Part shown: positions 1-64,000 of the stretch, in pieces | Layout of the letters: each line of letters begins with the position of its first letter | How positions within the stretch are numbered: the stretch's first letter is position 1 | Assembly: GCF_029338555.1 (NCBI RefSeq) | Contig: NZ_CP119989.1 | Coordinates: 744,001-808,000 of the forward strand | Length of the DNA stretch: 64,000 bases | Source: Halobaculum marinum | GTDB taxonomy: Archaea > Halobacteriota > Halobacteria > Halobacteriales > Haloferacaceae | Direction of reading: 5' to 3' | Program-made: the position numbers and the translations under genes | The notes under the pieces: model-generated | What the model saw: only the letters and a program-made list of their open reading frames with translations | Databases searched by the model: none | What the model was told of the DNA's origin: nothing

Positions 1-405
1 CTCCTCGACGATGGGGCCGACCTTCATCCGCGGGTCCAGGCTCGACTGCGGGTCCTGGAAGATCATCTGCATGTCGCGGCGGCACTCCCGGAGGTCCGAA
101 CCGGACAGCTCCGCGAGGTTGTCGCCGTTGAAGTACACCGCCCCGTCCGTCGGGTCGACGAGTCGGAGGATCGTTCGCGCGAGCGTCGACTTCCCACAGC
201 CGGACTCGCCGACGAGGCCGAGCGTCTCCCCGCGCTTCACGTCGAAGCTCACGTCCTCGACGGCGCGCACGGGCGGTTCGTCCCACAGCCCCGACAGCAT
301 CCCGTCGGACTGGCTGAAGTGCTTCGTCAGCCCCTGGACGCTGAGGATCGTGTCCTCGTCTTCGACCGCGGCGGCGCCGTTGCCGAGGACGTCGCCGTCA
401 CTCAT
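1..405 (-). CDS. ABC peptide importer ATPase, DppF/OppF-like (partial)
   Basis: ATP-hydrolysing subunit of a DppBCDF/OppBCDF-type importer, acting on the cytoplasmic face of the membrane. Only the first 135 codons are inside the window; the gene runs off the left edge, so signature motif, Walker B and C-terminal region are not seen. Visible are Walker A GESGCGKS (about residues 66-73) and the Q-loop FQDP (about 116-119). The ATG at 405 overlaps the last 8 bases of the DppD-like gene, implying coupled translation. It is the last visible gene of a five-gene operon read leftward from 5353. The substrate cannot be told from sequence; peptides are the usual cargo of the family. Confidence 0.9.
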
Positions 406-1549
406 CGGTCTCACCTCCGGCGTCGGCCGCTTCGGCAGCGTCGGCGCCGCGCATCTCCGCGAGGCCGCCGGCGAAGGCGCCGGTCGCCTCCGTCTCCAGC
501 GGCTCGCTGTGCTCGTAGCCCACGTCCTCGTACTTGATGCACGAGACGGAGTGTGGCTGCTCGACGGACTCACTCACGTCGTGGAACTGCGGGTGGAACT
601 CCTTGCACGCCTCCCGGGCCTCCGGGCAGCGCGTGTGGAACCGACAGCCCGACGGCGGGTTGATCGCCTCGGGCATCACGCCCTTGATCGGGTCGAGCGC
701 CTCGACCGACCGGTCGGGGCGCGGCATCGACCGCAGCAGCGCCTCGGTGTAGGGGTGTTTCGTGTCGTGGAACATGTCGTCGACCTCGGCCTCCTCGACG
801 ACCTCGCCGAGGTACATCACGTTCACGCGGTCGCAGATCTCCGCGACCACGCCCATGTCGTGGGTGACCCACAGGAACGCGGTGTTGTACCGCTCCTGGA
901 GGTCGCTGACCAGATCGAGGATCTGCCCCTCGACGGTCACGTCGAGCGCGGTCGTCGGCTCGTCGGCGATGATGAGCCGCGGCTCACACGCCAGCGCCAT
1001 CGCGATGAGGACGCGCTGGCGCATCCCACCGGAGAACTCGTGGGGGTAGTCGTCGTAGCGGATCTCCGGCTCCGGGATACCGACCTCGCGGAGCATGTCG
1101 ACGGCGATCGTTTTCGCCTCCTTGGCGCCGACGTCGCGGTTCAACTCGATGAACTCCCGAAGCTGGTCGCCCACCTTGAATACGGGGTTGAGCGACTCCA
1201 TCGGGTCCTGGAACACGATCGCGATCTCGCGACCGCGGACCTGCTCGCGCATCTCCCGGTTGGTGAGCATCTCGTCGGACGGCTCCATCCGTCCGTCGGG
1301 CGTCTCTTGGATGTCGACCAGCTTCTTCCCGTCGAACGTGACGGTCCCGTCGACGATCCGTCCGGGCTCTTCGACGAGGCGCATGATCGACTGCGCGGCG
1401 ACGGACTTCCCGGCGCCTGACTCGCCGACCAGTCCGACGAGTTCGCCCTCGCCGACCTCGAAGTTCACGCCGTCGACCGCGCGCACGGTGCCTTCTTCGG
1501 TGAAGAACTGGGTCTTCAGGTTCTCGACTTTGAGTAGTGGTTCGGACAT
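398..1549 (-). CDS. ABC peptide importer ATPase, DppD/OppD-like
   Basis: Second ATPase of the importer, 383 residues, a normal length for DppD/OppD. Motifs in order: Walker A GESGAGKS (about 42-49), Q-loop [10 protein letters not shown] (about 114), signature SGGMRQR (about 180), Walker [13 protein letters not shown] (about 199) and H-loop WVTHD (about 228). After the ABC domain comes the oligopeptide/dipeptide transporter C-terminal region with the cysteine cluster [15 protein letters not shown] (about 297-311), typical of the family. An acidic Ala/Glu-rich tail ends the protein. It overlaps the permease gene by one base upstream and the DppF-like gene by 8 bases downstream, so it sits inside one transcription unit. 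Confidence 0.95.
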
Positions 1550-2547
1550 CAGTTGTTGATACGGGGGTCAAGCGCGTCGCGCAGACCGTCGCCGAGGAGG
1601 TTGAAGCCCACCACGGTCACGAGGATGGCCACCCCGGGCCAGATACTGAACCACGGGTCCGGCAGCATGTAGTCACGTGACTGTGAGAGCATCTGCCCCC
1701 ACGACGGCGTGGGAGGCTGTGCGCCGTACCCGAGGAACGACAGCCCGGCGACGATTAAGATTGCGACGCCGATCTGCAGGGTCGCCTGGACGAGCACGGG
1801 GGCGAAGCTGTTCGGGATGACGTGCCGGAAGATGATGTTCCGGTCGCGCACGCCGGCCGCGCGGGCGGCCTCGATGTAGTCCTCTTCACGCACCGACAGC
1901 ACCCGCGACCGGATGAGTCGGGCGAACGTCGGGATGTTCGCGATCCCGACGCCGATCATCGCGAACGTGAGGTTGCGACCGAACGCGACCATGAACACGA
2001 TGACGAGCACGAGGAACGGGATGGCGTACAGCGTCTCGACGGCGCGCATCAGCACGTCGTCGATGCGGCCACCGTAGTAGCCGGCGACCGAGCCGACGAT
2101 CATCCCGAACACCAGCGAGATGGTCGTCGCGACGACGCCCACGGAGATGGCGATGCGCGTCCCGTAGAACAGCCGTGCGAGGATGTCGCGCCCGCGGTCG
2201 TCGGTGCCGAGCGGGTGCGCCCACGTCCCCTCGCCGAAGACGTTCGTCGTCATCGCCGGCGGCAGCAACTGCGAGCCGACCTCGGCGTTCGGGCTCACCC
2301 ACACCGCCTGTGCGATGGCGTACTGTTCGATGCCGAACAGCGGGAGGACGATCTGATCGAGGAAGGCGACGGCGGCGACGAACGTCGCGACGCCGATGAT
2401 CGCCAGCCCAGCCAGCGCCGTCGGGTCGCGACGGACCTGCTTGACGGTGTAGCGCCATCCGACGTTCGCCGCCGGCTGGTCGTCGTCGGCGTCGATCGCC
2501 TGCGATTCGCCGTCGGTTCGGGCCTCGGTGTCGGTAGTGGTCGCCAT
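1549..2547 (-). CDS. ABC peptide importer permease, DppC/OppC-like
   Basis: Integral membrane subunit of the importer, 332 residues. An acidic cytoplasmic N-terminus of about 40 residues precedes the first membrane helix (about 46-66). The family motif HPLGTDDRGRDI is at 111-122, and the EAA loop that docks on the ATPase (EAARAAG) is at about 226-232 within the BPD_transp_1 domain. It forms the translocation path with the DppB-like partner. Stop and start codons overlap by a single base with both neighbouring cistrons (TGATG arrangement), which supports co-translation. Confidence 0.95.
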   Translation of the reverse strand: MATTTDTEARTDGESQAIDADDDQPAANVGWRYTVKQVRRDPTALAGLAIIGVATFVAAVAFLDQIVLPLFGIEQYAIAQAVWVSPNAEVGSQLLPPAMTTNVFGEGTWAHPLGTDDRGRDILARLFYGTRIAISVGVVATTISLVFGMIVGSVAGYYGGRIDDVLMRAVETLYAIPFLVLVIVFMVAFGRNLTFAMIGVGIANIPTFARLIRSRVLSVREEDYIEAARAAGVRDRNIIFRHVIPNSFAPVLVQATLQIGVAILIVAGLSFLGYGAQPPTPSWGQMLSQSRDYMLPDPWFSIWPGVAILVTVVGFNLLGDGLRDALDPRINN

Positions 2548-3542
2548 CAGTCGGCCTCCTCGAAGGTGACGCGCGGGTCGATGTACGCGTACGAGAGGTC
2601 GGTGAGGATGACCCCGACGACGAACACCAGGCCGAGCACGAGCGTCGTGCCGACCACCAGCGCGAAGTCCTGGTTGTTGATCGCGGTGATGATGAGCGTC
2701 CCCATCCCGTTGATGGAGAAGACGGTCTCGGTCAACACCGCCCCGCCGATTGCGCTGGTGAGCTGGAGGCCCAGCAGCGTGATGAGCGGGAGCTGTGCGT
2801 TACGGAAGGCGTGCTTGCGGAGGATCGTGGACTCCTTGACGCCGTAGGCGCGTGCGAGCTTCACGTACTCCTCGCCGAGCACCTCCAGCATCGACGAGCG
2901 CTCGATCCGCGTGAGCGCGGCCATCTGGAGGGTACCGAGCGATAGCGTCGGCAACACCAGGTGGTGCAGCGACTCGAGGATCACGTCGAGTTGGCTGTCG
3001 ACGCCGACCTCGGCGGGCGAGGCCCACGGGAGGACGAGATTCGTCGCGGGGAACCAGTTCACTTGGTACGCGAACAGGATGATGAGGACCAGACCGATCC
3101 AGAACGACGGCGTCGAGACACCGAGCAGCGCCACGATCCGTGCGACGTGGTCGGTCGGCTTGTTCCGCCGCTGTGCGGAGATGATCCCCAGTGGAATCGA
3201 CGTGACGATGGCGAACGCGAAGCTCGACACGAGCAGGAGCACGGTCACCGGCAGCCGTTCCATGATCTTCTGGGTGACGGGGACCTCGTAGTACAGACTC
3301 GTACCCAGATCGAGCTGTACGACGTCCCAGAGGTAGTTCAAGTAGCGGAGCCACACCGGCTGATCGAGCCCGTACTTCGCACGGATGGCGGCGGCCTGCT
3401 GGGCGCTGGGTGACGGCCCGAGCATGATGCTCACGGGGTCACCAGGCATCGCCTCCATGAGGAAGTACGTGATAGTGACGACTCCCAGCAGGACCGGAAT
3501 CGCCTGTAGGATCCGTCGGATCGTGTACTGTGCGCGTCCCAT
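2547..3542 (-). CDS. ABC peptide importer permease, DppB/OppB-like
   Basis: Integral membrane subunit of the importer, 331 residues. The N-terminal helix, followed by MEAMPGDP, matches the conserved start of DppB/OppB permeases. A large extracytoplasmic loop carries the region after LRYLNYLWDVVQLDLG, and the EAA loop is LARAYGVKESTILRKHA in the second half. It is separated from the upstream binding-protein gene by about 104 bases, the only sizeable gap in the operon; in this family such a gap often goes with higher expression of the binding protein. Start codon chosen at 3542 (MGRAQYTIRR), the natural N-terminus before helix 1. Confidence 0.95.
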   Translation of the reverse strand: MGRAQYTIRRILQAIPVLLGVVTITYFLMEAMPGDPVSIMLGPSPSAQQAAAIRAKYGLDQPVWLRYLNYLWDVVQLDLGTSLYYEVPVTQKIMERLPVTVLLLVSSFAFAIVTSIPLGIISAQRRNKPTDHVARIVALLGVSTPSFWIGLVLIILFAYQVNWFPATNLVLPWASPAEVGVDSQLDVILESLHHLVLPTLSLGTLQMAALTRIERSSMLEVLGEEYVKLARAYGVKESTILRKHAFRNAQLPLITLLGLQLTSAIGGAVLTETVFSINGMGTLIITAINNQDFALVVGTTLVLGLVFVVGVILTDLSYAYIDPRVTFEEAD

Positions 3543-3646
3543 AGTCTCTACTGTCGTATGGCTTGCTTTCGCACGACGGTATATAAATTCGCGGAAGCGG
3601 CGTTCGGGGCCGCTCCTGTCAGTTTACGCCCGATTCGGGGGCTGCG

Positions 3647-5353
3647 TTACTTGTCGACCGAAACGTTGTTGTGTCCGGTCGTCAGGTGGAACGAGTCCAC
3701 CGGGTGCGACTGGAAGTCCTCGACGTAGTCCTTCACGCCGAAGGAGTTCTTGAGGTTGTACGCAGGGATGTGCGCACGGTCCTCGAGGATCGAGGTGATC
3801 GCCTCGGTGTACAGCTGCTTGCGCTCCTCGCGGTCGGCGGACTGACGCGCGTCGACGAGCTTCTGCGCGGCGTCCTTACCCTTCTGGCTGTTGGCGCCGT
3901 AGTACGTCCCGTTCGTGACACCGAGGGTGTCCTCGGTGCGGCCGAACAGGTAGTACGTGAACGCGTCGGGGTCGGGGGTGCCGGACCAGCCGAGCGTGTA
4001 CATGTTGTAGTCGTCCTCGCTACCCGTGACGTACGCCTCGAGGAACGCGCCCCAGTCCAGCCGCTGGACGGAGACGTTGTTGAAGCCGGCCTCCTTGAGG
4101 CCGTTCGACACCGAGATGCCGATCTGTTCGCGCTTGTCGTCCGGCGGCACGATGATCTTCCAGTTGTAGTCCATCGAGACGCCGGCCTCGTTGAACAGCT
4201 CCGTGGCGGCGTCGATGTCCTTGTCGTGGGGGATCTGCTGCCACTCGTCGATCGGGAAGCCCCAGTCCTCGGTGATCGAGGCGGGCGTCGGCGCGTACTG
4301 GCGGACACCGGTCGGCTCGACGTACTGCTCGACGGCGGTGTCCATCGAGAAGCAGTAGTCGATCGCCTCACGCACCTTGGGGTCGGCGGTCGGCCCCTCG
4401 TTGCAGTTGAACGCGAGGTAGAAGTAGCCGATGCCGGGCACCTCGTCGATGCTCGCGTCCTCGATGCTGCGCACCGTGGAGTAGAGCTTCGGCGGAATCT
4501 CCTCGACCACGTCGTTCTCGCCGTTGCGGAGCGTGGTGACGCGGGTCGTCGCCTCCGTGATCGGCGTGAAGTGGATCTTCTCGAGGTTCGCCATCGGCTC
4601 GCCCCAGTAGTCCTCGTTGCGGACGATGTCGACGTAGTCACCCTCCTGCCAGCTGTCGAAGGCGAACGGGCCGGAGCCGACCGGCATCTCCGTGTTGAAC
4701 GCCTCCTTGTCGTCCTCGCGGACGGACTTCGGGACGACCGAACCCGCCGCGAGCGTGTTCATGAACGGCCCGAACGGGTACTTCAGGTTGAAGATGATCG
4801 TGTCGTCGCCCTCCGTCTCGACGGAGTCGATCATGTTGAACTCCGAGGCGTTCTGGGTCTCCTCTGCGACCGGGGCCTCGAAGCTGTACTTCACGTCCTC
4901 GGGGGTGACGGGGTCGCCGTTGGAGAACGTCGCCTCCGTCGTCATCGTGACCGTATAGGTCGTCCCGTCTTCGCTGACCTCGGGCTCGCCCGTCGCGAGT
5001 TCCGGCACGATGCCGGTACCTTCGTCGTAGGCGTACAGCCCCTCGAAGATCTGACTGGCGACCTGCGAGGACGGCACGTCGTTGAGCACGATCGGGTCGA
5101 ACTCCAGCGGGCTCTTGACGAGCGCGAGGTTGAGCGTCCCGCCGCTCATGCTCTCGCTGTCCGATCCACTGTCGGAGTCGGTGTCGGAGCCGCTGTCGGA
5201 GTCGGAGCCGCTGTCCGTGCTCTCACCGTCGCTCTGGCCACCGTCGCCGCCCACACAGCCAGAGACAGCCGCGACGCCCGCGGCGCCAGTTCCGGTGAGG
5301 AACTTCCGGCGATTCATCCTGTCGAAAACGCGAGTAACATCGTCTTCTGTCAT
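3647..5353 (-). CDS. Peptide ABC transporter substrate-binding lipoprotein (SBP family 5)
   Basis: Extracytoplasmic solute-binding protein that delivers substrate to the importer encoded downstream. With the ATG at 5353 it has 568 residues. A twin-arginine signal RRKFL (15-19) leads into a short hydrophobic stretch and lipobox VSGC with the lipid-anchored Cys at 33. A very Ser/Asp-rich linker (about 40-65) follows, then the SBP_bac_5 fold beginning GGTLNLALVKSPLEFDPIV. An alternative ATG at 5317 would start directly at MNRRKFL; I kept 5353 because a TATA-like element near 5400-5408 would place the transcript start about 20-25 bases upstream of 5353. First gene of the five-gene operon. Confidence 0.9.
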   Translation of the reverse strand: MTEDDVTRVFDRMNRRKFLTGTGAAGVAAVSGCVGGDGGQSDGESTDSGSDSDSGSDTDSDSGSDSESMSGGTLNLALVKSPLEFDPIVLNDVPSSQVASQIFEGLYAYDEGTGIVPELATGEPEVSEDGTTYTVTMTTEATFSNGDPVTPEDVKYSFEAPVAEETQNASEFNMIDSVETEGDDTIIFNLKYPFGPFMNTLAAGSVVPKSVREDDKEAFNTEMPVGSGPFAFDSWQEGDYVDIVRNEDYWGEPMANLEKIHFTPITEATTRVTTLRNGENDVVEEIPPKLYSTVRSIEDASIDEVPGIGYFYLAFNCNEGPTADPKVREAIDYCFSMDTAVEQYVEPTGVRQYAPTPASITEDWGFPIDEWQQIPHDKDIDAATELFNEAGVSMDYNWKIIVPPDDKREQIGISVSNGLKEAGFNNVSVQRLDWGAFLEAYVTGSEDDYNMYTLGWSGTPDPDAFTYYLFGRTEDTLGVTNGTYYGANSQKGKDAAQKLVDARQSADREERKQLYTEAITSILEDRAHIPAYNLKNSFGVKDYVEDFQSHPVDSFHLTTGHNNVSVDK

Positions 5354-5399
5354 GGTTGTAGTACCCAAACTGGGATAGAGTGTTGTCGTGATTTCCCAC

Positions 5400-5408
5400 A
5401 TAAATACT
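5400..5408 (-). promoter_or_regulatory. TATA element of the peptide-importer operon
   Basis: On the minus strand an AT-rich TATTTATG box stands 47-55 bases before the ATG at 5353 in otherwise GC-rich DNA. A start site about 25 bases downstream would leave a leader of roughly 20-25 bases. This is inferred from sequence only. Confidence 0.5.
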
Positions 5409-5494
5409 TGTTGCTGTGCGTGTGGTTCACGTACATAGTCGTTGAACTGTGATCGGATCGGAACGTCGATGGTGGCTGACCGCCGACACCGGCT

Positions 5495-6085
5495 ATGCGC
5501 CAGTTCGTCGTCTGCGGCCACGACGCGCCGACCACCCCCGAGTTCAGCCTCGACGACCTCGCGGGCGGGGCGGGGCGGCTCGACCTGCTGTGTCGGTGTG
5601 TGAACGCGGGACTGCTCCTCTCACACGGGATCCGCGAGGACAGTCGGGTCCACCTCGTGCTCGGGGACGCGTACACGGTCCGCTTCGACGGCGCGACCGC
5701 TCGCGGCCTCCACCCCGACGAGCGCACGACCGCCGCGCGCGTGCGAGACGCACTCGACGTCCGAGAGAACGCGATCGGTCACATGCCCGCCGAGGTGTCG
5801 CCGGGCGTCGAGTTGTACCGGATGGGCCTCGCGGACACGCTCGACGCGCTCGACGGGACGCTCGTCCAGCTCCACGAGGACGGCGACCCGGTCGCCGAAG
5901 TCGACCCGCCCGCGGACCCAGTGTTCGTCCTCTCGGACCACTCGGACTTCACCGACGACGAGGCCGCCCTCCTCGCCGACCGCGCCGACCGGCGGGTCCG
6001 CCTCGGCCCCGAAGCGATCCACGCAGACCACGCGATCAGCGTTGCCAACAACTACCTCGACACGGCCGGGTACACGCGGTACTAG
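5495..6085 (+). CDS. trmY: tRNA (pseudouridine(54)-N1)-methyltransferase TrmY
   Basis: SPOUT-class methyltransferase that uses S-adenosylmethionine to convert pseudouridine 54 in the T-loop of archaeal tRNA to N1-methylpseudouridine. 196 residues, the expected size. The N-terminus [17 protein letters not shown], the [13 protein letters not shown] segment (about 149-161) and the C-terminal knot [20 protein letters not shown] (about 170-189) are characteristic. It is a single gene, with a tRNA-Pro gene starting 116 bases downstream on the same strand. Start is the first ATG of the frame and gives the family N-terminus. Confidence 0.95.
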
Positions 6086-6169
6086 CGCGGTTCACGGACC
6101 TGCCGTGTCACGCCGTCAACCGGGCGACCGGGGCCCGTCGTCCGGTCGGAGTGCTCGGGGTTCGGAAGC

Positions 6170-6175
6170 CTTAAC
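6170..6175 (+). promoter_or_regulatory. TATA-like box A of the tRNA-Pro gene
   Basis: CTTAAC stands 27-32 bases before the first base of the tRNA, the spacing expected for an archaeal tRNA promoter, in otherwise GC-rich DNA. Confidence 0.45.
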
Positions 6176-6201
6176 AGAACGCCCGGCTTTCTTCGACTTG
6201 C

Positions 6202-6274
6202 GGGCCGGTGGGGTAGCTTGGTATCCTTCGGCCTTCGGGTGGCCGTAACCGCGATTCAAATTCGCGCCGGCCCA
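6202..6274 (+). tRNA. tRNA-Pro (anticodon CGG)
   Basis: 73-base cloverleaf. Acceptor arms GGGCCGG (6202-6208) and CCGGCCC (6267-6273) pair perfectly and are followed by discriminator A6274. The D arm contains GGGTAGCTTGGTA. The anticodon stem CGGCC/GGCCG (6229-6233 and 6241-6245) encloses loop TTCGGGT with anticodon CGG at 6236-6238, reading proline CCG codons. T-stem CGCGA/TCGCG encloses TTCAAAT (6255-6261). CCA is not encoded. No intron. The pair closing the T-loop is A-T rather than the usual G-C. Confidence 0.97.
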
Positions 6275-6514
6275 CTTCCCGCATTCTACACTCGCGAGCC
6301 GTGGCTGTTTGCGACGAATGGTGACCGTTCGGAACCGACCGACGCCCACCGCCGCGGTCGTCAGGCATCGGTCGTCAGTCGCCCTCGTCCTCTGGCGGAC
6401 GGTTTCGGTAGACGGAACTGACGCGTCGGCTGACGGTGCTCGGTGGTTGCCGTTCGGCGCCACAGCGTCGTCACTGGTCGACGAAGTGAACCGAGAGAGA
6501 AGGGGGGGACCGGC

Positions 6515-7135
6515 TTACAGTTCGACGGCTTCCTTCTGGCCGAGCGACTCGGGCACCGTGAAGCGGATGCTCGTGGTCGCGCCGGACATCGTGTTGATCT
6601 TGATCGTAACCTCGTCGCCCTCGTTGAGGTTCCCGTTGATCTGACCCGTCTCGAACACGAGGTTCAGACGGTCGTCAGCGTCGTTGAGCACGTGGGGGTT
6701 CGCGCCGTCGGCGTTCTTGACCGACTGGTAGGAGTACTCACCACTGTTCAGCCCAGCGGCGAGCGAATCGTACTCGCTGGTCGTGTTCGCGACCAACTGG
6801 CTCGTCCCGCTCGGACCGATCCAGGTGACAGTGGCATTGTGGATGTCGATCTCACCGGCACCGGCGCCCTGCGTGACGGTGACGTTCACGACGTCGACGA
6901 CCTCGTTCCCGGAGGTCCCGGTGACGTTCCCGACCGTCGCGACCTCCTGCAGGCGGTTACTGACCTGCTTACTCGATTGTTGACCCGTCTCCTGCGACTT
7001 GCTCTGGAGGAAGCCGGCGGTGTTGATCAGGACGCCCGCGGCGATCGCCGCCACGAGCACCATCGCGATGAACACGATGAGTGTCCCGATTCCCACTTGC
7101 CCGCGTTCTTCCTCGTCCGTGATGAATTCGAACAT
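6515..7135 (-). CDS. Archaellin (archaeal flagellin)
   Basis: Structural subunit of the archaellum filament, 206 residues from the ATG at 7135. The class III signal [12 protein letters not shown] is cut by a prepilin-like peptidase after Gly12, exposing [20 protein letters not shown], the hydrophobic helix that forms the filament core. The outer domain carries several N-glycosylation sequons (NVT twice, NAT, NTT), in line with glycosylated haloarchaeal archaellins. A GTG 4 codons upstream (7147) is possible but would extend the signal abnormally. No other archaellum genes are within the window, so this is an archaellin apart from the main arl cluster. A CCCCCCCTTCTCTCTC tract just after the stop may aid termination. 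Confidence 0.9.
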
Positions 7136-7182
7136 GCTGAGTTCCACTCCCGTACTGGGATACTCGTTGCTTCCCGACCACG

Positions 7183-7189
7183 TAGTAAA
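7183..7189 (-). promoter_or_regulatory. TATA-like element of the archaellin gene
   Basis: TTTACTA on the minus strand, 48-54 bases before the archaellin ATG, in an AT-richer patch. It would give a leader of about 25 bases. Confidence 0.4.
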
Positions 7190-7281
7190 CTCTTGACCTC
7201 AAATTATCAGTATGGATTCTGCATGGTGGGCCGGAACCGACGGACATTAGCCCCGCGCCGGGCGACCCGGAAGCGACCCCG

Positions 7282-7779
7282 ATGTCGGACACAGCGCGCC
7301 TCGTCGTTGTCTGCGGACTGCCCGGCGCGGGCAAGACCACGGTCGCGGAGGCGGTGGCCGAGCGCCTGGACGCGACGCTCCTCCGGACCGACGTGGTCCG
7401 CAAGGAACTGTTCCCGGAGCCGGCCTACACCAGCGACGAGTCGCGGCGGACGTATGAGGCGGTGTTCGACCGCGCGGACGAGACGCTCGCGACGGGCGAG
7501 TCGGTGGTCCTCGACGGCACCTTCCGGCGCTCGCGGCGCCGCGAGCGTGCTCGCTCGCTCGCGCGCGGACACGACGCGCCGTTCCGACTGCTCAAGGTGG
7601 CCTGCGACGAGGCGGTCGCGAAAGCCCGGATCCGCTCGCGGGAGGGCGACGCCTCCGACGCCGACGTGGAGGTGTACGACATCCTCCGCGAGGAGTTCGA
7701 ACCGATCGACGACCCGCTCGTGGTCGACAACAGCGGCGACCTCGACGGCACGCTCGCACGCGTCCGCGATCTGTTCTGA
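7282..7779 (+). CDS. P-loop kinase-like ATPase (AAA_33 / zeta-toxin-like family)
   Basis: Small P-loop phosphotransferase of 165 residues. Walker A GLPGAGKTT (about 12-20) opens the protein, followed by LLRTDVVRKELF, the usual position for substrate or nucleotide contacts in this family, a Walker B-like strand SVVLDGTFRR (about 74-83) and an arginine-rich lid (about 82-92). The family includes polynucleotide and sugar-type kinases, so the substrate is unknown. Its stop codon TGA (7777-7779) is the first three bases of a 17-bp tandem repeat array, so the gene's end and the array are physically merged. Confidence 0.8.
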   Translation: MSDTARLVVVCGLPGAGKTTVAEAVAERLDATLLRTDVVRKELFPEPAYTSDESRRTYEAVFDRADETLATGESVVLDGTFRRSRRRERARSLARGHDAPFRLLKVACDEAVAKARIRSREGDASDADVEVYDILREEFEPIDDPLVVDNSGDLDGTLARVRDLF

Positions 7780-7931
7780 GTCGCTGTGACTACTGAGTCG
7801 CTGTGACTACTGAGTCGCTGTGACTACTGAGTCGCTGTGACTACTGAGTCGCTGTGACTACTGAGTCGCTGTGACTACTGAGTCGCTGTGACTACTGAGT
7901 CGCTGTGACGAGCCTGACCTGCTGTGACTCG
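7777..7931 (+). repeat. 17-bp tandem repeat array, 7 perfect copies plus degenerate copies
   Basis: Unit TGAGTCGCTGTGACTAC is repeated perfectly seven times (7777-7895). A partial eighth copy matches the first 14 bases (7896-7909), and a ninth degenerate copy matches 12 of 17 (7915-7931). There are no spacers. Each unit holds AGTC-N5-GACT, and each junction holds GACT-N4-AGTC, so alternating inverted repeats run through the array. The unit length is not a multiple of three, so the TGA triplet recurs in all three frames. The array begins at the stop codon of the upstream gene and ends about 90 bases before the next start. Confidence 0.95.
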
Positions 7932-8019
7932 CGCCGGTGAGCGCCCCAGCCACGGCCTCTTCCTCCCCGGATACGGCGAGACCGAAGGCTTTTGCTCGGC
8001 GCCCGGTTCGATTTCCCCG

Positions 8020-9363
8020 ATGAGAACACGCGCGGTCGAGTTGGTCCTCGTCGGCGTCCTCCTGTTCGGACTCACGGTCGCCGGGAGCGCGCTCGTGGCG
8101 CCGGACCGCTCGACGCCCGCCGCCACCGACGGCACCCAGCGGACGACGCTCGTCGGGTCACAGGGCGGCGGTCCGGGGTGGCACCAGTACGGGAGCGTCT
8201 ACCTCCTGAATGGCTCCGAGGAGGAGTGGCGCGAGGCCTCCGCCGACAGCTACTTCGACGTCCAACGGCTCCCCGACGGTCGCGTGCTCGCGGGGTTCAT
8301 GGACGGCGGGTACACCGAGTGCGGCCCCTACGACTCGCCGTGTGCCTACACCGGCTTCCGGATCATCGACCCGGACGCCGACGGCGGGCCGACGGTCGTC
8401 GAGGAGTACGGCTTCCCCGTGCGAACGGAGTCGAACAGCGAGATCCACGACGCCGAACCGCTCCCCGACGGCGGGTTCGCCATGACCGACATGGACCACG
8501 AGCGGATCCTGATCGTCGAGGACGGCGCGGTGACGTGGACGTGGAACGCCTCCACGTTGTACGACGCTCCGGAGGATCCCACCCGCACCGACTGGCTCCA
8601 CATCAACGACATCGACCGGATCGGTGAGGACCGGTTCCTCGTGTCCGTGCGCAACGCGAACCAACTGGTGATCGTCGAGCGCACGGACGACGGCGGCAGC
8701 GAAGTCGTCGAGATCATCAACGAGGACGCCGAGGGCTCGTCGGACGCCTCCTGCACGAGCGGGGGCCAACTGCGCGACACCGACGGCGACGGCGACGTGC
8801 GCTGTGGCGACCCGGCGATCCTCGACCACCAGCACAACCCGCAGTGGCTCGGCGACGGCGCGGTGCTCGTGGCCGACTCCGACAACGACCGCGTCGTCGA
8901 ACTCCACCGGAACGCCTCCGGCGACTGGGAGATCGTGTGGGTCGTCTCGGCGGTCGACGGCCGATCGCTGCACTGGCCGCGCGACGCCGACCGACTGGAG
9001 AACGGCCACACGCTGATCACTGACACGCTGAACAAGCGGGTCGTCGAGATCGACGAGAACGGCAGCACCGTCTGGACGTACCCGACCGAGCGGATCCCGT
9101 ACGAAGCCGACCGCGTCCCCCGCGAGTTCCAGGGGACCGAACGCGACCTCCCGCTGGCGACGAGCGACGGCGTGGCCAGCAATCCCGAGACGGCGGGCGA
9201 GTCGGGCGTCCCCGTCCTGTCGACGCTGGTCGTCGGTGTGCGCGCGGTCGCCCCGTGGGCGCCCGTCTGGTTCAGCGAGACGCAGGTGGCGCTGACGCTC
9301 GTCTCGCTCGCGCTCGTGTTCGCCGGCGGGGCGGTGTCGCTTCGCAACCGACTCGGGGTCTGA
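8020..9363 (+). CDS. Membrane-anchored arylsulfotransferase (ASST)-like beta-propeller protein
   Basis: 447 residues from the ATG at 8020. An N-terminal hydrophobic helix (about 6-26) and a C-terminal one (about 422-440) flank an exported domain built of repeated propeller blades with phrases such as VQRLPDGRVLAGFMDGG, AEPLPDGGFAMTDMDHERI, WLGDGAVLVADSDNDRVVEL and DRLENGHTLITDTLNKRVVEI. This pattern is that of the haloarchaeal arylsulfotransferase family, related to periplasmic aryl-sulfate sulfotransferases. Whether it transfers sulfate is not shown; no catalytic histidine can be assigned with certainty. A 32-codon upstream extension of the frame is rejected because MRTRAVELV gives a clean signal anchor. 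Confidence 0.75.
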   Translation: MRTRAVELVLVGVLLFGLTVAGSALVAPDRSTPAATDGTQRTTLVGSQGGGPGWHQYGSVYLLNGSEEEWREASADSYFDVQRLPDGRVLAGFMDGGYTECGPYDSPCAYTGFRIIDPDADGGPTVVEEYGFPVRTESNSEIHDAEPLPDGGFAMTDMDHERILIVEDGAVTWTWNASTLYDAPEDPTRTDWLHINDIDRIGEDRFLVSVRNANQLVIVERTDDGGSEVVEIINEDAEGSSDASCTSGGQLRDTDGDGDVRCGDPAILDHQHNPQWLGDGAVLVADSDNDRVVELHRNASGDWEIVWVVSAVDGRSLHWPRDADRLENGHTLITDTLNKRVVEIDENGSTVWTYPTERIPYEADRVPREFQGTERDLPLATSDGVASNPETAGESGVPVLSTLVVGVRAVAPWAPVWFSETQVALTLVSLALVFAGGAVSLRNRLGV

Positions 9364-9413
9364 CCGGTCGCGGCTTCTCGTAGGGTTTTCCCGACGGCGA
9401 CCGAGCGGCGGGT

Positions 9414-9986
9414 ATGGACGACGACGAGGACACCATCGACGCCGACGATTCGCTCGCGTGGGAGACGCTCGACACCGACCTCGACTACTCGTGTCCGGGG
9501 TTCGACGTGCGCCGCGACGACGTGCGCCTCCCGGACGGCACCGAGACCGACTTCCACTACGTCGACGAACCGCCCGCGGTCGTCGTGTTGCCGTTCACGC
9601 CCGAGGGCGACGTAGTGTTGATCGAGGAGTGGCGACAGGCGGTCGGTCGAGTCAACCGCGGACTCCCGGCGGGCACCGTCGAAGACGACGACACCGACCT
9701 CGCGACCGCCGCCCGTCGGGAACTCCGCGAGGAGACCGGCCACGAGGCCGAGACGGTCGAGCACCTCCACACGAGCGAACCGGCGAACGGCTTCGCCAAC
9801 TCCGTCCACCACTACTTCCTCGCCCACGGCTGTGAGCCGGCGGCCGACCAAGACCTCGACTTCAACGAGAGCATCCGCCCGGTGACCGCCGACTACGACA
9901 CCGTCCGCGAGGCGGTCGCCGCCGGCGACGTGCGCGACGGGCGGGCCGTGCAGGGGATCGCGATGTACGAGTTGCGCCGCGAGTGA
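9414..9986 (+). CDS. Nudix hydrolase, ADP-ribose pyrophosphatase-like
   Basis: 190-residue Nudix protein probably hydrolysing a nucleoside diphosphate linked to X, such as ADP-ribose. The core is PAVVVLPFTPEGDVVLIEEW followed by a Nudix box around 82-106. Its second half, RELREETGHE, is canonical, but the first Glu of the box is replaced by Asp or Thr and the intervening stretch is one residue longer than GX5EX7REUXEEXGU. The metal-binding REXXEE glutamates are intact. An acidic N-terminal extension precedes the domain. It is a monocistronic gene between unrelated neighbours. Confidence 0.85.
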   Translation: MDDDEDTIDADDSLAWETLDTDLDYSCPGFDVRRDDVRLPDGTETDFHYVDEPPAVVVLPFTPEGDVVLIEEWRQAVGRVNRGLPAGTVEDDDTDLATAARRELREETGHEAETVEHLHTSEPANGFANSVHHYFLAHGCEPAADQDLDFNESIRPVTADYDTVREAVAAGDVRDGRAVQGIAMYELRRE

Positions 9987-10110
9987 CGGGGCCGACCCGG
10001 ACCACGCGGGTCACGGCGCGTATCCGCCCGCCGTCGCTGGGGTAGGTCTTTCAGGATGGGGCCCCGACACGACGCATGGTCGAGTTCGGACCCCTCCGTG
10101 GGGGGTCGGT

Positions 10111-10941
10111 ATGATACGCTCCCTCCTTCGACGGCTTCGCGACTGGTACCGCTCGCTCGATCCGCGCGTCCGGGCGCTCGTCGAGGCGGTGGCGCTCGGT
10201 CTCGGCGGGATCGTAGCGGCGCTGTTCGTCGTGTTCGGCGTGTTCATCTCGCTGGGGTTCGCCGGCTACCAGCCGTCTCCGTTGGTGCTCGTCGGCCTGC
10301 AGTTGGTGCTCGTTCAGGGGGTCTCCTTCGGCGGCTTCGCCTCGGTGTACCTGATCCGGCGCGGACGGAACCCGCTGTCGCTGTTCCGGTTCCCGGGTCT
10401 CCGCGACGCCGCAGTCGCCGTCGGTGGCTTCGTCGGGTCGTTCTCGCTGTTGATCGCCGCCAGCTACCTCGTCGCCCAGACGGGCGCGCCGACCGCGGAG
10501 AACTCCGTCGCTCAGATCGGCGCCGAGAACCCCGAGGTGCTCCTCCTGCTCATCCCGGCGGCGTTCATCTTCATCGGCCCGGGCGAGGAGATTCTGTTCC
10601 GCGGGGTCGTCCAGGATCGCCTCCGCGAGGCGTTCTCCGCGTGGGTCGCCATCCCCGTCGCGAGCGTCATCTTCGGCGCGGTCCACTTCGTCGCGCTCAC
10701 CGGCGCGGCACCCGGGCGGATCGTCACCATCGGCATCCTCTCGACGCTGACGCTCGTGTTCGGCGCGGCCTACGAGTACACGGACAACCTCGTCGTCCCG
10801 GCGTTCATCCACGGCGCCTACGACGCCGTGCTGTTCGCCGGCTTGTACGTCGTCGTCGTGTACGGTCCCGAGGCACAGTCGCCTGGTGAGGCCGCGAGCA
10901 TGGCGGTCGCCGACCTGCTCGCGGTCCTCCCGCTCGTGTGA
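10111..10941 (+). CDS. CPBP family intramembrane metalloprotease (CAAX/Abi type)
   Basis: 276-residue polytopic membrane protein with about seven or eight hydrophobic segments. The family motifs are present: GEEILFRG with Glu159, Glu160 and Arg164, the second-motif histidine in FGAVHF (His192), and FIHGAYDA (His234). These residues form the glutamate/histidine active site of type II CAAX prenyl-endopeptidase and bacteriocin-processing enzymes. Haloarchaea carry many paralogues and substrates are mostly unknown. A cytoplasmic Arg-rich N-terminus precedes helix 1. Confidence 0.88.
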   Translation: MIRSLLRRLRDWYRSLDPRVRALVEAVALGLGGIVAALFVVFGVFISLGFAGYQPSPLVLVGLQLVLVQGVSFGGFASVYLIRRGRNPLSLFRFPGLRDAAVAVGGFVGSFSLLIAASYLVAQTGAPTAENSVAQIGAENPEVLLLLIPAAFIFIGPGEEILFRGVVQDRLREAFSAWVAIPVASVIFGAVHFVALTGAAPGRIVTIGILSTLTLVFGAAYEYTDNLVVPAFIHGAYDAVLFAGLYVVVVYGPEAQSPGEAASMAVADLLAVLPLV

Positions 10942-11176
10942 GCGGGCGGTCCGCGGCGAATCCTTTTGGCGGAAGCCGGGGCCACCCCGTCGTGCCGTGG
11001 ACTCGTCCGCCGCGGGGCGTGCCGCGACGCGACGACACGCCCGCTCCGCGCGACTCGGTCGGTGCGATGACACCGCCCGGCGCCGACTCGCGTGTCGTCC
11101 GTTCGCCACCCACCAGCCGTGAGGCTCGCCGGCCCGGAGCGACACCCTTACTCGCGTCCCCGGGAACCTCGCCACA

Positions 11177-12712
11177 ATGCGCGAGCACTTCGAGATCCGG
11201 GACCACGACGCCGCCGGCCGCATCGGGGAGTTGACCGTCCCCCGTGCGGGCGTCACCGTCGAGACTCCCGCTCTCCTCCCGGTGATCAACCCCAACATCG
11301 AGACGATCGACCCGGGCCGACTCCGGTCGGAGTTCGGCGCGGACATGCTGATCACCAACTCCTACATCATCCGCACGACCGACGACGTGCGCGAGCAGGC
11401 GCTCGAAGAGGGGCTCCACGAGATGCTCGGCTTCGACGGCGCGATCATGACCGACTCGGGGAGCTTCCAGTTGGCCGAGTACGGCGAGATCGACACCACG
11501 ACGACGGAGATCCTGGAGTTCCAGCGCGACATCGGGAGCGACGTGGGCACGCCGGTCGATATCCCGACGCCGCCGGACGTCAGCCGCGAGCAGGCCGAGT
11601 CCGACCTGGAGGTCACCCGCCAGGCGCTCGCCGACGCCGAGGCCGTCGACACCGGCGACATGCTCGTCAACGCGCCTGTCCAGGGGAGCACCTACCCCGA
11701 CCTGCGCGAACAGGCGGGCCGCGAGGCCGCCGCGACGGATCTGGACGTGTTCCCCGTCGGCGCGGTCGTGCCGATGATGAACAGCTACCGCTACGACGAC
11801 ATGGTCGACGCCGTCGCCGCCGCCAAGCGCGGCCTCGCCGAGGACTGCCCGGTCCACCTGTTCGGTGCGGGCCACCCGATGATGTTCGCGCTGGCGGTCG
11901 CGCTCGGCTGTGACCTGTTCGACTCCGCTGCGTACGCGCTGATGGCGCGCGACGGGCGCTACCTCACGGTGTCCGGCACGGAGCAACTGGAGGATCTGGA
12001 CTACCTCCCCTGCTCGTGCCCCATCTGCCACACGCACACGCCCGACGAATTGCGTGCCGCGCAGGGGGACGAGCAGGAGTCACTACTCGCCGAGCACAAC
12101 CTCCACGTCACCTTCGAGGAGTTGCGCCGCGTGAAACAGGCGATCCGCGACGGCGACCTGCTCGAACTCGTCGAGAAGCGCGCCCGCGGCCACCCCGCGA
12201 TGGCCGACGGCTACCGCGCCCTCCTCGAGCACGCCGACCAACTGGAGCGCATCGACAGCGCCTCCAAGGGGACGTTCTTCTCCGTCTCCCACGAGTCCGC
12301 TCGTCGGCCCGAGGTGCGCCGCCACCACGAGCGTCTCCCGCGACTGTCGGTGCCCGACCGCCTGCTGTGCACGGAGTACGGCACGCCCTCGGACCACGAC
12401 TACGACGAGGTGTGGCGCGTCGTCCCGCCCTTCGGCCCGTTCCCCCGCGCGCTCTCGGAGACGTACCCCCTGACCGCCGAGGTGCCCGACCGCACCGACG
12501 CCGCCGCCGAACGCGCCGCCGCCGAGGGGATCCGGGCGCTGGTCGAGGCGAACCCGGAGGCGGACGTGACGCTCGCACACGACGGGTGGGGCGCCGACGC
12601 GCTGGCGGTCGTTCCAGAGTCGGTGACGCTGGAGAATCTGGCCGCCGGCGGCCACCGCGACCGCGGTACCGGGAGTGACGACGCCGCGGACGACGGAAGC
12701 GAAAGCGAATAA
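11177..12712 (+). CDS. tgtA: Archaeal tRNA-guanine(15) transglycosylase TgtA
   Basis: First dedicated enzyme of archaeosine synthesis: it swaps guanine 15 in the D-loop of tRNA for preQ0. 511 residues. The TIM-barrel catalytic domain contains [10 protein letters not shown] and VDIPTPPD, and the zinc site is C279-x-C281-x2-C284 with a downstream histidine. The C-terminal half follows the haloarchaeal TgtA pattern. arcS starts 24 bases after its stop, so the two probably form one operon acting in sequence on the same base. The radical-SAM partner RaSEA lies at 32.6-33.7 kb. Confidence 0.96.
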
Positions 12713-12736
12713 CGCCCGGACCGCACATCCCGCGGT

Positions 12737-14503
12737 ATGACCGACTACTTCGAGGTCCACGAGCGGGACGGCGCCGCCCGACTCGGGGAACTGCGCCTCG
12801 ATTCGCCGCTGACGACGCCGGCACTCGCGGACGACGTGGTGCGCGATGCCGGGTCGCTGTGGAACGCGGAGCGCGACGCGCCCGACGGCGACGACGCGGT
12901 GCTCACGATCCTCCCACACCGCGCGTACCCCGCCGGCACGCGCGAGGAGGTCGTCGACGCCTTCGCCGCCGAGTACCCCGACATCGGCGGCCCGAGCGCC
13001 GCCGTGATCCCGAGCGACGCGCCCGACGTGGGCGGCGCCGCCGACGCGCCAGTCGACGCGTTCGTGCTCTCGGACGCGCAGGGCGTCGTCGGCCACGCGG
13101 CCGCCTTCGCTGAGGCCGTCGTCGACGTGCGCGAGACGGTGCCCGCCGACACCGCGCTGTACCTCTCTGGCGTCGCCACGCCGCTGAACGTCGCGACGCT
13201 CGTGTACGCCGGCGTCGACCTCGTCGACGCGAAGCGGGCGCGGGTGAAGGGGAGCCAGGGCAAGTACCTCACCGACGAGGGCGAGCGCTTCCTGGAGGAC
13301 CTGGACGAACTCCCGTGTTCGTGCCCGGCGTGTCAGGTGCCCCGCGAGGAGTTCGACCACGCTGCCTGCGAGGAACACAACGTCAACGCGCTGGAGGCCG
13401 AACTGCGCCGCGTCCGTCGCCGTATCCGCGAGGGTCGCCTCCGCGACTACGTCGAGGGGCAGGCCCGCCACGAGCAGTGGCTCACCGCTGCGTTCCGCGA
13501 GTTGGACCAGCAGTACGGCTACGTCGAGGAGCGCGCGCCCGTCGCCCGCAACAACGAGTTGTCGGCGGCGACGAGCGACACCATCCGTCGCCCGGAGATC
13601 CAGCGGTTCGCCGAGCGCGTCACCGACCGCTACGTCAACCGCTTCCGCAACCCGCTCGTCCTCGTGCCCTGCTCGGCGCGCAAGCCGTACTCCGAGAGCC
13701 AGAGCCACGGCCAGTTCCACGACGCGATCCAGTTCCGCGCGCACCTCGCGTCGATGACTTCGCCCATCGGCGTCGTCCCGCAGGAACTCGAACTCACCTA
13801 CCCCGCCCAGCACTACGACACCGTGGTGACGGGCCGGTGGTCCGAAGACGAGAAGCAGTTCGTCGCCGAGGTACTGAAGCGCTACCTCCAGCGCAACGAG
13901 TACCCACGCGTGATCGCACACGTCCCGGAGGACGGCTACCGCGACATCTGCGAACGCGTCGAGGAGCAGGTCGACGTGCCGTTCGAGTACACCGTCGAGG
14001 ACCACCCGACGACGACCGAGTCCATCGGGAACCTCATGTCGACGCTCGACGGCGAGTTGAAGTACACGAAGCGGGAGCGCGAGCACAACACCGTCCGCGC
14101 CCTCGCCGACTACATGCTCGGCGACGGCGCCGGCGACGACCTGTTCGACGAGTTGAACACGCGCTCGCGGTACCCGAAGCTCCAGGTGCGCGACGACGAC
14201 GAGGAGTTGCTCGCGACGATGGTGCCCACCTACGGCGCGCTGGCGTTCACGCTCGCAGGCGCCCACCAGTGGGTCGACAGCGACGCGCCGACGAAGACCG
14301 TCGAAATCGACGCGTTCGTCCCGCAGGGCAGCGTGCTCGCACCGGGCGTCGTCGACGCGGACGACGACATCCGCGTCGGCGACGAGGTCGTCGTCGAGGG
14401 ACCGAAGGCGTTCGCCGTGGGCCGTGCGGAGATGCACGGCGCGGAGATGCGCTCGTCGACGCGCGGCATCGCCGTCGACGTGCGCCACAGCGAGGAGCGG
14501 TAG
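12737..14503 (+). CDS. arcS: Archaeosine synthase subunit alpha ArcS
   Basis: Acts on preQ0-15 tRNA made by TgtA to form archaeosine; in many archaea it attaches lysine, and the radical-SAM enzyme RaSEA then releases archaeosine. 588 residues. The N-terminal TGT-like domain lacks the full transglycosylase site but keeps a zinc-type CSCPAC at 194-199. The diagnostic ArcS core motif PCSARKPYSESQSHGQF is at about 311-327, and a PUA RNA-binding domain ends the protein (about 510-588). It lies 24 bases downstream of tgtA. Confidence 0.96.
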   Translation: MTDYFEVHERDGAARLGELRLDSPLTTPALADDVVRDAGSLWNAERDAPDGDDAVLTILPHRAYPAGTREEVVDAFAAEYPDIGGPSAAVIPSDAPDVGGAADAPVDAFVLSDAQGVVGHAAAFAEAVVDVRETVPADTALYLSGVATPLNVATLVYAGVDLVDAKRARVKGSQGKYLTDEGERFLEDLDELPCSCPACQVPREEFDHAACEEHNVNALEAELRRVRRRIREGRLRDYVEGQARHEQWLTAAFRELDQQYGYVEERAPVARNNELSAATSDTIRRPEIQRFAERVTDRYVNRFRNPLVLVPCSARKPYSESQSHGQFHDAIQFRAHLASMTSPIGVVPQELELTYPAQHYDTVVTGRWSEDEKQFVAEVLKRYLQRNEYPRVIAHVPEDGYRDICERVEEQVDVPFEYTVEDHPTTTESIGNLMSTLDGELKYTKREREHNTVRALADYMLGDGAGDDLFDELNTRSRYPKLQVRDDDEELLATMVPTYGALAFTLAGAHQWVDSDAPTKTVEIDAFVPQGSVLAPGVVDADDDIRVGDEVVVEGPKAFAVGRAEMHGAEMRSSTRGIAVDVRHSEER

Positions 14504-14526
14504 CCGGTGAGGAGTCCGAAGCCGCG

Positions 14527-16893
14527 TTAGTCGTTTTGAGCCGGACGCCCCCCGTCGGTGGCCGCGGGGGCACTGGACGGACCGTCGGCATCAGCACCGC
14601 TCGTGACGGGAGAGTCTCCCCGAGCGCTGGCGCCGCCAGCAACGTCGACGTCGAACTCGGCAGTTAGCGACCGGAGGTCGGTGGCGCGGTCGGAGAGTCG
14701 CTCCACCTCGCTGGTCACCTGACTGAGCGACGCCGTCTGTTCTTCGGCGGCAGCAGAGACCGTCTGCGCCTCGACGGCCGTCTCCTCGCTGACCGCGGCG
14801 ACCTCGTCGGCCATCGTCACGACCTCCTCCGCGGTGGTGGCTTGATCGCTCGTCGCCTCCGAGATGGACTGGACGCCGTCGTTGGCGCGCTCGACCGCCG
14901 CGATGACGTCGTCGAGCGCCCCCAGGCCGGACTCTATCGTCTCGGTGCCGTCGTCGACGCGCTCGCGCATCGACGACATGTCCTCGGCGACGTCGTCGGT
15001 CGACGCTTGGACCTGTTCGACGAGGTCGTCGATCCGACCGGTCGCCTCGCGCGTCTCGGTCGCGAGTTGCTTCACCTCGTTGGCGACGACGGCGAACCCG
15101 TCGCCCTCGGCCCCGGCGCGGGCGGCCTCGATCGAGGCGTTGAGCGCGAGCGTGTTCGTCTGCTCGGCGATGCCGTCGATCAGGGTGACGATCTCTCCGA
15201 TCTCGTCGACCTCGTCGCTCAACCCGCGCACGAGCGTCGCCGTCTCCTTGGTCGCCTCCTGGATCGACTCCATCTCGTCGACCGCCTCGTCGGCGAGTGC
15301 TCCGCCTTCTTCGCCTATCGTCACCGCCTCGGTCGACTGCTGGGCGACGTCCTCGGCGGTCGCCGCGACCTCCTCGACGGCGGCGGACAGGTCGCCCATC
15401 TCCCCGTTCAACCCGGAGATCTGTTCTGTCTGCTCGGTCGTACCCGCGGTGATCTCCTCGGTCGAACTCGCGACCTCCGCCGCCGCCCGCTCGGTCTCTT
15501 CGACGCCCGCGGCAGCGTCCTCGCTCACGGTCGCGACTTCCTCAGCGACCTCGGTGACTCGGGCCATCGCAGTCTCGAGGTCGGCGACCATCTCGTTGAA
15601 CCCCTCGGCGATTGTCCGCATCGCGTCGTTGTCGGTGTCGGTCTCCATCCGAGCCGTGAGGTCGCCGTCCGCCGCCGTCTCCATCACGTCGCCGTGCGAT
15701 TCGGCGACCCGCTGCAGTTCGGCAGTCGTCTCCTCCATCTCCGTGATGGCCGCGTCGAGGTCGACGCGCATCTGTGCGATCGACGCACCCAACGTCCCCG
15801 GAACGTCGCGGTCCAGCACCGGCGCGTCGAACTCTTGATTCGCGACCGCATCGGCTTGGGAGGCCGCGAGGTCGACGTAGTCGGTGACCCCAGCGAACGC
15901 GTCTCTGATCTGTCCGATCTCGTCGATCCGGTCGTCGCCGACAACCTGGCTGTCGTCGACCTCACCGGCCGCGAGTGCGTCGGCGCTGTCGCTGAGCTCA
16001 CGGAGTGTGGTCGCGGTCGACCGGCCGAGCGTCAGGCCGATCAGCAGGAAGCCCGCCAGCGCCAGTCCCGCCAGGATCGCGAAGTCGCGCTGGACGGCCT
16101 GCTTCAGTACGTACGCGTTCGCCGCCGGCGCCTGACTGAACACGACCCAGTCGGTTCCCTCGACGGGCGCGTAGCCGGCGACGGTGTCACCAGCGTCGTA
16201 GCCGCCGGAGTCGCCCTCGGTGCCAGCCGCGAGGGCGCCCTCGTCACCGTCGAAGTCGGTGAGCACCGAGTCGGTGTCGGAGGCGAGCACGATCCGTCCC
16301 GAGTCGGCGTCGACGACCGTGGTCTCCCCACCCTCGATCGAGGAGTGGAAGTTCTCCACGAAGGCGTCGGCCTCGACCGTGACGACGACCGCGCGGTCGC
16401 TCTCGGGGACGGCGCTGGCGAACGCGAGCAGTTCGTGCCCGTCTGCCATGTACGGTTCGGACATCACGACCCCGCTCTCGCCGTCGAACGTCAGTTCGAG
16501 GTGGTCGAACACCTGCCCCTCCGCGCTCGCCGTCGTCGACGCTTCGATCTGGTTCGAGGAGGCGTCGACGACGTGGAGCGCGTGAGTCGACTCGGGGAAA
16601 CGCTCGAGTTCGGTGTCGAGATACGGTCCGAGTTCCCCCGCCTCGCTGTGGTAGGGGACTGCTTCGGACAGCAGTCGCGTCACCTGTCGCTGCTCTTCGA
16701 TCCACCCCTCGAGTTCGTTCGCCTCCAGCACGGCGGTCGTCTCGAGTTCGTTGTGCTTCTCGTGGGTCAACTCAGCGGCGACCTGCCCCTGTAGGACGAC
16801 GCCAGCACCGGCGACGACAACGATCGTCGCGAGTGTCAGCGCAGCGAACTTCCGCAGGTAGGTAGCGCGCAGGATATCCGGCACGTACGACAT
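14527..16893 (-). CDS. Methyl-accepting chemotaxis transducer (Cache-HAMP-MA)
   Basis: Transmembrane chemoreceptor of 788 residues. Helix TM1 (about 16-36), an extracytoplasmic Cache-like sensor (about 37-270), TM2 (about 271-290), HAMP (about 291-345) and a second HAMP-like or linker region (about 375-430) are followed by a long coiled-coil signalling domain. The hairpin tip [20 protein letters not shown] (580-599) is the site that contacts CheA/CheW. Glu/Ala-rich helices on both sides hold likely methylation sites. The ligand is unknown. No pentapeptide tether is seen. It is convergent with arcS, 23 bases apart, and has its own TATA box 25-31 bases before the ATG, suggesting a leaderless mRNA. 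Confidence 0.93.
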
Positions 16894-16917
16894 TCACCCG
16901 ATTCAAGGAATCTTCTG

Positions 16918-16924
16918 GTATAAA
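16918..16924 (-). promoter_or_regulatory. TATA box of the chemotaxis transducer gene
   Basis: TTTATAC on the minus strand, centred about 28 bases before the ATG at 16893, the expected position for a leaderless archaeal transcript. Confidence 0.65.
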
Positions 16925-17051
16925 GGCCACAATCCGATTATCAGGTGTCGTTCCCAGCCACGGCACGCGAGTCCGTCGATGCCACGGAGGGCTTCCCCCC
17001 GCCGCCGACCGCGAAGCGAACGCATACAACCGTCCCCTCGTACCCACAGGT

Positions 17052-19109
17052 ATGACAGCCAACGACGCGGGGACGCGCGTCGGCGTCGACGTGGGCGGCA
17101 CGTTCACGGACCTCGTGACGGTCCGGGACGGAGCGATCCGCGTCGACAAGACGCCGTCGACGCCGGCCTCGCCCGACGAGGGCGTCGTCACCGGCTTGCG
17201 GGGGCTCGACGCGCCGCTCACCGAGGTGGGTTTCCTCGGCCACGGGACGACCGTCGCGACGAACGCCGTGCTGGAAGGCGAGTGGGCCGACACCGCGCTC
17301 GTCACCACGGCGGGCTTTCGCGACGCCGTCGAGATCGGTCGCCAGACGCGCCCGGACATCTACGACTTCGACGCGACCAAGCCCGACCCGGTGGTTCCCC
17401 GCGACCGCCGGTTCGAGGTGCCAGAGCGCGTCGACGAACGCGGCGACGTGCTGCGGGACCTGGACGAGGCCGCCGTCCGCGACCTCGCCGGCGACCTCCG
17501 AGAGTCGGGCGTCGAGAGCCTCGCCGTCTCGTTCCTCTTCTCGTTCGAGCACCCCGACCACGAGCGCCGCGTCCGCGAACTCCTCCGCGAGGAGGGCGTC
17601 GACGCCAGCGTCTCGCTCTCGTCGGAGGTGCTACCCGAGATCCGCGAGTACGAACGCACCCTGACGACGGCGATGAACGCCGCGCTCAAGCCCGTGATGG
17701 ACGCGTACCTCGGGTCGCTGGCCGACAGCGTCGCCGAGTTGGGCGTCGACGCGCCGCTGCGCGTGATGGGGTCGAACGGCGGGCTGATGGCCGCCGACGC
17801 CTCGCGCGAACGCCCGGTCAACACCCTCTTGTCGGGCCCCGCGGCGGGCGTCCGCGGCGCCACCCACGTCGCCGGCAGGCGCGGCGTCGACGACTTGATC
17901 ACGATGGACATGGGCGGCACCTCCTGCGACGTGAGCCTCGTGCGCGGCGGCGACCCGCTCGTGACGACCGACACCGAGGTCGGCGACTACCCCGTCTCGG
18001 TCCCGACGGTCGACATCCACACCGTCGGCGCCGGCGGCGGATCCATCGGGTACGTCGACAAGGGCGGCGCCCTCCGCGTCGGCCCGCGCTCCGCGGGCGC
18101 CCAACCCGGCCCCGTCTGCTACAACCGCGGCGGGACGGAACCGACCGTCACCGACGCCCACCTCGTCCTCGGACGCATCGACCCCGCGGCGTTCCTCCCG
18201 GACGCGCTCGGCCGCGACACCGACGCCGTCCGCGACGCCTTCGCACCACTGGCCGAAGCGGTCGCCGGCGACCCGGACGCGACCGAGGCTGCCGCCCGCG
18301 GCCTCCTCGACGTGGCGAACGCGAACATGCGCCGCGCACTCCGCGTCGTCAGCGTCGAGCGTGGCTACGACCCCCGCGAGTTCGCCCTCGTCGCCTTCGG
18401 CGGCGCGGGACCGCTCCACGCAACCGCGCTCGCGGACGCGCTGGACATCCCCGAGGTCGTCGTGCCGCGCGCCGCGGGGGTGCTGTCGGCGCTCGGCCTG
18501 CTCATCAGCGACGTGGTGTACGACTACTCCACGTCGATGGTGCGCCGCTGGGCCGACGTCGACCCCGCTGCGCTCCGCGAGGCGTTCGCCGAGTTCGAGG
18601 CCGAGGGCCGGTCGGAACTGCGCGACGCCGGTCGCACGGCCGACGAGATGGCGTTCGAGCGCACGCTCGACCTGCGGTACGCCGGCCAGTCGTTCGACCT
18701 CTCGGTGCCCGTGGAAGGCGACCTGGACGACGACGAACTCGCGGCTGTGGAGGAGCGATTCCACGCGGCCCACGAGCGCCGGTACGGCCACGCCTCGCCC
18801 GGTGAACCGGTCGAGCTCGTGACGGTGCGCCTCCGCGCACGCGGCCTCGTCGACCCGCCAGAACTCGCGGTCGAGGAGCGCGGCGGCGACCCGGCGGACG
18901 CGGTTACGGAGACGCGCCGAGTCGGCTTCGCCGACGCCGACCACGAGACGCCGGTGTACGACCGTGCGCTCCTCCCGACGGACGCCGCGTTCGACGGCCC
19001 CGCCGTCGTCGAGGGGACCGAGAGCACCGTCGTCGTCCACCCCGGCCAGCGCGCGCGGGTCGACGGCGACGCGAACCTGGTCGTCGAGACCAGAGGTGCG
19101 GGCGAATGA
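17052..19109 (+). CDS. hyuA: Hydantoinase/oxoprolinase family protein, subunit A (HyuA-like)
   Basis: 685-residue ASKHA-fold subunit of an ATP-dependent amidohydrolase. GVDVGGTFTDLV near residue 10 is the phosphate-binding loop; ITMDMGGTSCDVSLV (about 281) and VAFGGAGPLHA (about 447) are further family signatures. With HyuB it would hydrolyse a cyclic amide such as 5-oxoproline, hydantoin or N-methylhydantoin; the exact substrate, or a carboxylase role as in acetone carboxylase, cannot be decided from sequence. Its stop overlaps the HyuB start by 4 bases (ATGA), so the subunits are made together. Confidence 0.92.
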   Translation: MTANDAGTRVGVDVGGTFTDLVTVRDGAIRVDKTPSTPASPDEGVVTGLRGLDAPLTEVGFLGHGTTVATNAVLEGEWADTALVTTAGFRDAVEIGRQTRPDIYDFDATKPDPVVPRDRRFEVPERVDERGDVLRDLDEAAVRDLAGDLRESGVESLAVSFLFSFEHPDHERRVRELLREEGVDASVSLSSEVLPEIREYERTLTTAMNAALKPVMDAYLGSLADSVAELGVDAPLRVMGSNGGLMAADASRERPVNTLLSGPAAGVRGATHVAGRRGVDDLITMDMGGTSCDVSLVRGGDPLVTTDTEVGDYPVSVPTVDIHTVGAGGGSIGYVDKGGALRVGPRSAGAQPGPVCYNRGGTEPTVTDAHLVLGRIDPAAFLPDALGRDTDAVRDAFAPLAEAVAGDPDATEAAARGLLDVANANMRRALRVVSVERGYDPREFALVAFGGAGPLHATALADALDIPEVVVPRAAGVLSALGLLISDVVYDYSTSMVRRWADVDPAALREAFAEFEAEGRSELRDAGRTADEMAFERTLDLRYAGQSFDLSVPVEGDLDDDELAAVEERFHAAHERRYGHASPGEPVELVTVRLRARGLVDPPELAVEERGGDPADAVTETRRVGFADADHETPVYDRALLPTDAAFDGPAVVEGTESTVVVHPGQRARVDGDANLVVETRGAGE

Positions 19110-20884
19110 GCGACGCCCCAGACTCGGGGGTCGACTCGGTCACCCTCGAAGTGATCCGCAACGGCTGCGAGGCGGTCGCCGAGGAGATGAACGCGACGCT
19201 CGTGCGGACGGGCTACTCGCCGAACATCAAGGAGCGCCAGGACTGCTCGACGGCGCTGTTCGACGCCGACGGCGAGATGATCGCGCAGGCGGAGACGATG
19301 CCGGTCCACCTCGGCGCGATGCCGTACTCCGTCGCCGCGGCGGTCGAGGCGTTCCCGCCGGAGACGCTGTCGCCGGGCGACTCGGTGCTGCTCAACGACC
19401 CGTTCCGCGGCGGCGCGCACCTCCCGGACCTCACCTTGGTCACACCGATCTTCGACGCCGACGGCGACGAGGTGATCGCCTTCGCCGCCAACCGGGCACA
19501 CCACGCCGACATCGGGGGGTCGACGGCCGGGTCCGTGGCGGCCGACTCGACCGAGATTTATCAGGAGGGCCTCCGCATCCCGCCGGTGAAGTTCGAGGCG
19601 GGGACCGGCGCGGTCGCCGCCGACGGCACCCCCGAAGGCGAGGTGCGCGACGACGTGCTGTCTATGATCCTCGCGAACGTCAGGACACCCGAAGAACGCC
19701 GCGGCGACCTCCGCGCGCAGGTGGCGGCGAACGCGACCGGGCGCCGGCGCTTCCGCGAGTTGGCCGCCGAACACGGCAACGACCTCGCGCCCGCGTTGGA
19801 GGAGATCAAAGACTACTCCGAGCGGCGGATGCGCGCCGAGCTGGCCGAGCTGCCGGACGGCACCTACGAGTTCGCCGACGCGCTCGATGACGACGGGCGC
19901 GGCAACGAGGACCTCGTCGTCGACGTGACGCTCACCGTCGACGGCGACGCGGTGACCGTCGACTTCACCGGCACCGCCGCCCAGACGGACGGCCCCATCA
20001 ACGCCGTGCTCGCGGTGACCGCGTCGGCGACGTACTACGCGGTTCGCTGTGTCACCGACCCGGACATCCCGCCGAACCACGGCTGTTACCGCCCCATCGA
20101 CATCGTCGCCCCCGAGGGTACCATCGTGAACCCGACGCTCCCGGCGGCGGTCGTCGGCGGCAACCTGGAGACGAGCCAGCGCGTCACCGACGCGGTGCTC
20201 GGTGCGCTCGCGCAGGCGGCGCCCGAGGCCGTCGCCGCCGCGGGACAGGGGACGATGAACAACGTCACGCTCGGCGGCACGGACCCCCGTGACGGCTCGC
20301 CGTACGCGTTCTACGAGACACAGGGCGGCGGCTTCGGCGGGCGCGCCAGCGGCGACGGCATGGACGGCGTCCACGTCCACATGAGCAACACGCTGAACAC
20401 GCCTGCAGAGGTGCTGGAGACGGCGTACCCGCTCCGGATCGAGCGCTACGAACTCCGCCCCGACTCCGGTGGCGCGGGAGAGTCGCGCGGCGGGCTGGGG
20501 CTCCGTCGGGACATCCGCGTGCGCGACCACACCGCGCGGTTCAGCCTGCTCGCCGAGCGCCACGAGTCGCACCCCTACGGCCTCGCCGGCGGCGGCGAGG
20601 GGGCCAACGGCGCGGCGTACCTTGTGGACGACGACGGCGAGGACCTGGAGAAACTGCCCGCGAAGCACACACGCGACCTCACCGCCGGCTCCGTCGTCAG
20701 CGTGCGGACGCCCGGCGGCGGCGGGTACGGCGACCCCGACGACCGACCAGACGAGGCCGTCGAGCGTGACCTGCGACTCGGGAAGTTGACGCCCGAGGTC
20801 GCGCGCGAGCAGTACGGCTACGACGTGGACGAGTCCGACGACGACGCGCCCGACGGAGCGAGCGACGGCGACACCGACGACTGA
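19106..20884 (+). CDS. hyuB: Hydantoinase/oxoprolinase family protein, subunit B (HyuB-like)
   Basis: 592-residue partner of the HyuA-like subunit. Characteristic segments are EVIRNGCEAVAEEMNATLVR near the N-terminus, DGEMIAQAETMPVHLGAMP (about 53-71), LNDPFRGGAHLPD (about 97-109), and glycine-rich GGGFGGR and PGGGGYGDP near the C-terminus. An acidic haloarchaeal tail follows. The pair is not linked to an obvious hydantoin racemase or carbamoylase gene here, so the pathway is open. Confidence 0.92.
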   Translation: MSDAPDSGVDSVTLEVIRNGCEAVAEEMNATLVRTGYSPNIKERQDCSTALFDADGEMIAQAETMPVHLGAMPYSVAAAVEAFPPETLSPGDSVLLNDPFRGGAHLPDLTLVTPIFDADGDEVIAFAANRAHHADIGGSTAGSVAADSTEIYQEGLRIPPVKFEAGTGAVAADGTPEGEVRDDVLSMILANVRTPEERRGDLRAQVAANATGRRRFRELAAEHGNDLAPALEEIKDYSERRMRAELAELPDGTYEFADALDDDGRGNEDLVVDVTLTVDGDAVTVDFTGTAAQTDGPINAVLAVTASATYYAVRCVTDPDIPPNHGCYRPIDIVAPEGTIVNPTLPAAVVGGNLETSQRVTDAVLGALAQAAPEAVAAAGQGTMNNVTLGGTDPRDGSPYAFYETQGGGFGGRASGDGMDGVHVHMSNTLNTPAEVLETAYPLRIERYELRPDSGGAGESRGGLGLRRDIRVRDHTARFSLLAERHESHPYGLAGGGEGANGAAYLVDDDGEDLEKLPAKHTRDLTAGSVVSVRTPGGGGYGDPDDRPDEAVERDLRLGKLTPEVAREQYGYDVDESDDDAPDGASDGDTDD

Positions 20885-20930
20885 CTGCCGCCGGACCAAC
20901 AGTTTAGCACTCCGAGACCCACGGACGGGT

Positions 20931-21452
20931 ATGCTCGACGTAGGCGACGACGCTCCCGAGGTGACGGCACCGATGGCGACCCCCGAGGCGGTCGCGACCA
21001 CCGACCGCGGCTCCTACACCAGCGACGATGTGGCCGAGTTCAGTCTCTCGGACGCGCTCGCCGAGGGGCCGGTCGTCCTCGCCTTCTACCCCGGCGTGTT
21101 CTCGCGTACCTGCACGCAGGAGCTGTGTGAGTTGCGCGACTGGAAGGACGACCTCGCGGATCTGGACGCGCCGCTGTACGGCGTCAGCGCCGACACGCCG
21201 TGGTCGCTGCTGGCGTTCATCGACGAGTACGACATCCAGTACCCGCTCGTCTCGGGGTTCAACAACGCCGTCGTCGCCGACTTCGACGTGCGCCGCGAGG
21301 AGGGGATCATGCGGGGCATCGCGAACCGCGCCGTGTTCGTGGTCGACCCGTCGGGCACCGTGACGTACACGTGGAAGGCGACGGAGCCGCTGACGTTCCC
21401 CGACACCGACGCGGTCGAGGCGGCGGTCGCCGAGGCGGCCGCCGGCGAGTAG
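20931..21452 (+). CDS. Peroxiredoxin, PrxQ/BCP-like
   Basis: Thiol peroxidase of 173 residues with a thioredoxin fold. The active-site stretch FYPGVFSRTCTQELCELRD places the peroxidatic Cys at 61 and a second Cys at 66. A five-residue spacing is that of PrxQ/BCP enzymes, in which the two form an intramolecular disulfide. It would reduce hydrogen peroxide or organic peroxides with electrons from thioredoxin. It lies 46 bases after hyuB on the same strand and may be read through from it, though no functional link is evident. Confidence 0.88.
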   Translation: MLDVGDDAPEVTAPMATPEAVATTDRGSYTSDDVAEFSLSDALAEGPVVLAFYPGVFSRTCTQELCELRDWKDDLADLDAPLYGVSADTPWSLLAFIDEYDIQYPLVSGFNNAVVADFDVRREEGIMRGIANRAVFVVDPSGTVTYTWKATEPLTFPDTDAVEAAVAEAAAGE

Positions 21453-21499
21453 CCGGCGCGACCGCAACACTTGTCAGCCGACACCGATATCCGCCGACG

Positions 21500-21958
21500 A
21501 TGCCCTCCACCACAGACACGGCTGGCGGTCTCGGCCGACAACTCCTGTTTGCGCTCGCGGCCGCCGCCGTCGCCGCCGTCGTCGGCACCGTCCAAGCGTT
21601 CGTCCCGCTGCTGATCGACCTCTCCGGCGACACGGTCTGGCTGCTCACCGCCGCCAGCGCCCTCACCGCGGGCGTGAGCGCGGTCGTCGCCGGCGTCGCG
21701 GGCTACGCCGCCGGGATGCGCGAGCCGAGTCCCGAGGCCGTCGTTCGCACCGCGGCCGTGTTCGCCGTCGCCGCCGTCGTCGGGTTCGCCGCGGGACTCC
21801 TCGCGTCCCGGTTCGTCGTGGACGACTGGAGCGGACAGGCGCTCGTCGCGGTCGCCGCGATACTCGTGCGCAGCGTCCCGTTCGTCGCGGGCGGCGTCGC
21901 CGGGGCGGCACTGTCGGTCGCCCGCGACGCAAGCTACTCGGCGCCGGCGACGAACTGA
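21500..21958 (+). CDS. Small four-helix membrane protein of unknown function
   Basis: 152 residues with four strongly hydrophobic segments (about 13-33, 44-67, 83-105 and 115-140) and little else. I do not recognise a family. The frame extends upstream without a stop, but the ATG at 21500 gives a short polar N-terminus before helix 1 and follows a normal intergenic gap after the peroxiredoxin. It stops 6 bases before yqeC, so co-transcription with yqeC is likely. Confidence 0.7.
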   Translation: MPSTTDTAGGLGRQLLFALAAAAVAAVVGTVQAFVPLLIDLSGDTVWLLTAASALTAGVSAVVAGVAGYAAGMREPSPEAVVRTAAVFAVAAVVGFAAGLLASRFVVDDWSGQALVAVAAILVRSVPFVAGGVAGAALSVARDASYSAPATN

Positions 21959-21964
21959 TCGCGC

Positions 21965-22702
21965 ATGACCCCTGAAGACGCCCTCCCGACCGACGGCCTC
22001 GTCTGCGTCGTCGGCGCCGGCGGCAAGAAGACGACCCTCTACACGCTCGCGTCCCGTCTCGACCGCGCGGTCGTCACCGCGACGGTCCGCATCCCCATCT
22101 TCGACGAGCACGTCGCACGCGTCGCCGTCACCCCCGACCCCGTGCCGGCGCTCACCGACGCCTCCCCCGACGACTATCCCCTCGGGCTCGTCCCGGAACG
22201 CGAGCGCGACGACCGCTACCTCGGCTACGACCCGGGCATCGTCGACGACCTCGCCGCCGCCCACGACGGCCCGGTGCTCGTGAAGGCCGACGGCGCACGG
22301 ATGCGGGAGTTCAAAGCGCCTGCCGACCGGGAGCCACAGATCCCTCAGTCTGCGGACGCGGTCGTGCCCATCGCCTCGGCGCACGTCGTCGGCGCGCCTC
22401 TGACCGACGAGCGCGTCCACCGGCCCGAACGTGTCGCGGCGGTCGCGAACGTCGACGTCGGCGACGAGGTGACTGCCGAGACGGTCGGTCGCGTGCTTGC
22501 GTCTCCCGCGGGCGGGCTGAAGGACGTTCCCGCGGACGCCGAGGCCGTCGCGCTCGTCAACAAGGTCGACGACGAGGCCGACGAGTCAGTCGGACGCGCT
22601 ATCGCCGCGGCGGCGTTCGACGCCGACGGCGCCGAGCGACTCGACCGCGTCGTGCTCGCGGCGATGGGGGAAGGGCGGGTCGTGGAGGTGATCGAACCGT
22701 AG
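21965..22702 (+). CDS. yqeC: YqeC-like selenium/molybdenum hydroxylase accessory protein
   Basis: 245 residues. The N-terminal VVGAGGKKTTLYTLA is the P-loop-like motif of the YqeC family, and KADGARMREFKAPADREPQIP (first 20 residues are diagnostic) is a second family signature. In bacteria YqeC is encoded with selenium-dependent molybdenum hydroxylases and is thought to help mature their cofactor. Here it faces a MobA-like gene (convergent, 20 bases apart), which fits a role in molybdenum cofactor modification. No hydroxylase subunits or selenium genes are in the window. The biochemical reaction is unknown. Confidence 0.8.
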   Translation: MTPEDALPTDGLVCVVGAGGKKTTLYTLASRLDRAVVTATVRIPIFDEHVARVAVTPDPVPALTDASPDDYPLGLVPERERDDRYLGYDPGIVDDLAAAHDGPVLVKADGARMREFKAPADREPQIPQSADAVVPIASAHVVGAPLTDERVHRPERVAAVANVDVGDEVTAETVGRVLASPAGGLKDVPADAEAVALVNKVDDEADESVGRAIAAAAFDADGAERLDRVVLAAMGEGRVVEVIEP

Positions 22703-22722
22703 TCCGGGTCGGAGACTGGCCC

Positions 22723-23358
22723 CTACTCGAACGCCGTGGCGGCGGCGGCGACCTCTTCGCGGGTGTTGCAGTTCTCGAACGTTCTGTCGTCGACGCCCAG
22801 CGCCGCGAGGTCGTCGGCGCCGACTACGGCGTACTCGAGTTCGAACAGCGGCGCGAGGATCTTTCGGTCGCCCCGGTCGAGCGCGGCGTCGCAGGCGTCC
22901 GCCATCGGTCCCGCGCGGTACACCGCCTGCGTCGTCTGGAACCACTCGTCGTCGACGCGGGGGACGACGGCGTCGTACCCCTCGTCGAGTCGCTCGAACA
23001 GCGCCTCCACGAGCGTCGGGTCGACGAACGGCATGTCGCAGGCGACGACGAACGCCGGCGCGTCGGGGCCGCCCCACGCCTCGACGCCGCGACAGGCGGT
23101 GCGGATCCCGGCCATCGGCCCCTCGTCTGGGTCCGGGTCCTCCGCGTAGCGGACGGGCAGCGGGTACCCGGTGAGCGCGTCCTCGATAGCCGCACGCTGG
23201 TCCGCGCGGCCGTTGACCACGAGGCGGTCGACGGCGTCGACGAGGCGGTCGGCGACGCGACGGATCATCGGGACGCCCGCGACGTCGGCGACGGCCTTGT
23301 CGCGGTCGCCGAAGCGGGTCGAGCGCCCGCCCGCGACGACGGCGGCGTACCGGGTCAT
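22723..23358 (-). CDS. MobA-like molybdenum cofactor guanylyltransferase family
   Basis: 211-residue nucleotidyltransferase of the MobA type. The N-terminal loop AAVVAGGRSTRFGDRDKAV is a near-canonical LAGGxSxRMGxDK signature with FG in place of MG. EGPMAGIRTA and ACDMPFVDP (metal-binding Asp) follow. It would attach GMP, or CMP in MocA-like relatives, to molybdopterin. Start chosen at 23358 (MTRYAAVVAGG); a 10-codon extension is out of character. Convergent with yqeC. Confidence 0.85.
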   Translation of the reverse strand: MTRYAAVVAGGRSTRFGDRDKAVADVAGVPMIRRVADRLVDAVDRLVVNGRADQRAAIEDALTGYPLPVRYAEDPDPDEGPMAGIRTACRGVEAWGGPDAPAFVVACDMPFVDPTLVEALFERLDEGYDAVVPRVDDEWFQTTQAVYRAGPMADACDAALDRGDRKILAPLFELEYAVVGADDLAALGVDDRTFENCNTREEVAAAATAFE

Positions 23359-23416
23359 CGTCGAGGGTGGCCGCCGGCGGGCGAGCACGCCCGGACCGGG
23401 CGGAGGGCGCGGTCAG

Positions 23417-23818
23417 TCACGACTCGTCGACGAGTCGGCGCGCCGCCTCGCCGAGGTCGACGCCCACGTCGTCGGTCGTGTGGGCACCGATCTGGTCGAC
23501 GTTGCGCGTGAGCACCTGGAGCACGTCCGCGGCCTCCGCGTACACCAACAGGTTGCCGTCGTCGTCCTCCATGACGAGTTGGGTGTCGGCCAGTCGGACG
23601 CAGCCGTCTTCGATGCTCGCGGCAATCGCCGGCAGCGCCCCGTCGGCGCCGTCCCCGTCGCGGAGTTTGGTGACGTACACGGCGTCGAGGCCGACGAGCT
23701 CCTTGTGCTCGCTGACGACCTCCGCACACGCCACCATGTCCTGCGACACCGCCGCCTTCGCGGGGTCGTCGTGGTCTCCGGCGAGGCACCCCTCGCACAC
23801 TCGGAGCTCCATGCGCAT
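23417..23818 (-). CDS. Conserved haloarchaeal protein of unknown function with CxxC motif
   Basis: About 133 residues from the ATG at 23818 (another ATG two codons later at 23812). A CEGC motif near the N-terminus may bind metal. The rest is a mixed alpha/beta domain with a hydrophobic strand NLLVYAEAADVLQVLTRNV and an acidic C-terminus. The reading frame continues upstream but with unnatural composition. It lies 58 bases upstream of mobA on the same strand and might be its operon partner. Function not recognised. Confidence 0.65.
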   Translation of the reverse strand: MRMELRVCEGCLAGDHDDPAKAAVSQDMVACAEVVSEHKELVGLDAVYVTKLRDGDGADGALPAIAASIEDGCVRLADTQLVMEDDDGNLLVYAEAADVLQVLTRNVDQIGAHTTDDVGVDLGEAARRLVDES

Positions 23819-24002
23819 ACCCCGCGGTCTGCGGCCGGGGGGATATACGTTCGGCCGCGACGGCGACGCTCCACCTGGGCTGCCCCCGGCGCTTAAGCCG
23901 CGCCGGCGCGGGGTTGCCACCGTGTCCGACCTCGAAGCGGGGCCGCTCGCCGCCGGGACAGGGCCCGAGCGCACACCTACTCCGACGGGGAGGCGGTGAC
24001 CG

Positions 24003-24161
24003 GTGCTCCGACGTACTCACGAGTGCGACCGCTGCGGCGCCGACATCGCGCCGGGCGACGAGTACGCCGCCGTCGACGGCATCGCGCCCGACGGCGAGAT
24101 TCGGGTGCTGCTGTGTGCCGCCTGCGCGGTCGATTTCTCGCGGTTCCTCGACGGGGCGTGA
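24003..24161 (+). CDS. 52-residue zinc-ribbon mini-protein
   Basis: GTG start at 24003 preceded by GGAGG. The product has two perfect CxxC pairs, C8-x2-C11 (ECDRCGADI) and C38-x2-C41 (LLCAACAVD), separated by an acidic loop: a classic zinc ribbon in only 52 residues. Codon use is strongly haloarchaeal (G/C third positions), supporting a real gene. Haloarchaea make many such small zinc-finger proteins, mostly of unknown function. It precedes the 129-residue unknown protein by 60 bases on the same strand. Confidence 0.7.
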   Translation: MLRRTHECDRCGADIAPGDEYAAVDGIAPDGEIRVLLCAACAVDFSRFLDGA

Positions 24162-24221
24162 CCGACCGCGGGACGTCGCCGTCGACGGAACGTTTTACCG
24201 GCGCCCGCCGAAGGCGGAAAC

Positions 24222-24611
24222 ATGGACGTGGACGTAGACCTTGGCATCCCTCGCGGCGTGCTCGAATCGCTCCCCGAGGAGGACGGCAACGCCGAACAGG
24301 ACATCCGCCGCGCGGTCACCGGCTACCGACAGGCGCTCGAAGACGGCTTCGCCGCCGCCGAGGACGAGGCCGAGGCGGCGTCGGTCGCCGTCGACTTCCT
24401 CGAGTACGCCGAGGGGCGCGCGGAGATCTACGACGAGTTCGTCCCCGAACTGCGCGCGTGGGGGCAGTCGCCCATCTACGCCATCGCGTGGCGCGACCTC
24501 TACATCGAGTTGGCCGCGCAGGTGTACGAGGTGGAGTGGCTCGCCGAGCGCATCGACCGCGAGCGCAACTATCGGCTGGTCGACGACGGGATCCGGTTCG
24601 GGAAGAACTGA
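24222..24611 (+). CDS. Conserved haloarchaeal protein of unknown function (129 aa)
   Basis: Acidic, all-helical-looking cytoplasmic protein beginning MDVDVDLGIPRGVLESLPEE. Helices around 25-65 and 70-115 are rich in Ala, Glu and aromatic residues (WRDLYIELAAQVYEVEWLAE). No catalytic or metal motif is visible. It follows the mini zinc-ribbon gene by 60 bases, and the TTTTACC before it may be promoter. I do not recognise the family. Confidence 0.7.
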   Translation: MDVDVDLGIPRGVLESLPEEDGNAEQDIRRAVTGYRQALEDGFAAAEDEAEAASVAVDFLEYAEGRAEIYDEFVPELRAWGQSPIYAIAWRDLYIELAAQVYEVEWLAERIDRERNYRLVDDGIRFGKN

Positions 24612-24879
24612 TCGACGGTTCGACCGCTTCACACGCAGTTTTCGCTCGTGGCGCTCCCGCCGTGACGAGCGTAGCGAGGGCCGCGAAAGCCCCCGCGGCT
24701 CCGGACTCCCGCGACTCGCTGCGCGCGCTCGCTCCGCTCGCGTGCTTCCGTCGTCGGGGTTCGTCCGGAGCCGCGGCCCCTTTCAGTCCCACCCGGGGCT
24801 CGGACGGGCAGTCGTCGCAGTCGGACTGACCTCGACGCCGCCGTGGTCAGTCGGCTATCGTCGCCGGAACGAGCCTTCC
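24612..24879. other. Intergenic segment with haloarchaeal dispersed-repeat character
   Basis: 268 bases between two convergent genes. It holds GACGAGCGTAGCGAGGG (24665-24680), then a 6-bp inverted repeat GCCGCG/CGCGGC and runs of short CG-rich palindromic words. The motif GAGCGNAGCGA recurs in a hairpin at 38320-38344. All six frames are open in part but no frame has coding character. It probably represents a repeated intergenic element of the genome, which only a whole-genome search could show. Confidence 0.35.
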
Positions 24880-26283
24880 TCAGTCGTCGGCGGTCGCCGC
24901 GTCGCCGGCGCGCTCGGCCCGTTCGCGCTCGCTCAACAGCGGCGTGCCGTCCGCTTTCGGGCCGAGCGTCGGGCCGAACGGCGGGCCGTCGTCGGGGTCG
25001 ATCCGGCGGCGCTGGCGGTAGTCCGTCGAGCGCTCGACCGGGACGCGACCGACCGAGGTGATCAGGTCGACGTAGTCGTCGAACGAGCGGAACTCGCCGA
25101 ACGAGCCCCCGGCGCGCTTGGTTATCTCCTCGGAGAGGATGGTGCCCATGAAGTCGTTCGCGCCGCACGACAGCGTCTTCAGCGCCTTCGCGTCGCCGTA
25201 CTTCACCCACGAGGTCTGGACGTTCTCGATATTGTCGAGGAACAGCCGGGAGACGGCGATCATCAGTTCGTCCTCGGCGTCGCTGGCGCCGCCGGACACG
25301 ACGCCGTGTTCGTACAGCGGCGTGCGCTCGTGGACGAACGAGAGGGGGACGAACTCCGTGATGCCGCCGGTGCGGTCCTGGAGGTCTCGGACTTCCTTCA
25401 GGTGCATCGCGCGGTGCATCTCGTTGTCGACGTGGCCGTACATGATCGTCGCGGTGGTGTCGAGGCCGGCGGCCATCGCGCCCTCCATCGCGTCGACCCA
25501 CCCCTGCGAGTCGATCTTGCCGGGACAGATCACGTCGCGCACCTCGTCGACGAGGATCTCTGCGGCGGTTCCGGGCGCGGAGTCGAGGCCGGCGGCCGCG
25601 AGCTCCGAGTAGATCCGCTCGTAGCTCCAGTCGGTGCCGCGGCGGGCGTGGTACGCCTCCTCGGGTGTCATCGAGTGGAGGTGGACGCCGTCGACGCTCA
25701 TCGCCTCCATCTGCTCGACGTAGGTGCCTGGGTCGGTCGCGTACGCCTCTGGCGGTTTGTAGTTGACCACGCGGGCGGCGTCGTCGTAGCCGCGGAGAAT
25801 CTCGTGGTGCTCGTCGTTCAGCGCGAAGCCCGGATGCAGGCCAGACACCGAGCACACCTCGTACACCCCGCGCTCGACGGCGGCCTCGACGACCGCGCGC
25901 GACTCGGCGGGCGTCTTCGTGAACCCCGCGTGTCCCTCGTCGGAGTCGCCCTCGAACTGGTGGGCGGTGTCCTTGAAGTTGCAGAACAGACAGCCCGTGT
26001 TGCAGGCCGTCGTGACGTTGTTGTTGACGTTGGCGACGAACGTCACCTCGTCGCCGACGACCTCCGCGCGGCGCCGGTCGGCCGCCTCCAGCACCGCCTC
26101 CTTCCGCTCGCGGTCGATGCCGGGCGTGTCGCTCCCGGTGGTGAACAGTTCGACCGCGTCGTCGACGGTGAGTCTGACCCCGTCGCGCGCCTTCGCCAGC
26201 GCGTTCTCGAACGACTGGTCGGTCTCGGGCGTGTGCTCGAAACCGAGGTCGTCGGGGTCGAGGTCGGCCGCCGATCGCGTCAT
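24880..26283 (-). CDS. cofH: CofH, radical-SAM subunit of FO synthase
   Basis: Makes 7,8-didemethyl-8-hydroxy-5-deazariboflavin (FO), the chromophore of coenzyme F420 and of some photolyases, together with CofG. 467 residues from the ATG at 26283. The radical-SAM cluster ligands are C94-x3-C98-x2-C101 (CNTGCLFC). CSVSGLHPG, VDGVHLHSMTPEE, PGTAAEILVDEVRD and IMYGHVDN are CofH family phrases. CofG is not adjacent. It is divergent from a FAD oxidase gene with under 90 bases between starts. Confidence 0.95.
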   Translation of the reverse strand: MTRSAADLDPDDLGFEHTPETDQSFENALAKARDGVRLTVDDAVELFTTGSDTPGIDRERKEAVLEAADRRRAEVVGDEVTFVANVNNNVTTACNTGCLFCNFKDTAHQFEGDSDEGHAGFTKTPAESRAVVEAAVERGVYEVCSVSGLHPGFALNDEHHEILRGYDDAARVVNYKPPEAYATDPGTYVEQMEAMSVDGVHLHSMTPEEAYHARRGTDWSYERIYSELAAAGLDSAPGTAAEILVDEVRDVICPGKIDSQGWVDAMEGAMAAGLDTTATIMYGHVDNEMHRAMHLKEVRDLQDRTGGITEFVPLSFVHERTPLYEHGVVSGGASDAEDELMIAVSRLFLDNIENVQTSWVKYGDAKALKTLSCGANDFMGTILSEEITKRAGGSFGEFRSFDDYVDLITSVGRVPVERSTDYRQRRRIDPDDGPPFGPTLGPKADGTPLLSERERAERAGDAATADD

Positions 26284-26369
26284 CGTCCGAGGGTATCGGT
26301 GCGGCGTGAAAAGCGAGGCGATAGCGGCCACCACAGCGTTGATAGCGCTCCCGACGCGTACGTGAGACA

Positions 26370-27779
26370 ATGGCACCCGAGACCGACGACCGACCCCACC
26401 ACGACGTGTCGTTCCTCGCCGACCTCGACCTCGTCGGGGAGGTGAGCCTCGGGACGTCCGACCGCGACGAGCACGCGACCGACTGGGGGACCGACGAGGC
26501 CGACGCGGTGCGGCCGGACGCCGTCGTCTACCCCGAGTCGACGGCGGACGTGGCGGCGGTCGTCGCCGCCGCGAACGAGCGCGGCGTCCCCGTCACGGCG
26601 TACGCCGCCGGCACCGGACTGGAGTCGAACGCCGCGCCGCTCCACGCCGGCATCAGCATGGACATGACGCGGATGGACGCGATCCACGAGATCCGCCCCG
26701 ACGACCTCCAGGTCGACGTGGGGCCGGGCGCCATCGGCGCCGACGTGGACGAGGCGGTCGCGAGACACGGCCTGTTCTTCCCGCCGCTCCCCTCGTCGGG
26801 CGACATCTCCACTATCGGCGGGATGATCGCCACCGACGCCTCGGGGATGCGGACGGTGAAGTACGGCGAGGTGGCCGACTGGCTCTTGGAACTGGAGGTC
26901 GTCCTCGCCGACGGGTCGGTGACGACCGTCGGCTCAAAGGCCGCCAAGACCTCCGCCGGCTACAACCTGAAGGACTTGATCGTCGGCAGCGAGGGCACCC
27001 TCGCCATCGTCACGCGCGCGACGCTCGAACTCGCGGGTCGCCCCGAGCAGATCAAAGGCGGGCGCGCCGTCTTCCCGACGCTCGACGACGCGACGGCGGC
27101 CATCTCCGACGCGGTCACCGCCGGCGTCGACGTGGCGAAGATCGAGTTGTTCGACGCCGAGACGGCGATGCTGGCGAACGCCTACAGCGACGCCGCGCTC
27201 CCCGAGCGCCCGATGGTGTTCGTCGAGTTCCACGCCAACCACGGCATCGACGACGAAATCGCGTTCTGCCGCACCGTGTTCGAGGCCCACAACGTCGAGC
27301 AGTTCGAGATGGCCTCCGGCGAACGCATGGACGAGTTGTGGCAGGCGCGCAAGGACATCACCTACGCCGCGGAGGCGTACGACCCCGACCGCGAGATGGG
27401 CCAACCGGGCGACGTGACCGTCCCCATCGGCTCGTACCCCGAGATGATCCGGGCGGTGAAGGACGTCGCCGCCGAGTACGACCTGTTCGTCCCCTGTTTC
27501 GGCCACGCCGGCGACGGCAACCTCCACTACTTCGTCCTGCGCGACCCGGACGACCCCGAGGAGGTCGCACGCGCGGAGGCGGCCTACGGCGAGTTGGTGG
27601 AGCGCGCACTCGAACTGGGCGGCACCGCGACCGGCGAGCACGGCATCGGCGCGGGGAAGCGGAAGTACCTCGAACCGGAGCACGGCGCGGCCGCGGTCGG
27701 GGCGATGCGAGCGATCAAGCAGGCGCTCGACCCCCGCGGCACCCTCAACCCCGGGAAGGTCGTGCCGGACGAGCGCTGA
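26370..27779 (+). CDS. FAD-linked oxidase, D-lactate/glycolate dehydrogenase (GlcD-like)
   Basis: 469-residue flavoenzyme oxidising a 2-hydroxy acid such as D-lactate or glycolate. The N-terminal PCMH-type FAD-binding domain carries [10 protein letters not shown] and [20 protein letters not shown]. The C-terminal FAD-oxidase domain has [10 protein letters not shown] and [13 protein letters not shown], whose histidines and acidic residues form the metal or substrate site. Unlike some haloarchaeal relatives it carries no fused Fe-S domain. Monocistronic, divergent from cofH. Confidence 0.88.
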
Positions 27780-27880
27780 GCCGTGGTGTATCCACGTTCG
27801 TGGTCATCGGAGGGTCGTTCGGGGATGAGATGCGCACGAGAGTGGAAGGATTCTTCCCCTCCCCGCCCGCGCACCCCACC

Positions 27881-28900
27881 ATGACGAGCGTCAAGGAGTT
27901 CATCGTCGAGTCGGAGCCGGACGACGAGAGACTCGGCGCCGGCCGGTTCGCCTTCACCGACGACTACTCCGTCTTCGACTGGGGGAAGATGCCCGACACG
28001 ATCCCAGGCAAGGGGGCGTCTCTGTGCACGATGGGCGCGTTCAACTTCGAGTTGCTGGAGGAGGCGGGCGTCCCGACGCACTACCGCGGGGTCGGCCCCG
28101 ACGCGGAGCCGCTGTCGGCGGTCGAGGAGGCGCCGCGAGAACTCGCCATCGACCTCGCGACGGTGCCGGACCTCCCGTTCGTCGACGGCGCGTACGACTA
28201 CGACGCCTTCCACGCCGAGGCGCGCGAGGCGGCGGGCTACGTCGTCCCGCTCGAAATCGTGTTCCGCAACACCGTCCCCGTCGGGTCCAGTCTCCGCTCG
28301 CGGGTCGACCCGCGCGACGTGGGGATCGACCGCGCCGAGTGGCCCGACGAACCCGTGGACCTGCCGACCCCGCGCGTCGAGTTCTCCACGAAGTACGAGG
28401 AACAGGACCGCTACCTCGACGCCGAGGAAGCCGAACGGATCGCCGGCGCCGCGCCGCTGCCGGAGTTGAACCAGGTCGCACGCGAGGTGAACGACATCGT
28501 CACCGAGCGCGCCGCCGAGGCTGGCTTCGTCCACGAGGACGGCAAGATCGAGTGCGTGTACGCAGACGGCGAGGTGCGCGTCGCCGACGTGGTCGGCACG
28601 TTCGACGAGAACCGCTTCGCGTACGACGGTCAGGAGGTGTCGAAGGAGGTCGTCCGCCAGCACTACAAGCGCGTCGCGCCCGACTGGGTCGACGCCGTGG
28701 GGGAGGCGAAAGCGCGCGCCGACGAGGAGGGCGTCGCCGACTGGAAGGCGCTGTGCTCGGCGAAGCCGCCGGCGCTCGACGCCGACGTGGTGGAGCGCGT
28801 CGCCGACATGTACGCCGCGGGGACGAACGCCTACACCGACACCGACTGGTTCGACGCGCCGGCCGTCGCCGACGCGGTCGACGCCGTCCGCGACCTCTGA
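27881..28900 (+). CDS. purC: SAICAR synthetase PurC
   Basis: Phosphoribosylaminoimidazole-succinocarboxamide synthase: joins aspartate to CAIR with ATP in purine synthesis. 339 residues, longer than bacterial PurC, as in haloarchaea. Signatures are [14 protein letters not shown] (ATP site), [19 protein letters not shown] (CAIR site), [13 protein letters not shown] and [23 protein letters not shown] at 27881 is preceded by a clean gap; the frame upstream is open but unconserved. purU (opposite strand) and purS-purQ follow, making a purine gene neighbourhood. Confidence 0.95.
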
Positions 28901-29012
28901 GGCGGCGGTCCGACGGTCGCGGTTCCAGACGCGCCTGTCCCTCTCGACATCGGTCTCTGTGTCGAGTCGACGACTCCCGCCCGCTACACGGTGGCGACGA
29001 CCCGTCGGTCGA

Positions 29013-29939
29013 TCACTCGGGGAACGCGGCGACGCCACCGAGGTCGTAGGCCTCGGGGTCGACGCCCTCGCGGAAGTGGGTGCGCCCGCGCCGGACGACG
29101 ACCGCGTCGTCGAGGTGCGCTTGCAACCCGGCGACGAGCGCTTCGGCCTCCAGCGGTTGGCCGCGCGCCTTCAGGTCGTCGGGGTCGTCGTCGGGGTCGA
29201 CGCGGAACGCCCGCTGGGCGATGATCGGCCCCTGGTCGAGGTCCGTCGTCACGTAATGTGCGGTCGCGCCGTGGACGCGCGCGCCGCCCTCGACGGCCTG
29301 GCGGTACGCCTCCGCGCCGGGGTACGCCGGTAAGAGCGACGGGTGGACGTTGACGATGCGGCCCTCGTAGCGGAACACGACCTCCGGCGAGAGGATGCGC
29401 ATGAACCGCGCGAGCACGAGACAGTCGACGTCGTACTCGTCGAGGACGCGCAGCAGTTCGCGCTCGTCGTGGGAGCCCTTCTCGTCGCCGACGTCGACGA
29501 ACGGCACGTCGTACTCCTCGGCGAGCGACCGGAGCGTCGAGTGGTTGCCGATCATCACCGGCACCTCGGCGTCGAGGGTTCCGTCCTCGCACGCCTCCAG
29601 CACCGCGCGCGGGGCGTGCTCCTCTTTCGTCACCAACAGCGCCGCCTTGCGCGCCGCGTCGGCGTCGGCGAGGCGGACGCGGATGTCGACGCCGAGTTCG
29701 TCGCCCAGATCGGTGAGGTCCTCCTCCAGCGTCTCGGGCTTGCACACCATCCCGTCGGTGTCGGCGTGCAGGCGCATCCGGAACACGCCGTCGCGCACGT
29801 CCTGGTCGAGGTCCTCGATGTTACACCCACGCTCGAACAGCAGCGAGGTCACACGGGCGACCAGTCCGGTCGCGTCGTCCCCGACGACGACGATCTCGGT
29901 GTCCCAACGCCTCGGATTCGGACGGTCGGCCGTATCCAT
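29013..29939 (-). CDS. purU: Formyltetrahydrofolate deformylase PurU
   Basis: Hydrolyses 10-formyltetrahydrofolate to formate and tetrahydrofolate, balancing one-carbon pools for purine synthesis. 308 residues. An ACT domain occupies about 14-95 (EIVVVGDDATGLVARVTSLL). The formyltransferase-fold catalytic domain follows, with VPVMIGNHSTLRSLAEEYDVP, VLARFMRILSPE and the catalytic NVHPSLLPAYPGAEAYRQA and GATAHYVTTDLDQGPIIAQ segments; Asn, His and Asp of the active site are present. It lies between purC and purS, and is convergent with purC. Confidence 0.95.
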   Translation of the reverse strand: MDTADRPNPRRWDTEIVVVGDDATGLVARVTSLLFERGCNIEDLDQDVRDGVFRMRLHADTDGMVCKPETLEEDLTDLGDELGVDIRVRLADADAARKAALLVTKEEHAPRAVLEACEDGTLDAEVPVMIGNHSTLRSLAEEYDVPFVDVGDEKGSHDERELLRVLDEYDVDCLVLARFMRILSPEVVFRYEGRIVNVHPSLLPAYPGAEAYRQAVEGGARVHGATAHYVTTDLDQGPIIAQRAFRVDPDDDPDDLKARGQPLEAEALVAGLQAHLDDAVVVRRGRTHFREGVDPEAYDLGGVAAFPE

Positions 29940-30060
29940 ACCCGCGTTTCCTCACGCGCGAGTAAACCGGTGTCGCTCCGCGCGACGACTGCCATCCACG
30001 AACGTGCATAGCGCACGCGTCCCGAAACGGATTTTGCGCACGACCTCGCAGGGTCAGACG

Positions 30061-30315
30061 ATGACCGGCTACACCGCCACGGTGACGGTCCGCCTGAAGC
30101 ACGGCGTGCTCGACCCGGAGGCCGAGACGACACAGCAGGCGCTGGAGCGCCTCGGCTTCGACCTCGAGGACCTGCGCTCGGCAGACCGCTTCGAGATCGA
30201 TCTGGACGCCGCCGACGCCGACGCGGCGCGCGAGCGCGCCAGCGAGATGGCCGACCGCCTGCTCGCGAACCCGACCATCCACGACTACGAGGTGGCGGTC
30301 GAGGAACGCGAATGA
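30061..30315 (+). CDS. purS: Phosphoribosylformylglycinamidine synthase subunit PurS
   Basis: Small structural subunit (84 residues) of the FGAM synthase complex PurS-PurQ-PurL. YTATVTVRLKHGVLDPEA and GFDLEDLRSADRFEIDLDA are typical, giving a ferredoxin-like dimer that bridges PurL and PurQ. Its stop overlaps the PurQ start by 4 bases (ATGA). purL is not in the window. Confidence 0.95.
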   Translation: MTGYTATVTVRLKHGVLDPEAETTQQALERLGFDLEDLRSADRFEIDLDAADADAARERASEMADRLLANPTIHDYEVAVEERE

Positions 30316-30986
30316 TCTCCGTGATCCAGTTCGGTGGCTCGAACTGCGACCGCGACGCCGTCGCCGCGCTCGCGCACCTCGGCATCGAGGCCGAGCGCGT
30401 CTGGCACGAGGACGGCCTCCCGGCCGACACCGACGGTATCGTCGTCCCCGGCGGCTTCTCCTACGGCGACTACCTCCGCGCCGGCGCGATGGCCGCCCGG
30501 ACACCGATCATGGCCGAAGTCCGCGAGGCCGCCGAGGCGGGGACGCCGGTGCTCGGCGTCTGCAACGGCGCCCAGATCGGCTGTGAGACGGGGCTGACGG
30601 AAGGCGCGTTCACGACGAACAAGTCGGCGCGGTTCCAGTGTGAACACGTGTTCCTCCGCGTCGAACGCGCGGACACGCCGTGGACGGCCGCCTACGACGA
30701 GGGCGACGTGATCGAGGTGCCCATCGCCCACGGCGAGGGGCGCTTCGAGATCCGCGAGGACCGACTGGAGACGCTGGAGTCGGAGGACCGCGTCCTCTTC
30801 CGCTACTGCGACGCCGACGGCAACGTGACCGACGAGGCGAACCCCAACGGCTCGACGGCGAACGTCGCGGGCATCCTCGGCGCCCGCGAGACGGTCGCGG
30901 TGATGATGCCCCACCCCGAGCGCGCGACGCTGCCCGACATCGGCGGCACCGACGGACAGGGCGTGCTCCGCGCGTTCGCGGAGTAG
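30312..30986 (+). CDS. purQ: Phosphoribosylformylglycinamidine synthase subunit PurQ
   Basis: Glutaminase subunit (224 residues) of FGAM synthase, supplying ammonia to PurL. Class I glutamine amidotransferase fold: ISVIQFGGSNCDRDA at the N-terminus, nucleophile Cys in LGVCNGAQIG, and the catalytic His-Pro-Glu in MMPHPERATLPD. Co-translated with purS through a 4-base overlap. Confidence 0.96.
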   Translation: MISVIQFGGSNCDRDAVAALAHLGIEAERVWHEDGLPADTDGIVVPGGFSYGDYLRAGAMAARTPIMAEVREAAEAGTPVLGVCNGAQIGCETGLTEGAFTTNKSARFQCEHVFLRVERADTPWTAAYDEGDVIEVPIAHGEGRFEIREDRLETLESEDRVLFRYCDADGNVTDEANPNGSTANVAGILGARETVAVMMPHPERATLPDIGGTDGQGVLRAFAE

Positions 30987-31119
30987 CCCGCACCCCCGCA
31001 CACCGCCCGACACGAGCCTGTTCTCCTGACGAGTCGGGACCACCGGCGACTCGGGTCAGTCTGAGCTTACGCGCACACCGCGCCGGCTAACAAACCCCAT
31101 CCGGCCCCACCCGCGACCC

Positions 31120-32559
31120 GTGCCCCCGACACGTCGCTCGCTCCTCCGCCGACTCGCACCGCTCTCGGTCGCCGTCGCCACGGCCGGCTGCGGCGGCGCC
31201 CCCACCCCGGTGCCGCCGTGGCGCGACCCACCCGACGACGGCGCCGACGACACCGGCGGGACCACGACCCCGGTCGACGCCCCCACGCGACTCGCCCGAG
31301 AGTGGGGGTTCGACGACGCGGTCGACCTCACGACGGTCGGCGCCGACCCGACCGGCACAGAACCGATCGACGACGTCGTCCGCTCGGCGGTCGACTCGGA
31401 GCGACTCCTCTACCTCCCGGAGGGTCGCTACCGTCTCGACGAGACGGTCGTCGCCGACGGCTCCGAGGGCGTCGACCGCATCGGCCTCGTCGGCGAGAAC
31501 GCGACGGTGGTCCCCGCAGACGGCAAAGACGACGTGCTGTTCGGCTTCGGCGCGGGATCGCCGGTCGACGCCGCCTACTGCAAGGGGATCACCTTCGACT
31601 TCTCCGCCGAGAACACCGGCGGGCGTCCCCTGCTCGCGCGCGCCAGCGACGCGGTCTTGATCGAGGATGTGACCGTCCGCGGCGAGGCCGACGTCGACCA
31701 GGACCTGTTCCGGATCGACGTGACTGGCTCGGCCGGGTCGGGGACGGTCCGTCGGCTCCGGCTCCCAGACGGCGCACCCGCGGACACGAAGGTCACCGGC
31801 TGCGAGGTCGGCGACGACAACCGCGGCGACCTCTCGTTCCTCGACTGTGAGATCGCCGGCTTCCCGGACAACGGGCTGTACGCAGACCCGCCGCACGGGA
31901 GCGTTCGCGTCGTGGGCGGCAGCTACCGGAACAACGGTGTCGCAGGCGTCCGCGTCAACGCTCCCGACGGCGACGCGGTGATCCGCGGCGTGCACGTCCG
32001 CTGTGACGACGCCGACGGCGCGGGCGAGAACATGCGCGGGATCCGCCTCCGCGGCGGCCGGTCGGTGCTCGTCGAGGACTGCTTCGTCGAACTGCTGGAG
32101 GTCACCTCCAGCGACGGCGCGATCACGTTCGCCTCGGAGTTGGGGGCGGCGACCGTCCGCAACTGTCTGATCCGGGTCGACACTGACGGCGTCAACGCGA
32201 TCCGGATCAAAAGTCCCGCAGGAGAGACGACCAGCGAGGGCCCGTTCGTCTGCGACTCGATCACGGTCGTCGGCGACGCCAGCGACGGGGCCGCCATCGA
32301 GGCGGCGTACCGCTCGGGCGTCTCCTTCCGCGAGTTGTGCGTCCACCAGTCAGGAGGCGACCGCGACGGCGTGAACCTCGCCTCCGTCGACGGCGAGTTC
32401 GTCGACTCCGTGGTCGCCGTGACCGGCGACCCGTTCGTGCTGTCGGAGTCGCGCCTCGACCGCCGGAACGTCTCCGTCCCGGACGCCCCCGTCGCCGTGG
32501 GGCGGAGCGGACAGACGTGCGGCGACAGGGACGTCGGGAGCAACCTCGATATGGAGTGA
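31120..32559 (+). CDS. Secreted Tat-type lipoprotein with right-handed beta-helix fold
   Basis: 479 residues from a GTG start. The N-terminus MPPTRRSLLRRLAPLSVAVATAGC carries twin arginines (5-6) and a lipobox Cys at 24, pointing to export and membrane anchoring (longest contiguous motif RRSLLRRLAPLSV). After a Pro/Asp-rich linker come repeated short strands typical of parallel beta-helix or pectate-lyase-like proteins (VTGCEVGDDNRG, FLDCEIAGFPDNG, GGSYRNNGVAGVRVN, NCLIRVDTDGVNAIRI). It could bind or cleave an extracellular polysaccharide, but no lyase active site can be named. Confidence 0.7.
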   Translation: MPPTRRSLLRRLAPLSVAVATAGCGGAPTPVPPWRDPPDDGADDTGGTTTPVDAPTRLAREWGFDDAVDLTTVGADPTGTEPIDDVVRSAVDSERLLYLPEGRYRLDETVVADGSEGVDRIGLVGENATVVPADGKDDVLFGFGAGSPVDAAYCKGITFDFSAENTGGRPLLARASDAVLIEDVTVRGEADVDQDLFRIDVTGSAGSGTVRRLRLPDGAPADTKVTGCEVGDDNRGDLSFLDCEIAGFPDNGLYADPPHGSVRVVGGSYRNNGVAGVRVNAPDGDAVIRGVHVRCDDADGAGENMRGIRLRGGRSVLVEDCFVELLEVTSSDGAITFASELGAATVRNCLIRVDTDGVNAIRIKSPAGETTSEGPFVCDSITVVGDASDGAAIEAAYRSGVSFRELCVHQSGGDRDGVNLASVDGEFVDSVVAVTGDPFVLSESRLDRRNVSVPDAPVAVGRSGQTCGDRDVGSNLDME

Positions 32560-32607
32560 CTACGGCGTCGGGGAGAGACTCCGCCTCGCCGGCGGACCCC
32601 CGCCGCC

Positions 32608-33684
32608 TCAGCGGGTGAGCGGCTGACTGTAGGCGGTCTCTTCGTCGAGCACCAACTCCCACGTCCGCTCGCACTCGCAGGACACCTGCTCGAACACCGA
32701 GGGGTCCTGCCGGAGGTCGAAGTCCTTGATCGCGGTCTGGACGCGGTCGTCGCACTCGCCGCAGTTGTGCGCGCCGCGGTCGGACCCGGCACCGACGGGG
32801 TCGGAGACGACGATGGCGTCGGCGTCGGCGGTCCGTTCGAGGACGGCGGCGACCGACCACAGCCACGGCGGGCGGTACCCCCCGCGGAAGTGGAGTTCGT
32901 CGACCATCGTGTAGCGCTGGACGTTGCACGGGTTCATCGACACCGTGTGGCAGTTGTCTACCTCCGCACAGCGTTCGATAGAGGACACCATGTCCTCGAG
33001 CGCCTCCGACTCCGCGAGGAACGGGGGCTTCATCAGGAGGTACGCCTTCACGCCGGCGCCGGCGTCGGCGGCCTCCGCGCAGGCGTCTTCGAAGTCCGAG
33101 AAGGCGAAGTACTTGTTCACGCAGTCGTGGCGGACGCGGTCGGTCGCCGTCTCCAGGCCGACGGCCACGTCTGTCTCCAGTCCCTCGTCGGTGAACTCCG
33201 AGAGTTTCTCGGCGGAGACGAAGTCGGGGAGCGACTCGACGACGATGCGCTCGCGGTCGCCGAACGTCTCGGCGATGGCCTGCCGGCTCTCGGCGGGCAC
33301 TTCGCGCTCGTCGAGGAAGGAGCCGGAGGTGTAGATCTTGATCTGCTCGGCGGGGTCGTCAGCGTTCTCCGCCTCGTGCTCCAGACACACGTCGATCTGG
33401 TCCATCAGCGCCTCGTGGGAGACGCTGCCGCCCTCGACGGACTCGGCGACGTAGCCGCACATGGTACAGCCGCCGGCGCGGGCCCACCGGCAGCCGCCGG
33501 TGTTGAGGATGATCGTGAGGCTGGTCTTGACGCCGTCGGGCGTGTTGTCCTCGTCGAGCCACACGCGGGTCGGCTCGTGGGCGTCGTACGTCTCGTCGCG
33601 CTCGGCCCGGATGTCGCGCATCACCGCGTTGTGCGCGTCCATCCCCCGGTCGCGCTCGTGGGCCTCGGGGCTCGGCTTGCTCAT
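32608..33684 (-). CDS. raSEA: Archaeosine synthase radical-SAM subunit RaSEA
   Basis: Partner of ArcS: a radical-SAM lyase that cleaves the lysine adduct on preQ0-tRNA to give archaeosine. 358 residues from the ATG at 33684. The Fe-S ligands are C65-x7-C73-x2-C76 (GGCRWARAGGCTMCGY), the spacing of the TIGR01210/Elp3-like group. IKIYTSGSFLDEREVP, VVESLPDF, VGLETATDRVRHDCVNK and VSMNPCNVQRYTMVDELHFRG (first 20 residues) are family phrases. The C-terminus carries two further Cys pairs (HNCGECDD and CECERTW). tgtA-arcS lie about 18 kb away. Confidence 0.93.
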   Translation of the reverse strand: MSKPSPEAHERDRGMDAHNAVMRDIRAERDETYDAHEPTRVWLDEDNTPDGVKTSLTIILNTGGCRWARAGGCTMCGYVAESVEGGSVSHEALMDQIDVCLEHEAENADDPAEQIKIYTSGSFLDEREVPAESRQAIAETFGDRERIVVESLPDFVSAEKLSEFTDEGLETDVAVGLETATDRVRHDCVNKYFAFSDFEDACAEAADAGAGVKAYLLMKPPFLAESEALEDMVSSIERCAEVDNCHTVSMNPCNVQRYTMVDELHFRGGYRPPWLWSVAAVLERTADADAIVVSDPVGAGSDRGAHNCGECDDRVQTAIKDFDLRQDPSVFEQVSCECERTWELVLDEETAYSQPLTR

Positions 33685-33841
33685 TGGCGGTGATGGGCGG
33701 GTCCGGCGGAAAACGCCTTCGCTCGACCGATCGACGGCCGTTCGACCGCGCTCGATCGGCATCGTGACGCCACCCGACACCCACCCACGAGTACATTCAG
33801 CAATGTAGATAGTTTTTCAAATCTGCCGCTTCTGCCGAAAA

Positions 33842-35800
33842 ATGATGTCGCAGAAACGCGGATTCGAGAGGCGCGACGTGTTGCGAGCCGGTGGCCTCGT
33901 GCTGGGGGGATCGCTGGTGTCGGGGTCGACGACGGCCGCCGAGGGGTCGTCGACCGCCGCCGACACGACACTGACGGTGTTGTCGTACAACGACATCCAG
34001 ACCGCGGCGGCGGAGGACAAGACGTTCCCGCGGTTAGTGACGCTCATCGAGCAGCGTCGGGCGGCCGCCGACGGCCCGGTCGTCGTCGTCGGTGGCGGCG
34101 ATCAGGTCGGGCCGCACGCCCTGGGGCCGCTCTCGCAGTGGCGCTGTCCCGTCGACGTGCTCAACCTCGTCGGATCGGACGCCGACGTGATCGGCAACCA
34201 CGAGTTCGACTACGGACTCGACGCGATCACCGACGCCGAGAGCGGCGGCGGCGTCACGAACGACTCCCAGTTCCCGTGGCTGGCGACGAACCTCGTCGAC
34301 GCCGACACCGGCGAGGCGTTCGCGGGCACCGAGTCGTTCGAGGTCGTCGCGCGCGGCGGCGTCCGCGTCGGCCTGATCGGCCTCATCGACGAGGGGGCGA
34401 CGTACGGCAAGACGAACATCGACTTCGAAGCCGAGGGGCTCCGGGTCGAAGACTACACCGAGACCGGCCCCGCCGAAGCGGCGCGCTTGCGGGCCGAGGA
34501 GGACGTGGACGTGGTCGTCGCGCTCGCGCACACGGGCGTCCCCGACGCGGAGGCGTTGGCCGAGGCCGACACCGACGACGCCATCGACGTGGTCGTCGCC
34601 GGCGACGACGAAATCGTCTACCCGCCGGCGGAGACGAGCGGCACGGTCGTCACGGAGGGAGAAGCCCGTGCGAACTACCTCGGCGAACTCCACCTCCACG
34701 TCGACACCGACGCGGGCGCCGTCACCGGGTTCGAGGGCGACTTGCTCCCCGTGACCGAAGAGATCCCGAAAGACCCGGACGCCTCGGCGATCATCGACGA
34801 CTACCGCGGCGAGGCGAAACTCGACACGGTGATCGCCGAGACGGAGACGCCGCTTGACGCTCGGTTCGCGACCAACTACCACCGCGAGAGCACTTACGGT
34901 AATCTCGTCACCGACGCGATGCGCGAGCGGACGGGCGCCGACGTGGCGATCACCAACGCCGGCGGCATCCGCTCGAACGCGGTGTACGGCCCCGGCCAGA
35001 TCACCGGCGGCGACGTGTTCAACACGCTCCCGTTCGCCAACACGCTCGTCACGGTGGAGTTGACCGGCGAGGAACTCGTCGAGACGCTCGCGAGTCAGGT
35101 GATCACGCTGGAGAGCGACACCGGCCAGGCGTTCGGCGAGGAGATATCCCAGCAGGTCAGCGGCGTCCGCTTCGAGTGGGTGCCACACGAGGGCGTCGAC
35201 GAGCAGGTCCGCGACGTGCGCGTCGGCGGCGAACCGGTCGACCCCGAGGCGACGTACGACGTCGCCGTCAACAGCTTCATCGCCGACGGCGGGAGCGGCT
35301 ACCCGCTCGCGGACAAGCCGCGGATCGCAGAGACGGACGTACTGCTGGCGACGGCGGTCGTCGAGTACCTCGACGCCCGTGGCACGGTCGCGCCGACCGT
35401 CGAAGGGCGGATGCAGCGCGTCGACCGCGACCTCACCGACGCGTCGGTCACGGTCGACGGCAACGGGAAGGTCGTCGCACAGTTCGACACCCCCGACGAC
35501 GTCGAGTCGGTCGCGACCGACACCGTCGCGGTCTGGTCGCCCGATGGCGAGCGCGTCGCCGCCGAACACGCCGTGTTCGACGCAGAAGAGGAGACCCTGG
35601 TCGTCCGCGTCGACGACGCGCCGCTGGCCGAAACGGTCGCGGACGCCGCCGACGGCGAGGACCTCCCGCTGGACCTGTACGCCGAGTACGAGTCCAGTGA
35701 GTTCGACCACGTCTACTTCGAGCGGTCGCGGCTGAACGCCGACGTGACCGCGACGGTGCGCGAGCGCGGTCGTGCGGCCGGCGCTCCGACGGGTCGCTGA
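33842..35800 (+). CDS. Secreted 5'-nucleotidase / 2',3'-cyclic phosphodiesterase (UshA-like)
   Basis: 652-residue exported metallophosphatase. A Tat signal ERRDVLRAGG (about 9-18) with AAAEG-type cleavage region leads into the calcineurin-like domain: LSYNDIQT, VVGGGDQVGPHA, VIGNHEFDYGLDAI and ALAHTGVPD are metal-site motifs, though the first Asp-x-His is altered to Asn-Asp (SYNDIQ). The C-terminal nucleotidase domain has ITNAGGIRSNAVYGPG and VNSFIADGGSGYPL, which bind the nucleoside. It would release nucleosides and phosphate outside the cell. An AT-rich stretch (33811-33822) supplies the promoter. The end of the gene forms the first copy of a 15-bp repeat. Confidence 0.9.
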   Translation: MMSQKRGFERRDVLRAGGLVLGGSLVSGSTTAAEGSSTAADTTLTVLSYNDIQTAAAEDKTFPRLVTLIEQRRAAADGPVVVVGGGDQVGPHALGPLSQWRCPVDVLNLVGSDADVIGNHEFDYGLDAITDAESGGGVTNDSQFPWLATNLVDADTGEAFAGTESFEVVARGGVRVGLIGLIDEGATYGKTNIDFEAEGLRVEDYTETGPAEAARLRAEEDVDVVVALAHTGVPDAEALAEADTDDAIDVVVAGDDEIVYPPAETSGTVVTEGEARANYLGELHLHVDTDAGAVTGFEGDLLPVTEEIPKDPDASAIIDDYRGEAKLDTVIAETETPLDARFATNYHRESTYGNLVTDAMRERTGADVAITNAGGIRSNAVYGPGQITGGDVFNTLPFANTLVTVELTGEELVETLASQVITLESDTGQAFGEEISQQVSGVRFEWVPHEGVDEQVRDVRVGGEPVDPEATYDVAVNSFIADGGSGYPLADKPRIAETDVLLATAVVEYLDARGTVAPTVEGRMQRVDRDLTDASVTVDGNGKVVAQFDTPDDVESVATDTVAVWSPDGERVAAEHAVFDAEEETLVVRVDDAPLAETVADAADGEDLPLDLYAEYESSEFDHVYFERSRLNADVTATVRERGRAAGAPTGR

Positions 35801-35830
35801 AGAGCGGGTCACTGAGGAGCGAGTCACTCA
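35790..35830 (+). repeat. Three 15-bp-period direct repeats starting at a stop codon
   Basis: CGGGTCGCTGA (35790-35800), CGGGTCACTGA (35805-35815) and CGAGTCACTCA (35820-35830) recur every 15 bases. The first copy ends in the TGA stop of the 5'-nucleotidase gene. The copies differ at one to three positions. Confidence 0.65.
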
Positions 35831-35853
35831 CGCTGGCCGGTCGCGCTCGCCGC

Positions 35854-36249
35854 TCACTCCCGTCGGTCCCGCCGCCGCCGCCGGCGCCACCACAGCGCGC
35901 CGACGAGCGCTCCGAGCGTGTTGGCGACGGCATCGAAGAGGGAGGTGGTGCGCCCGGGGACGACTCCCTGTGCGAGTTCGACCGCACCGCCGAGCGCGGC
36001 GGTGGCGACGACCACCCCCGCGAGCGGCCCGAGCGCGCCGTCCCCACGGAGGCGCTCGGGGAGCGCCCGCGCCAGCGCGTACGCGACGGCGGCGTAGCCG
36101 ACCGCGTGGACGATCAGATCGCTCCCGGGCGGCGCGATGTCGGGGGTGGGCTCTCCGCTGGGACCGGTCGGTGCCGGCACGAGTGAGGCGACGACGACTG
36201 TCGCCGCGACGGCGACGAAAACTGCTAGTCGACGTCCGTCGTCGTTCAT
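35854..36249 (-). CDS. VanZ-like family membrane protein
   Basis: 131 residues from the ATG at 36249, with four membrane segments. The VanZ pattern is present: GSDLIVHAVGYAAVAYALA (about 44-62), AALGGAVELAQGVVPGRTTSLFDAVANTLGA (core ELAQGVVPGR, about 91-100) and an Arg-rich cytoplasmic tail WWRRRRRRDRRE. VanZ proteins confer teicoplanin tolerance in bacteria; in archaea the role is unknown. Convergent with the 5'-nucleotidase gene. Confidence 0.82.
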   Translation of the reverse strand: MNDDGRRLAVFVAVAATVVVASLVPAPTGPSGEPTPDIAPPGSDLIVHAVGYAAVAYALARALPERLRGDGALGPLAGVVVATAALGGAVELAQGVVPGRTTSLFDAVANTLGALVGALWWRRRRRRDRRE

Positions 36250-36364
36250 GGGTCGTATCACCGGACTGCGCCCGGATAACACCGCCGACCAGTTTCGGTT
36301 CGATGACGATTCTCGAAACCGAATGCGGTTACGTACCGGTGGCAACGGCTAACAGACTTCAGTC

Positions 36365-36373
36365 CAATATAAC
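36365..36373 (+). promoter_or_regulatory. AT-rich core promoter element upstream of the AOR gene
   Basis: CAATATAAC lies about 17-24 bases before the ATG at 36389, within an AT-rich patch unlike the flanking DNA. The spacing is slightly short for a leaderless transcript, so the exact start site is uncertain. Confidence 0.45.
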
Positions 36374-36388
36374 TAGTGTAGATTAACC

Positions 36389-38317
36389 ATGACAGACCTC
36401 GGCGGCTTCCAGGACCACGTCGCACACGTGGACCTCTCGGCGGGCGACGTATCGTATGCGGGTATCGACGACGAAGACGCGAAGAAGTACATCGGCGCCC
36501 GCGGCCTCGGCGTGAAGTACGTGTTCGACGCGGGACCGGACGTCGACCCGATGAGTCCAGAGAACCGACTCTGCTTCATGAACGGGCCGCTCACGGGCAC
36601 CCAGACCGTGATGAGCGGTCGGATCGCGGTCGTGACGAAGTCCCCGCTCACGGGCACCGTCACCGACAGCCACCACGGCGGCTGGTCCGGTGCGCGTCTC
36701 AAGTGGTCCGGCTTCGACGGCCTCGTGTTCGACGGCGCCAGCGACGAACCGGTGTACGCCTACGTCGAGGACGGCGAGGTGGAACTGCGTGACGCCTCCC
36801 ACCTGGCGGGCAAAGGCGTCCACGACACCATCGACACGCTCGGCGAGGAGGTCGACGGCAGCGTCGGCAAGAACGTCTCCGTGATGGCCATCGGGCCGGG
36901 CGGCGAGAACGGCGTGAAGTACGCCTGCATCGTCAACGAAGACGACCGCGCCTCCGGGCGCGGCGGCACCGGCGCCGTCATGGGGTCGAAGAACCTCAAG
37001 GCGGTCGTCGTCAAGTCCGGGACGCGGATGCCGAAACCGGCCAAGCCGGACGTGTTCAAGGAGGGGTACCAGCAGGCGATGCAGGTGATCCAGGAGTCCG
37101 ACGTGACCGCGCCCAACGAGGGCGGCCTCTCGCTGTACGGGACGAACGTCCTGATGAACGCGACCGAGGAGATGGACGGCCTCCCGGTGAAGAACGGGAA
37201 GTACACGTCCACGTCCGCGTACCGCGACACCGAGGGCGTCGACATCGACGCCGAGCGCGTCTCCGGCGAGAACGTCCGCGAGAACATCCTCGTGGACGAG
37301 CCGACGTGTCACTCCTGCCCGGTCGCCTGTAAGAAGGAGGTCGAGGTGTCGGTGATGCACAAAGGCGAGGAGATGAACGTCCGCACCGAGTCGTACGAGT
37401 ACGAGTCGGCGTACGCACTGGGCCCGAACTCGGGCCACACCGACCGCGACGAGGTCGCCGTGATGATCGAGCGGTGTAACGACATGGGTGTCGACACCAT
37501 CGAGGTCGGGAACATGATGGCGATGGCGATGGAGATGTCCGAGGAGGGCAAGCTCGACGACGTCGACGAGCAGCTCGACTGGGGCGACTCCGAGCGCATG
37601 ATCGACCTCATCGACGAGATCGCCCAGCGCGACGGCGAGCTGGCGGACGCGCTCGCGGAGGGCTCCAACGGCCTCGTCGAGCGCTTCGACGCCGAGGGCA
37701 ACTCGCTGGCCGTCAAGGGCCAGACGATCCCGGCGTACGACCCGCGCTGCATGAAGGGCATGGGCATCGCGTACGCGACCTCGAACCGCGGTGCGTGCCA
37801 CCTGCGCGCGTACACCCCGTCCGCCGAGATTCTCGGCCTCCCGCAGAAGGTCGACCCGTACGCGTGGGAGGGGAAGGGTGAGCTGACCGCCACCTTCCAG
37901 GACATGCACGCCATCTCGGACTCGTTCGACATCTGCAAGTTCAACGCGTTCGCGGAGGGCATCGAGGAGTACGTCATGCAGTACAACGGCATGACCGGCC
38001 TCGACGTGACCGAGGAGGAGCTGCTGGAGGCCGGCGAGCGCGTGTACACGCTCGAGCGGTACTACAACAACCTCGTCGGCTTCGACGGCTCGGACGACTC
38101 GCTGCCGGCGCGCTTCCTCGAGGACGGCATCCGCGGGCAGGGCGCCTCCGAGGGCGAGTACTGTGAGCTCCCCGAGATGAAGGAGGAGTACTACGAGGTT
38201 CGCGGCTGGGTCGACGGCGTCGTCCCCGACGAGCGCCTCGACGAACTCGGCATCGACATCGGGCCGGGCACGGGCGTCTCCGCGGGCGACTCCGGCGTCG
38301 CGCCCGCAGACGACTAA
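36389..38317 (+). CDS. Tungsten-containing aldehyde:ferredoxin oxidoreductase
   Basis: Oxidises aldehydes to carboxylic acids with ferredoxin as acceptor, using a tungstopterin and a [4Fe-4S] cluster. 642 residues. GARGLGVKYVFD and GRGGTGAVMGSKNLKAVVV (about 190-209) are pterin-domain motifs. Cluster ligands lie in CHSCPVACKK (about 306-315) with a further Cys in the C-terminal domain (SFDICKFN). FMNGPLTGTQTVMSGR is also typical. Start ATG at 36389 follows an AT-rich promoter. A 7-bp hairpin follows the stop. Haloarchaeal paralogues differ in substrate, which cannot be told here. MoaD- and molybdenum-related genes lie a few kb away. Confidence 0.93.
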   Translation: MTDLGGFQDHVAHVDLSAGDVSYAGIDDEDAKKYIGARGLGVKYVFDAGPDVDPMSPENRLCFMNGPLTGTQTVMSGRIAVVTKSPLTGTVTDSHHGGWSGARLKWSGFDGLVFDGASDEPVYAYVEDGEVELRDASHLAGKGVHDTIDTLGEEVDGSVGKNVSVMAIGPGGENGVKYACIVNEDDRASGRGGTGAVMGSKNLKAVVVKSGTRMPKPAKPDVFKEGYQQAMQVIQESDVTAPNEGGLSLYGTNVLMNATEEMDGLPVKNGKYTSTSAYRDTEGVDIDAERVSGENVRENILVDEPTCHSCPVACKKEVEVSVMHKGEEMNVRTESYEYESAYALGPNSGHTDRDEVAVMIERCNDMGVDTIEVGNMMAMAMEMSEEGKLDDVDEQLDWGDSERMIDLIDEIAQRDGELADALAEGSNGLVERFDAEGNSLAVKGQTIPAYDPRCMKGMGIAYATSNRGACHLRAYTPSAEILGLPQKVDPYAWEGKGELTATFQDMHAISDSFDICKFNAFAEGIEEYVMQYNGMTGLDVTEEELLEAGERVYTLERYYNNLVGFDGSDDSLPARFLEDGIRGQGASEGEYCELPEMKEEYYEVRGWVDGVVPDERLDELGIDIGPGTGVSAGDSGVAPADD

Positions 38318-38319
38318 CG

Positions 38320-38344
38320 CGAGACCGAGCGGAGCGAGGTCTCG
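38320..38344 (+). terminator. Hairpin directly after the AOR stop codon
   Basis: CGAGACC (38320-38326) and GGTCTCG (38338-38344) form a perfect 7-bp stem with an 11-base loop GAGCGGAGCGA, two bases after the TAA. There is no T-tract, so it may be an mRNA-stabilising or repeat element rather than a terminator. The loop word GAGCGNAGCGA also occurs at 24668. Confidence 0.45.
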
Positions 38345-38512
38345 GTAGCACGGCGGCGAGGTCCTCGGGCCGAGCCGCCCACAACCGTCTTCGCCCGCCC
38401 ACGACCGACCACACTTCTTTCGCGCCCACTCGACCAGCGCCGCGGCGCCCCCTCGCGCCGTCCACGAACGAACTCGCACCTTTTTGACACACCGCGTCCG
38501 TGAGCCGGACGC

Positions 38513-38776
38513 ATGTCGACCGAGTCCCCACCGTCCCTCCGAGAGGCGATCCGGACCAACACCGGCGCCATCGTGCTCGTGTTGTTCGTGGTCGCCGCCC
38601 TCTACGCGATTCTGATCGCCAGCCAACTGCTCGCAGTCGTCTACTTCGCGTTCCTCGGCCTGTTGCTGTGGCTGCTGTACCGATTCGTCCGCGCTCACGA
38701 ACGCATCGCCGCCGCACAGGAGCGTCGCGCGACCGCCGCGCCGCCCTCGACCGCCGACGGCAACGACGCCGAGTAA
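38513..38776 (+). CDS. Small two-helix membrane protein of unknown function (87 aa)
   Basis: Starts MSTESPPSLREAIRTNTG. Two hydrophobic helices (about 19-38 and 40-58) are followed by a charged helix VRAHERIAAAQERRA and an acidic tail, so it is a membrane-anchored protein with a cytoplasmic C-terminus. The family is common in haloarchaea but of unknown role. Its stop abuts the stop of azlD on the other strand (convergent). GACACACCGCG precedes the ATG without a clear ribosome binding site. Confidence 0.75.
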   Translation: MSTESPPSLREAIRTNTGAIVLVLFVVAALYAILIASQLLAVVYFAFLGLLLWLLYRFVRAHERIAAAQERRATAAPPSTADGNDAE

Positions 38777-39112
38777 CTACAACAGGAACCGCGCGAGATG
38801 GAGGCCCGCCATCCCGGCGGCGACCGTCCACAGCACGTCTTCGGTGTACCACGCCGCCAGCACGGCGGCGAGGCCGCCGAGCAGTTCGGGCGTGAGCACC
38901 GCCGAGACCGTCGCCGACGCGGGCGCGAAACTCGGCGCGACCAGCGCGGCCAACACCGCCGCGGGGACGTACACGAGCGCGCGTTCGAGCCACGGCGGCA
39001 CCTCGTCGACCCGGCCGAACAGGTGGATGAACGAGAGGCGAATCGCGAACGTGGCGAGTCCGCCGGCGACGATCACCGCCCAGATCGACAGCGGCCCGTA
39101 CGTCGTCGTCAT
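38777..39112 (-). CDS. azlD: AzlD-like branched-chain amino acid exporter subunit
   Basis: 111-residue four-helix membrane protein of the AzlD/YgaH family. WAVIVAGGLATFAIRLSFIH near the N-terminus is the family signature. With AzlC it forms an exporter of branched-chain amino acids or their analogues. Its GTG/ATG region overlaps the end of azlC by 4 bases (ATG at 39112, azlC stop at 39109-39111), so the pair is translationally coupled. Confidence 0.88.
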   Translation of the reverse strand: MTTTYGPLSIWAVIVAGGLATFAIRLSFIHLFGRVDEVPPWLERALVYVPAAVLAALVAPSFAPASATVSAVLTPELLGGLAAVLAAWYTEDVLWTVAAGMAGLHLARFLL

Positions 39113-39858
39113 CGGTGGCCCTCCTCGGCGCCCGATCCACGGTCGGTGAGGCCGCGACGCTCGGCGAGCAGGCCGCCACCGACGCCGACGACTGCCCCGA
39201 GGATCAGCCCGGCGTTGAACGGGAGGCCCGCGCCGAGGACGGCGACGCCGGCGCCGGTGACGGCGGCCACCAGGCTCGCACCGTCCGACACCGCCGGCAC
39301 GAGCAGTGCGAGAAACACCAGCGGGACGGCGAAGCCGAGTTGCCAGCTCTCGGGCACCGCGGCGCCGAACACGACGCCCGTGACCGTCCCGGCCTGCCAG
39401 ACGACCCACAGCGTCACTGCGACGCCGAGGTAGTAGTACGGGCGGCGGGTGCCGCCGTCGGCGTCGAGGTCGGCGTCGGCCCCGTCGCCGGCGTACCGTG
39501 CCAGCGCCAGGGCGTACGCCTGGTCGGTGAGCACGTACGCACAGCCGGCGCGCACTCGGGTCGAGAGGTGCCGGAAGTACGGCGCGATGGAGGCGGAGTA
39601 CATCAGCATCCGGAGGTTGATCACGACGACCGTGAGCACGACGACGCCCAGCGCCGCGTCGTCGCCGAGTAGCTCGATGGCCGCCAACTGGGAGGCGCCG
39701 GCGAACACGACGACCGAGAGCCCCACCGTCTGCAGCGGGGTGAGCCCGGCCTCGACGCCGGCGACGCCGGCGACGAGCGCGAACGGAACGATCCCGAGGA
39801 GCAACGGGAGGGTGTCCCGGACGCCGTCGCGGAGGTCGGAGGGGAGACGACTGTCCAT
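39109..39858 (-). CDS. azlC: AzlC-like branched-chain amino acid exporter large subunit
   Basis: 249-residue polytopic membrane protein of the AzlC/YgaZ family. GVRDTLPLLLGIVPFALVAG at the start, followed by SVVVFAGASQLAAIELL and VVVINLRMLMYSASIAPYF, are hallmark segments. A cytoplasmic Asp-rich loop (GDGADADLDADGGTRRPYYY) sits mid-protein. First gene of the azlCD pair. Substrate is assumed from the bacterial family. Confidence 0.9.
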   Translation of the reverse strand: MDSRLPSDLRDGVRDTLPLLLGIVPFALVAGVAGVEAGLTPLQTVGLSVVVFAGASQLAAIELLGDDAALGVVVLTVVVINLRMLMYSASIAPYFRHLSTRVRAGCAYVLTDQAYALALARYAGDGADADLDADGGTRRPYYYLGVAVTLWVVWQAGTVTGVVFGAAVPESWQLGFAVPLVFLALLVPAVSDGASLVAAVTGAGVAVLGAGLPFNAGLILGAVVGVGGGLLAERRGLTDRGSGAEEGHR

Positions 39859-39958
39859 GCGGGACGGGCGACGCGCTGCTTCAAGGGGTCGTCGGTCTCG
39901 CCGTCGCGGTCGGTGGCACCTCCATCCAGGTCCGCGCCGACCGGGGTCTCCCCGTCGG

Positions 39959-40372
39959 TCAGTCGATTTCGGGGTCGGACGTGGAGTCGGCCTGCTCCGC
40001 CTCGGCGGTCGGCGGCGCGAGCGACCCGCGGAGCGTGCTCGCGAGGTCTCCGTCGTCGAACGGCTTGTGGACGTAGTCGTCGGCGCCGGCGCGGACCGCG
40101 CGCTTGAGTTGCGCCTGTTGGGTGACGCACGAACAGAACACCACCACCGCGCTCGGGTCGATCGCTTTGATCTCGGCGGTCGCCGCCGGCCCGTCTTGTA
40201 CCGGGAGCGCGAAGTCCATCGTCACCGCGTCGGGGTCGTGTTCGCGGAAGCGCTCGACCGCCGTCTCGCCGTCGGCCGCCTCGGCGACGACGTCGAACGT
40301 CGGTTCGAGACACTCGCGGATGCGCGCCCGCTGGTAAGCGGAGTCTTCCACGACCAGTACGCGCTCGTTCAC
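39959..40372 (-). CDS. CheY-like response-regulator receiver protein
   Basis: Stand-alone receiver domain of 137 residues: acidic pocket Glu9-Asp10, phospho-acceptor Asp53 in VTMDFALP, switch Ser/Thr region CSCVTQ near 80-85 and conserved Lys103 in VHKPF. After the domain comes a Pro/Ala/Glu-rich tail of about 25 residues with no output domain. The partner histidine kinase is not in the window. A second cysteine-rich feature, FCSCVT at strand 4, is unusual for CheY. It could serve chemotaxis or another phosphorelay. Confidence 0.9.
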   Translation of the reverse strand: MNERVLVVEDSAYQRARIRECLEPTFDVVAEAADGETAVERFREHDPDAVTMDFALPVQDGPAATAEIKAIDPSAVVVFCSCVTQQAQLKRAVRAGADDYVHKPFDDGDLASTLRGSLAPPTAEAEQADSTSDPEID

Positions 40373-40433
40373 AGTTGGTAACGTGACTCGTCCGACATAA
40401 AGTTACGCAGTCAATCCGACCGATTCGGCGGCG

Positions 40434-40868
40434 TCAGCGCGTGACTACGGCGGCCTCACGGAGTTCCAGCGCCGTCTCGAACTCACGCCGCCGTCGACGT
40501 TGGGTGCCCACGCGCAGCAGGTGTTGCTCGTGGGCTCGCCGGAGCGCGTCGACCTCGCGACGGTTCAAGCCGAGGTCGTCGCCGACGCCGTCCCAGTGGC
40601 CGTCGGGGACGAGGTACACCGCGGGGCCGTCCTCGTCTCCCGCCTCGACGCACTCGTACGAGCGGTCGTACTCGTCGGCCCGGTCGTGGAGGTAGTCGTC
40701 GGCCGCCCGGAGCAACTGGGGGAGTCGTCCGGCACCGACGCTCGCCTTCGCCGCAGCGATCATGAGCGCGTTCGGGTCGATTGGGTGGCCCCTGGCGCGC
40801 GTCTCGGGGTCGTACCCCCGGTCGGCGTCACCCTCCTCGCGGTCGGGGTCCGAGTTCGCGTCCGCCAT
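40434..40868 (-). CDS. Conserved haloarchaeal protein of unknown function (144 aa)
   Basis: Acidic N-terminus (about 1-25), then a helical domain with PIDPNALMIAAAKASVGAGRLPQLL (core NALMIAAAKASVGAGRL) and a C-terminal segment DLGLNRREVDALRRAHEQHLLRVG that could be a helix-turn-helix. The basic stretch QRRRRREFETALELREA ends it. It overlaps the preceding cistron by one base and is the third gene of the MoaD operon. No family recognised; a nucleic-acid-binding role is only a guess. Confidence 0.7.
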   Translation of the reverse strand: MADANSDPDREEGDADRGYDPETRARGHPIDPNALMIAAAKASVGAGRLPQLLRAADDYLHDRADEYDRSYECVEAGDEDGPAVYLVPDGHWDGVGDDLGLNRREVDALRRAHEQHLLRVGTQRRRRREFETALELREAAVVTR

Positions 40869-41152
40869 CACCCGCCCGCGCGCATCGCTTTCTGGCCGAA
40901 CCGCTCGACGAGGGGGTCGAGGACGTCGGGCGGCCCCTCGAACTCCACCGTCACCTCGGTCAGCGTGATGGTCCCGGGCCCCTCGACGGTCGCGGCGGAG
41001 ACGGAGACGTGCCACCCGTCGCCGTCGAGTTCGGTCACCTCCTCGTCGGGGCCGTCGGCCTCGCCGCCGAGGTTCCGGAGGTAGTGGACCGCCAGCCGTC
41101 GCGAGATACCCCGGTACGCCTCGACGCGGGTCACCGTCTCGTCGCCACTCAC
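40868..41152 (-). CDS. Small protein downstream of MoaD, possibly MoaD-related C-terminal domain family
   Basis: 94 residues from a GTG at 41152 that overlaps the MoaD-like stop by 3-4 bases, so translation is coupled. An N-terminal helix YRGISRRLAVHYLRNLGGEA is followed by four or five beta strands (WHVSVSAATV, TITLTEVTVEFEG) and a C-terminal helix. In some bacteria a domain of this size is fused to MoaD (MoaD-related C-terminal domain); the position directly after MoaD fits that idea, but it is inference. Confidence 0.7.
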   Translation of the reverse strand: MSGDETVTRVEAYRGISRRLAVHYLRNLGGEADGPDEEVTELDGDGWHVSVSAATVEGPGTITLTEVTVEFEGPPDVLDPLVERFGQKAMRAGG

Positions 41153-41457
41153 GAGCGCGGTCCTCGCGACGCGTCGCCGGCGCCGCCCGCGACCGGTGGG
41201 AACACCGCGAGCGTGTCGCCGTCGTCGACGGTCGTCTCGACGCCCTCCATGTGGAGCACCTCTCGACCGTTGAGCAGCACGTTGATCTGGGGCTTCAGGT
41301 CGCCGTCAACGAGCAGGTTCCCCGCGAGTCCGTCGTACTCTGCTTCGAGGGCCGCGAGGACGTCGCCGACGGTCGCCGCGTCGGCGAACTCCCGGTCGAC
41401 GATCTTCGAGCCGACCGCCTCGCGGAATGTGGCGAAGAACTTCAGCGTGAGATCCAT
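41149..41457 (-). CDS. MoaD/SAMP ubiquitin-like protein with tail after the diglycine
   Basis: Beta-grasp protein of 102 residues from the ATG at 41457. MDLTLKFFATFREAVGSK, INVLLNGREV and DTLAVFPPVAGG are MoaD/SAMP signatures. Such proteins end in Gly-Gly, which is adenylated by an E1-like enzyme for sulfur transfer to molybdopterin or for attachment to lysines (sampylation). Here Gly91-Gly92 is followed by ten more residues (AGDASRGPRS), so the diglycine is not terminal as encoded. The extension creates the 4-base overlap with the next gene. Processing by a protease would be required for conjugation or thiocarboxylation. Confidence 0.88.
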   Translation of the reverse strand: MDLTLKFFATFREAVGSKIVDREFADAATVGDVLAALEAEYDGLAGNLLVDGDLKPQINVLLNGREVLHMEGVETTVDDGDTLAVFPPVAGGAGDASRGPRS

Positions 41458-41588
41458 GTTCAAGGGTGGGTGTTGGCGCGTAAAAAGATGCGCGGCGTGC
41501 GAAGACGACGCCTGGAGCGAGGCAGCGTGTGCGGTGCCCACCGCGCGGAAACCGTCACCGGTATGCCCGCGTGGGCGGACGGGCAGGT

Positions 41589-41987
41589 ATGTCCGACGCT
41601 ATCGACCGGGACCTCTACGAGCGGACGAAGGCGTTGTTGGAACCGGGCGACATCGAACTGCTCGGGATGGTCGTCCACACCTCTCTCGGCGGCCAGGAGG
41701 ACCTCGAGATGCACGAGTTGACCGTCGACTTGAACGAGACTATCGCCGAGCACGCCGAGAAGGGCGAGACGTACATCTACGCCGGCAACGACGACACCGA
41801 CTTCGCGTCGAACCAGTTCCAGGGGCTGACGCTCGACGACGAGGCGTTCGTCTGGGAGTGCCAGCAACTGCTGCGCGAGGGGACGTTCGACCTCGTGTTC
41901 TACTACGAGGCGGGCGTCGACCAGGACGCGCTCGCCGCGGCCGTCACCGACCTCGACGGCGTCGAAGACGTGACGCTCGTCCCCTGA
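41589..41987 (+). CDS. Conserved haloarchaeal protein, DUF5778-like
   Basis: 132-residue acidic cytoplasmic protein starting MSDAIDRDLYERTKALLEPGD. LLGMVVHTSLGGQEDLEMHELT, NQFQGLTLDDEAFVWECQQLL (core NQFQGLTLDDEAFVWE) and FYYEAGVDQDALAAA are conserved-looking segments. I associate it with the haloarchaeal DUF5778 group from memory; function unknown. Divergent from the MoaD operon, 131 bases apart. Confidence 0.75.
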   Translation: MSDAIDRDLYERTKALLEPGDIELLGMVVHTSLGGQEDLEMHELTVDLNETIAEHAEKGETYIYAGNDDTDFASNQFQGLTLDDEAFVWECQQLLREGTFDLVFYYEAGVDQDALAAAVTDLDGVEDVTLVP

Positions 41988-42023
41988 GTCGACCGGGACG
42001 CACCCCGTCGGCCGCTGGTAAAT

Positions 42024-42060
42024 CTGATCAGTAGATAGACAGTAAGCCCCACTTACATAC
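42024..42060 (+). promoter_or_regulatory. Candidate promoter and palindrome upstream of the DUF7344-like gene
   Basis: An 8-bp palindrome CTGATCAG (42024-42031) is followed by the TATA-like CTTACATAC (42052-42060). A start about 25 bases later would fall near 42082, leaving a leader of nearly 190 bases before the ATG at 42270. This is long for a haloarchaeon. The leader is rich in short inverted repeats such as CCACC-ACCC-GGTGG. Confidence 0.4.
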
Positions 42061-42269
42061 AACCCCCCATCGGGAACTACCGGTGGGACCGGCACCACCA
42101 TTCCGGCATCACCACACGGCATTCCACCACCCGGTGGTTGTTGGGTCCCGGCCACCGTGACGGCCTCGCGCCGTCGGCGGGACAAAAACTCCCGCATGGA
42201 ACCTTCTCGCGACGGCCACAACGGCTATCAGCACGTACCACCCCAGCCGTACCAACGACGCCTACAGCC

Positions 42270-42785
42270 ATGACGGACGCAGACACGAGTCAGTGGAGCC
42301 ACCGGTGGTCGCGCGCTCGCTTCGACGCGCTCCCCGAGACCGGTGAGCCGCTCTCGAAGACCCGGGTGTTCGAACTGCTGGCGAGCGTCCGTCGGCGGTA
42401 CGTCGTCGAGCACCTCGACGCGGCAGACCGGACCGTCGAGGTCCGACCGCTCATCGACGCGGTCGCCGAACGGGAGTTCGGCCCAGACCCCGCGTACGAC
42501 GAGCGCAAGCGCGTGTACGTCTCGCTCCGCCAGACGCACCTCCCGCGGTTGGCCGAGGCGCGCGTCGTCGAGTACGACGCCGACCGCGGGCGCGTCGCCG
42601 TCGGCGACCGCTTCGGCGCGCTCGCGTTCGCGTTGGGCGCGCTGGGCGCCCGCCCGCTGGCAGACGAGGAAGCCGCGTCGGCGGCGGCCGAGCAGGGGCC
42701 GACCGCCGACGCGAACCGCCGGGCGAGCGGCCCCCCCGAGCCGGCGGCCGACGCCGGGTCGACCCCCGACGCCGGCGAGGACTGA
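42270..42785 (+). CDS. DUF7344-like winged-helix regulator
   Basis: 171 residues from the ATG at 42270. Residues about 20-105 form the haloarchaeal DUF7344 domain, a predicted winged helix: LSKTRVFELLASVRRRYVVE, then RQTHLPRLAEARVVEYDADRG and RVAVGD. A Pro/Ala/Asp-rich tail follows. No ligand domain is visible. It is 60 bases upstream of the AhbA/B-SirC-HemA genes on the same strand, so it could regulate heme synthesis; that link is positional only. Confidence 0.78.
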   Translation: MTDADTSQWSHRWSRARFDALPETGEPLSKTRVFELLASVRRRYVVEHLDAADRTVEVRPLIDAVAEREFGPDPAYDERKRVYVSLRQTHLPRLAEARVVEYDADRGRVAVGDRFGALAFALGALGARPLADEEAASAAAEQGPTADANRRASGPPEPAADAGSTPDAGED

Positions 42786-42845
42786 TCGAGCGACCGGAGC
42801 CGCCACGAACGCGACGCTTATCCTCGCGGCGTCCCGAACGAGGAC

Positions 42846-43940
42846 ATGGACAACGTCGACGCGGACGTCGACCTCTCGACGCTCGAACGGGCCGTCATCA
42901 ACGCCTTCCAGGGCGGCTTCCCCGTCGTCGAGCACCCGTGGGAACCGGCGGCGGCCGCGCTGACCGAGCGCGGCGTCGACGTCGACGCAGAGACCCTCCT
43001 CGCGACGGTACGTGACCTCGACGAGCGCGGCGTGCTCTCGCGGTTCGGCGCGCTCGTCAACGCCGAGGAGATTGGCGGCACCGCGACGCTCGTGGCGATG
43101 CACGCGCCGGAGGAGCGCTACGAGGCGGTCGCCGAGACGGTCAACGACTTCCGCGAGGTGGCGCACAACTACGAGCGCGAGCACCCGCACCTCAACATGT
43201 GGTTCGTCGTCAGCGTCGCCGACGAGGCCGAGGTGGCGCGCGTGCTGGCGGACATCGAGGACGCGACCGGCCAGGAGACGTACAACCTCCCGAAGCAGGA
43301 GGAGTTCCACGTGGGCGCGAAGTTCCTGCTCGACGGCCCCGTGTCCGACGGCGACCTCGACCTGTCACACCTCGGCCCCGACGTGACGCCGTCGGGTGAA
43401 CGCGGCATCACCGCTCGCGAGCGCGACATCGTCGTCGAGATTCAGGGCGGCCTCCCGATCACGGAGACGCCGTACGCGGACGTGGCCGACGCGGTCGGCC
43501 AGCCCGTCGAGTGGGTCGTCGAGACGATCAAGCGGTTCAACGAGGAGGGGAAGGTGCGCCGCGTCGGCGTCATCCCGAACCACTACGCGCTCGGCTACAC
43601 CGAGAACGGGATGACCGTCTGGGACGTGCCCGACGACCTGCTCGACGAGGTCGGACCCGCGGTCGCCTCGCTCGGGTTCGTCACCCACTGTTACCACCGA
43701 CCCCGCCACGAGGGCGTGTGGCCGTACAACTTCTTCGCGATGACCCACGGCCGCGACGAGGCCGAGTCCCAGCGGCGGATCGAGCAGGTGCGCGAGGTGA
43801 TGACCGACTTCTGGGACGTGGGCGACGACGAGTGGGACTCGCTGTTCTCGACGCGCATCCTGAAGAAGACGGGCATCAGGCTCGACGAGCGCGCGGACGC
43901 ACAGGTGCGCGACGAGGAGGCCGGCTCCGCGGACGCGTGA
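42846..43940 (+). CDS. ahbB: Siroheme decarboxylase, fused AhbA/AhbB (AsnC-like)
   Basis: 364 residues in two related halves, each with an AsnC-like helix-turn-helix followed by a ferredoxin-like fold: LSTLERAVINAFQGGFPVVE (about 10-29) opens the first, ITARERDIVVEIQGGLPITE (about 196-215) the second. Siroheme decarboxylase removes the acetate carboxyls of siroheme to make didecarboxysiroheme in the alternative heme pathway of archaea. Bacterial and many archaeal versions are two subunits; here they are one chain. HNYEREHPHLNMWFVVS and THCYHRPRHEGVWPYNFFAM hold the conserved histidines. Often mis-annotated as an Lrp regulator. SirC and HemA follow. Confidence 0.85.
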   Translation: MDNVDADVDLSTLERAVINAFQGGFPVVEHPWEPAAAALTERGVDVDAETLLATVRDLDERGVLSRFGALVNAEEIGGTATLVAMHAPEERYEAVAETVNDFREVAHNYEREHPHLNMWFVVSVADEAEVARVLADIEDATGQETYNLPKQEEFHVGAKFLLDGPVSDGDLDLSHLGPDVTPSGERGITARERDIVVEIQGGLPITETPYADVADAVGQPVEWVVETIKRFNEEGKVRRVGVIPNHYALGYTENGMTVWDVPDDLLDEVGPAVASLGFVTHCYHRPRHEGVWPYNFFAMTHGRDEAESQRRIEQVREVMTDFWDVGDDEWDSLFSTRILKKTGIRLDERADAQVRDEEAGSADA

Positions 43941-44073
43941 GGCGACCGATGGCCGACCCGACTGCCGAGGCGACGGCAGGGCAGACCGACGGGGTCGGAT
44001 CTCGCTTCGGGGATCTGCGCCCAGAGGTTTTTGCCCCGCGACGTGGAGCGGCGAACGAGATGGAGGCCGACGC

Positions 44074-44712
44074 GTGATCCCCCTGCTCCACGACTTCGAG
44101 GGGGAGACGGTGCTCGTCGTCGGCGGCGGGCCGGTCGGCGCCCGCAAGGCGCGGCGGTTCGCGCGCGAGGCACGCACCGTCGTCGTGAGCCCAGCGTTCG
44201 CCGACCGCGACTTCGGCGACGCGGAGTTGGTGCGGGCCGCGCCGACGCCCGACGACGTGCGCGAGTGGGTCGACCGCCTCGCCCCCGCGCTCGTGGTCGC
44301 CGCGACGGACGACGACGCGGTGAACGAGGCCGCCGAGACGGCGGCCCGCGACGCGGGCGCGCTCGTCAACCGCGCCGACCGGGCGGGCGGGCGCGACGCC
44401 GGCAGCGTCGTCGTGCCGGCCACGGTGCGCGACGGGTCGGTGGTCGCCGCCGTCGCCACGGGCGGGGCCGCCCCCGCGCTGTCGAAGGAACTCCGACGCC
44501 GGATCGAAGCCGAGGTGGAGGGCGCGGGCGCGATGGCGGATCTGGTCGCGGAGATCCGGGCCGAACAGAAGGACGCCGGCGTCTCCGCGACCGCCCGACG
44601 CGAACGTGTTCGGGCGGTGGTCAGCTCCCCGGAGGTTTGGAAGGCTTTACAAGAGGGAGCCTCCAACGCACGCCAGGAAGCGACCCGAGTTATGGAGGAG
44701 ATCGATGACTGA
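44074..44712 (+). CDS. Precorrin-2 dehydrogenase / sirohydrochlorin ferrochelatase-type protein
   Basis: 212-residue Met8/CysG-N family enzyme that oxidises precorrin-2 to sirohydrochlorin with NAD and may also insert iron. The Rossmann motif VLVVGGGPVGARKARRF (about 11-27) and GGAAPALSKELRRRIE (about 131-146) are diagnostic. It provides siroheme for AhbA/B encoded just upstream. Its stop overlaps the HemA start by 8 bases (ATGACTGA). The gene starts 133 bases after AhbA/B. Confidence 0.9.
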   Translation: MIPLLHDFEGETVLVVGGGPVGARKARRFAREARTVVVSPAFADRDFGDAELVRAAPTPDDVREWVDRLAPALVVAATDDDAVNEAAETAARDAGALVNRADRAGGRDAGSVVVPATVRDGSVVAAVATGGAAPALSKELRRRIEAEVEGAGAMADLVAEIRAEQKDAGVSATARRERVRAVVSSPEVWKALQEGASNARQEATRVMEEIDD

Positions 44713-46045
44713 CACCGGCGTCGTCGCGGGCGTGAGCGTGAGCCACACGACCGCCTCGGTCGAGGATATCGAGGCCACGCAGACGGTCGACGTGGCGACG
44801 CTCGTGTCTGACCTCCTCGACCGCGACGGGGTCGAAGAGGCGCTGGCGATCCAGACGTGCAACCGCGCGGAGGCGTACGTGGCCGCCGACGACGCCGCGG
44901 ACGCGCGAGCGGCGCTGGGGCAGTTCTCACCCGACGTCCGTGAGAGCGCGGTCCGCCACCTCGATCACGAGGCGAGCATCCGGCACCTCATGCGAGTGGC
45001 CGCCGGACTAGAGTCGCTCGTCCTCGGCGAAGACCAGATCCTCGGCCAACTGAGCGACGCCGGGTCGGTCGCCCGCGAGGTGGGTGGCCTGTCGGGCGGT
45101 GTGCTCGACGACGCAGTCTCGAAGGCGCTCCAGGTGGGCAAGCGCGCCCGCGCGGAGACGCGGATCAACGAGGGGTCGGTGTCGCTCGGGTCGGCGGCGG
45201 TCGAACTCGCCCGGCGCGAGACGGACCTGGCGGGTGCGACGGCGCTGGTCGTCGGCGCCGGCGAGATGGGGACGCTCGCGGCGCGGGCGCTCGACGCCTC
45301 GCCCGTCGCCCAGGTCGTCGTCGCGAACCGGACGCTGTCGACGGCACAGCAGGTGGCGACGGACCTCGACAGCGAGGCGACGGCGGTCGCCCTCGACGAC
45401 GTGGGCGCCGTCGTGGCCGACGCGGACGTGCTCATCGCCGCGACCGGCGCGACCAGCCCCGTCCTCGACGACGAGACGCTCGCAGAGGCGGGCGAGACGC
45501 TGTGTATCGACCTCGGGCAGCCGCGAGACGTGGTGCCCGACGCGGGCGACGAGCGCGTCGTCGTCCGCGACATCGACGACCTCCAGTCCGTCAGCGGCGA
45601 GGCACGCGACCGGCGCGAGGCCGCCGCGCGGGCGGTCGAAGAGATGATCGACGCCGAGTTCGACCGACTCCTCGACGACTTCAAGCGCAAGCGGGCTGAC
45701 GACGCCGTCTCGGCGATGTACGAGGCCGCCGAGCGCACGAAACAGCGCGAACTGGAGGAGGCGCTCGCGAAACTGGAGGCGCAGGGCGACCTCACCGACG
45801 AGCAGCGTGAGACGGTCGCCGGCCTCGCCGACGCGCTCGTCGGGCAACTGCTGGCGGCGCCGACGAAGAGCCTCCGGGAGGCCGCCGCCGAGGACGACTG
45901 GAGCACCATCCACACGGCGATGCAGTTGTTCGACCCCGAGTTCGACGGTCCGCCGGCGACCGCCGAGGGTGCGAACACGCCCGAAGGGTCGGAGGGCGCC
46001 CCGGACGTGCCGCAGCACGCGCTCGAGCACGTCTCGAACGACTGA
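44705..46045 (+). CDS. hemA: Glutamyl-tRNA reductase HemA
   Basis: First committed enzyme of tetrapyrrole synthesis: reduces glutamyl-tRNA to glutamate-1-semialdehyde with NADPH. 446 residues from the ATG at 44705. VSVSHTTASVEDIE opens the catalytic domain; the nucleophilic cysteine is Cys52 in IQTCNRAEAYVA; the NADPH domain has VVGAGEMGTLAARALD; the C-terminal dimerisation helix follows (about 310-420). The acidic tail is haloarchaeal. Overlaps sirC, so early and late steps of siroheme-heme synthesis are made from one mRNA. Confidence 0.96.
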   Translation: MTDTGVVAGVSVSHTTASVEDIEATQTVDVATLVSDLLDRDGVEEALAIQTCNRAEAYVAADDAADARAALGQFSPDVRESAVRHLDHEASIRHLMRVAAGLESLVLGEDQILGQLSDAGSVAREVGGLSGGVLDDAVSKALQVGKRARAETRINEGSVSLGSAAVELARRETDLAGATALVVGAGEMGTLAARALDASPVAQVVVANRTLSTAQQVATDLDSEATAVALDDVGAVVADADVLIAATGATSPVLDDETLAEAGETLCIDLGQPRDVVPDAGDERVVVRDIDDLQSVSGEARDRREAAARAVEEMIDAEFDRLLDDFKRKRADDAVSAMYEAAERTKQRELEEALAKLEAQGDLTDEQRETVAGLADALVGQLLAAPTKSLREAAAEDDWSTIHTAMQLFDPEFDGPPATAEGANTPEGSEGAPDVPQHALEHVSND

Positions 46046-46081
46046 GCCGCAGTCTCGCAGTTTTCGGATCCGGTCTGAGAG

Positions 46082-46088
46082 AAAATTA
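46082..46088 (+). promoter_or_regulatory. TATA-like element upstream of the coiled-coil membrane protein gene
   Basis: AAAATTA, 27-33 bases before the GTG at 46115, giving a near-leaderless transcript. Confidence 0.45.
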
Positions 46089-46114
46089 CGCCACTCGCCA
46101 GCACAGGGGAAAGG

Positions 46115-47062
46115 GTGATGTGCGATGCCGTCGCACACCAGTGTATGCGAGCAACGAGTCACGGCGTCGGTCGCTTGTCGACCGAGCCGGTCGAACAGGG
46201 AGTGGAGGCGATGTGCCGGGCCGCCGCGTGCGACCACCCGGACATCGCCGTCGGGCTCGCCGTCTTGGGGTTGACGGCGGTGTTTCTGCTGGCCGTGGGG
46301 GCGGTCTTGGCACGGCTCGACGGAGCGCGGGAGGCACTCGCGAGTGAGGTGTCTCGAACCCGGGCCGAGCGCGACGCGTTCGAACGATTCCGGCGGCGAG
46401 TCGCCGCCCTCGAACCGGGCGAACTGACGCACCCGACGCCGATGGGAGCGGGGACGAACGTGTTAGCGGCGACGACAGCCGCGGGCGCGGGCGACGGCGG
46501 CCTCGCAGCGGCACGAGAGGCGTACAGGGAGACGGTGATGGCCACACCCCACTACGAGGAGGAGTACCAGGAGACGCTCGCGGAGAACGTCGCCGAGGAG
46601 TTCTCCGGCGCGGTCGCGGGGGCGCTCCTCGAGGAGGGCGGCGCGCTCACACCGACACTCCGGGCGACGCTCGCGAGCGGCGCCGAGCGGGCCCGCGAGG
46701 AGCGCGCAGAGATGCTGACGACGCTCGAAACCGAGGAGTCGGCGCTGTCGGAGGCGGAGTCGACGCTGGCGCCGGCGGTGGAGGCCGGCGAGCGCACCGT
46801 CGAGCGTGACCTCTCGTACGCCACGTACTCGGACCTCGTCGGTGAGTACGAACGCCTCGAGTGGCACGAGGACCGCGTCGAGACGCTGTTGACCGACCGA
46901 CAGGGTCGCATCCACGACGAGGAGGGTGAACGACGCTACTGGTTCGACTACCTCTACCGGTCGCTGTCGTCGCCGTACCCCGTCCTCTCGGCGGGCGCGG
47001 AGACGCTGGCGCTCATCGACGACGCCAAGTCGACGCTGACCTCGGCGGCGAGTCAGCGCTGA
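46115..47062 (+). CDS. Membrane-anchored coiled-coil protein, DUF7260-like
   Basis: 315 residues. A single membrane helix AVGLAVLGLTAVFLLAVGAV (about 45-64) is followed by long charged helices (EVSRTRAERDAFERFRRRVA; SALSEAESTLAPAVEAGERT), suggesting a membrane-tethered coiled coil with a cytoplasmic body. VMATPHYEEEYQETLAENVA is a conserved-looking phrase that I associate with the haloarchaeal DUF7260 family. Start may be GTG 46115 or ATG 46118; the TATA-like box 27-33 bases upstream supports one of these. Function unknown. Confidence 0.72.
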   Translation: MMCDAVAHQCMRATSHGVGRLSTEPVEQGVEAMCRAAACDHPDIAVGLAVLGLTAVFLLAVGAVLARLDGAREALASEVSRTRAERDAFERFRRRVAALEPGELTHPTPMGAGTNVLAATTAAGAGDGGLAAAREAYRETVMATPHYEEEYQETLAENVAEEFSGAVAGALLEEGGALTPTLRATLASGAERAREERAEMLTTLETEESALSEAESTLAPAVEAGERTVERDLSYATYSDLVGEYERLEWHEDRVETLLTDRQGRIHDEEGERRYWFDYLYRSLSSPYPVLSAGAETLALIDDAKSTLTSAASQR

Positions 47063-47132
47063 CCGGGGGCCGCGTTCTCGCCCCTCGGCGCCCCGAGGTA
47101 CGCTTTTGCTCGTGCCGACCGACGGGTCCCGC

Positions 47133-47417
47133 GTGAGCGACGTGCTCGACGCCGACGAGATCGCCGACGAACTGCCCGACGGCTGGCACCACGACGCCGC
47201 AGCCGACGAGATCGCACGCACCTTCGAGTTCGACTCCTACCTCGAAGGCGTCGGCTTCGCCGGTGGCGCGGGCGGCCTCGCCGAGGAGGCGTTCCACCAT
47301 CCGACGATGACGATCGGGTGGCGTGAGGTGGAGGTCCGACTCACCACCCACGACGCCGGCGGCGTCACCGCGAAGGACATCAATCTGGCGGGCCGACTCA
47401 ACGAGTTGGCGGACTGA
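47133..47417 (+). CDS. Pterin-4a-carbinolamine dehydratase (PCD/DCoH-like)
   Basis: 94 residues from the GTG at 47133 (TTG 47106 and GTG 47112 are alternatives). LPDGWHHDAAADEIARTFEF and EEAFHHPTMTIGWREVEVRL carry the family's catalytic histidines (HHP motif). It dehydrates 4a-hydroxy-tetrahydropterins; in organisms without aromatic amino acid hydroxylases these proteins have been linked to molybdopterin metabolism, which is relevant given the Mo/W genes nearby. The LWR-salt gene starts 4 bases after its stop. Confidence 0.88.
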   Translation: MSDVLDADEIADELPDGWHHDAAADEIARTFEFDSYLEGVGFAGGAGGLAEEAFHHPTMTIGWREVEVRLTTHDAGGVTAKDINLAGRLNELAD

Positions 47418-47421
47418 CGCC

Positions 47422-47826
47422 GTGGACGCGTCGTACGTCTTCCGCGTCCGGTTCACCCTCTCGCCGCGGCGCGCGCGGATCGACCCCGACACGTTCGAGA
47501 CGGTGGTGCGGATCCCCGCGGCGACGCCCGGCGAGGAGGGGTGGCTGCTGTTTCGCGACGCGCTGTGGCGCGGCGAGGCGAACGACGCGGACCACGCGCG
47601 CGACCTGTGTGCCGAGCGCCTCCCCGCGGGTGTCGAGGTGCTGTCGGCGACGTTTCGGGAGTTCGAGACGGACGAGGCGTACCTAACCGCGCTCCGGGAG
47701 GCCGTCGACGCCGATCTGGGTGCGTTCCGGGCCGACTCCGTCCGCGAGGCGCTCCACAAGTACTTCGGGTCGTCCATCCGGGTAGGCGACGACGACCGAC
47801 CCGGGACGGACGCTGACGAGGCGTGA
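47422..47826 (+). CDS. LWR-salt protein family (haloarchaeal, unknown function)
   Basis: 134 residues from GTG 47422. SYVFRVRFTLSPRRARIDPD at the start, then the name-giving DALWRGEAND (about 47-56), and RADSVREALHKYFGSSIRV at the end. The family is confined to halophilic archaea and has no known role. It starts 4 bases after the dehydratase gene, so the two are one transcription unit. No catalytic motif is visible. Confidence 0.78.
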   Translation: MDASYVFRVRFTLSPRRARIDPDTFETVVRIPAATPGEEGWLLFRDALWRGEANDADHARDLCAERLPAGVEVLSATFREFETDEAYLTALREAVDADLGAFRADSVREALHKYFGSSIRVGDDDRPGTDADEA

Positions 47827-47907
47827 AACCGCCGGGATCGCGCGTCTCACAGATCCACGAGCGAGCGTCGCGTTAGGAAGGTATTTACTCGGTCGGTAGG
47901 GAGCGAA

Positions 47908-47915
47908 GATATAAC
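47908..47915 (+). promoter_or_regulatory. TATA box of the HAD hydrolase gene
   Basis: GATATAAC lies 30-37 bases before the ATG at 47945. Another AT-rich word GTATTTACTC is at 47881. Confidence 0.5.
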
Positions 47916-47944
47916 ACGGGGAACGACCTACCCTGTTGTCTCGC

Positions 47945-48670
47945 ATGGTCCCCAACACATACGACTTCTGGCTGTTCGACCTCGACGGGACGCTCGTCGA
48001 CGCGGAGTGGTCCTACACTCGCGAGGTGTTCGACCGCGTGGGCGACCGGATCGGCTACGGGTTCACCGACCGCCAGGCGGAGTTGCTGTGGCACGGCCTC
48101 ACCGGCGCCCGCGACCCGCAACTGCGCGAGTGGGGGCTCGACCCCACAGAGTTCTGGCCGGCGTTCCACGCCGTCGAGGACCCCGCCGCGCGCGCCGAGG
48201 CCACCTACCTCCACCCCGACGCCGAACGCCTGCTCGACGACCTCCACGGGCGGGACGTGCCGATGGGCCTCGTCACACACTGCGCGGAGTTCCTCGCGCG
48301 ACCGGTCACCGACCGCCTCGACCTCACCGACCGCTTCGACACGTTCCTGTCGTGTTCGGACGAGACGGGGTGGAAGCCCGACCCCGGGCCGCTCCGGGTC
48401 GCGATGAACGACATCGGCGTGGACCCGACCGCCCAGCGGGGCGTCTACCTCGGCGACGGCGACAGCGACGTGGGTGCGGCGTGGAACGCGGGGCTCGACG
48501 CCGTCCACGTCGAACGCCACGGCCACGACCACCGCGAGCGGTGCGTCCGCGCCGACCACCGCGTGTGGAGCTTCGACGACCTCCCGCGCGTCGCCGACTT
48601 CGACTGGACGTTCGGCGCCGCTCGCGCCGACGGCTCCGGCCTCGGCGGCGGCGAGAACCTCACCGACTGA
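47945..48670 (+). CDS. HAD-superfamily hydrolase
   Basis: 241-residue phosphatase of the phosphoglycolate-phosphatase-like group. Motif I FDLDGTLVD (about 11-19) holds the nucleophile and acid/base aspartates; the cap domain is helical; motif II lies in LVTHC (about 115), motif III Lys in WKPDPGPL (about 141), and motif IV in VYLGDGDSDVGAAWNAG (about 166). The substrate is unknown. A TTG 3 codons upstream is possible but the ATG is preferred. Convergent with the Rieske gene, 27 bases apart. Confidence 0.87.
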   Translation: MVPNTYDFWLFDLDGTLVDAEWSYTREVFDRVGDRIGYGFTDRQAELLWHGLTGARDPQLREWGLDPTEFWPAFHAVEDPAARAEATYLHPDAERLLDDLHGRDVPMGLVTHCAEFLARPVTDRLDLTDRFDTFLSCSDETGWKPDPGPLRVAMNDIGVDPTAQRGVYLGDGDSDVGAAWNAGLDAVHVERHGHDHRERCVRADHRVWSFDDLPRVADFDWTFGAARADGSGLGGGENLTD

Positions 48671-48697
48671 CCGGCCGCGCCCCGCCGCGTCCCCGCC

Positions 48698-50500
48698 TCA
48701 GCCGTCCGTCTCCGCGACGGAGGCTCCGTCGGCGGCGGTCCCGCCGTCGGCGCCGTCGACGCGCTCGCCCCGCAACAGCCGTGCGGCGATGGAGAACGTC
48801 TGCTCGCGCGAGCGCCGCGTCGGGTAGTGGGCGGCCATGTAGCGCGCGGCGGCGACGAGACAGGTCCGTCGCTCCGCGTTGTCGTCGCGGCGGTCCGCCT
48901 GGCGACACGCCGCCTCGTACGCCTGGAACGTGTGGAAGTTCGTGTCCTCGACGAGCAGCGCGTTCCCCAACGCGGCTTTCAACCGTTCGGGGTCGCCGTC
49001 TGCGGCGAGGAAGTCGGCGACGGCGCTGGCCGCCTGCTCCACCTGTCCCTGCTGTTCGAACGCCAGTCGGAGTTCCTCCAGCGCCGTCTCCGGGTCGGCG
49101 TCGGGGTCGCCCGTCGGCGTCGGCGCCGGCGGGGTGTTGAGGAAGCGGTCGAGGTAGACGTTCACGGCGGCGTCGACCACGCCGCGATACAGCGCGGTCG
49201 CGTCGGTGCGCTCGGCGGCGCGCTCGACGGCGTTGGCGAAGGTGAACGTGTGGTGGACGGTGTTCCAGTCGGCGAACTCGTTGCTCGTCGCGAACCGGGC
49301 GACCCGCGTGACCGCCGCGAACGACACCGCACTCGCCAGGTCCTCGACGGAGGCTCCCGCACGGATGGCCTCCTCCAGCGCGTCGAACACCGTCTCGGGG
49401 TCGTCGGCGAGCAGTCGCTCGGTGAAGTCGGCGGGTTCGGTCCACGTCTCTCCCTCGCCGTCGGCGACCATCGCGTCGAGGCGGTCGAACCGCTCGTCGC
49501 ACATCGCCGCCAGATCGATCGGCTGGCGCCACGACGACGACTCTTCGGCGCGTTCGGCGGTCGCCAGTCCGCGGACGAGCGAGGCGAGCACGTCGGCGGT
49601 CCGCTCGTCGTCGTCCCAGCCGACCAGGTCCAACGCCTCGGTCGCCTTGTTCACGAAGTCGAACGCGTGGCCGGTGTCGAGGTAGCGGTGATCGGTCGCG
49701 GCGGTGACGAGCAGTTCGGTCAACTCCTCGGGTCCGTACCCCGCCGCGACGGCGGTGCGAAGCACGCGCTCTGCACCGTCGGCGTCGCGCACCTCCACGT
49801 TCTCACGGAACCACGACAGCAGGCGGTCGAAGGAGGTGCCGGTCGCGTCGAACGCCTCCTGGTCGAACTTCGGCGGTTCGCCCGCGCAGTCGCCCGCGAC
49901 CTCCGTGAGCCCCTGGTACAGCGCGCGCTTGCGGTCGTCGTCGTCGAGGTCCGGGAGGCGGTTCGCGAGCGCGACGAGGATGGTGAGCCCGGAGCTCCAC
50001 CCGTCGGCGCGGTTGCGCACGCCGAAGCGGACGCCGCGCCCGACCACCTCGGTCGAGTCGACGCCGTTGTCGAGCAGGCCGACCGCCGACTTCGCGAGCA
50101 CGAGGCGGAGGTTCTGCTCGAGGCCGTCGTCGAGGCGGGTCCGCCAGTGTGCGGCGGGTGGCTCCGAGCGCCGGGGCTCGGGGGCGACGTAGACGGTCCC
50201 GTCTCGCACCTCGACGGGGTAGGTGTCAACGTCGTCGGCCCACGGGTCGAACGTGTCGCCGCAGGACAACTCGAAGCGCGCGTGGTGCCAGTGACAGGTG
50301 AGGACACCCTCCTCGACGCTCCCCTCGGTGAGCGGGAACCCCATGTGTGGACACCGGTTGTTCACCGCGCGCACCTCGTCCTCGTGGTGGAACACCGCGA
50401 TCGGTGTGCCGTCGATAGCGGTGAGCGTCCGTCCCTCCGCTCGGAGGTCGTCGAGCGCGATCACCTCGTGGAATCCGTCGTCCGCGTCGTCGACTGCCAT
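48698..50500 (-). CDS. Rieske [2Fe-2S] protein fused to a large helical domain
   Basis: 600 residues. The N-terminal Rieske domain (about 10-108) has both cluster motifs, C50-P-H52 and C69-H70-W71-H72, in the ferredoxin-like (soluble) form. The remaining 480 residues are a helical domain with phrases such as HAFDFVNKATEALDLVGW, WNTVHHTFTFANAVE and TNFHTFQAYEAACRQA, rich in scattered histidines. No ring-hydroxylase two-His-one-carboxylate pattern is evident, so it is not a standard dioxygenase alpha subunit. It may be an oxidoreductase receiving electrons through the Rieske cluster. Monocistronic, with an inverted repeat 37 bases before the start. Confidence 0.85.
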   Translation of the reverse strand: MAVDDADDGFHEVIALDDLRAEGRTLTAIDGTPIAVFHHEDEVRAVNNRCPHMGFPLTEGSVEEGVLTCHWHHARFELSCGDTFDPWADDVDTYPVEVRDGTVYVAPEPRRSEPPAAHWRTRLDDGLEQNLRLVLAKSAVGLLDNGVDSTEVVGRGVRFGVRNRADGWSSGLTILVALANRLPDLDDDDRKRALYQGLTEVAGDCAGEPPKFDQEAFDATGTSFDRLLSWFRENVEVRDADGAERVLRTAVAAGYGPEELTELLVTAATDHRYLDTGHAFDFVNKATEALDLVGWDDDERTADVLASLVRGLATAERAEESSSWRQPIDLAAMCDERFDRLDAMVADGEGETWTEPADFTERLLADDPETVFDALEEAIRAGASVEDLASAVSFAAVTRVARFATSNEFADWNTVHHTFTFANAVERAAERTDATALYRGVVDAAVNVYLDRFLNTPPAPTPTGDPDADPETALEELRLAFEQQGQVEQAASAVADFLAADGDPERLKAALGNALLVEDTNFHTFQAYEAACRQADRRDDNAERRTCLVAAARYMAAHYPTRRSREQTFSIAARLLRGERVDGADGGTAADGASVAETDG

Positions 50501-50536
50501 GTGTGCACGGATGACACGAACCCCGAAGAAGGTTCT

Positions 50537-50552
50537 CTGAAGTCGGTTTCAG
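50537..50552. promoter_or_regulatory. Inverted repeat upstream of the Rieske gene
   Basis: CTGAA-N6-TTCAG, a perfect 5-bp interrupted palindrome centred about 44 bases before the ATG at 50500, in the region where promoter or operator sites are expected. Confidence 0.35.
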
Positions 50553-50638
50553 TACGGTCGCGAGAGAGTCGGGAACGGAGGGGTCGCCGTCACCGCGGTT
50601 CGATCGCGTCGAGGCGGAGCGGTCGCCGCTCGGCTCGC

Positions 50639-51706
50639 TCAGTCAGCCGTGACGGGCGTTCGAGACCCGTTTCCCGCCAGATCGAGCACCTCGTCGAAGA
50701 AGCCCAGCGAGTCGTGCGGGCCGGGGTTCGCCTCGGGGTGGTACTGGCGGGTGACGACCGAGAACTCGTCGCTCTTGAGGCCCTCGGCGGTGTCGTCGTT
50801 GACGTTCACCTGCGTCACCTCGAGGTCACCGGGGTCGGCGACGCTGTAGCCGTGGTTCTGGGTGGTCATGACGACCTGTCCGGTTTCGAGGTCGCGGACG
50901 GGCTGGTTGACGCCGCGGTGCCCGAACGCCATCTTCTCGGTGTCGCCGCCGAACGCGCGGGCGACGATCTGCTGCCCGAGGCAGATGCCAGCCAGCGGCA
51001 CCTCTCCGGCGAACTCCTCGACCAGCCCGGTCGCCGACTCGAAGTTCGCGGGGTCGCCGGGGCCGTTCGAGATGAACAGCACGTCCGGCTCCAGGTCGGC
51101 GACGGTGTCGGCGTCCACGTCGTACGGGAGCACGTGCACGTCGGCGCCGCGCTCGGCCAGCGAGGTGGCGATGGAGCCCTTCATGCCGCAGTCGACGAGG
51201 GCGACGTCGTAGTCGCCGCCGCCCTGCACCGTGTACGGCTCGTCGGTCGACACCTGCTTGCCGATGTCGAGGTGGTCGGACATCCCGACGCACTCGGCGA
51301 GTTCCTCCTTGGCGGCCTCGGGGGTCGCGTCCGGCCCAGCGGCGATGCCACAGGCCATCGCACCCTCCTCGCGCACGCTCGTCACGAGGTCGCGCGTGTC
51401 GAGGTGGTCGACCGCGGGGACGCCCTCGGCTTCGAGCCACTCGGCCACGTCGTCGGTCAACTCGCGAGCGACCGCGGCGTTGGGGTGGACGCGGTCGGAC
51501 TCGAACCGCTCGTCTCGGACGCCGTAGTTCCCGATCAGCGGGTACGAGAACGTGAGAACCTGCTCCTCGTAGGAGGGGTCCGTCAGCGACTCCTCGTAGC
51601 CGGTGTACGCGGTCGTGAACACCAGTTCACCACGTGTGCGGCCCGGCGCGCGGGCGCGTGCCTCGAAGACACGACCGTCGGCCAGGGCGACGTAGGCGTC
51701 GGCCAT
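50639..51706 (-). CDS. carA: Carbamoyl-phosphate synthase small subunit CarA
   Basis: Glutaminase subunit that feeds ammonia to CarB for carbamoyl phosphate, the precursor of pyrimidines and arginine. 355 residues from the ATG at 51706. The CPSase small-chain domain (about 1-140) has FTTAYTGYEESLTDPSYEEQ (begin) and DHLDTRDLV; the class I amidotransferase domain has VDCGMKGSIATSL, SNGPGDPANF, the nucleophile in AGICLGQQIVARAFGG, and the catalytic YHPEANPGPHDS. carB is not within the window on this side. Divergent from an Lrp-type regulator with a palindrome between them, suggesting control by that regulator. Confidence 0.96.
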   Translation of the reverse strand: MADAYVALADGRVFEARARAPGRTRGELVFTTAYTGYEESLTDPSYEEQVLTFSYPLIGNYGVRDERFESDRVHPNAAVARELTDDVAEWLEAEGVPAVDHLDTRDLVTSVREEGAMACGIAAGPDATPEAAKEELAECVGMSDHLDIGKQVSTDEPYTVQGGGDYDVALVDCGMKGSIATSLAERGADVHVLPYDVDADTVADLEPDVLFISNGPGDPANFESATGLVEEFAGEVPLAGICLGQQIVARAFGGDTEKMAFGHRGVNQPVRDLETGQVVMTTQNHGYSVADPGDLEVTQVNVNDDTAEGLKSDEFSVVTRQYHPEANPGPHDSLGFFDEVLDLAGNGSRTPVTAD

Positions 51707-51752
51707 TACGAGATACACAACGAGGGGCTGACCATAAGTGCGTCGTTCGAAG

Positions 51753-51765
51753 ATTCGTTACGAAT
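51753..51765. promoter_or_regulatory. Palindromic operator candidate between carA and lrp
   Basis: ATTCGT-T-ACGAAT is a perfect 13-bp palindrome in the 97-base divergent region. On the carA side it lies about 47-59 bases before the ATG, just upstream of a TATA-like CTTATGG; on the lrp side it lies 39-51 bases before the ATG and may overlap that promoter. Lrp-family proteins commonly bind such sites to control themselves and a neighbour. Confidence 0.55.
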
Positions 51766-51803
51766 TTCGCAATCTCTTTGGCGACCCTCCGTCAAGGGCG
51801 TGC

Positions 51804-52217
51804 ATGGACGACTTGGACCGGCGGATCCTCAACCTCCTTCGACGGGACGCTCGGACCCCGTACACGGAGATCGCCGATCGCGTGGGGACCAGCGAAGGGA
51901 CGGTCCGCAACCGCGTCGACCGGATGACGAGTGAGGGCGTCATCGAGCGATTCACCGTCACCACGCGCACGGGGAACGTGAAGGCGATGGTCGAGATCAG
52001 CGTCGACATGAACGTCAACACCAGCGCCGTCTCCGAGCGCCTCGCCGAGTGGGAGGAGGTGGACTTCGTCTGGCAGGTGTCCGGCCAGGAGGACATCGTC
52101 CTCATCGTCGACTGCGTCGACACGCGGGCGGTGAACGAACTCATCACGCGCGCCCGCGAGATGGACGAGATCGAGGGGACGAAGACGCGACTCATTCTGG
52201 ACGAGCGCCTCGGCTGA
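51804..52217 (+). CDS. Lrp/AsnC family transcriptional regulator
   Basis: 137 residues from the ATG at 51804. The N-terminal winged helix LDRRILNLLRRDARTPYTEI with recognition helix GTSEGTVRNRVDRM (about 30-43) is followed by the RAM effector domain (KAMVEISVDMNVNTSAVSER; VWQVSGQEDIVLIVDCVDT). It binds DNA as a dimer or octamer and often senses amino acids. Position next to carA with a shared palindrome suggests control of carbamoyl phosphate synthesis by nitrogen or amino acid status. Confidence 0.93.
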   Translation: MDDLDRRILNLLRRDARTPYTEIADRVGTSEGTVRNRVDRMTSEGVIERFTVTTRTGNVKAMVEISVDMNVNTSAVSERLAEWEEVDFVWQVSGQEDIVLIVDCVDTRAVNELITRAREMDEIEGTKTRLILDERLG

Positions 52218-52309
52218 GGCGCGCCCGGAGCCGCCTCCTCCGCCTCGTCCGACCTCTCCGACTCGTCCGGCTACTCCGCTTCCTCGCGGGTCGCCGACGC
52301 ACGTGCCGT

Positions 52310-52978
52310 CTACTCGCCGGTGGATCGACTCGACCGCCGTGCGTGGATCGCGGTGTACGCCCGATCGAGGACCCGTTGGAACCCGTCGTACTGCAACACC
52401 GGTTCGGTCCGCCCCGCCCGGACCGCGTCGGCGACGGCTCGCGGCGTCGGCGCGTCGTCGACCTCGACCAGCGTGTAGGCGCGCCCAACCTCGACGGGGT
52501 AGTGCGCGTCGCTCCCGCCGGTCAGCGGGAGGTCGAGTCGGTCGGCGAGCCGTCGCGTCCGCGCCTCGTGTTCGGGGTTCTTCCCGTTGATCTCGACGGC
52601 GTCGAACGCGGCGCCGCTGCGTCGGGCGGTGCTCCCGCGGAACGGATGCGCGAGGATAGCGGCACAGTCCCGCTCGTGTGCGATGTCGACCGTCTCGGCC
52701 GGCGTGAGTTCGCCGGGCGTCGTCCGCGCTGGGGGGTCCGGCCCGACGATCAGGACGTGGCCGCGCGTCGTCGACACCTCGATGCCGGGCACCGTTGGAA
52801 ACGCCGTCTCCGCTGAGTAGGCGTAGTCGTGGTTCGTCACCGCGAGCGCGTCGAGACCCCGCCGCCGAGCCATCGCCGTCTGGAGACGCAGTCCGACCGG
52901 GTCGTACGCCGTCGGCCGTCCCCGAGGGCTGTGGAAGAAGCGCGTGTGGCTGTGGAGGTCGACGGCGACGGTGGGCAC
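52310..52978 (-). CDS. PHP-domain metal-dependent phosphoesterase
   Basis: 222 residues from the GTG at 52978. The PHP motifs are VDLHSHTRF near the N-terminus (first two His), LAVTNHDYAYS (His-Asp), PGIEVSTTRGHVLIVGPD (Glu and His), ILAHPFRG (His), AVEINGKN (Glu) and GGSDAHYPVEVG (Asp-His), a complete trinuclear metal site. PHP enzymes hydrolyse phosphoesters; the small stand-alone type includes 3',5'-nucleoside bisphosphate phosphatases. The frame is open upstream but unlike coding sequence. Convergent with lrp and divergent from the lipid kinase gene. Confidence 0.88.
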   Translation of the reverse strand: MPTVAVDLHSHTRFFHSPRGRPTAYDPVGLRLQTAMARRRGLDALAVTNHDYAYSAETAFPTVPGIEVSTTRGHVLIVGPDPPARTTPGELTPAETVDIAHERDCAAILAHPFRGSTARRSGAAFDAVEINGKNPEHEARTRRLADRLDLPLTGGSDAHYPVEVGRAYTLVEVDDAPTPRAVADAVRAGRTEPVLQYDGFQRVLDRAYTAIHARRSSRSTGE

Positions 52979-53029
52979 GGCGGGGACACTCCCCGGTAGG
53001 GCTTTGCTGTTGCGGACGGGTCGTGGCCC

Positions 53030-53980
53030 ATGCGCGTGCTCGTCCACAACCCCCGCAGTGGCGACGGCAAGCGGAGCGCCCGCGCCGCCGACATCGCCCG
53101 CGACCGCGGCTACGACGTTCGAAGCTCCCGCGAGCGGGGCGACACGTACGACCTCGCGCGCGAGGCCGTCGCCGACGGCGCCGACCTGGTCGCGGCCGCC
53201 GGGGGCGACGGCACGCTCAACGACGTGGTCCGCGGCGTCGACGACGAGGACGCGCTCGACCGCGTCACCGTCGGCGTCGTCCCCGCGGGCACGGGCAACG
53301 ACTTCGCCGACAACGTCGGGATTCGCGGCGTCGACCACGCGTTCGACCTGCTGGAGTCGGGCGAGCGCCGCCGGCTCGACCTCGGGCGCGTCGACCTGCC
53401 GCGAGGCCCCGGCGACGACCACGACGACGACCTCTCGTCACGACCGTTTCTCAACTCCTGTGTCGGCGGCCTCACAGCCGAGTCGAGCGCCCGGACCACC
53501 CGGGAGTCGAAGCGTCGACTCGGCGTGCTCGCGTACGTCGCGGCGACGATGGCGCACACGCGGAGCTTCGAGGGACTGGAGTTGGACGTGCGTGCCGGCC
53601 CCGAACGCGACCCGGTGTGGGAGGGCACCGCCGCGATGCTGTTGGTCGGCAACGGGCGACGCTTCCCGGGCGAGGAACGCCGGCAAGCGAACATGGAGGA
53701 CGGCAAGCTCAACGTCGTCGTGGTGGAAGACGCCCCCGCGTACGACTACCTCGGACGCGGCGCGCTCGACAAACTCCTGCGCCGCGGCGCGTCACACCTC
53801 ACGCGGCTGAAAGTGCCGTCGCTGACGGTCGACGCCGCCAAGCCGCGGCAGTTCTCGCTCGACGGCGAGTTGGTCGAGCGGCGCCACGTCGAACTCGCCG
53901 CGCGACCGCGGGCGATGGAGTTCGTCGTCGGCGAGGCGTACGACCGCCACCCGGAGGAGAACCCACCGGACGTCGAGTGA
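53030..53980 (+). CDS. Diacylglycerol kinase-family (YegS/DgkB-like) lipid kinase
   Basis: 316 residues. VHNPRSGDGKR (about 5-15) and the signature AAGGDGTLNDVVRGV (about 55-69) with VPAGTGNDFADNVG (about 86-99) form the ATP site of the DAGK catalytic domain. The C-terminal beta domain ends in QFSLDGELVERRHVEL. It would phosphorylate a lipid such as diacylglycerol or an archaeal isoprenoid analogue. Followed, 94 bases on, by IPP isomerase, which also fits isoprenoid lipid metabolism, but co-transcription is not certain. Confidence 0.88.
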   Translation: MRVLVHNPRSGDGKRSARAADIARDRGYDVRSSRERGDTYDLAREAVADGADLVAAAGGDGTLNDVVRGVDDEDALDRVTVGVVPAGTGNDFADNVGIRGVDHAFDLLESGERRRLDLGRVDLPRGPGDDHDDDLSSRPFLNSCVGGLTAESSARTTRESKRRLGVLAYVAATMAHTRSFEGLELDVRAGPERDPVWEGTAAMLLVGNGRRFPGEERRQANMEDGKLNVVVVEDAPAYDYLGRGALDKLLRRGASHLTRLKVPSLTVDAAKPRQFSLDGELVERRHVELAARPRAMEFVVGEAYDRHPEENPPDVE

Positions 53981-54074
53981 GGCCGGTCCGTCGCGGCTCC
54001 CCGGGCCGCCGCGACCGCCTCGCGGACGCGTCGACACCGAAGCCGTCATGGTCCGCCCTCACGCACGACGGCGT

Positions 54075-54662
54075 ATGAGTACGGACGACGCCGGCGCGAG
54101 CGACGCCGGAGCCGCCGAGGACGTGGAGCACAAGAACGCTCTCCAAGACGTGATCGCCGTCGACAGCGACGACAACCCGGAGGGGACGGTGAACCGACTG
54201 GAGGCCCACACCGGCGACGGCGTCCGTCACCGCGCGTTCACCTGCCTCGTGTTCGACTCGAACGGGCGCCTCCTGCTGGGCCAGCGCGCGCCCGGCAAGC
54301 GCCTGTGGGGCACCTACTGGGACGGCACCGTCGCCTCCCACCCCGTCGAGGGCCAGTCGCAGGAGGAGGCCACTCGCCAGCGCCTGGAGGAGGAACTCGG
54401 CATCACGCCCGACCAGTACGGCGACGTGGAACTGACCGACCGCTTCGAGTACAAGCGCTACTTCGAGAACGCTGGCCTGGAGTGGGAGGTGTGTGCGGTG
54501 CTGAAGGTGACGCTGGAGGACGACGCGCTCGACCCCGACGAGGAGGAGATCGCCGGGCTGCTGTGGGTCGACTACGAGCACCTCCACGACCACCCCGAGT
54601 GGTACCGCCAACTGCGCCTGTGCCCGTGGTTCGAGATCGCGATGCGGCGCGACTTCGAGTAG
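54075..54662 (+). CDS. idi: Isopentenyl-diphosphate delta-isomerase, type I
   Basis: Interconverts IPP and DMAPP for archaeal membrane lipids and carotenoids. 195 residues from the ATG at 54075. A Nudix-fold protein: VNRLEAHTGDGVRHRAFTCL holds the metal-site His, GTYWDGTVASHPVEGQSQEE the catalytic region, and a Nudix-like helix EEATRQRLEEELGI follows. YEHLHDHPEWYRQLRLCPWF is typical of the C-terminus. The catalytic Cys found in many type I enzymes appears in FTCLVFD or WDGT region variants; I cannot assign it firmly. The JAMM protease gene starts 11 bases after its stop. Confidence 0.92.
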   Translation: MSTDDAGASDAGAAEDVEHKNALQDVIAVDSDDNPEGTVNRLEAHTGDGVRHRAFTCLVFDSNGRLLLGQRAPGKRLWGTYWDGTVASHPVEGQSQEEATRQRLEEELGITPDQYGDVELTDRFEYKRYFENAGLEWEVCAVLKVTLEDDALDPDEEEIAGLLWVDYEHLHDHPEWYRQLRLCPWFEIAMRRDFE

Positions 54663-54672
54663 CCACCTCGCC

Positions 54673-55110
54673 GTGCCCGCCGACCGCCTGCTGCTCCCGA
54701 CTGCGGTGCGTGACACCCTCCACGAGCGCCGGGCGGCGGGCGCGCCGGCGGAGGTGTGTGGCGTGTTGCTGGGCGAGCGGGCGGTCGACGAGAACACCGA
54801 CGACCGCGCCGCCGCCGCCGACCGCGTCGCCGAGGCGGTCCCCGTCGACAACGTCGCGACTGACCCCGAACGATTCTACGAACTCGACCCCGCCGAGACC
54901 GTCGCCGCCATCGAAGACGGCGAGACGCGCGGCCTCGACGTCGTCGGCTTCTACCACTCACACCCGCGCGGGCCGGCGGAGCCGTCTGCGACCGACCGCG
55001 ACCGCGCGACGTGGACCGGCTACGTCTACTGCATCGTCGCGCCCGAGGACGTCGTCGCGTACCGCTGGACGGGCGAGGCGTTCCGCTCGCTCCGGGTCGA
55101 AACGCCGTAG
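54673..55110 (+). CDS. JAMM/MPN+ metalloprotease, desampylase-like
   Basis: 145 residues from a GTG. The JAMM zinc site is complete: Glu28 (AEVCGVLLG), then His95 and His97 (FYHSHP), Ser105 and Asp108 (H-x-H-x7-S-x2-D). This is the fold of HvJAMM1 of Haloferax volcanii, known to cleave isopeptide bonds and linear fusions at the C-terminal Gly-Gly of SAMPs. Here it would recycle SAMP modifiers. The MoaD/SAMP-like protein at 41149-41457, whose diglycine is followed by a tail, is a conceivable substrate. Follows idi by 11 bases. Confidence 0.9.
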   Translation: MPADRLLLPTAVRDTLHERRAAGAPAEVCGVLLGERAVDENTDDRAAAADRVAEAVPVDNVATDPERFYELDPAETVAAIEDGETRGLDVVGFYHSHPRGPAEPSATDRDRATWTGYVYCIVAPEDVVAYRWTGEAFRSLRVETP

Positions 55111-55133
55111 TCCCCCGACCGCCAACGGCGGGT

Positions 55134-55853
55134 ATGACCACCACCGACGCCGAGACGCCGGAGCCGGAACTGTACGACGACCTCACCGGACAGGCCGCGC
55201 TCGTGACGGGCGCGAACCGCGGCATCGGCGCAGAGATCGCCGCCAACCTCGCCGACCTGGGCGCGACGGTGTACGCGGGCGTCCGCAGCGTCACCTACGA
55301 CCTCCCCGACGAGTACGAGCGCGTCGTCCTCGACGTGAGCCAGGAGGGCGACATCCAGGACGCCCTGAACACGATCGGCGAGTCAGAGGACGGCCTCGAC
55401 ATCCTGGTCAACAACGCGGGCGTCGGCCACTTCGGCGAGGCGCTCCACGAGGAGCAGACCCACCACATCGACCACTCCATCTCGGTGAACCTCCGCGGGC
55501 CGATGCTGCTGTGTAAGTACGCGCTCCCGCCGATGCTGAACACCGAGACGCCACGGATCGTGAACGTCTCCTCGGGGATGGGTGCGCTCGGCGAAGAGCA
55601 GTCAGGCGGGTCGCCGTCGTACCGCGTGACGAAGACCGCGCTCAACGGCCTCACGAAGTACCTCGACGGCGAGTACGCCGACGAGGGACTGATCGCCAAC
55701 TCGGTGTGTCCAGGCTGGGTCCACACCGACATGGGTGGCGAGGAGGCGCCGCGGACGCCCGCCGAGGGGGCCGACACCCCGACGTGGCTCGCGCGCTTCC
55801 GCTCGGGGCCCGCGGGGTCGTTCTGGCGCAAGCGCGAGCAGATCGACTGGTAG
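55134..55853 (+). CDS. Short-chain dehydrogenase/reductase (SDR)
   Basis: 239 residues from the ATG at 55134. Rossmann motif TGANRGIGAEIA (about 23-34), NNAGVG (about 92-97), catalytic Ser in NVSSGMG and the Tyr-x3-Lys pair in SYRVTKTALNGL (about 162). The C-terminus VCPGWVHTDMGGEEA is typical of classical SDRs similar to carbonyl reductases. Substrate unknown. It follows the JAMM gene by 23 bases and may be in its operon. Confidence 0.9.
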   Translation: MTTTDAETPEPELYDDLTGQAALVTGANRGIGAEIAANLADLGATVYAGVRSVTYDLPDEYERVVLDVSQEGDIQDALNTIGESEDGLDILVNNAGVGHFGEALHEEQTHHIDHSISVNLRGPMLLCKYALPPMLNTETPRIVNVSSGMGALGEEQSGGSPSYRVTKTALNGLTKYLDGEYADEGLIANSVCPGWVHTDMGGEEAPRTPAEGADTPTWLARFRSGPAGSFWRKREQIDW

Positions 55854-55980
55854 GCGGGACGAATCGGGGGGCGTGCTGGGCGTGTGTCCGTCGGATCGCG
55901 ACGAACGCGGACGGGTGCCTAATGAAGTGACTGAGATATCAAGCAGTAGCTACTGGTCGAACTGTCCATATTACAGAGTC

Positions 55981-56394
55981 GTGACTACCCCTACCGAGGC
56001 CGACTGGCTGACGGACGACGGCGGGACGCCCGACTCTGGGATCGACTGGTCGGCAGTGTTGGACGCGCTGGCGCACGCAGAGCGGCGCGCGGTGCTCGCC
56101 GCCCTCCGTCGCGAGTCGACCGAACGGGTGTCGGTCGACGAGTTGGCCGCGGCGGTGCGTGACGGCCCGGACGACGACGGCGCCACCATCAGACTGCAGC
56201 ACGTGCACCTCCCGAAACTCGCCGAGGCGTCGCTCACCGAACCGGTCGACGAGGCGGGTCGCGTCGCCCCGGCCTCGCTGGGGCTGTCGCTCCCCGAGTG
56301 GATGCTCACCGTCGACGGAGAGGCCGAGGCGCAGTCGGCGACGACGGCACGGACGGACCACCACTCCGGCACCGCCGACGCGGACGACGACTAA
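55981..56394 (+). CDS. Winged-helix protein, DUF7344-like
   Basis: 137 residues from the GTG at 55981. DWSAVLDALAHAERRAVLAA (about 22-41) begins an ArsR/DUF7344-type helix-turn-helix, continuing with SVDELAAAVRDG and IRLQHVHLPKLAEASLTEPV (about 80-99). An acidic His-containing tail ends it. Preceded by AT-rich DNA (ATATC and CATATTAC words) unlike flanking sequence, consistent with a regulated promoter. Probable DNA-binding regulator; target unknown. First of three neighbouring regulatory genes. Confidence 0.72.
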   Translation: MTTPTEADWLTDDGGTPDSGIDWSAVLDALAHAERRAVLAALRRESTERVSVDELAAAVRDGPDDDGATIRLQHVHLPKLAEASLTEPVDEAGRVAPASLGLSLPEWMLTVDGEAEAQSATTARTDHHSGTADADDD

Positions 56395-56492
56395 CCTGCC
56401 CGGACGCGTCGGGTGTTCTTGGGTCGCTGTGGGCTCCCGCCGGTGTCGATACGAGGGTGCTACTCAAGACGTTCGCAAGCGTACCCGGGCGC

Positions 56493-57158
56493 ATGGCCGT
56501 CATCGCTGAGTTCACTGTCGAACCCGAGCAGTTCGTTCTCGGGCAGGTGCTGGCGCGCGCCTCCGACATCGAAGTAGAGATGGAGCGCGTGGTGCCCAGT
56601 TCCCAGCGTGTGATGCCGTACATCTGGGTCCACGCCCCAGACTTGGACGCCTTCGAGTCGGATATCAAGGCGAGCACGTACGTCGACGAGGTCATCGCGC
56701 TCGACGTGCTCGACGACCGTGCCCTCTACCGGGTCGAGTGGAGCGAGGACGTGCGGAGCCTCATCTACGCGATGGCGGAGTTCGACGCGACCATCCTGGA
56801 GGCCAACAGCTCCGGTCGGTGGTTCTTCCGAATCCGCTTCGAGGACCGCTCGCGCGTCGCGGAGTTCAACGAGTTCCTGATCGACCGCGGCATCGACATC
56901 ACGATGACGCGCCTGTACACGCTCCACGGCGGCGAGGACTCCGGTGAGCCGTTCGGCCTGACCGAGGCCCAGCAGCGGGCGCTCGCGGTGGCCATCGAGC
57001 ACGGCTACTTCGAGGTTCCGCGGCGGACCACACTGAGCGACCTCGCCGGGGAGTTGGGGGTGAGCGAGCAGTCGATGTCCGAAACGATCAGGCGCGGCGT
57101 CAACAACGTCCTCCAACACACGGTCGCCTCAGGACAGTCGCCGCCAGGCAATTTGTGA
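56493..57158 (+). CDS. Bat-type HTH_10 transcriptional regulator
   Basis: 221 residues from the ATG at 56493. The N-terminal part (about 1-150) is the bacterio-opsin-activator-type sensor fold common in haloarchaea (AEFTVEPEQFVLGQVL; VEWSEDVRSLIYAMAEFDAT; ILEANSSGRWFFRIRFED). The C-terminal HTH_10 domain is LTEAQQRALAVAIEHGYFEV with recognition helix LGVSEQSMSETIRRGVNNVL (about 190-209). The protein lacks the PAS and GAF domains of Bat itself. A regulator whose targets are unknown; a rhodopsin relic lies about 3 kb downstream. Confidence 0.88.
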   Translation: MAVIAEFTVEPEQFVLGQVLARASDIEVEMERVVPSSQRVMPYIWVHAPDLDAFESDIKASTYVDEVIALDVLDDRALYRVEWSEDVRSLIYAMAEFDATILEANSSGRWFFRIRFEDRSRVAEFNEFLIDRGIDITMTRLYTLHGGEDSGEPFGLTEAQQRALAVAIEHGYFEVPRRTTLSDLAGELGVSEQSMSETIRRGVNNVLQHTVASGQSPPGNL

Positions 57159-57511
57159 CCTCTGCCCGGACCAGCGTATATACGTGCTTGTCATTTCAAG
57201 CGACACCCATTGATAGCAAAGATGGGTAATCCAAACATGGAGTATACTCTGCGGCATTGGTCGGCTGTCTACGAGGATCTCTCAGCTTGGTTCTCACGTG
57301 GCCCAGTCGGCGTGGCCGTCGGTCCCGGCGTACCCGACGCCCACGCTCGACGAGCGCCCGCAGACGGCGGCAACCCGCTGTCGCGACTGGGACACACTCG
57401 CCGCCCGACGGTCGTGGCGGCGACCTCACTCACCTGGGGACGCCCGATAGAACCGTCTTCTCCTGTGACTGATCTCGGTGCGGCACGCTCTCGAAGAGAC
57501 AGTGAGCAAAG
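57159..57511 (+). other. 353-base region with promoter and a doubtful 98-codon frame
   Basis: The left part is AT-richer than its surroundings. A perfect 10-bp palindrome CGTATATACG (57175-57184) contains a TATA box; a start about 25 bases on would lie in ACCCAT-N11-ATGGGT (57205-57227), a 6-bp inverted repeat. From the ATG at 57222 a frame of 98 codons (MGNPNMEYTLRHWSAVYEDL at its start) ends by overlapping the HalOD1 start as ATGA. The first 25 codons have mixed codon use and the rest is basic and low in Asp/Glu, unlike haloarchaeal proteins. It may be a decayed or very atypical gene, or an untranslated leader for the HalOD1 gene. Confidence 0.35.
57175..57184 (+). promoter_or_regulatory. 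Palindromic TATA element
   Basis: CGTATATACG is a perfect palindrome holding a strong TATA sequence, 38-47 bases before the ATG at 57222. Being symmetric, it gives no strand information by itself; the downstream genes suggest rightward use. Confidence 0.5.
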
Positions 57512-57829
57512 ATGAACAGAGACACTGACCGCGTCGACGACAGCGAGTTGGGAAGCGACAACGTCGACGCGAACGTCCGTCTCCCCGCCGACGAGGGGGG
57601 CTTCGACACGGTGAGCATCCGCGTCGTCGAGTGCGTCGCCGAGGCGACCGGTCGAGAGCCGACCGACCTCCCGCCGCTGTACGATGTGGTCGACCCGGAC
57701 GCGCTCGACGACCTCTTCACGGCCGGCGGCGACGGGAACTGCACCGTCTCGTTCCGGTTCGAGGGGACGCTCGTCGAGGTGCGCGGCGAGGGCGACGTCG
57801 CCGCCGTCCAGATGCCCGCCGACGACTGA
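57512..57829 (+). CDS. HalOD1 output-domain protein
   Basis: 105 residues consisting almost only of a HalOD1 domain: FDTVSIRVVECVAEATGREP, then DLPPLYDVVDPDALDDLF and a beta pair TVSFRFEGTLVEVRGEGDVA. HalOD1 is a haloarchaea-specific domain found alone or as output of receiver proteins, of unknown mechanism. ATG at 57512 overlaps a doubtful upstream frame by 4 bases. It follows the Bat-type regulator gene on the same strand. Confidence 0.88.
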   Translation: MNRDTDRVDDSELGSDNVDANVRLPADEGGFDTVSIRVVECVAEATGREPTDLPPLYDVVDPDALDDLFTAGGDGNCTVSFRFEGTLVEVRGEGDVAAVQMPADD

Positions 57830-57970
57830 GGCGACCGGACCGAGCGCGAGGCTGCTGTCTCCCATCGTATCGAACCACCCCGTCCAGACCCATCGCTCGC
57901 GGCCACTCACTCGCCGAGAGCGCGACGGACTCACACGCGTGTGCGCCAGCCGCTGAACGCTATCAAACCG

Positions 57971-57976
57971 TTTATA
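57971..57976 (+). promoter_or_regulatory. TATA box of the aIF5A gene
   Basis: TTTATA stands 25-30 bases before the ATG at 58001, in GC-rich surroundings; this is the spacing for a leaderless haloarchaeal mRNA. Confidence 0.75.
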
Positions 57977-58000
57977 CCGCGGCGACGGGAACCGCGAGGT

Positions 58001-58378
58001 ATGCCGAGAGAGCAGAAGCAGGTCCGCGAACTCCAGGAGGGGAGCTACGTGATGATGGAGGACTCCCCCTGCAAGATCAACGCCTACAGCACCGCCAAGC
58101 CCGGCAAGCACGGCAGCGCGAAGGCCCGCATCGAGGGCAAGGGCGTCTTCGACGGGAAGAAGCGGTCGCTCTCCCAGCCTGTCGACGCCAAGGTCTGGGT
58201 CCCGATCATCCAGCGCAAGCAGGGACAGGTCGTCTCCGTCTCCGGCGACGACGCGCAGGTCATGGACCTCGACACCTACGAGACGTTCACGATGCGCATC
58301 CCCGAGGACGAGGACTTCACGCCGGACCAGAACATCGAGTACCTCGAGTACGAGGGCAACCGGAAGGTCGTCGGGTAG
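58001..58378 (+). CDS. eif5A: Translation initiation factor aIF5A
   Basis: Binds the ribosome E site and helps peptide-bond formation at difficult sequences such as polyproline. 125 residues. The N-terminal KOW/SH3-like domain carries the loop [14 protein letters not shown] with Lys36 as the hypusine or deoxyhypusine site; the OB-fold C-terminal domain follows (about 70-125). The agmatinase gene begins 5 bases after the stop and deoxyhypusine synthase lies 2 kb downstream, so factor and modification enzymes are clustered. TATA box 25-30 bases before the ATG. Confidence 0.97.
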
Positions 58379-58382
58379 GCTC

Positions 58383-59240
58383 GTGCCGTTCCCCGGTGCC
58401 GTCGCCGACCGCGACGACGCAGCGTACGTCCTGACGGGCGCACCGCTCGACGCGACGACGACGTTCCAGCCGGGCACGCGCTTCGGCCCCGAGCGGGTTC
58501 GCCGCTTCGCGGCCACCTACGACGACTACGACCGACACACGGATTCGTTCTTCTCCGATCTGGGCGTCCACGACGCGGGCGACGTGCCCGCGTGGGACGC
58601 GCTCGACGACTACCTCGACCACCTGACCGCCGAACTGCGTGCCGCCGTCATCGACGACGCCGTCCCGCTGCTGCTCGGTGGTGAGCACACGGTCACGTGG
58701 GCGGGCGTGCGCGCGACCGACCCCGACGTGCTCGTGACGCTCGATGCCCACCTCGACCTGCGAGACGCCTACGACGGCAACCCGCTGAACCACGCGTGCG
58801 TCGTCCGCCGGTGTCTCGACGGCCTTGGCGACGACGAGGCCGAGGACGCCGAACAGTACCCCACCGTCGACGAGGTGGTCGTCCTCGGCGCACGCACCGG
58901 CTCCCCCGAGGAGTGGGAGCGCGCCGACGCGCCGGACGTGACGGCCGTCGCCCCCGAGGACGTGGCCGACTGGACGGCGAACTTCGACGGCGTCGACGAC
59001 CGCGACGTGTACCTCTCGGTCGACATCGACGGCGCCGACCCCGGGTTCGCCCCGGGAACGGGGACGATGGAGCCGTTCGGCCTGTCGCCCCGGGAGATGC
59101 GCGACGCCGTTCGCGCGGTCGCACCCCACTGCGTCGGCGTCGACGCCGTCGAAGTGAACGACCGCGACGACGGACAGGCGGCGGCGCTGGCGGGCAAACT
59201 GCTCCGCGAGGCCGTGTACGCCCACGCGGACGCGCGGTAG
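58383..59240 (+). CDS. speB: Agmatinase-family ureohydrolase SpeB
   Basis: 285 residues from a GTG. The dimanganese motifs are complete: GGEHTVTW (about 99-106), DAHLDLRD (about 121-128) and DIDGADPGFAPG (about 216-227). The enzyme removes urea from agmatine or an agmatine-derived group. In Haloferax volcanii an agmatinase-like protein encoded next to aIF5A has been tied to hypusination starting from agmatine; the same adjacency here (4 intervening bases) points to that role rather than to bulk putrescine synthesis. Confidence 0.92.
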   Translation: MPFPGAVADRDDAAYVLTGAPLDATTTFQPGTRFGPERVRRFAATYDDYDRHTDSFFSDLGVHDAGDVPAWDALDDYLDHLTAELRAAVIDDAVPLLLGGEHTVTWAGVRATDPDVLVTLDAHLDLRDAYDGNPLNHACVVRRCLDGLGDDEAEDAEQYPTVDEVVVLGARTGSPEEWERADAPDVTAVAPEDVADWTANFDGVDDRDVYLSVDIDGADPGFAPGTGTMEPFGLSPREMRDAVRAVAPHCVGVDAVEVNDRDDGQAAALAGKLLREAVYAHADAR

Positions 59241-59315
59241 CGCCCCTCGACCGGCGACACCGGCTTCCGACCGCGTCGCGTCGGCTACATACCTCCGGAG
59301 CGACAACGCCCACGC

Positions 59316-60083
59316 ATGGAGCGATCCACGTTCGTCGACCGACTCGACGAGGAACTGGGCACCGACGCGTACGCCGACCTCGACGCCTCTCCGAACGGCC
59401 TGCAGGTCGGGTCGCGGACCGGCGAGGTCGAGCGCGTCGCCTTCGCCGTCGACGCCGTCGAGGCGACCGCCGAGGCCGCCGTCGAGTGGGGCGCCGACGC
59501 GCTCGTCACCCACCACGGCGTGATCTGGGGCGGCCTCGACCGCGTGACGGGCCGCGAGTACGACCGCGTCGCACCCCTGATCGCCGACGACGTGGCGCTG
59601 TACGTGTCGCACCTCCCGCTGGACGGCCACCAGACGCTCGGCAACGCCGCGGGCGTCGCCGACACGCTGGGGCTGGTCGACCGCGAACCGTTCGGGGAGA
59701 TGGGGCCCGAGTACGTCGGCCAGCGCGGGGTCGCGCCCGACGGCTACACCGCACCGGACCTCGCCGCCACGCTGGAGGACCACCTCGACCACGGCGGTCA
59801 GGGCGTGCAGGTGCTCGACTTCGGCCCCGAGGTGATCGAGGACGTGGGGATCGTCACCGGTAGCGGGAGCGACTGGCTCCGCGAGGCCGAGTCGCGGGGG
59901 CTGGACGCGCTCGTCACCGGCGAGGGGAAGGGGAAGGCGTACCACGAGGCGCGCGAGGCCGGCGTCTCCGTGTTCCTCGCGGGCCACTACGCGACCGAGA
60001 CGCTCGGCGTTCAGGCAGTGCAGGCGCTCGCCGAGGAGTGGGGACTGGAGACGACGTACCTCGACCACCCGACCGGGCTGTAA
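59316..60083 (+). CDS. Nif3-like dinuclear metal center protein
   Basis: 255 residues of the DUF34/NIF3 (YbgI) family, which forms hexameric rings with a two-metal site. Metal ligands are in ALVTHHGVIWGG (His-His), the Asp in SHLPLDGHQTLGNA and the C-terminal GHYATETLG (His and Glu). Proposed roles include metal chaperoning or nucleotide hydrolysis, but none is settled. It lies between agmatinase and the rhodopsin relic. Start ATG 59316 gives the family N-terminus with GTDAYADLDASPNGLQVG. Confidence 0.9.
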   Translation: MERSTFVDRLDEELGTDAYADLDASPNGLQVGSRTGEVERVAFAVDAVEATAEAAVEWGADALVTHHGVIWGGLDRVTGREYDRVAPLIADDVALYVSHLPLDGHQTLGNAAGVADTLGLVDREPFGEMGPEYVGQRGVAPDGYTAPDLAATLEDHLDHGGQGVQVLDFGPEVIEDVGIVTGSGSDWLREAESRGLDALVTGEGKGKAYHEAREAGVSVFLAGHYATETLGVQAVQALAEEWGLETTYLDHPTGL

Positions 60084-60084
60084 C

Positions 60085-60288
60085 GGCGCGGACTCCTCGC
60101 GGCGTTCGACGGGCCTCCTGCTCCCGGCGACGGAGGTGCTCGTGTTCGGCTACCTCGACGTGGTCGCCACGGGCGGATTCGTCGTGTTGGCGGTGAACGG
60201 TCTCGCTCGCGACGACGACACAGTCGGTGCCGACGAGGAAGACGAGGCAGACGAGGCCGACGGCACGGCGTCGGTCGCCGCCGACTGA
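60085..60288 (+). pseudogene. Relic of a microbial rhodopsin C-terminus (helix G) lacking the retinal lysine
   Basis: Directly after the Nif3 stop, one frame reads LLLPATEVLVFGYLDVVATG followed by GFVVLAVNGL and an acidic tail up to TGA at 60286-60288. It aligns without gaps to helix G of haloarchaeal sensory-type rhodopsins as I recall them (PT-x-DV-x4-YLD-x-VTKVGFGFIAL). The Schiff-base Lys is replaced by Thr (ACG for AAG) and the next Val by Gly (GGC for GTC). Helices A-F are absent; upstream is the intact Nif3 gene. A GTG at 60136 could start a 50-codon product, but the fragment looks like a decaying gene end. Confidence 0.6.
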
Positions 60289-60368
60289 CCGACCGACTGC
60301 CGGGCTGATTCCCCGCCCGCGACGCGCGAACCACGCGGTTCAAGCGCCCCGCGACCGCACCGCCGACA

Positions 60369-61439
60369 ATGAGCGACGAGGGCCACGACGACGACGGCCA
60401 CGACGACGGCCACGACGAGGCGACCGGCTACGAGACGCCCCACCGCGAGGCGTTCGACCACGACCCGCTCGGTCACACGCGCGTGGCCGGCGGGATGACC
60501 GTCGGCGAGTTGGTCGAACAGTACGGCCACGCGGGCATCGGCGCGGAGTCGGTCCACGAGGCCGCGGACGTGCTCTCGGAGATGTGGGCCGACGACGACT
60601 GCACCGTGTTCGTCTCGCTGGCGGGGGCGATGGTCCCCACTGGGATGCGGCGCATCGTCGCGGACCTGATCCGCGACGGCTACGTCGACGCCCTGATCAC
60701 CACGGGCGCGAACCTCACCCACGACGCCATCGAGGCTATCGGCGGGAAACACCACCACGGCGAGGAGCGCCAGGAGGGGAAGACCCTGCGCGAGCACGAC
60801 GAGCAACTCCGCGACGAGGAGGTCGACCGCATCTACAACGTCTACCTCCCGCAGGAGCACTTCGCCGAGTTCGAACAGCACCTCCGCGAGGAGGTGTTCC
60901 CGCCGCTGGCCGAGGCGGACGGCGCCGTTTCAATCGCCGAGTTGTGTGCGGAGTTGGGCCGCGCCAACAGTGAGGTGAACGAGCGCGAGGACGTGGCCGA
61001 GGGCGCCGGCGTCGCCGCCGCGGCCTACGAGCACGACGTGCCCGTCTACTGCCCCGCGGTGCAAGACTCGGTGCTCGGACTGCAGGCGTGGATGTACGCG
61101 CAGACCTCCGACCTGACGCTCGACGCCCTGGCGGACATGACGCCGTTGACGGATCAGGCGTTCGACGCCGAGGACGCCGGCTGTCTGCTCATCGGCGGCG
61201 GTGTCCCGAAGAACTTCACTCTCCAGACGATGCTCGTGACGCCGCGGGCGTACGACTACGCGGTGCAGGTGACGATGGACCCCGAGGCGACGGGCGGCCT
61301 GTCGGGGGCGACGCTGGAGGAGGCGCGGTCGTGGGGGAAACTAGAGAAGGACGCGAGGAACGCCTCCGTGTACGGCGACGCGACGGTGTTCCTCCCGTTG
61401 CTCGTTGCGGCGGCGCGCGAGCGTGTCGAAGCCGAGTAG
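60369..61439 (+). CDS. dys: Deoxyhypusine synthase
   Basis: Transfers the aminobutyl group (from spermidine, or an agmatine-derived group in haloarchaea) to the aIF5A lysine, using NAD. 356 residues. VFVSLAGAMVPTGMRRIVAD, ALITTGANLTHDAIEAIGGK and LLIGGGVPKNFTLQ are NAD/substrate motifs; the catalytic Lys is in EEARSWGKLEKDARN near the C-terminus. The N-terminus has an unusual His/Asp-rich repeat GHDDDGHDDGHDEATG (about 5-20). Clustered with aIF5A and agmatinase. Confidence 0.96.
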   Translation: MSDEGHDDDGHDDGHDEATGYETPHREAFDHDPLGHTRVAGGMTVGELVEQYGHAGIGAESVHEAADVLSEMWADDDCTVFVSLAGAMVPTGMRRIVADLIRDGYVDALITTGANLTHDAIEAIGGKHHHGEERQEGKTLREHDEQLRDEEVDRIYNVYLPQEHFAEFEQHLREEVFPPLAEADGAVSIAELCAELGRANSEVNEREDVAEGAGVAAAAYEHDVPVYCPAVQDSVLGLQAWMYAQTSDLTLDALADMTPLTDQAFDAEDAGCLLIGGGVPKNFTLQTMLVTPRAYDYAVQVTMDPEATGGLSGATLEEARSWGKLEKDARNASVYGDATVFLPLLVAAARERVEAE

Positions 61440-61454
61440 ACGACTGGTAGCCGT

Positions 61455-61562
61455 CTAGTCGACGAGGCCTTCCTCTCGTACGTGGCGTTCGAGCGCTGCT
61501 TCGTCGTCGAATCCCCTGCCACAGTCGTGACAGAAGACGCGGTCGGACCCGGTGAGACTCAT
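61455..61562 (-). CDS. 35-residue C2H2 zinc-finger mini-protein
   Basis: From the ATG at 61562 the product is a single C2H2-like finger: FCHDCGRGFDDEAALERHVR gives C-x2-C-x9-H-type spacing with a short acidic tail. An alternative ATG at 61577 adds MLRLP. A TATATCA box 35 bases before 61562 on the minus strand fits the shorter form. Small haloarchaeal C2H2 proteins of this kind are known as likely regulators, but this one has no assigned function. It is convergent with the deoxyhypusine synthase gene. Confidence 0.65.
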   Translation of the reverse strand: MSLTGSDRVFCHDCGRGFDDEAALERHVREEGLVD

Positions 61563-61652
61563 GGGTAAGCGTAGCATACACGCGGATCGGTGATATACCC
61601 GGCGGCTCGTGACAACGTTTACCGAATCGCGAGTGACCACTGACAGGACTCG

Positions 61653-62906
61653 TCAGGTGTGGTCGGGGCGCTTGCCGCCGAGCAGTTTCGGGCGGCGGAG
61701 GCGCTCGAGCGGGCCGCTCGGGAGCATACGCTTGGCCCCCGCGAGGAACGGCCCCGGGTCGTCGAGCGTCAGGTAGTCGAACCGCGGTTCCAAGACGATC
61801 GAGGAGCCGATGTCCCACAGCGTCCGCGCGACGGACGGCCGGGGGATGTGGGGGGAGTCCTCCGTGAGCACGCTCATCAGGTAGCCCAACTCCCCGCGGA
61901 TCATGTGCGTTCCGACGCCGATTTCGTAGTCGTTCTCGATCTCGTCGCTCCGGCCGGTGGCCGCGAGCCAGTAGTAGTACGGGTAGTCTGCGCCTGCCCG
62001 CACCGTCGACGGGAGCGACTGCCACATCCGAGGGTTGATCTCGGTAAGGACGTACTCGCCGGTGTCGGCGTCGCGCATGTACTCGATGCACGCGAGGCCG
62101 TGCCAGTCGAGTTCGTCGAGCAGCGCCCGCCCGACCCGCTCCAGTTCCGGGTCGTAGATGGAGCGGCGGTAGACGCCGCCGCCGCCGGTGTAGGAGTTGC
62201 CTCGGATCTGCCGGTGTTGGAACGTCGCGAGCGGGTCGCCGCGGTCGTACAGCCCCGTGAACATGAACTCGCCGTCCGTGTGGACGAACTCCTGCACGAT
62301 GGGTTCGTGGCGCATCTCCCGTTCGATCCTGTCGAGGTCCGGGCGCTCGCCGGCGCCGACGTGGTAGATGTGTTTGACCACGTCCATGGCCTCGGGGCCC
62401 AACTCGTCGAGGTACGCGTCCGCGAGGACGTTGTACCGCGACTTGATCAACAGCTCCGGCTCCCAGTCGTCGACCTCCGAGAGCCGGCGCGTCTCGGGGA
62501 CCGGGACGCCCGCCGCCTCCGCGGCTTCCGCCAACTGGAGTCGGTCGTGGACTCGCTCCAGCTGCGCCATCGTCGGCACCACCAGCGAGACGTGTTCGGC
62601 GAACTGCTCCTCGTACCGCGAGAGGACGTAGCAGTCCTCGGGTCGCACGGGGATGATCGTCCGGATATCGTCTCGCTCGGCGAGCGCGAGAAGCGCGTCC
62701 CGGTAGGTGAGGAGGTTGGCTCGCGGGTCGGGGAGCGACACCGACTCGTCGCAGTAGCGAGAGGCCGCCGCGGGGACCCCCTGCTTCTCGGAGGCGACGA
62801 CCGCACCGATGCCCTGCCGGGCGAGCGAACGCAGACACGTGTACGTCGACGCGTCGTGGCCCGTCGGGATGAGCGCGCGGTCGACCGCCCGGTGCGAGTG
62901 ATGCAT
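61653..62906 (-). CDS. ATP-grasp carboxylate-amine ligase family protein
   Basis: 417 residues from the ATG at 62906. An N-terminal pre-ATP-grasp domain has IPTGHDASTYTCLRSLARQG; the ATP-grasp fold carries ELLIKSRYNVLAD (ATP-binding Lys), IVQEFVHTDGEFMFTGLYD, a glycine-rich loop GNSYTGGGGVYR and the metal-binding EINPRMWQSLPST. It would join a carboxylate to an amine or thiol using ATP, but the substrate is unknown. Such proteins in haloarchaea often serve cell-surface or antibiotic-like metabolite synthesis. A perfect 9-bp inverted repeat surrounds its TATA region. Confidence 0.85.
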   Translation of the reverse strand: MHHSHRAVDRALIPTGHDASTYTCLRSLARQGIGAVVASEKQGVPAAASRYCDESVSLPDPRANLLTYRDALLALAERDDIRTIIPVRPEDCYVLSRYEEQFAEHVSLVVPTMAQLERVHDRLQLAEAAEAAGVPVPETRRLSEVDDWEPELLIKSRYNVLADAYLDELGPEAMDVVKHIYHVGAGERPDLDRIEREMRHEPIVQEFVHTDGEFMFTGLYDRGDPLATFQHRQIRGNSYTGGGGVYRRSIYDPELERVGRALLDELDWHGLACIEYMRDADTGEYVLTEINPRMWQSLPSTVRAGADYPYYYWLAATGRSDEIENDYEIGVGTHMIRGELGYLMSVLTEDSPHIPRPSVARTLWDIGSSIVLEPRFDYLTLDDPGPFLAGAKRMLPSGPLERLRRPKLLGGKRPDHT

Positions 62907-62917
62907 TATCGACCACA

Positions 62918-62955
62918 CCTTGCCTCCGCCGGGCGATTAGTATGAAGAGGCAAGG
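62918..62955 (-). promoter_or_regulatory. Inverted repeat flanking the ATP-grasp promoter
   Basis: CCTTGCCTC (62918-62926) and GAGGCAAGG (62947-62955) are perfect 9-bp arms separated by 20 bases. The spacer contains the minus-strand TATA-like CATACTAATC, 30-38 bases before the ATG at 62906. A dimeric regulator bound to both arms would bracket the core promoter. Confidence 0.55.
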
Positions 62956-63069
62956 CGAATGTACGGTCTACGTAACCGATTTCCGCCTCCCAAGAACGGT
63001 ATGCTTGCCGACGCCGGACTCTTCGGCTCATCTGGGAGACAGCTGGGCGTCATCGGCGCGCTCACCCGC

Positions 63070-64000
63070 TCACGCCGCCGGTAAGGCGATCCCAACCGCG
63101 GGTCTGGCCGTCGCGTTCACGGCGGCGTCGCTGCCGTTCGTCTCCTGGATCACGTACCGTTGGCCGACCATCGGGTCGAGCAGACTGTCGACGGGGGCGC
63201 GGTCGTCGCGCAGGAGTGGCACGTCGTCGGTCGGCGGTGCACCGGCGTAGTCGCGGATTTCGGCGGAGAGATCGATCCCGATGTCGCGCCGTTCGTTGCG
63301 CGCGAGCAGTCGGTCCTCGGAGAGCCTCGTCTCGTTCTTCGTCGCCACCACCTCGATGTTCTGGACGACGCCCCCGCCGGCGGTCGGGAACGCGTACACC
63401 TGCGGGAACACCGCGTCCATCGTGCGGTACTCGGCGCGGTAGAACTGCGAGGCCGGCCCGCTGGCGGCCGAGATGACGTTCGCGAACAGGATACCGTCGT
63501 CGTCGAGGCGACTGCTCGCCAACGTCATGAACTCCTGCGTCGTCAACTCGAACGGCACCTTGTCCTTCTGGTAGGCGTCCATGACGATCAGGTCGTACGT
63601 CTCGTTCGTCTCACGGAGGAACTCCCGCCCGCCCTGGTTGTGGATCCGGAGGCGCGCGGACTCCTCGACGCCGAAGTACGTCTTCGCCGCCGAGATGACC
63701 TTGGGGTCGATCTCGACGACGTCGACCGTCACGTCGTAGTCGGTCACGAACCGCTTGGGCCCGGTGAAGCCGCCGCCGCCGACGAACAGCACCCGGTCGA
63801 TATCCTCGGCGTCGTCGGCGAACAGCAGGGGGAGGTGGAAGTAGCGGGTGTAGCTGAACACGTGGCGGTTCGGGTCCTCCAAGTCCATCGCGCTGTGGCG
63901 CTGGCCGTCGAGGTAGAGGGTGCGGGTGTCGCCCAGATCGACCACCTGCAGTTCCTGGTACGGAGTCTGCGTCTCGTACACCACTCGTCCCTCGACGGTG
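63070..64000 (-). CDS. Spermidine synthase-like protein, C-terminal part (5' end outside window)
   Basis: 310 codons are visible; the frame stays open to the right edge, so the N-terminus is missing. The methyltransferase-fold domain has YLDGQRHSAMDLEDPNRHVF, VLFVGGGGFTGPKRF (AdoMet loop), VDVVEIDPKVISAAKTYFGV and LIVMDAYQKDKVPFEL, matching polyamine synthases, though the strict spermidine-synthase aspartates are only partly conserved. Many haloarchaeal relatives have N-terminal membrane helices fused to this domain; the entry TVEGRVVYETQTPYQELQVV fits such a fusion. Aminopropyl transfer is the family reaction but is unproven here. Confidence 0.85.
   Translation of the reverse strand, partial: TVEGRVVYETQTPYQELQVVDLGDTRTLYLDGQRHSAMDLEDPNRHVFSYTRYFHLPLLFADDAEDIDRVLFVGGGGFTGPKRFVTDYDVTVDVVEIDPKVISAAKTYFGVEESARLRIHNQGGREFLRETNETYDLIVMDAYQKDKVPFELTTQEFMTLASSRLDDDGILFANVISAASGPASQFYRAEYRTMDAVFPQVYAFPTAGGGVVQNIEVVATKNETRLSEDRLLARNERRDIGIDLSAEIRDYAGAPPTDDVPLLRDDRAPVDSLLDPMVGQRYVIQETNGSDAAVNATARPAVGIALPAA

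Follow-up and report, generated by a model that had tools for sequence, protein, structure and literature searches.

The sensory rhodopsin II and transducer system of haloarchaea (SRII/HtrII; genes sopII and htrII) is the closest described counterpart of the locus analysed here, which comes from a species of the salt-loving archaeon Halobaculum. Haloarchaeal opsin-related proteins (ORPs) are full-length, lack the retinal Lys and group in a clade of their own close to the sensory rhodopsins (Becker et al. 2016, PMC4915679), and gene loss underlies the patchy distribution of rhodopsins among haloarchaea (PMC1885257). A literature search pairing sensory rhodopsin with deoxyhypusine synthase, whose gene (dys) adjoins the locus, found no paper.

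We analysed a window of 64,000 nucleotides from Halobaculum marinum (contig NZ_CP119989.1, positions 744,001–808,000, forward strand), in which positions 60112–60288 are almost certainly a pseudogene fragment between two housekeeping genes, judged from sequence comparison—the final quarter of sopII, comprising its last 58 codons and stop codon, the rest of which has been deleted. The fragment shares with the SRII/HtrII system helix G, the acidic tail, the stop and, as in congeners, the position beside dys, but helices A–F and htrII are gone and the Schiff-base Lys is Thr. It resembles the ORPs in the absence of this Lys and is unlike them in being a one-helix remnant, nearest to a Lys-bearing sopII, rather than a full-length protein. 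As in the described cases of patchy distribution, a single lineage appears to have lost a rhodopsin, and here the loss has left a visible scar at the syntenic site. The features of the locus, in window coordinates, are as follows.

59316–60083, + strand: nif3 (Nif3-family protein), intact, a 255-aa open reading frame; left neighbour of the deletion.
60084–60111, + strand: 28 nt containing the left deletion junction, not clearly sopII.
60112–60207, + strand: sopII helix G relic, 32 codons that align without gaps to the intact genes of four congeners.
60208–60288, + strand: what remains of the sopII C-terminal tail, variable and acidic, and its TGA stop, delimited by alignment with intact congener genes.
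60328–60368, + strand: 41-nt dys upstream element (GAACCACGCGGTTCAAGCG...), kept across congeners.
60369–61439, + strand: dys (deoxyhypusine synthase), intact, a 356-aa open reading frame; right neighbour of the deletion.

A sequence-only reading of this DNA had proposed a rhodopsin helix-G relic with an acidic tail in the frame at 60085–60288. The frame is present as described (translation GADSSRRSTGLLLPATEVLVFGYLDVVATGGFVVLAVNGLARDDDTVGADEEDEADEADGTASVAAD, then a stop), and the proposal was borne out by an identity of 28/32 residues, without gaps, between the helix G relic and the sopII product of congener G008, and by E values of 1e-12 to 2e-8 in four congeners. Recognisable sopII begins only at 60112, not at 60085 as had been supposed, and runs through helix G and the acidic tail to the original stop at 60288. 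The tail is indeed that of sopII, ending in SVAAD (PVAAD, VVSAD or STAD in intact genes), and the TGA is the same stop as in the intact congener genes. With the relic peptide as the query in a six-frame search of 11 whole Halobaculum genomes (its own among them), matches outside its own genome reached E < 0.01 only at four congener sopII genes flanked by nif3 and dys (G008, 1.2e-12; G005, 5.7e-12; G002, 6.2e-11; G001, 1.8e-8); the next match was a bacteriorhodopsin-like gene of the studied genome itself (E 0.007). The check for a rhodopsin match thus came out in favour of a relic. The nearest outside sequence was sopII of G008, the sister of the studied genome on our trees (BLASTP against the G008 protein, E 1e-15), and local DNA alignment of the nif3–dys gap with the congener intervals gave scores of 63–74, compared with a maximum of 25 in 200 shuffles. 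The relic is not a microbial (type 1) rhodopsin in the sense of PF01036: the seven-helix domain is absent, with helix G alone left and no Pfam match, and Thr stands at the Schiff-base position (60169–60171).

Synteny agrees with the earlier suggestion that a rhodopsin gene was deleted between nif3 and dys, leaving its last helix, to which we add the tail. Orthologues of nif3 occur in 10/10 congeners (80–86% identity); those of dys are likewise present, and its product scores above the cut-off of the Pfam DS family. The order nif3–htrII–sopII–dys is intact in G001, G002 (H. gomorrense), G005 and G008, with a transducer gene followed by a rhodopsin gene in intervals of 3.14–3.20 kb, and recurs in three other genera, one of them of another family (G016, G034 and G051; 3.06–3.45 kb). 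The identity of these genes is supported by the best PDB match of the G005 rhodopsin (N. pharaonis SRII, E 9e-42) and by the HAMP and MCP domains encoded by the transducer gene upstream of sopII in G008. The studied genome has a gap of only 285 bp, in which the relic matches congener sopII in orientation and in position between nif3 and dys; in six further congeners (G003, G004, G006, G007, G009 and G010) the gap is 62–122 bp, and a search of these six gaps for sopII relics gave nothing that stood consistently above the rest. Given the intact order in four congeners and three other genera, the htrII–sopII pair is most simply read as the older state of the locus, from which approximately 2.9 kb would have been lost here.

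We propose that an ancestor with the order nif3–htrII–sopII–dys underwent a deletion of about 2.9 kb, probably in one or two steps, that would have taken htrII and sopII helices A–F and halted before the dys upstream element. This element (GAACCACGCGGTTCAAGCG) starts precisely 41 nt upstream of the dys ATG and, slightly altered in sequence, does so too in those gene-lacking congeners that were compared; its distance from dys is the same in congeners with and without sopII, and it contains the inverted repeat GAACC-N4-GGTTC. It is probably the dys promoter, and the need to retain that promoter would probably have limited the deletion on the dys side. On the other side, the 28 nt at 60084–60111 may derive from the htrII C-terminus, an extra piece of sopII or leftover nif3–htrII spacer. 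The htrII C-terminal motif RGLLTEFD fits best and makes the htrII C-terminus a suggestive source, although 71–216 of 5,000 shuffles score equally and 563 of 8,000 real window segments (7%) score as high. The sopII E–F loop (RGLLAAFDGP) as a source of 60084–60114 was rejected, being equalled by 379 of 1,000 shuffles against G008 and thus not above chance. An alternative candidate alignment places the 28-nt stretch in the sopII F–G loop with a 2-nt gap.

Two helix-G residues common to the four congener genes are altered in the relic. At 60169–60171 (+ strand), ACG (Thr) replaces the Schiff-base Lys, for which each of the seven intact genes in the comparison has AAG or AAA; the single-base change from AAG to ACG is as the sequence-only reading had it. 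At 60148–60150 (+ strand), GGC (Gly) replaces Val (GTC in 4/4 intact congener genes), a substitution that had previously been overlooked. The Val-to-Gly change directly after the lost Lys, formerly taken as a second lesion, is instead normal variation within the genus, because the intact G005 gene also carries Gly there (K-G-G-F; GGC). The remaining differences from G008 and G005 are mostly synonymous. In a codon model the relic branch had an omega of 0.16–0.24 (background, 0.09), with likelihood ratios of 0.5–1.15 against the background and 1.9–3.8 against omega = 1, so that departure from neutrality is borderline at most; the test is without power, and the value says little because part of the branch predates the deletion. 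With the Lys and six helices gone, the remnant would not bind retinal, and since it also has no transducer it is most likely inert and drifting.

Were the relic nevertheless expressed, for example from the GTG at 60136, the product would be a 50-aa membrane peptide of one helix that has taken on a new, retinal-free role; a retinal-free single-helix peptide had also been considered in the sequence-only reading. The open frame offers several GTG or TTG codons, the encoded peptide has a hydrophobic stretch and then an acidic tail, and dN/dS on the branch of the fragment is less than 1, a value that does not differ significantly from the background. However, the frame contains no ATG, its earliest possible start is that same GTG, and two conserved helix-G residues are altered, including the Lys that defines the family. 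The frame is open to the original stop, with frame-preserving indels in the tail, but an open frame is to be expected at this base composition: 30% of composition-matched shuffles stay open across 58 codons and a stop arises from just 1.9% of single-base changes, for which reasons openness counts for little as evidence of a product. The short form occurs in no other Halobaculum genome among the 11, so no relative pairs it with a locus free of rhodopsin, a result that favours a relic. A scan for sigma-70 promoters found none and was not counted, as that consensus does not apply to archaea. We regard such a peptide as unsupported and very unlikely, and infer from the sequence that no functional product is made.

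Still less probable is that the locus never held an intact gene and acquired only this piece, through transfer or recombination. Rhodopsin genes do pass from one haloarchaeal lineage to another (PMC1885257), but this fragment occupies the homologous site, has the orientation of the congener genes and precedes the same dys upstream element, and its best match is the gene of the sister species. The most remote of the alternatives, with a negligible probability, is a chance likeness between a hydrophobic intergenic frame and helix G. When searched alone, the fragment matched no Pfam family at any E value up to 10, and its best PDB match, at E 1.9, is not significant; we attribute this to a fragment too short to score in those libraries. 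Chance is refuted by the E value of 1e-12 in an unbiased whole-genome search, together with the fact that every strong outside match was the syntenic gene. The pseudogene fragment is therefore preferred, and it is an ordinary, well-supported gene fossil, not surprising in kind—a clear scar of sensory-rhodopsin loss where close relatives retain the gene.

Trees were built from nif3 and dys, from an rpoB region and from all of these together. The studied genome is sister to G008 (support of 54, 89 and 70, respectively) and G001 branches next, in a clade with support of 86–100; both of these relatives keep htrII–sopII. The grouping with gene-bearing species suggests a loss separate from that in the gene-lacking congeners. 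G005, which carries the genes, has G004, without them, as its sister (support 88–100), and if inheritance was vertical, htrII–sopII would have been lost more than once in Halobaculum. The relic helps to map repeated rhodopsin loss across the genus.

The sequence-only reading had further taken the relic to mark a loss of phototrophy or phototaxis. Three full-length opsin genes are left in the genome: a halorhodopsin gene and a sensory rhodopsin gene adjoining a transducer gene, both with the Lys kept, and the following gene outside the window.

G000:C1:224373–225032, minus strand: bacteriorhodopsin orthologue (L001/L140), full-length.

This gene sits at a bacteriorhodopsin locus conserved with G001, G008 and G010, adjoins an intact brp/blh gene and has deltarhodopsin as its nearest relative among solved structures. 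Its frame is fully open, with Lys216 changed to Thr (ACG), Asp85 to Gly and Asp96 to Ala (numbering of H. salinarum bacteriorhodopsin), and its branch omega is 0.34 against a background of 0.053 (likelihood ratio 25.7; 4.5 against omega = 1). Like the ORPs it is without the Lys, but ORPs form a clade near the sensory rhodopsins, whereas this gene is a bacteriorhodopsin orthologue; it may be either a pseudogene or an opsin that is becoming retinal-free. Because the retinal Lys, Asp85 and Asp96 are missing, light-driven proton pumping has probably been lost as well, whether the gene has decayed or has turned into a retinal-free opsin. The phototrophy part of the earlier claim thus probably holds, through a separate gene whose catalytic residues are lost, whereas a loss of light sensing does not, since a sensory rhodopsin and its transducer are kept. 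There is no general loss of light biology, as halorhodopsin, the sensory rhodopsin with its transducer and brp persist; rather, the relic and the dead-looking bacteriorhodopsin gene together suggest that this lineage is giving up some of its light biology but holding on to halorhodopsin and one sensory rhodopsin. In G006 and G009 no rhodopsin scored above the Pfam cut-off; the other Halobaculum species have 2–5.
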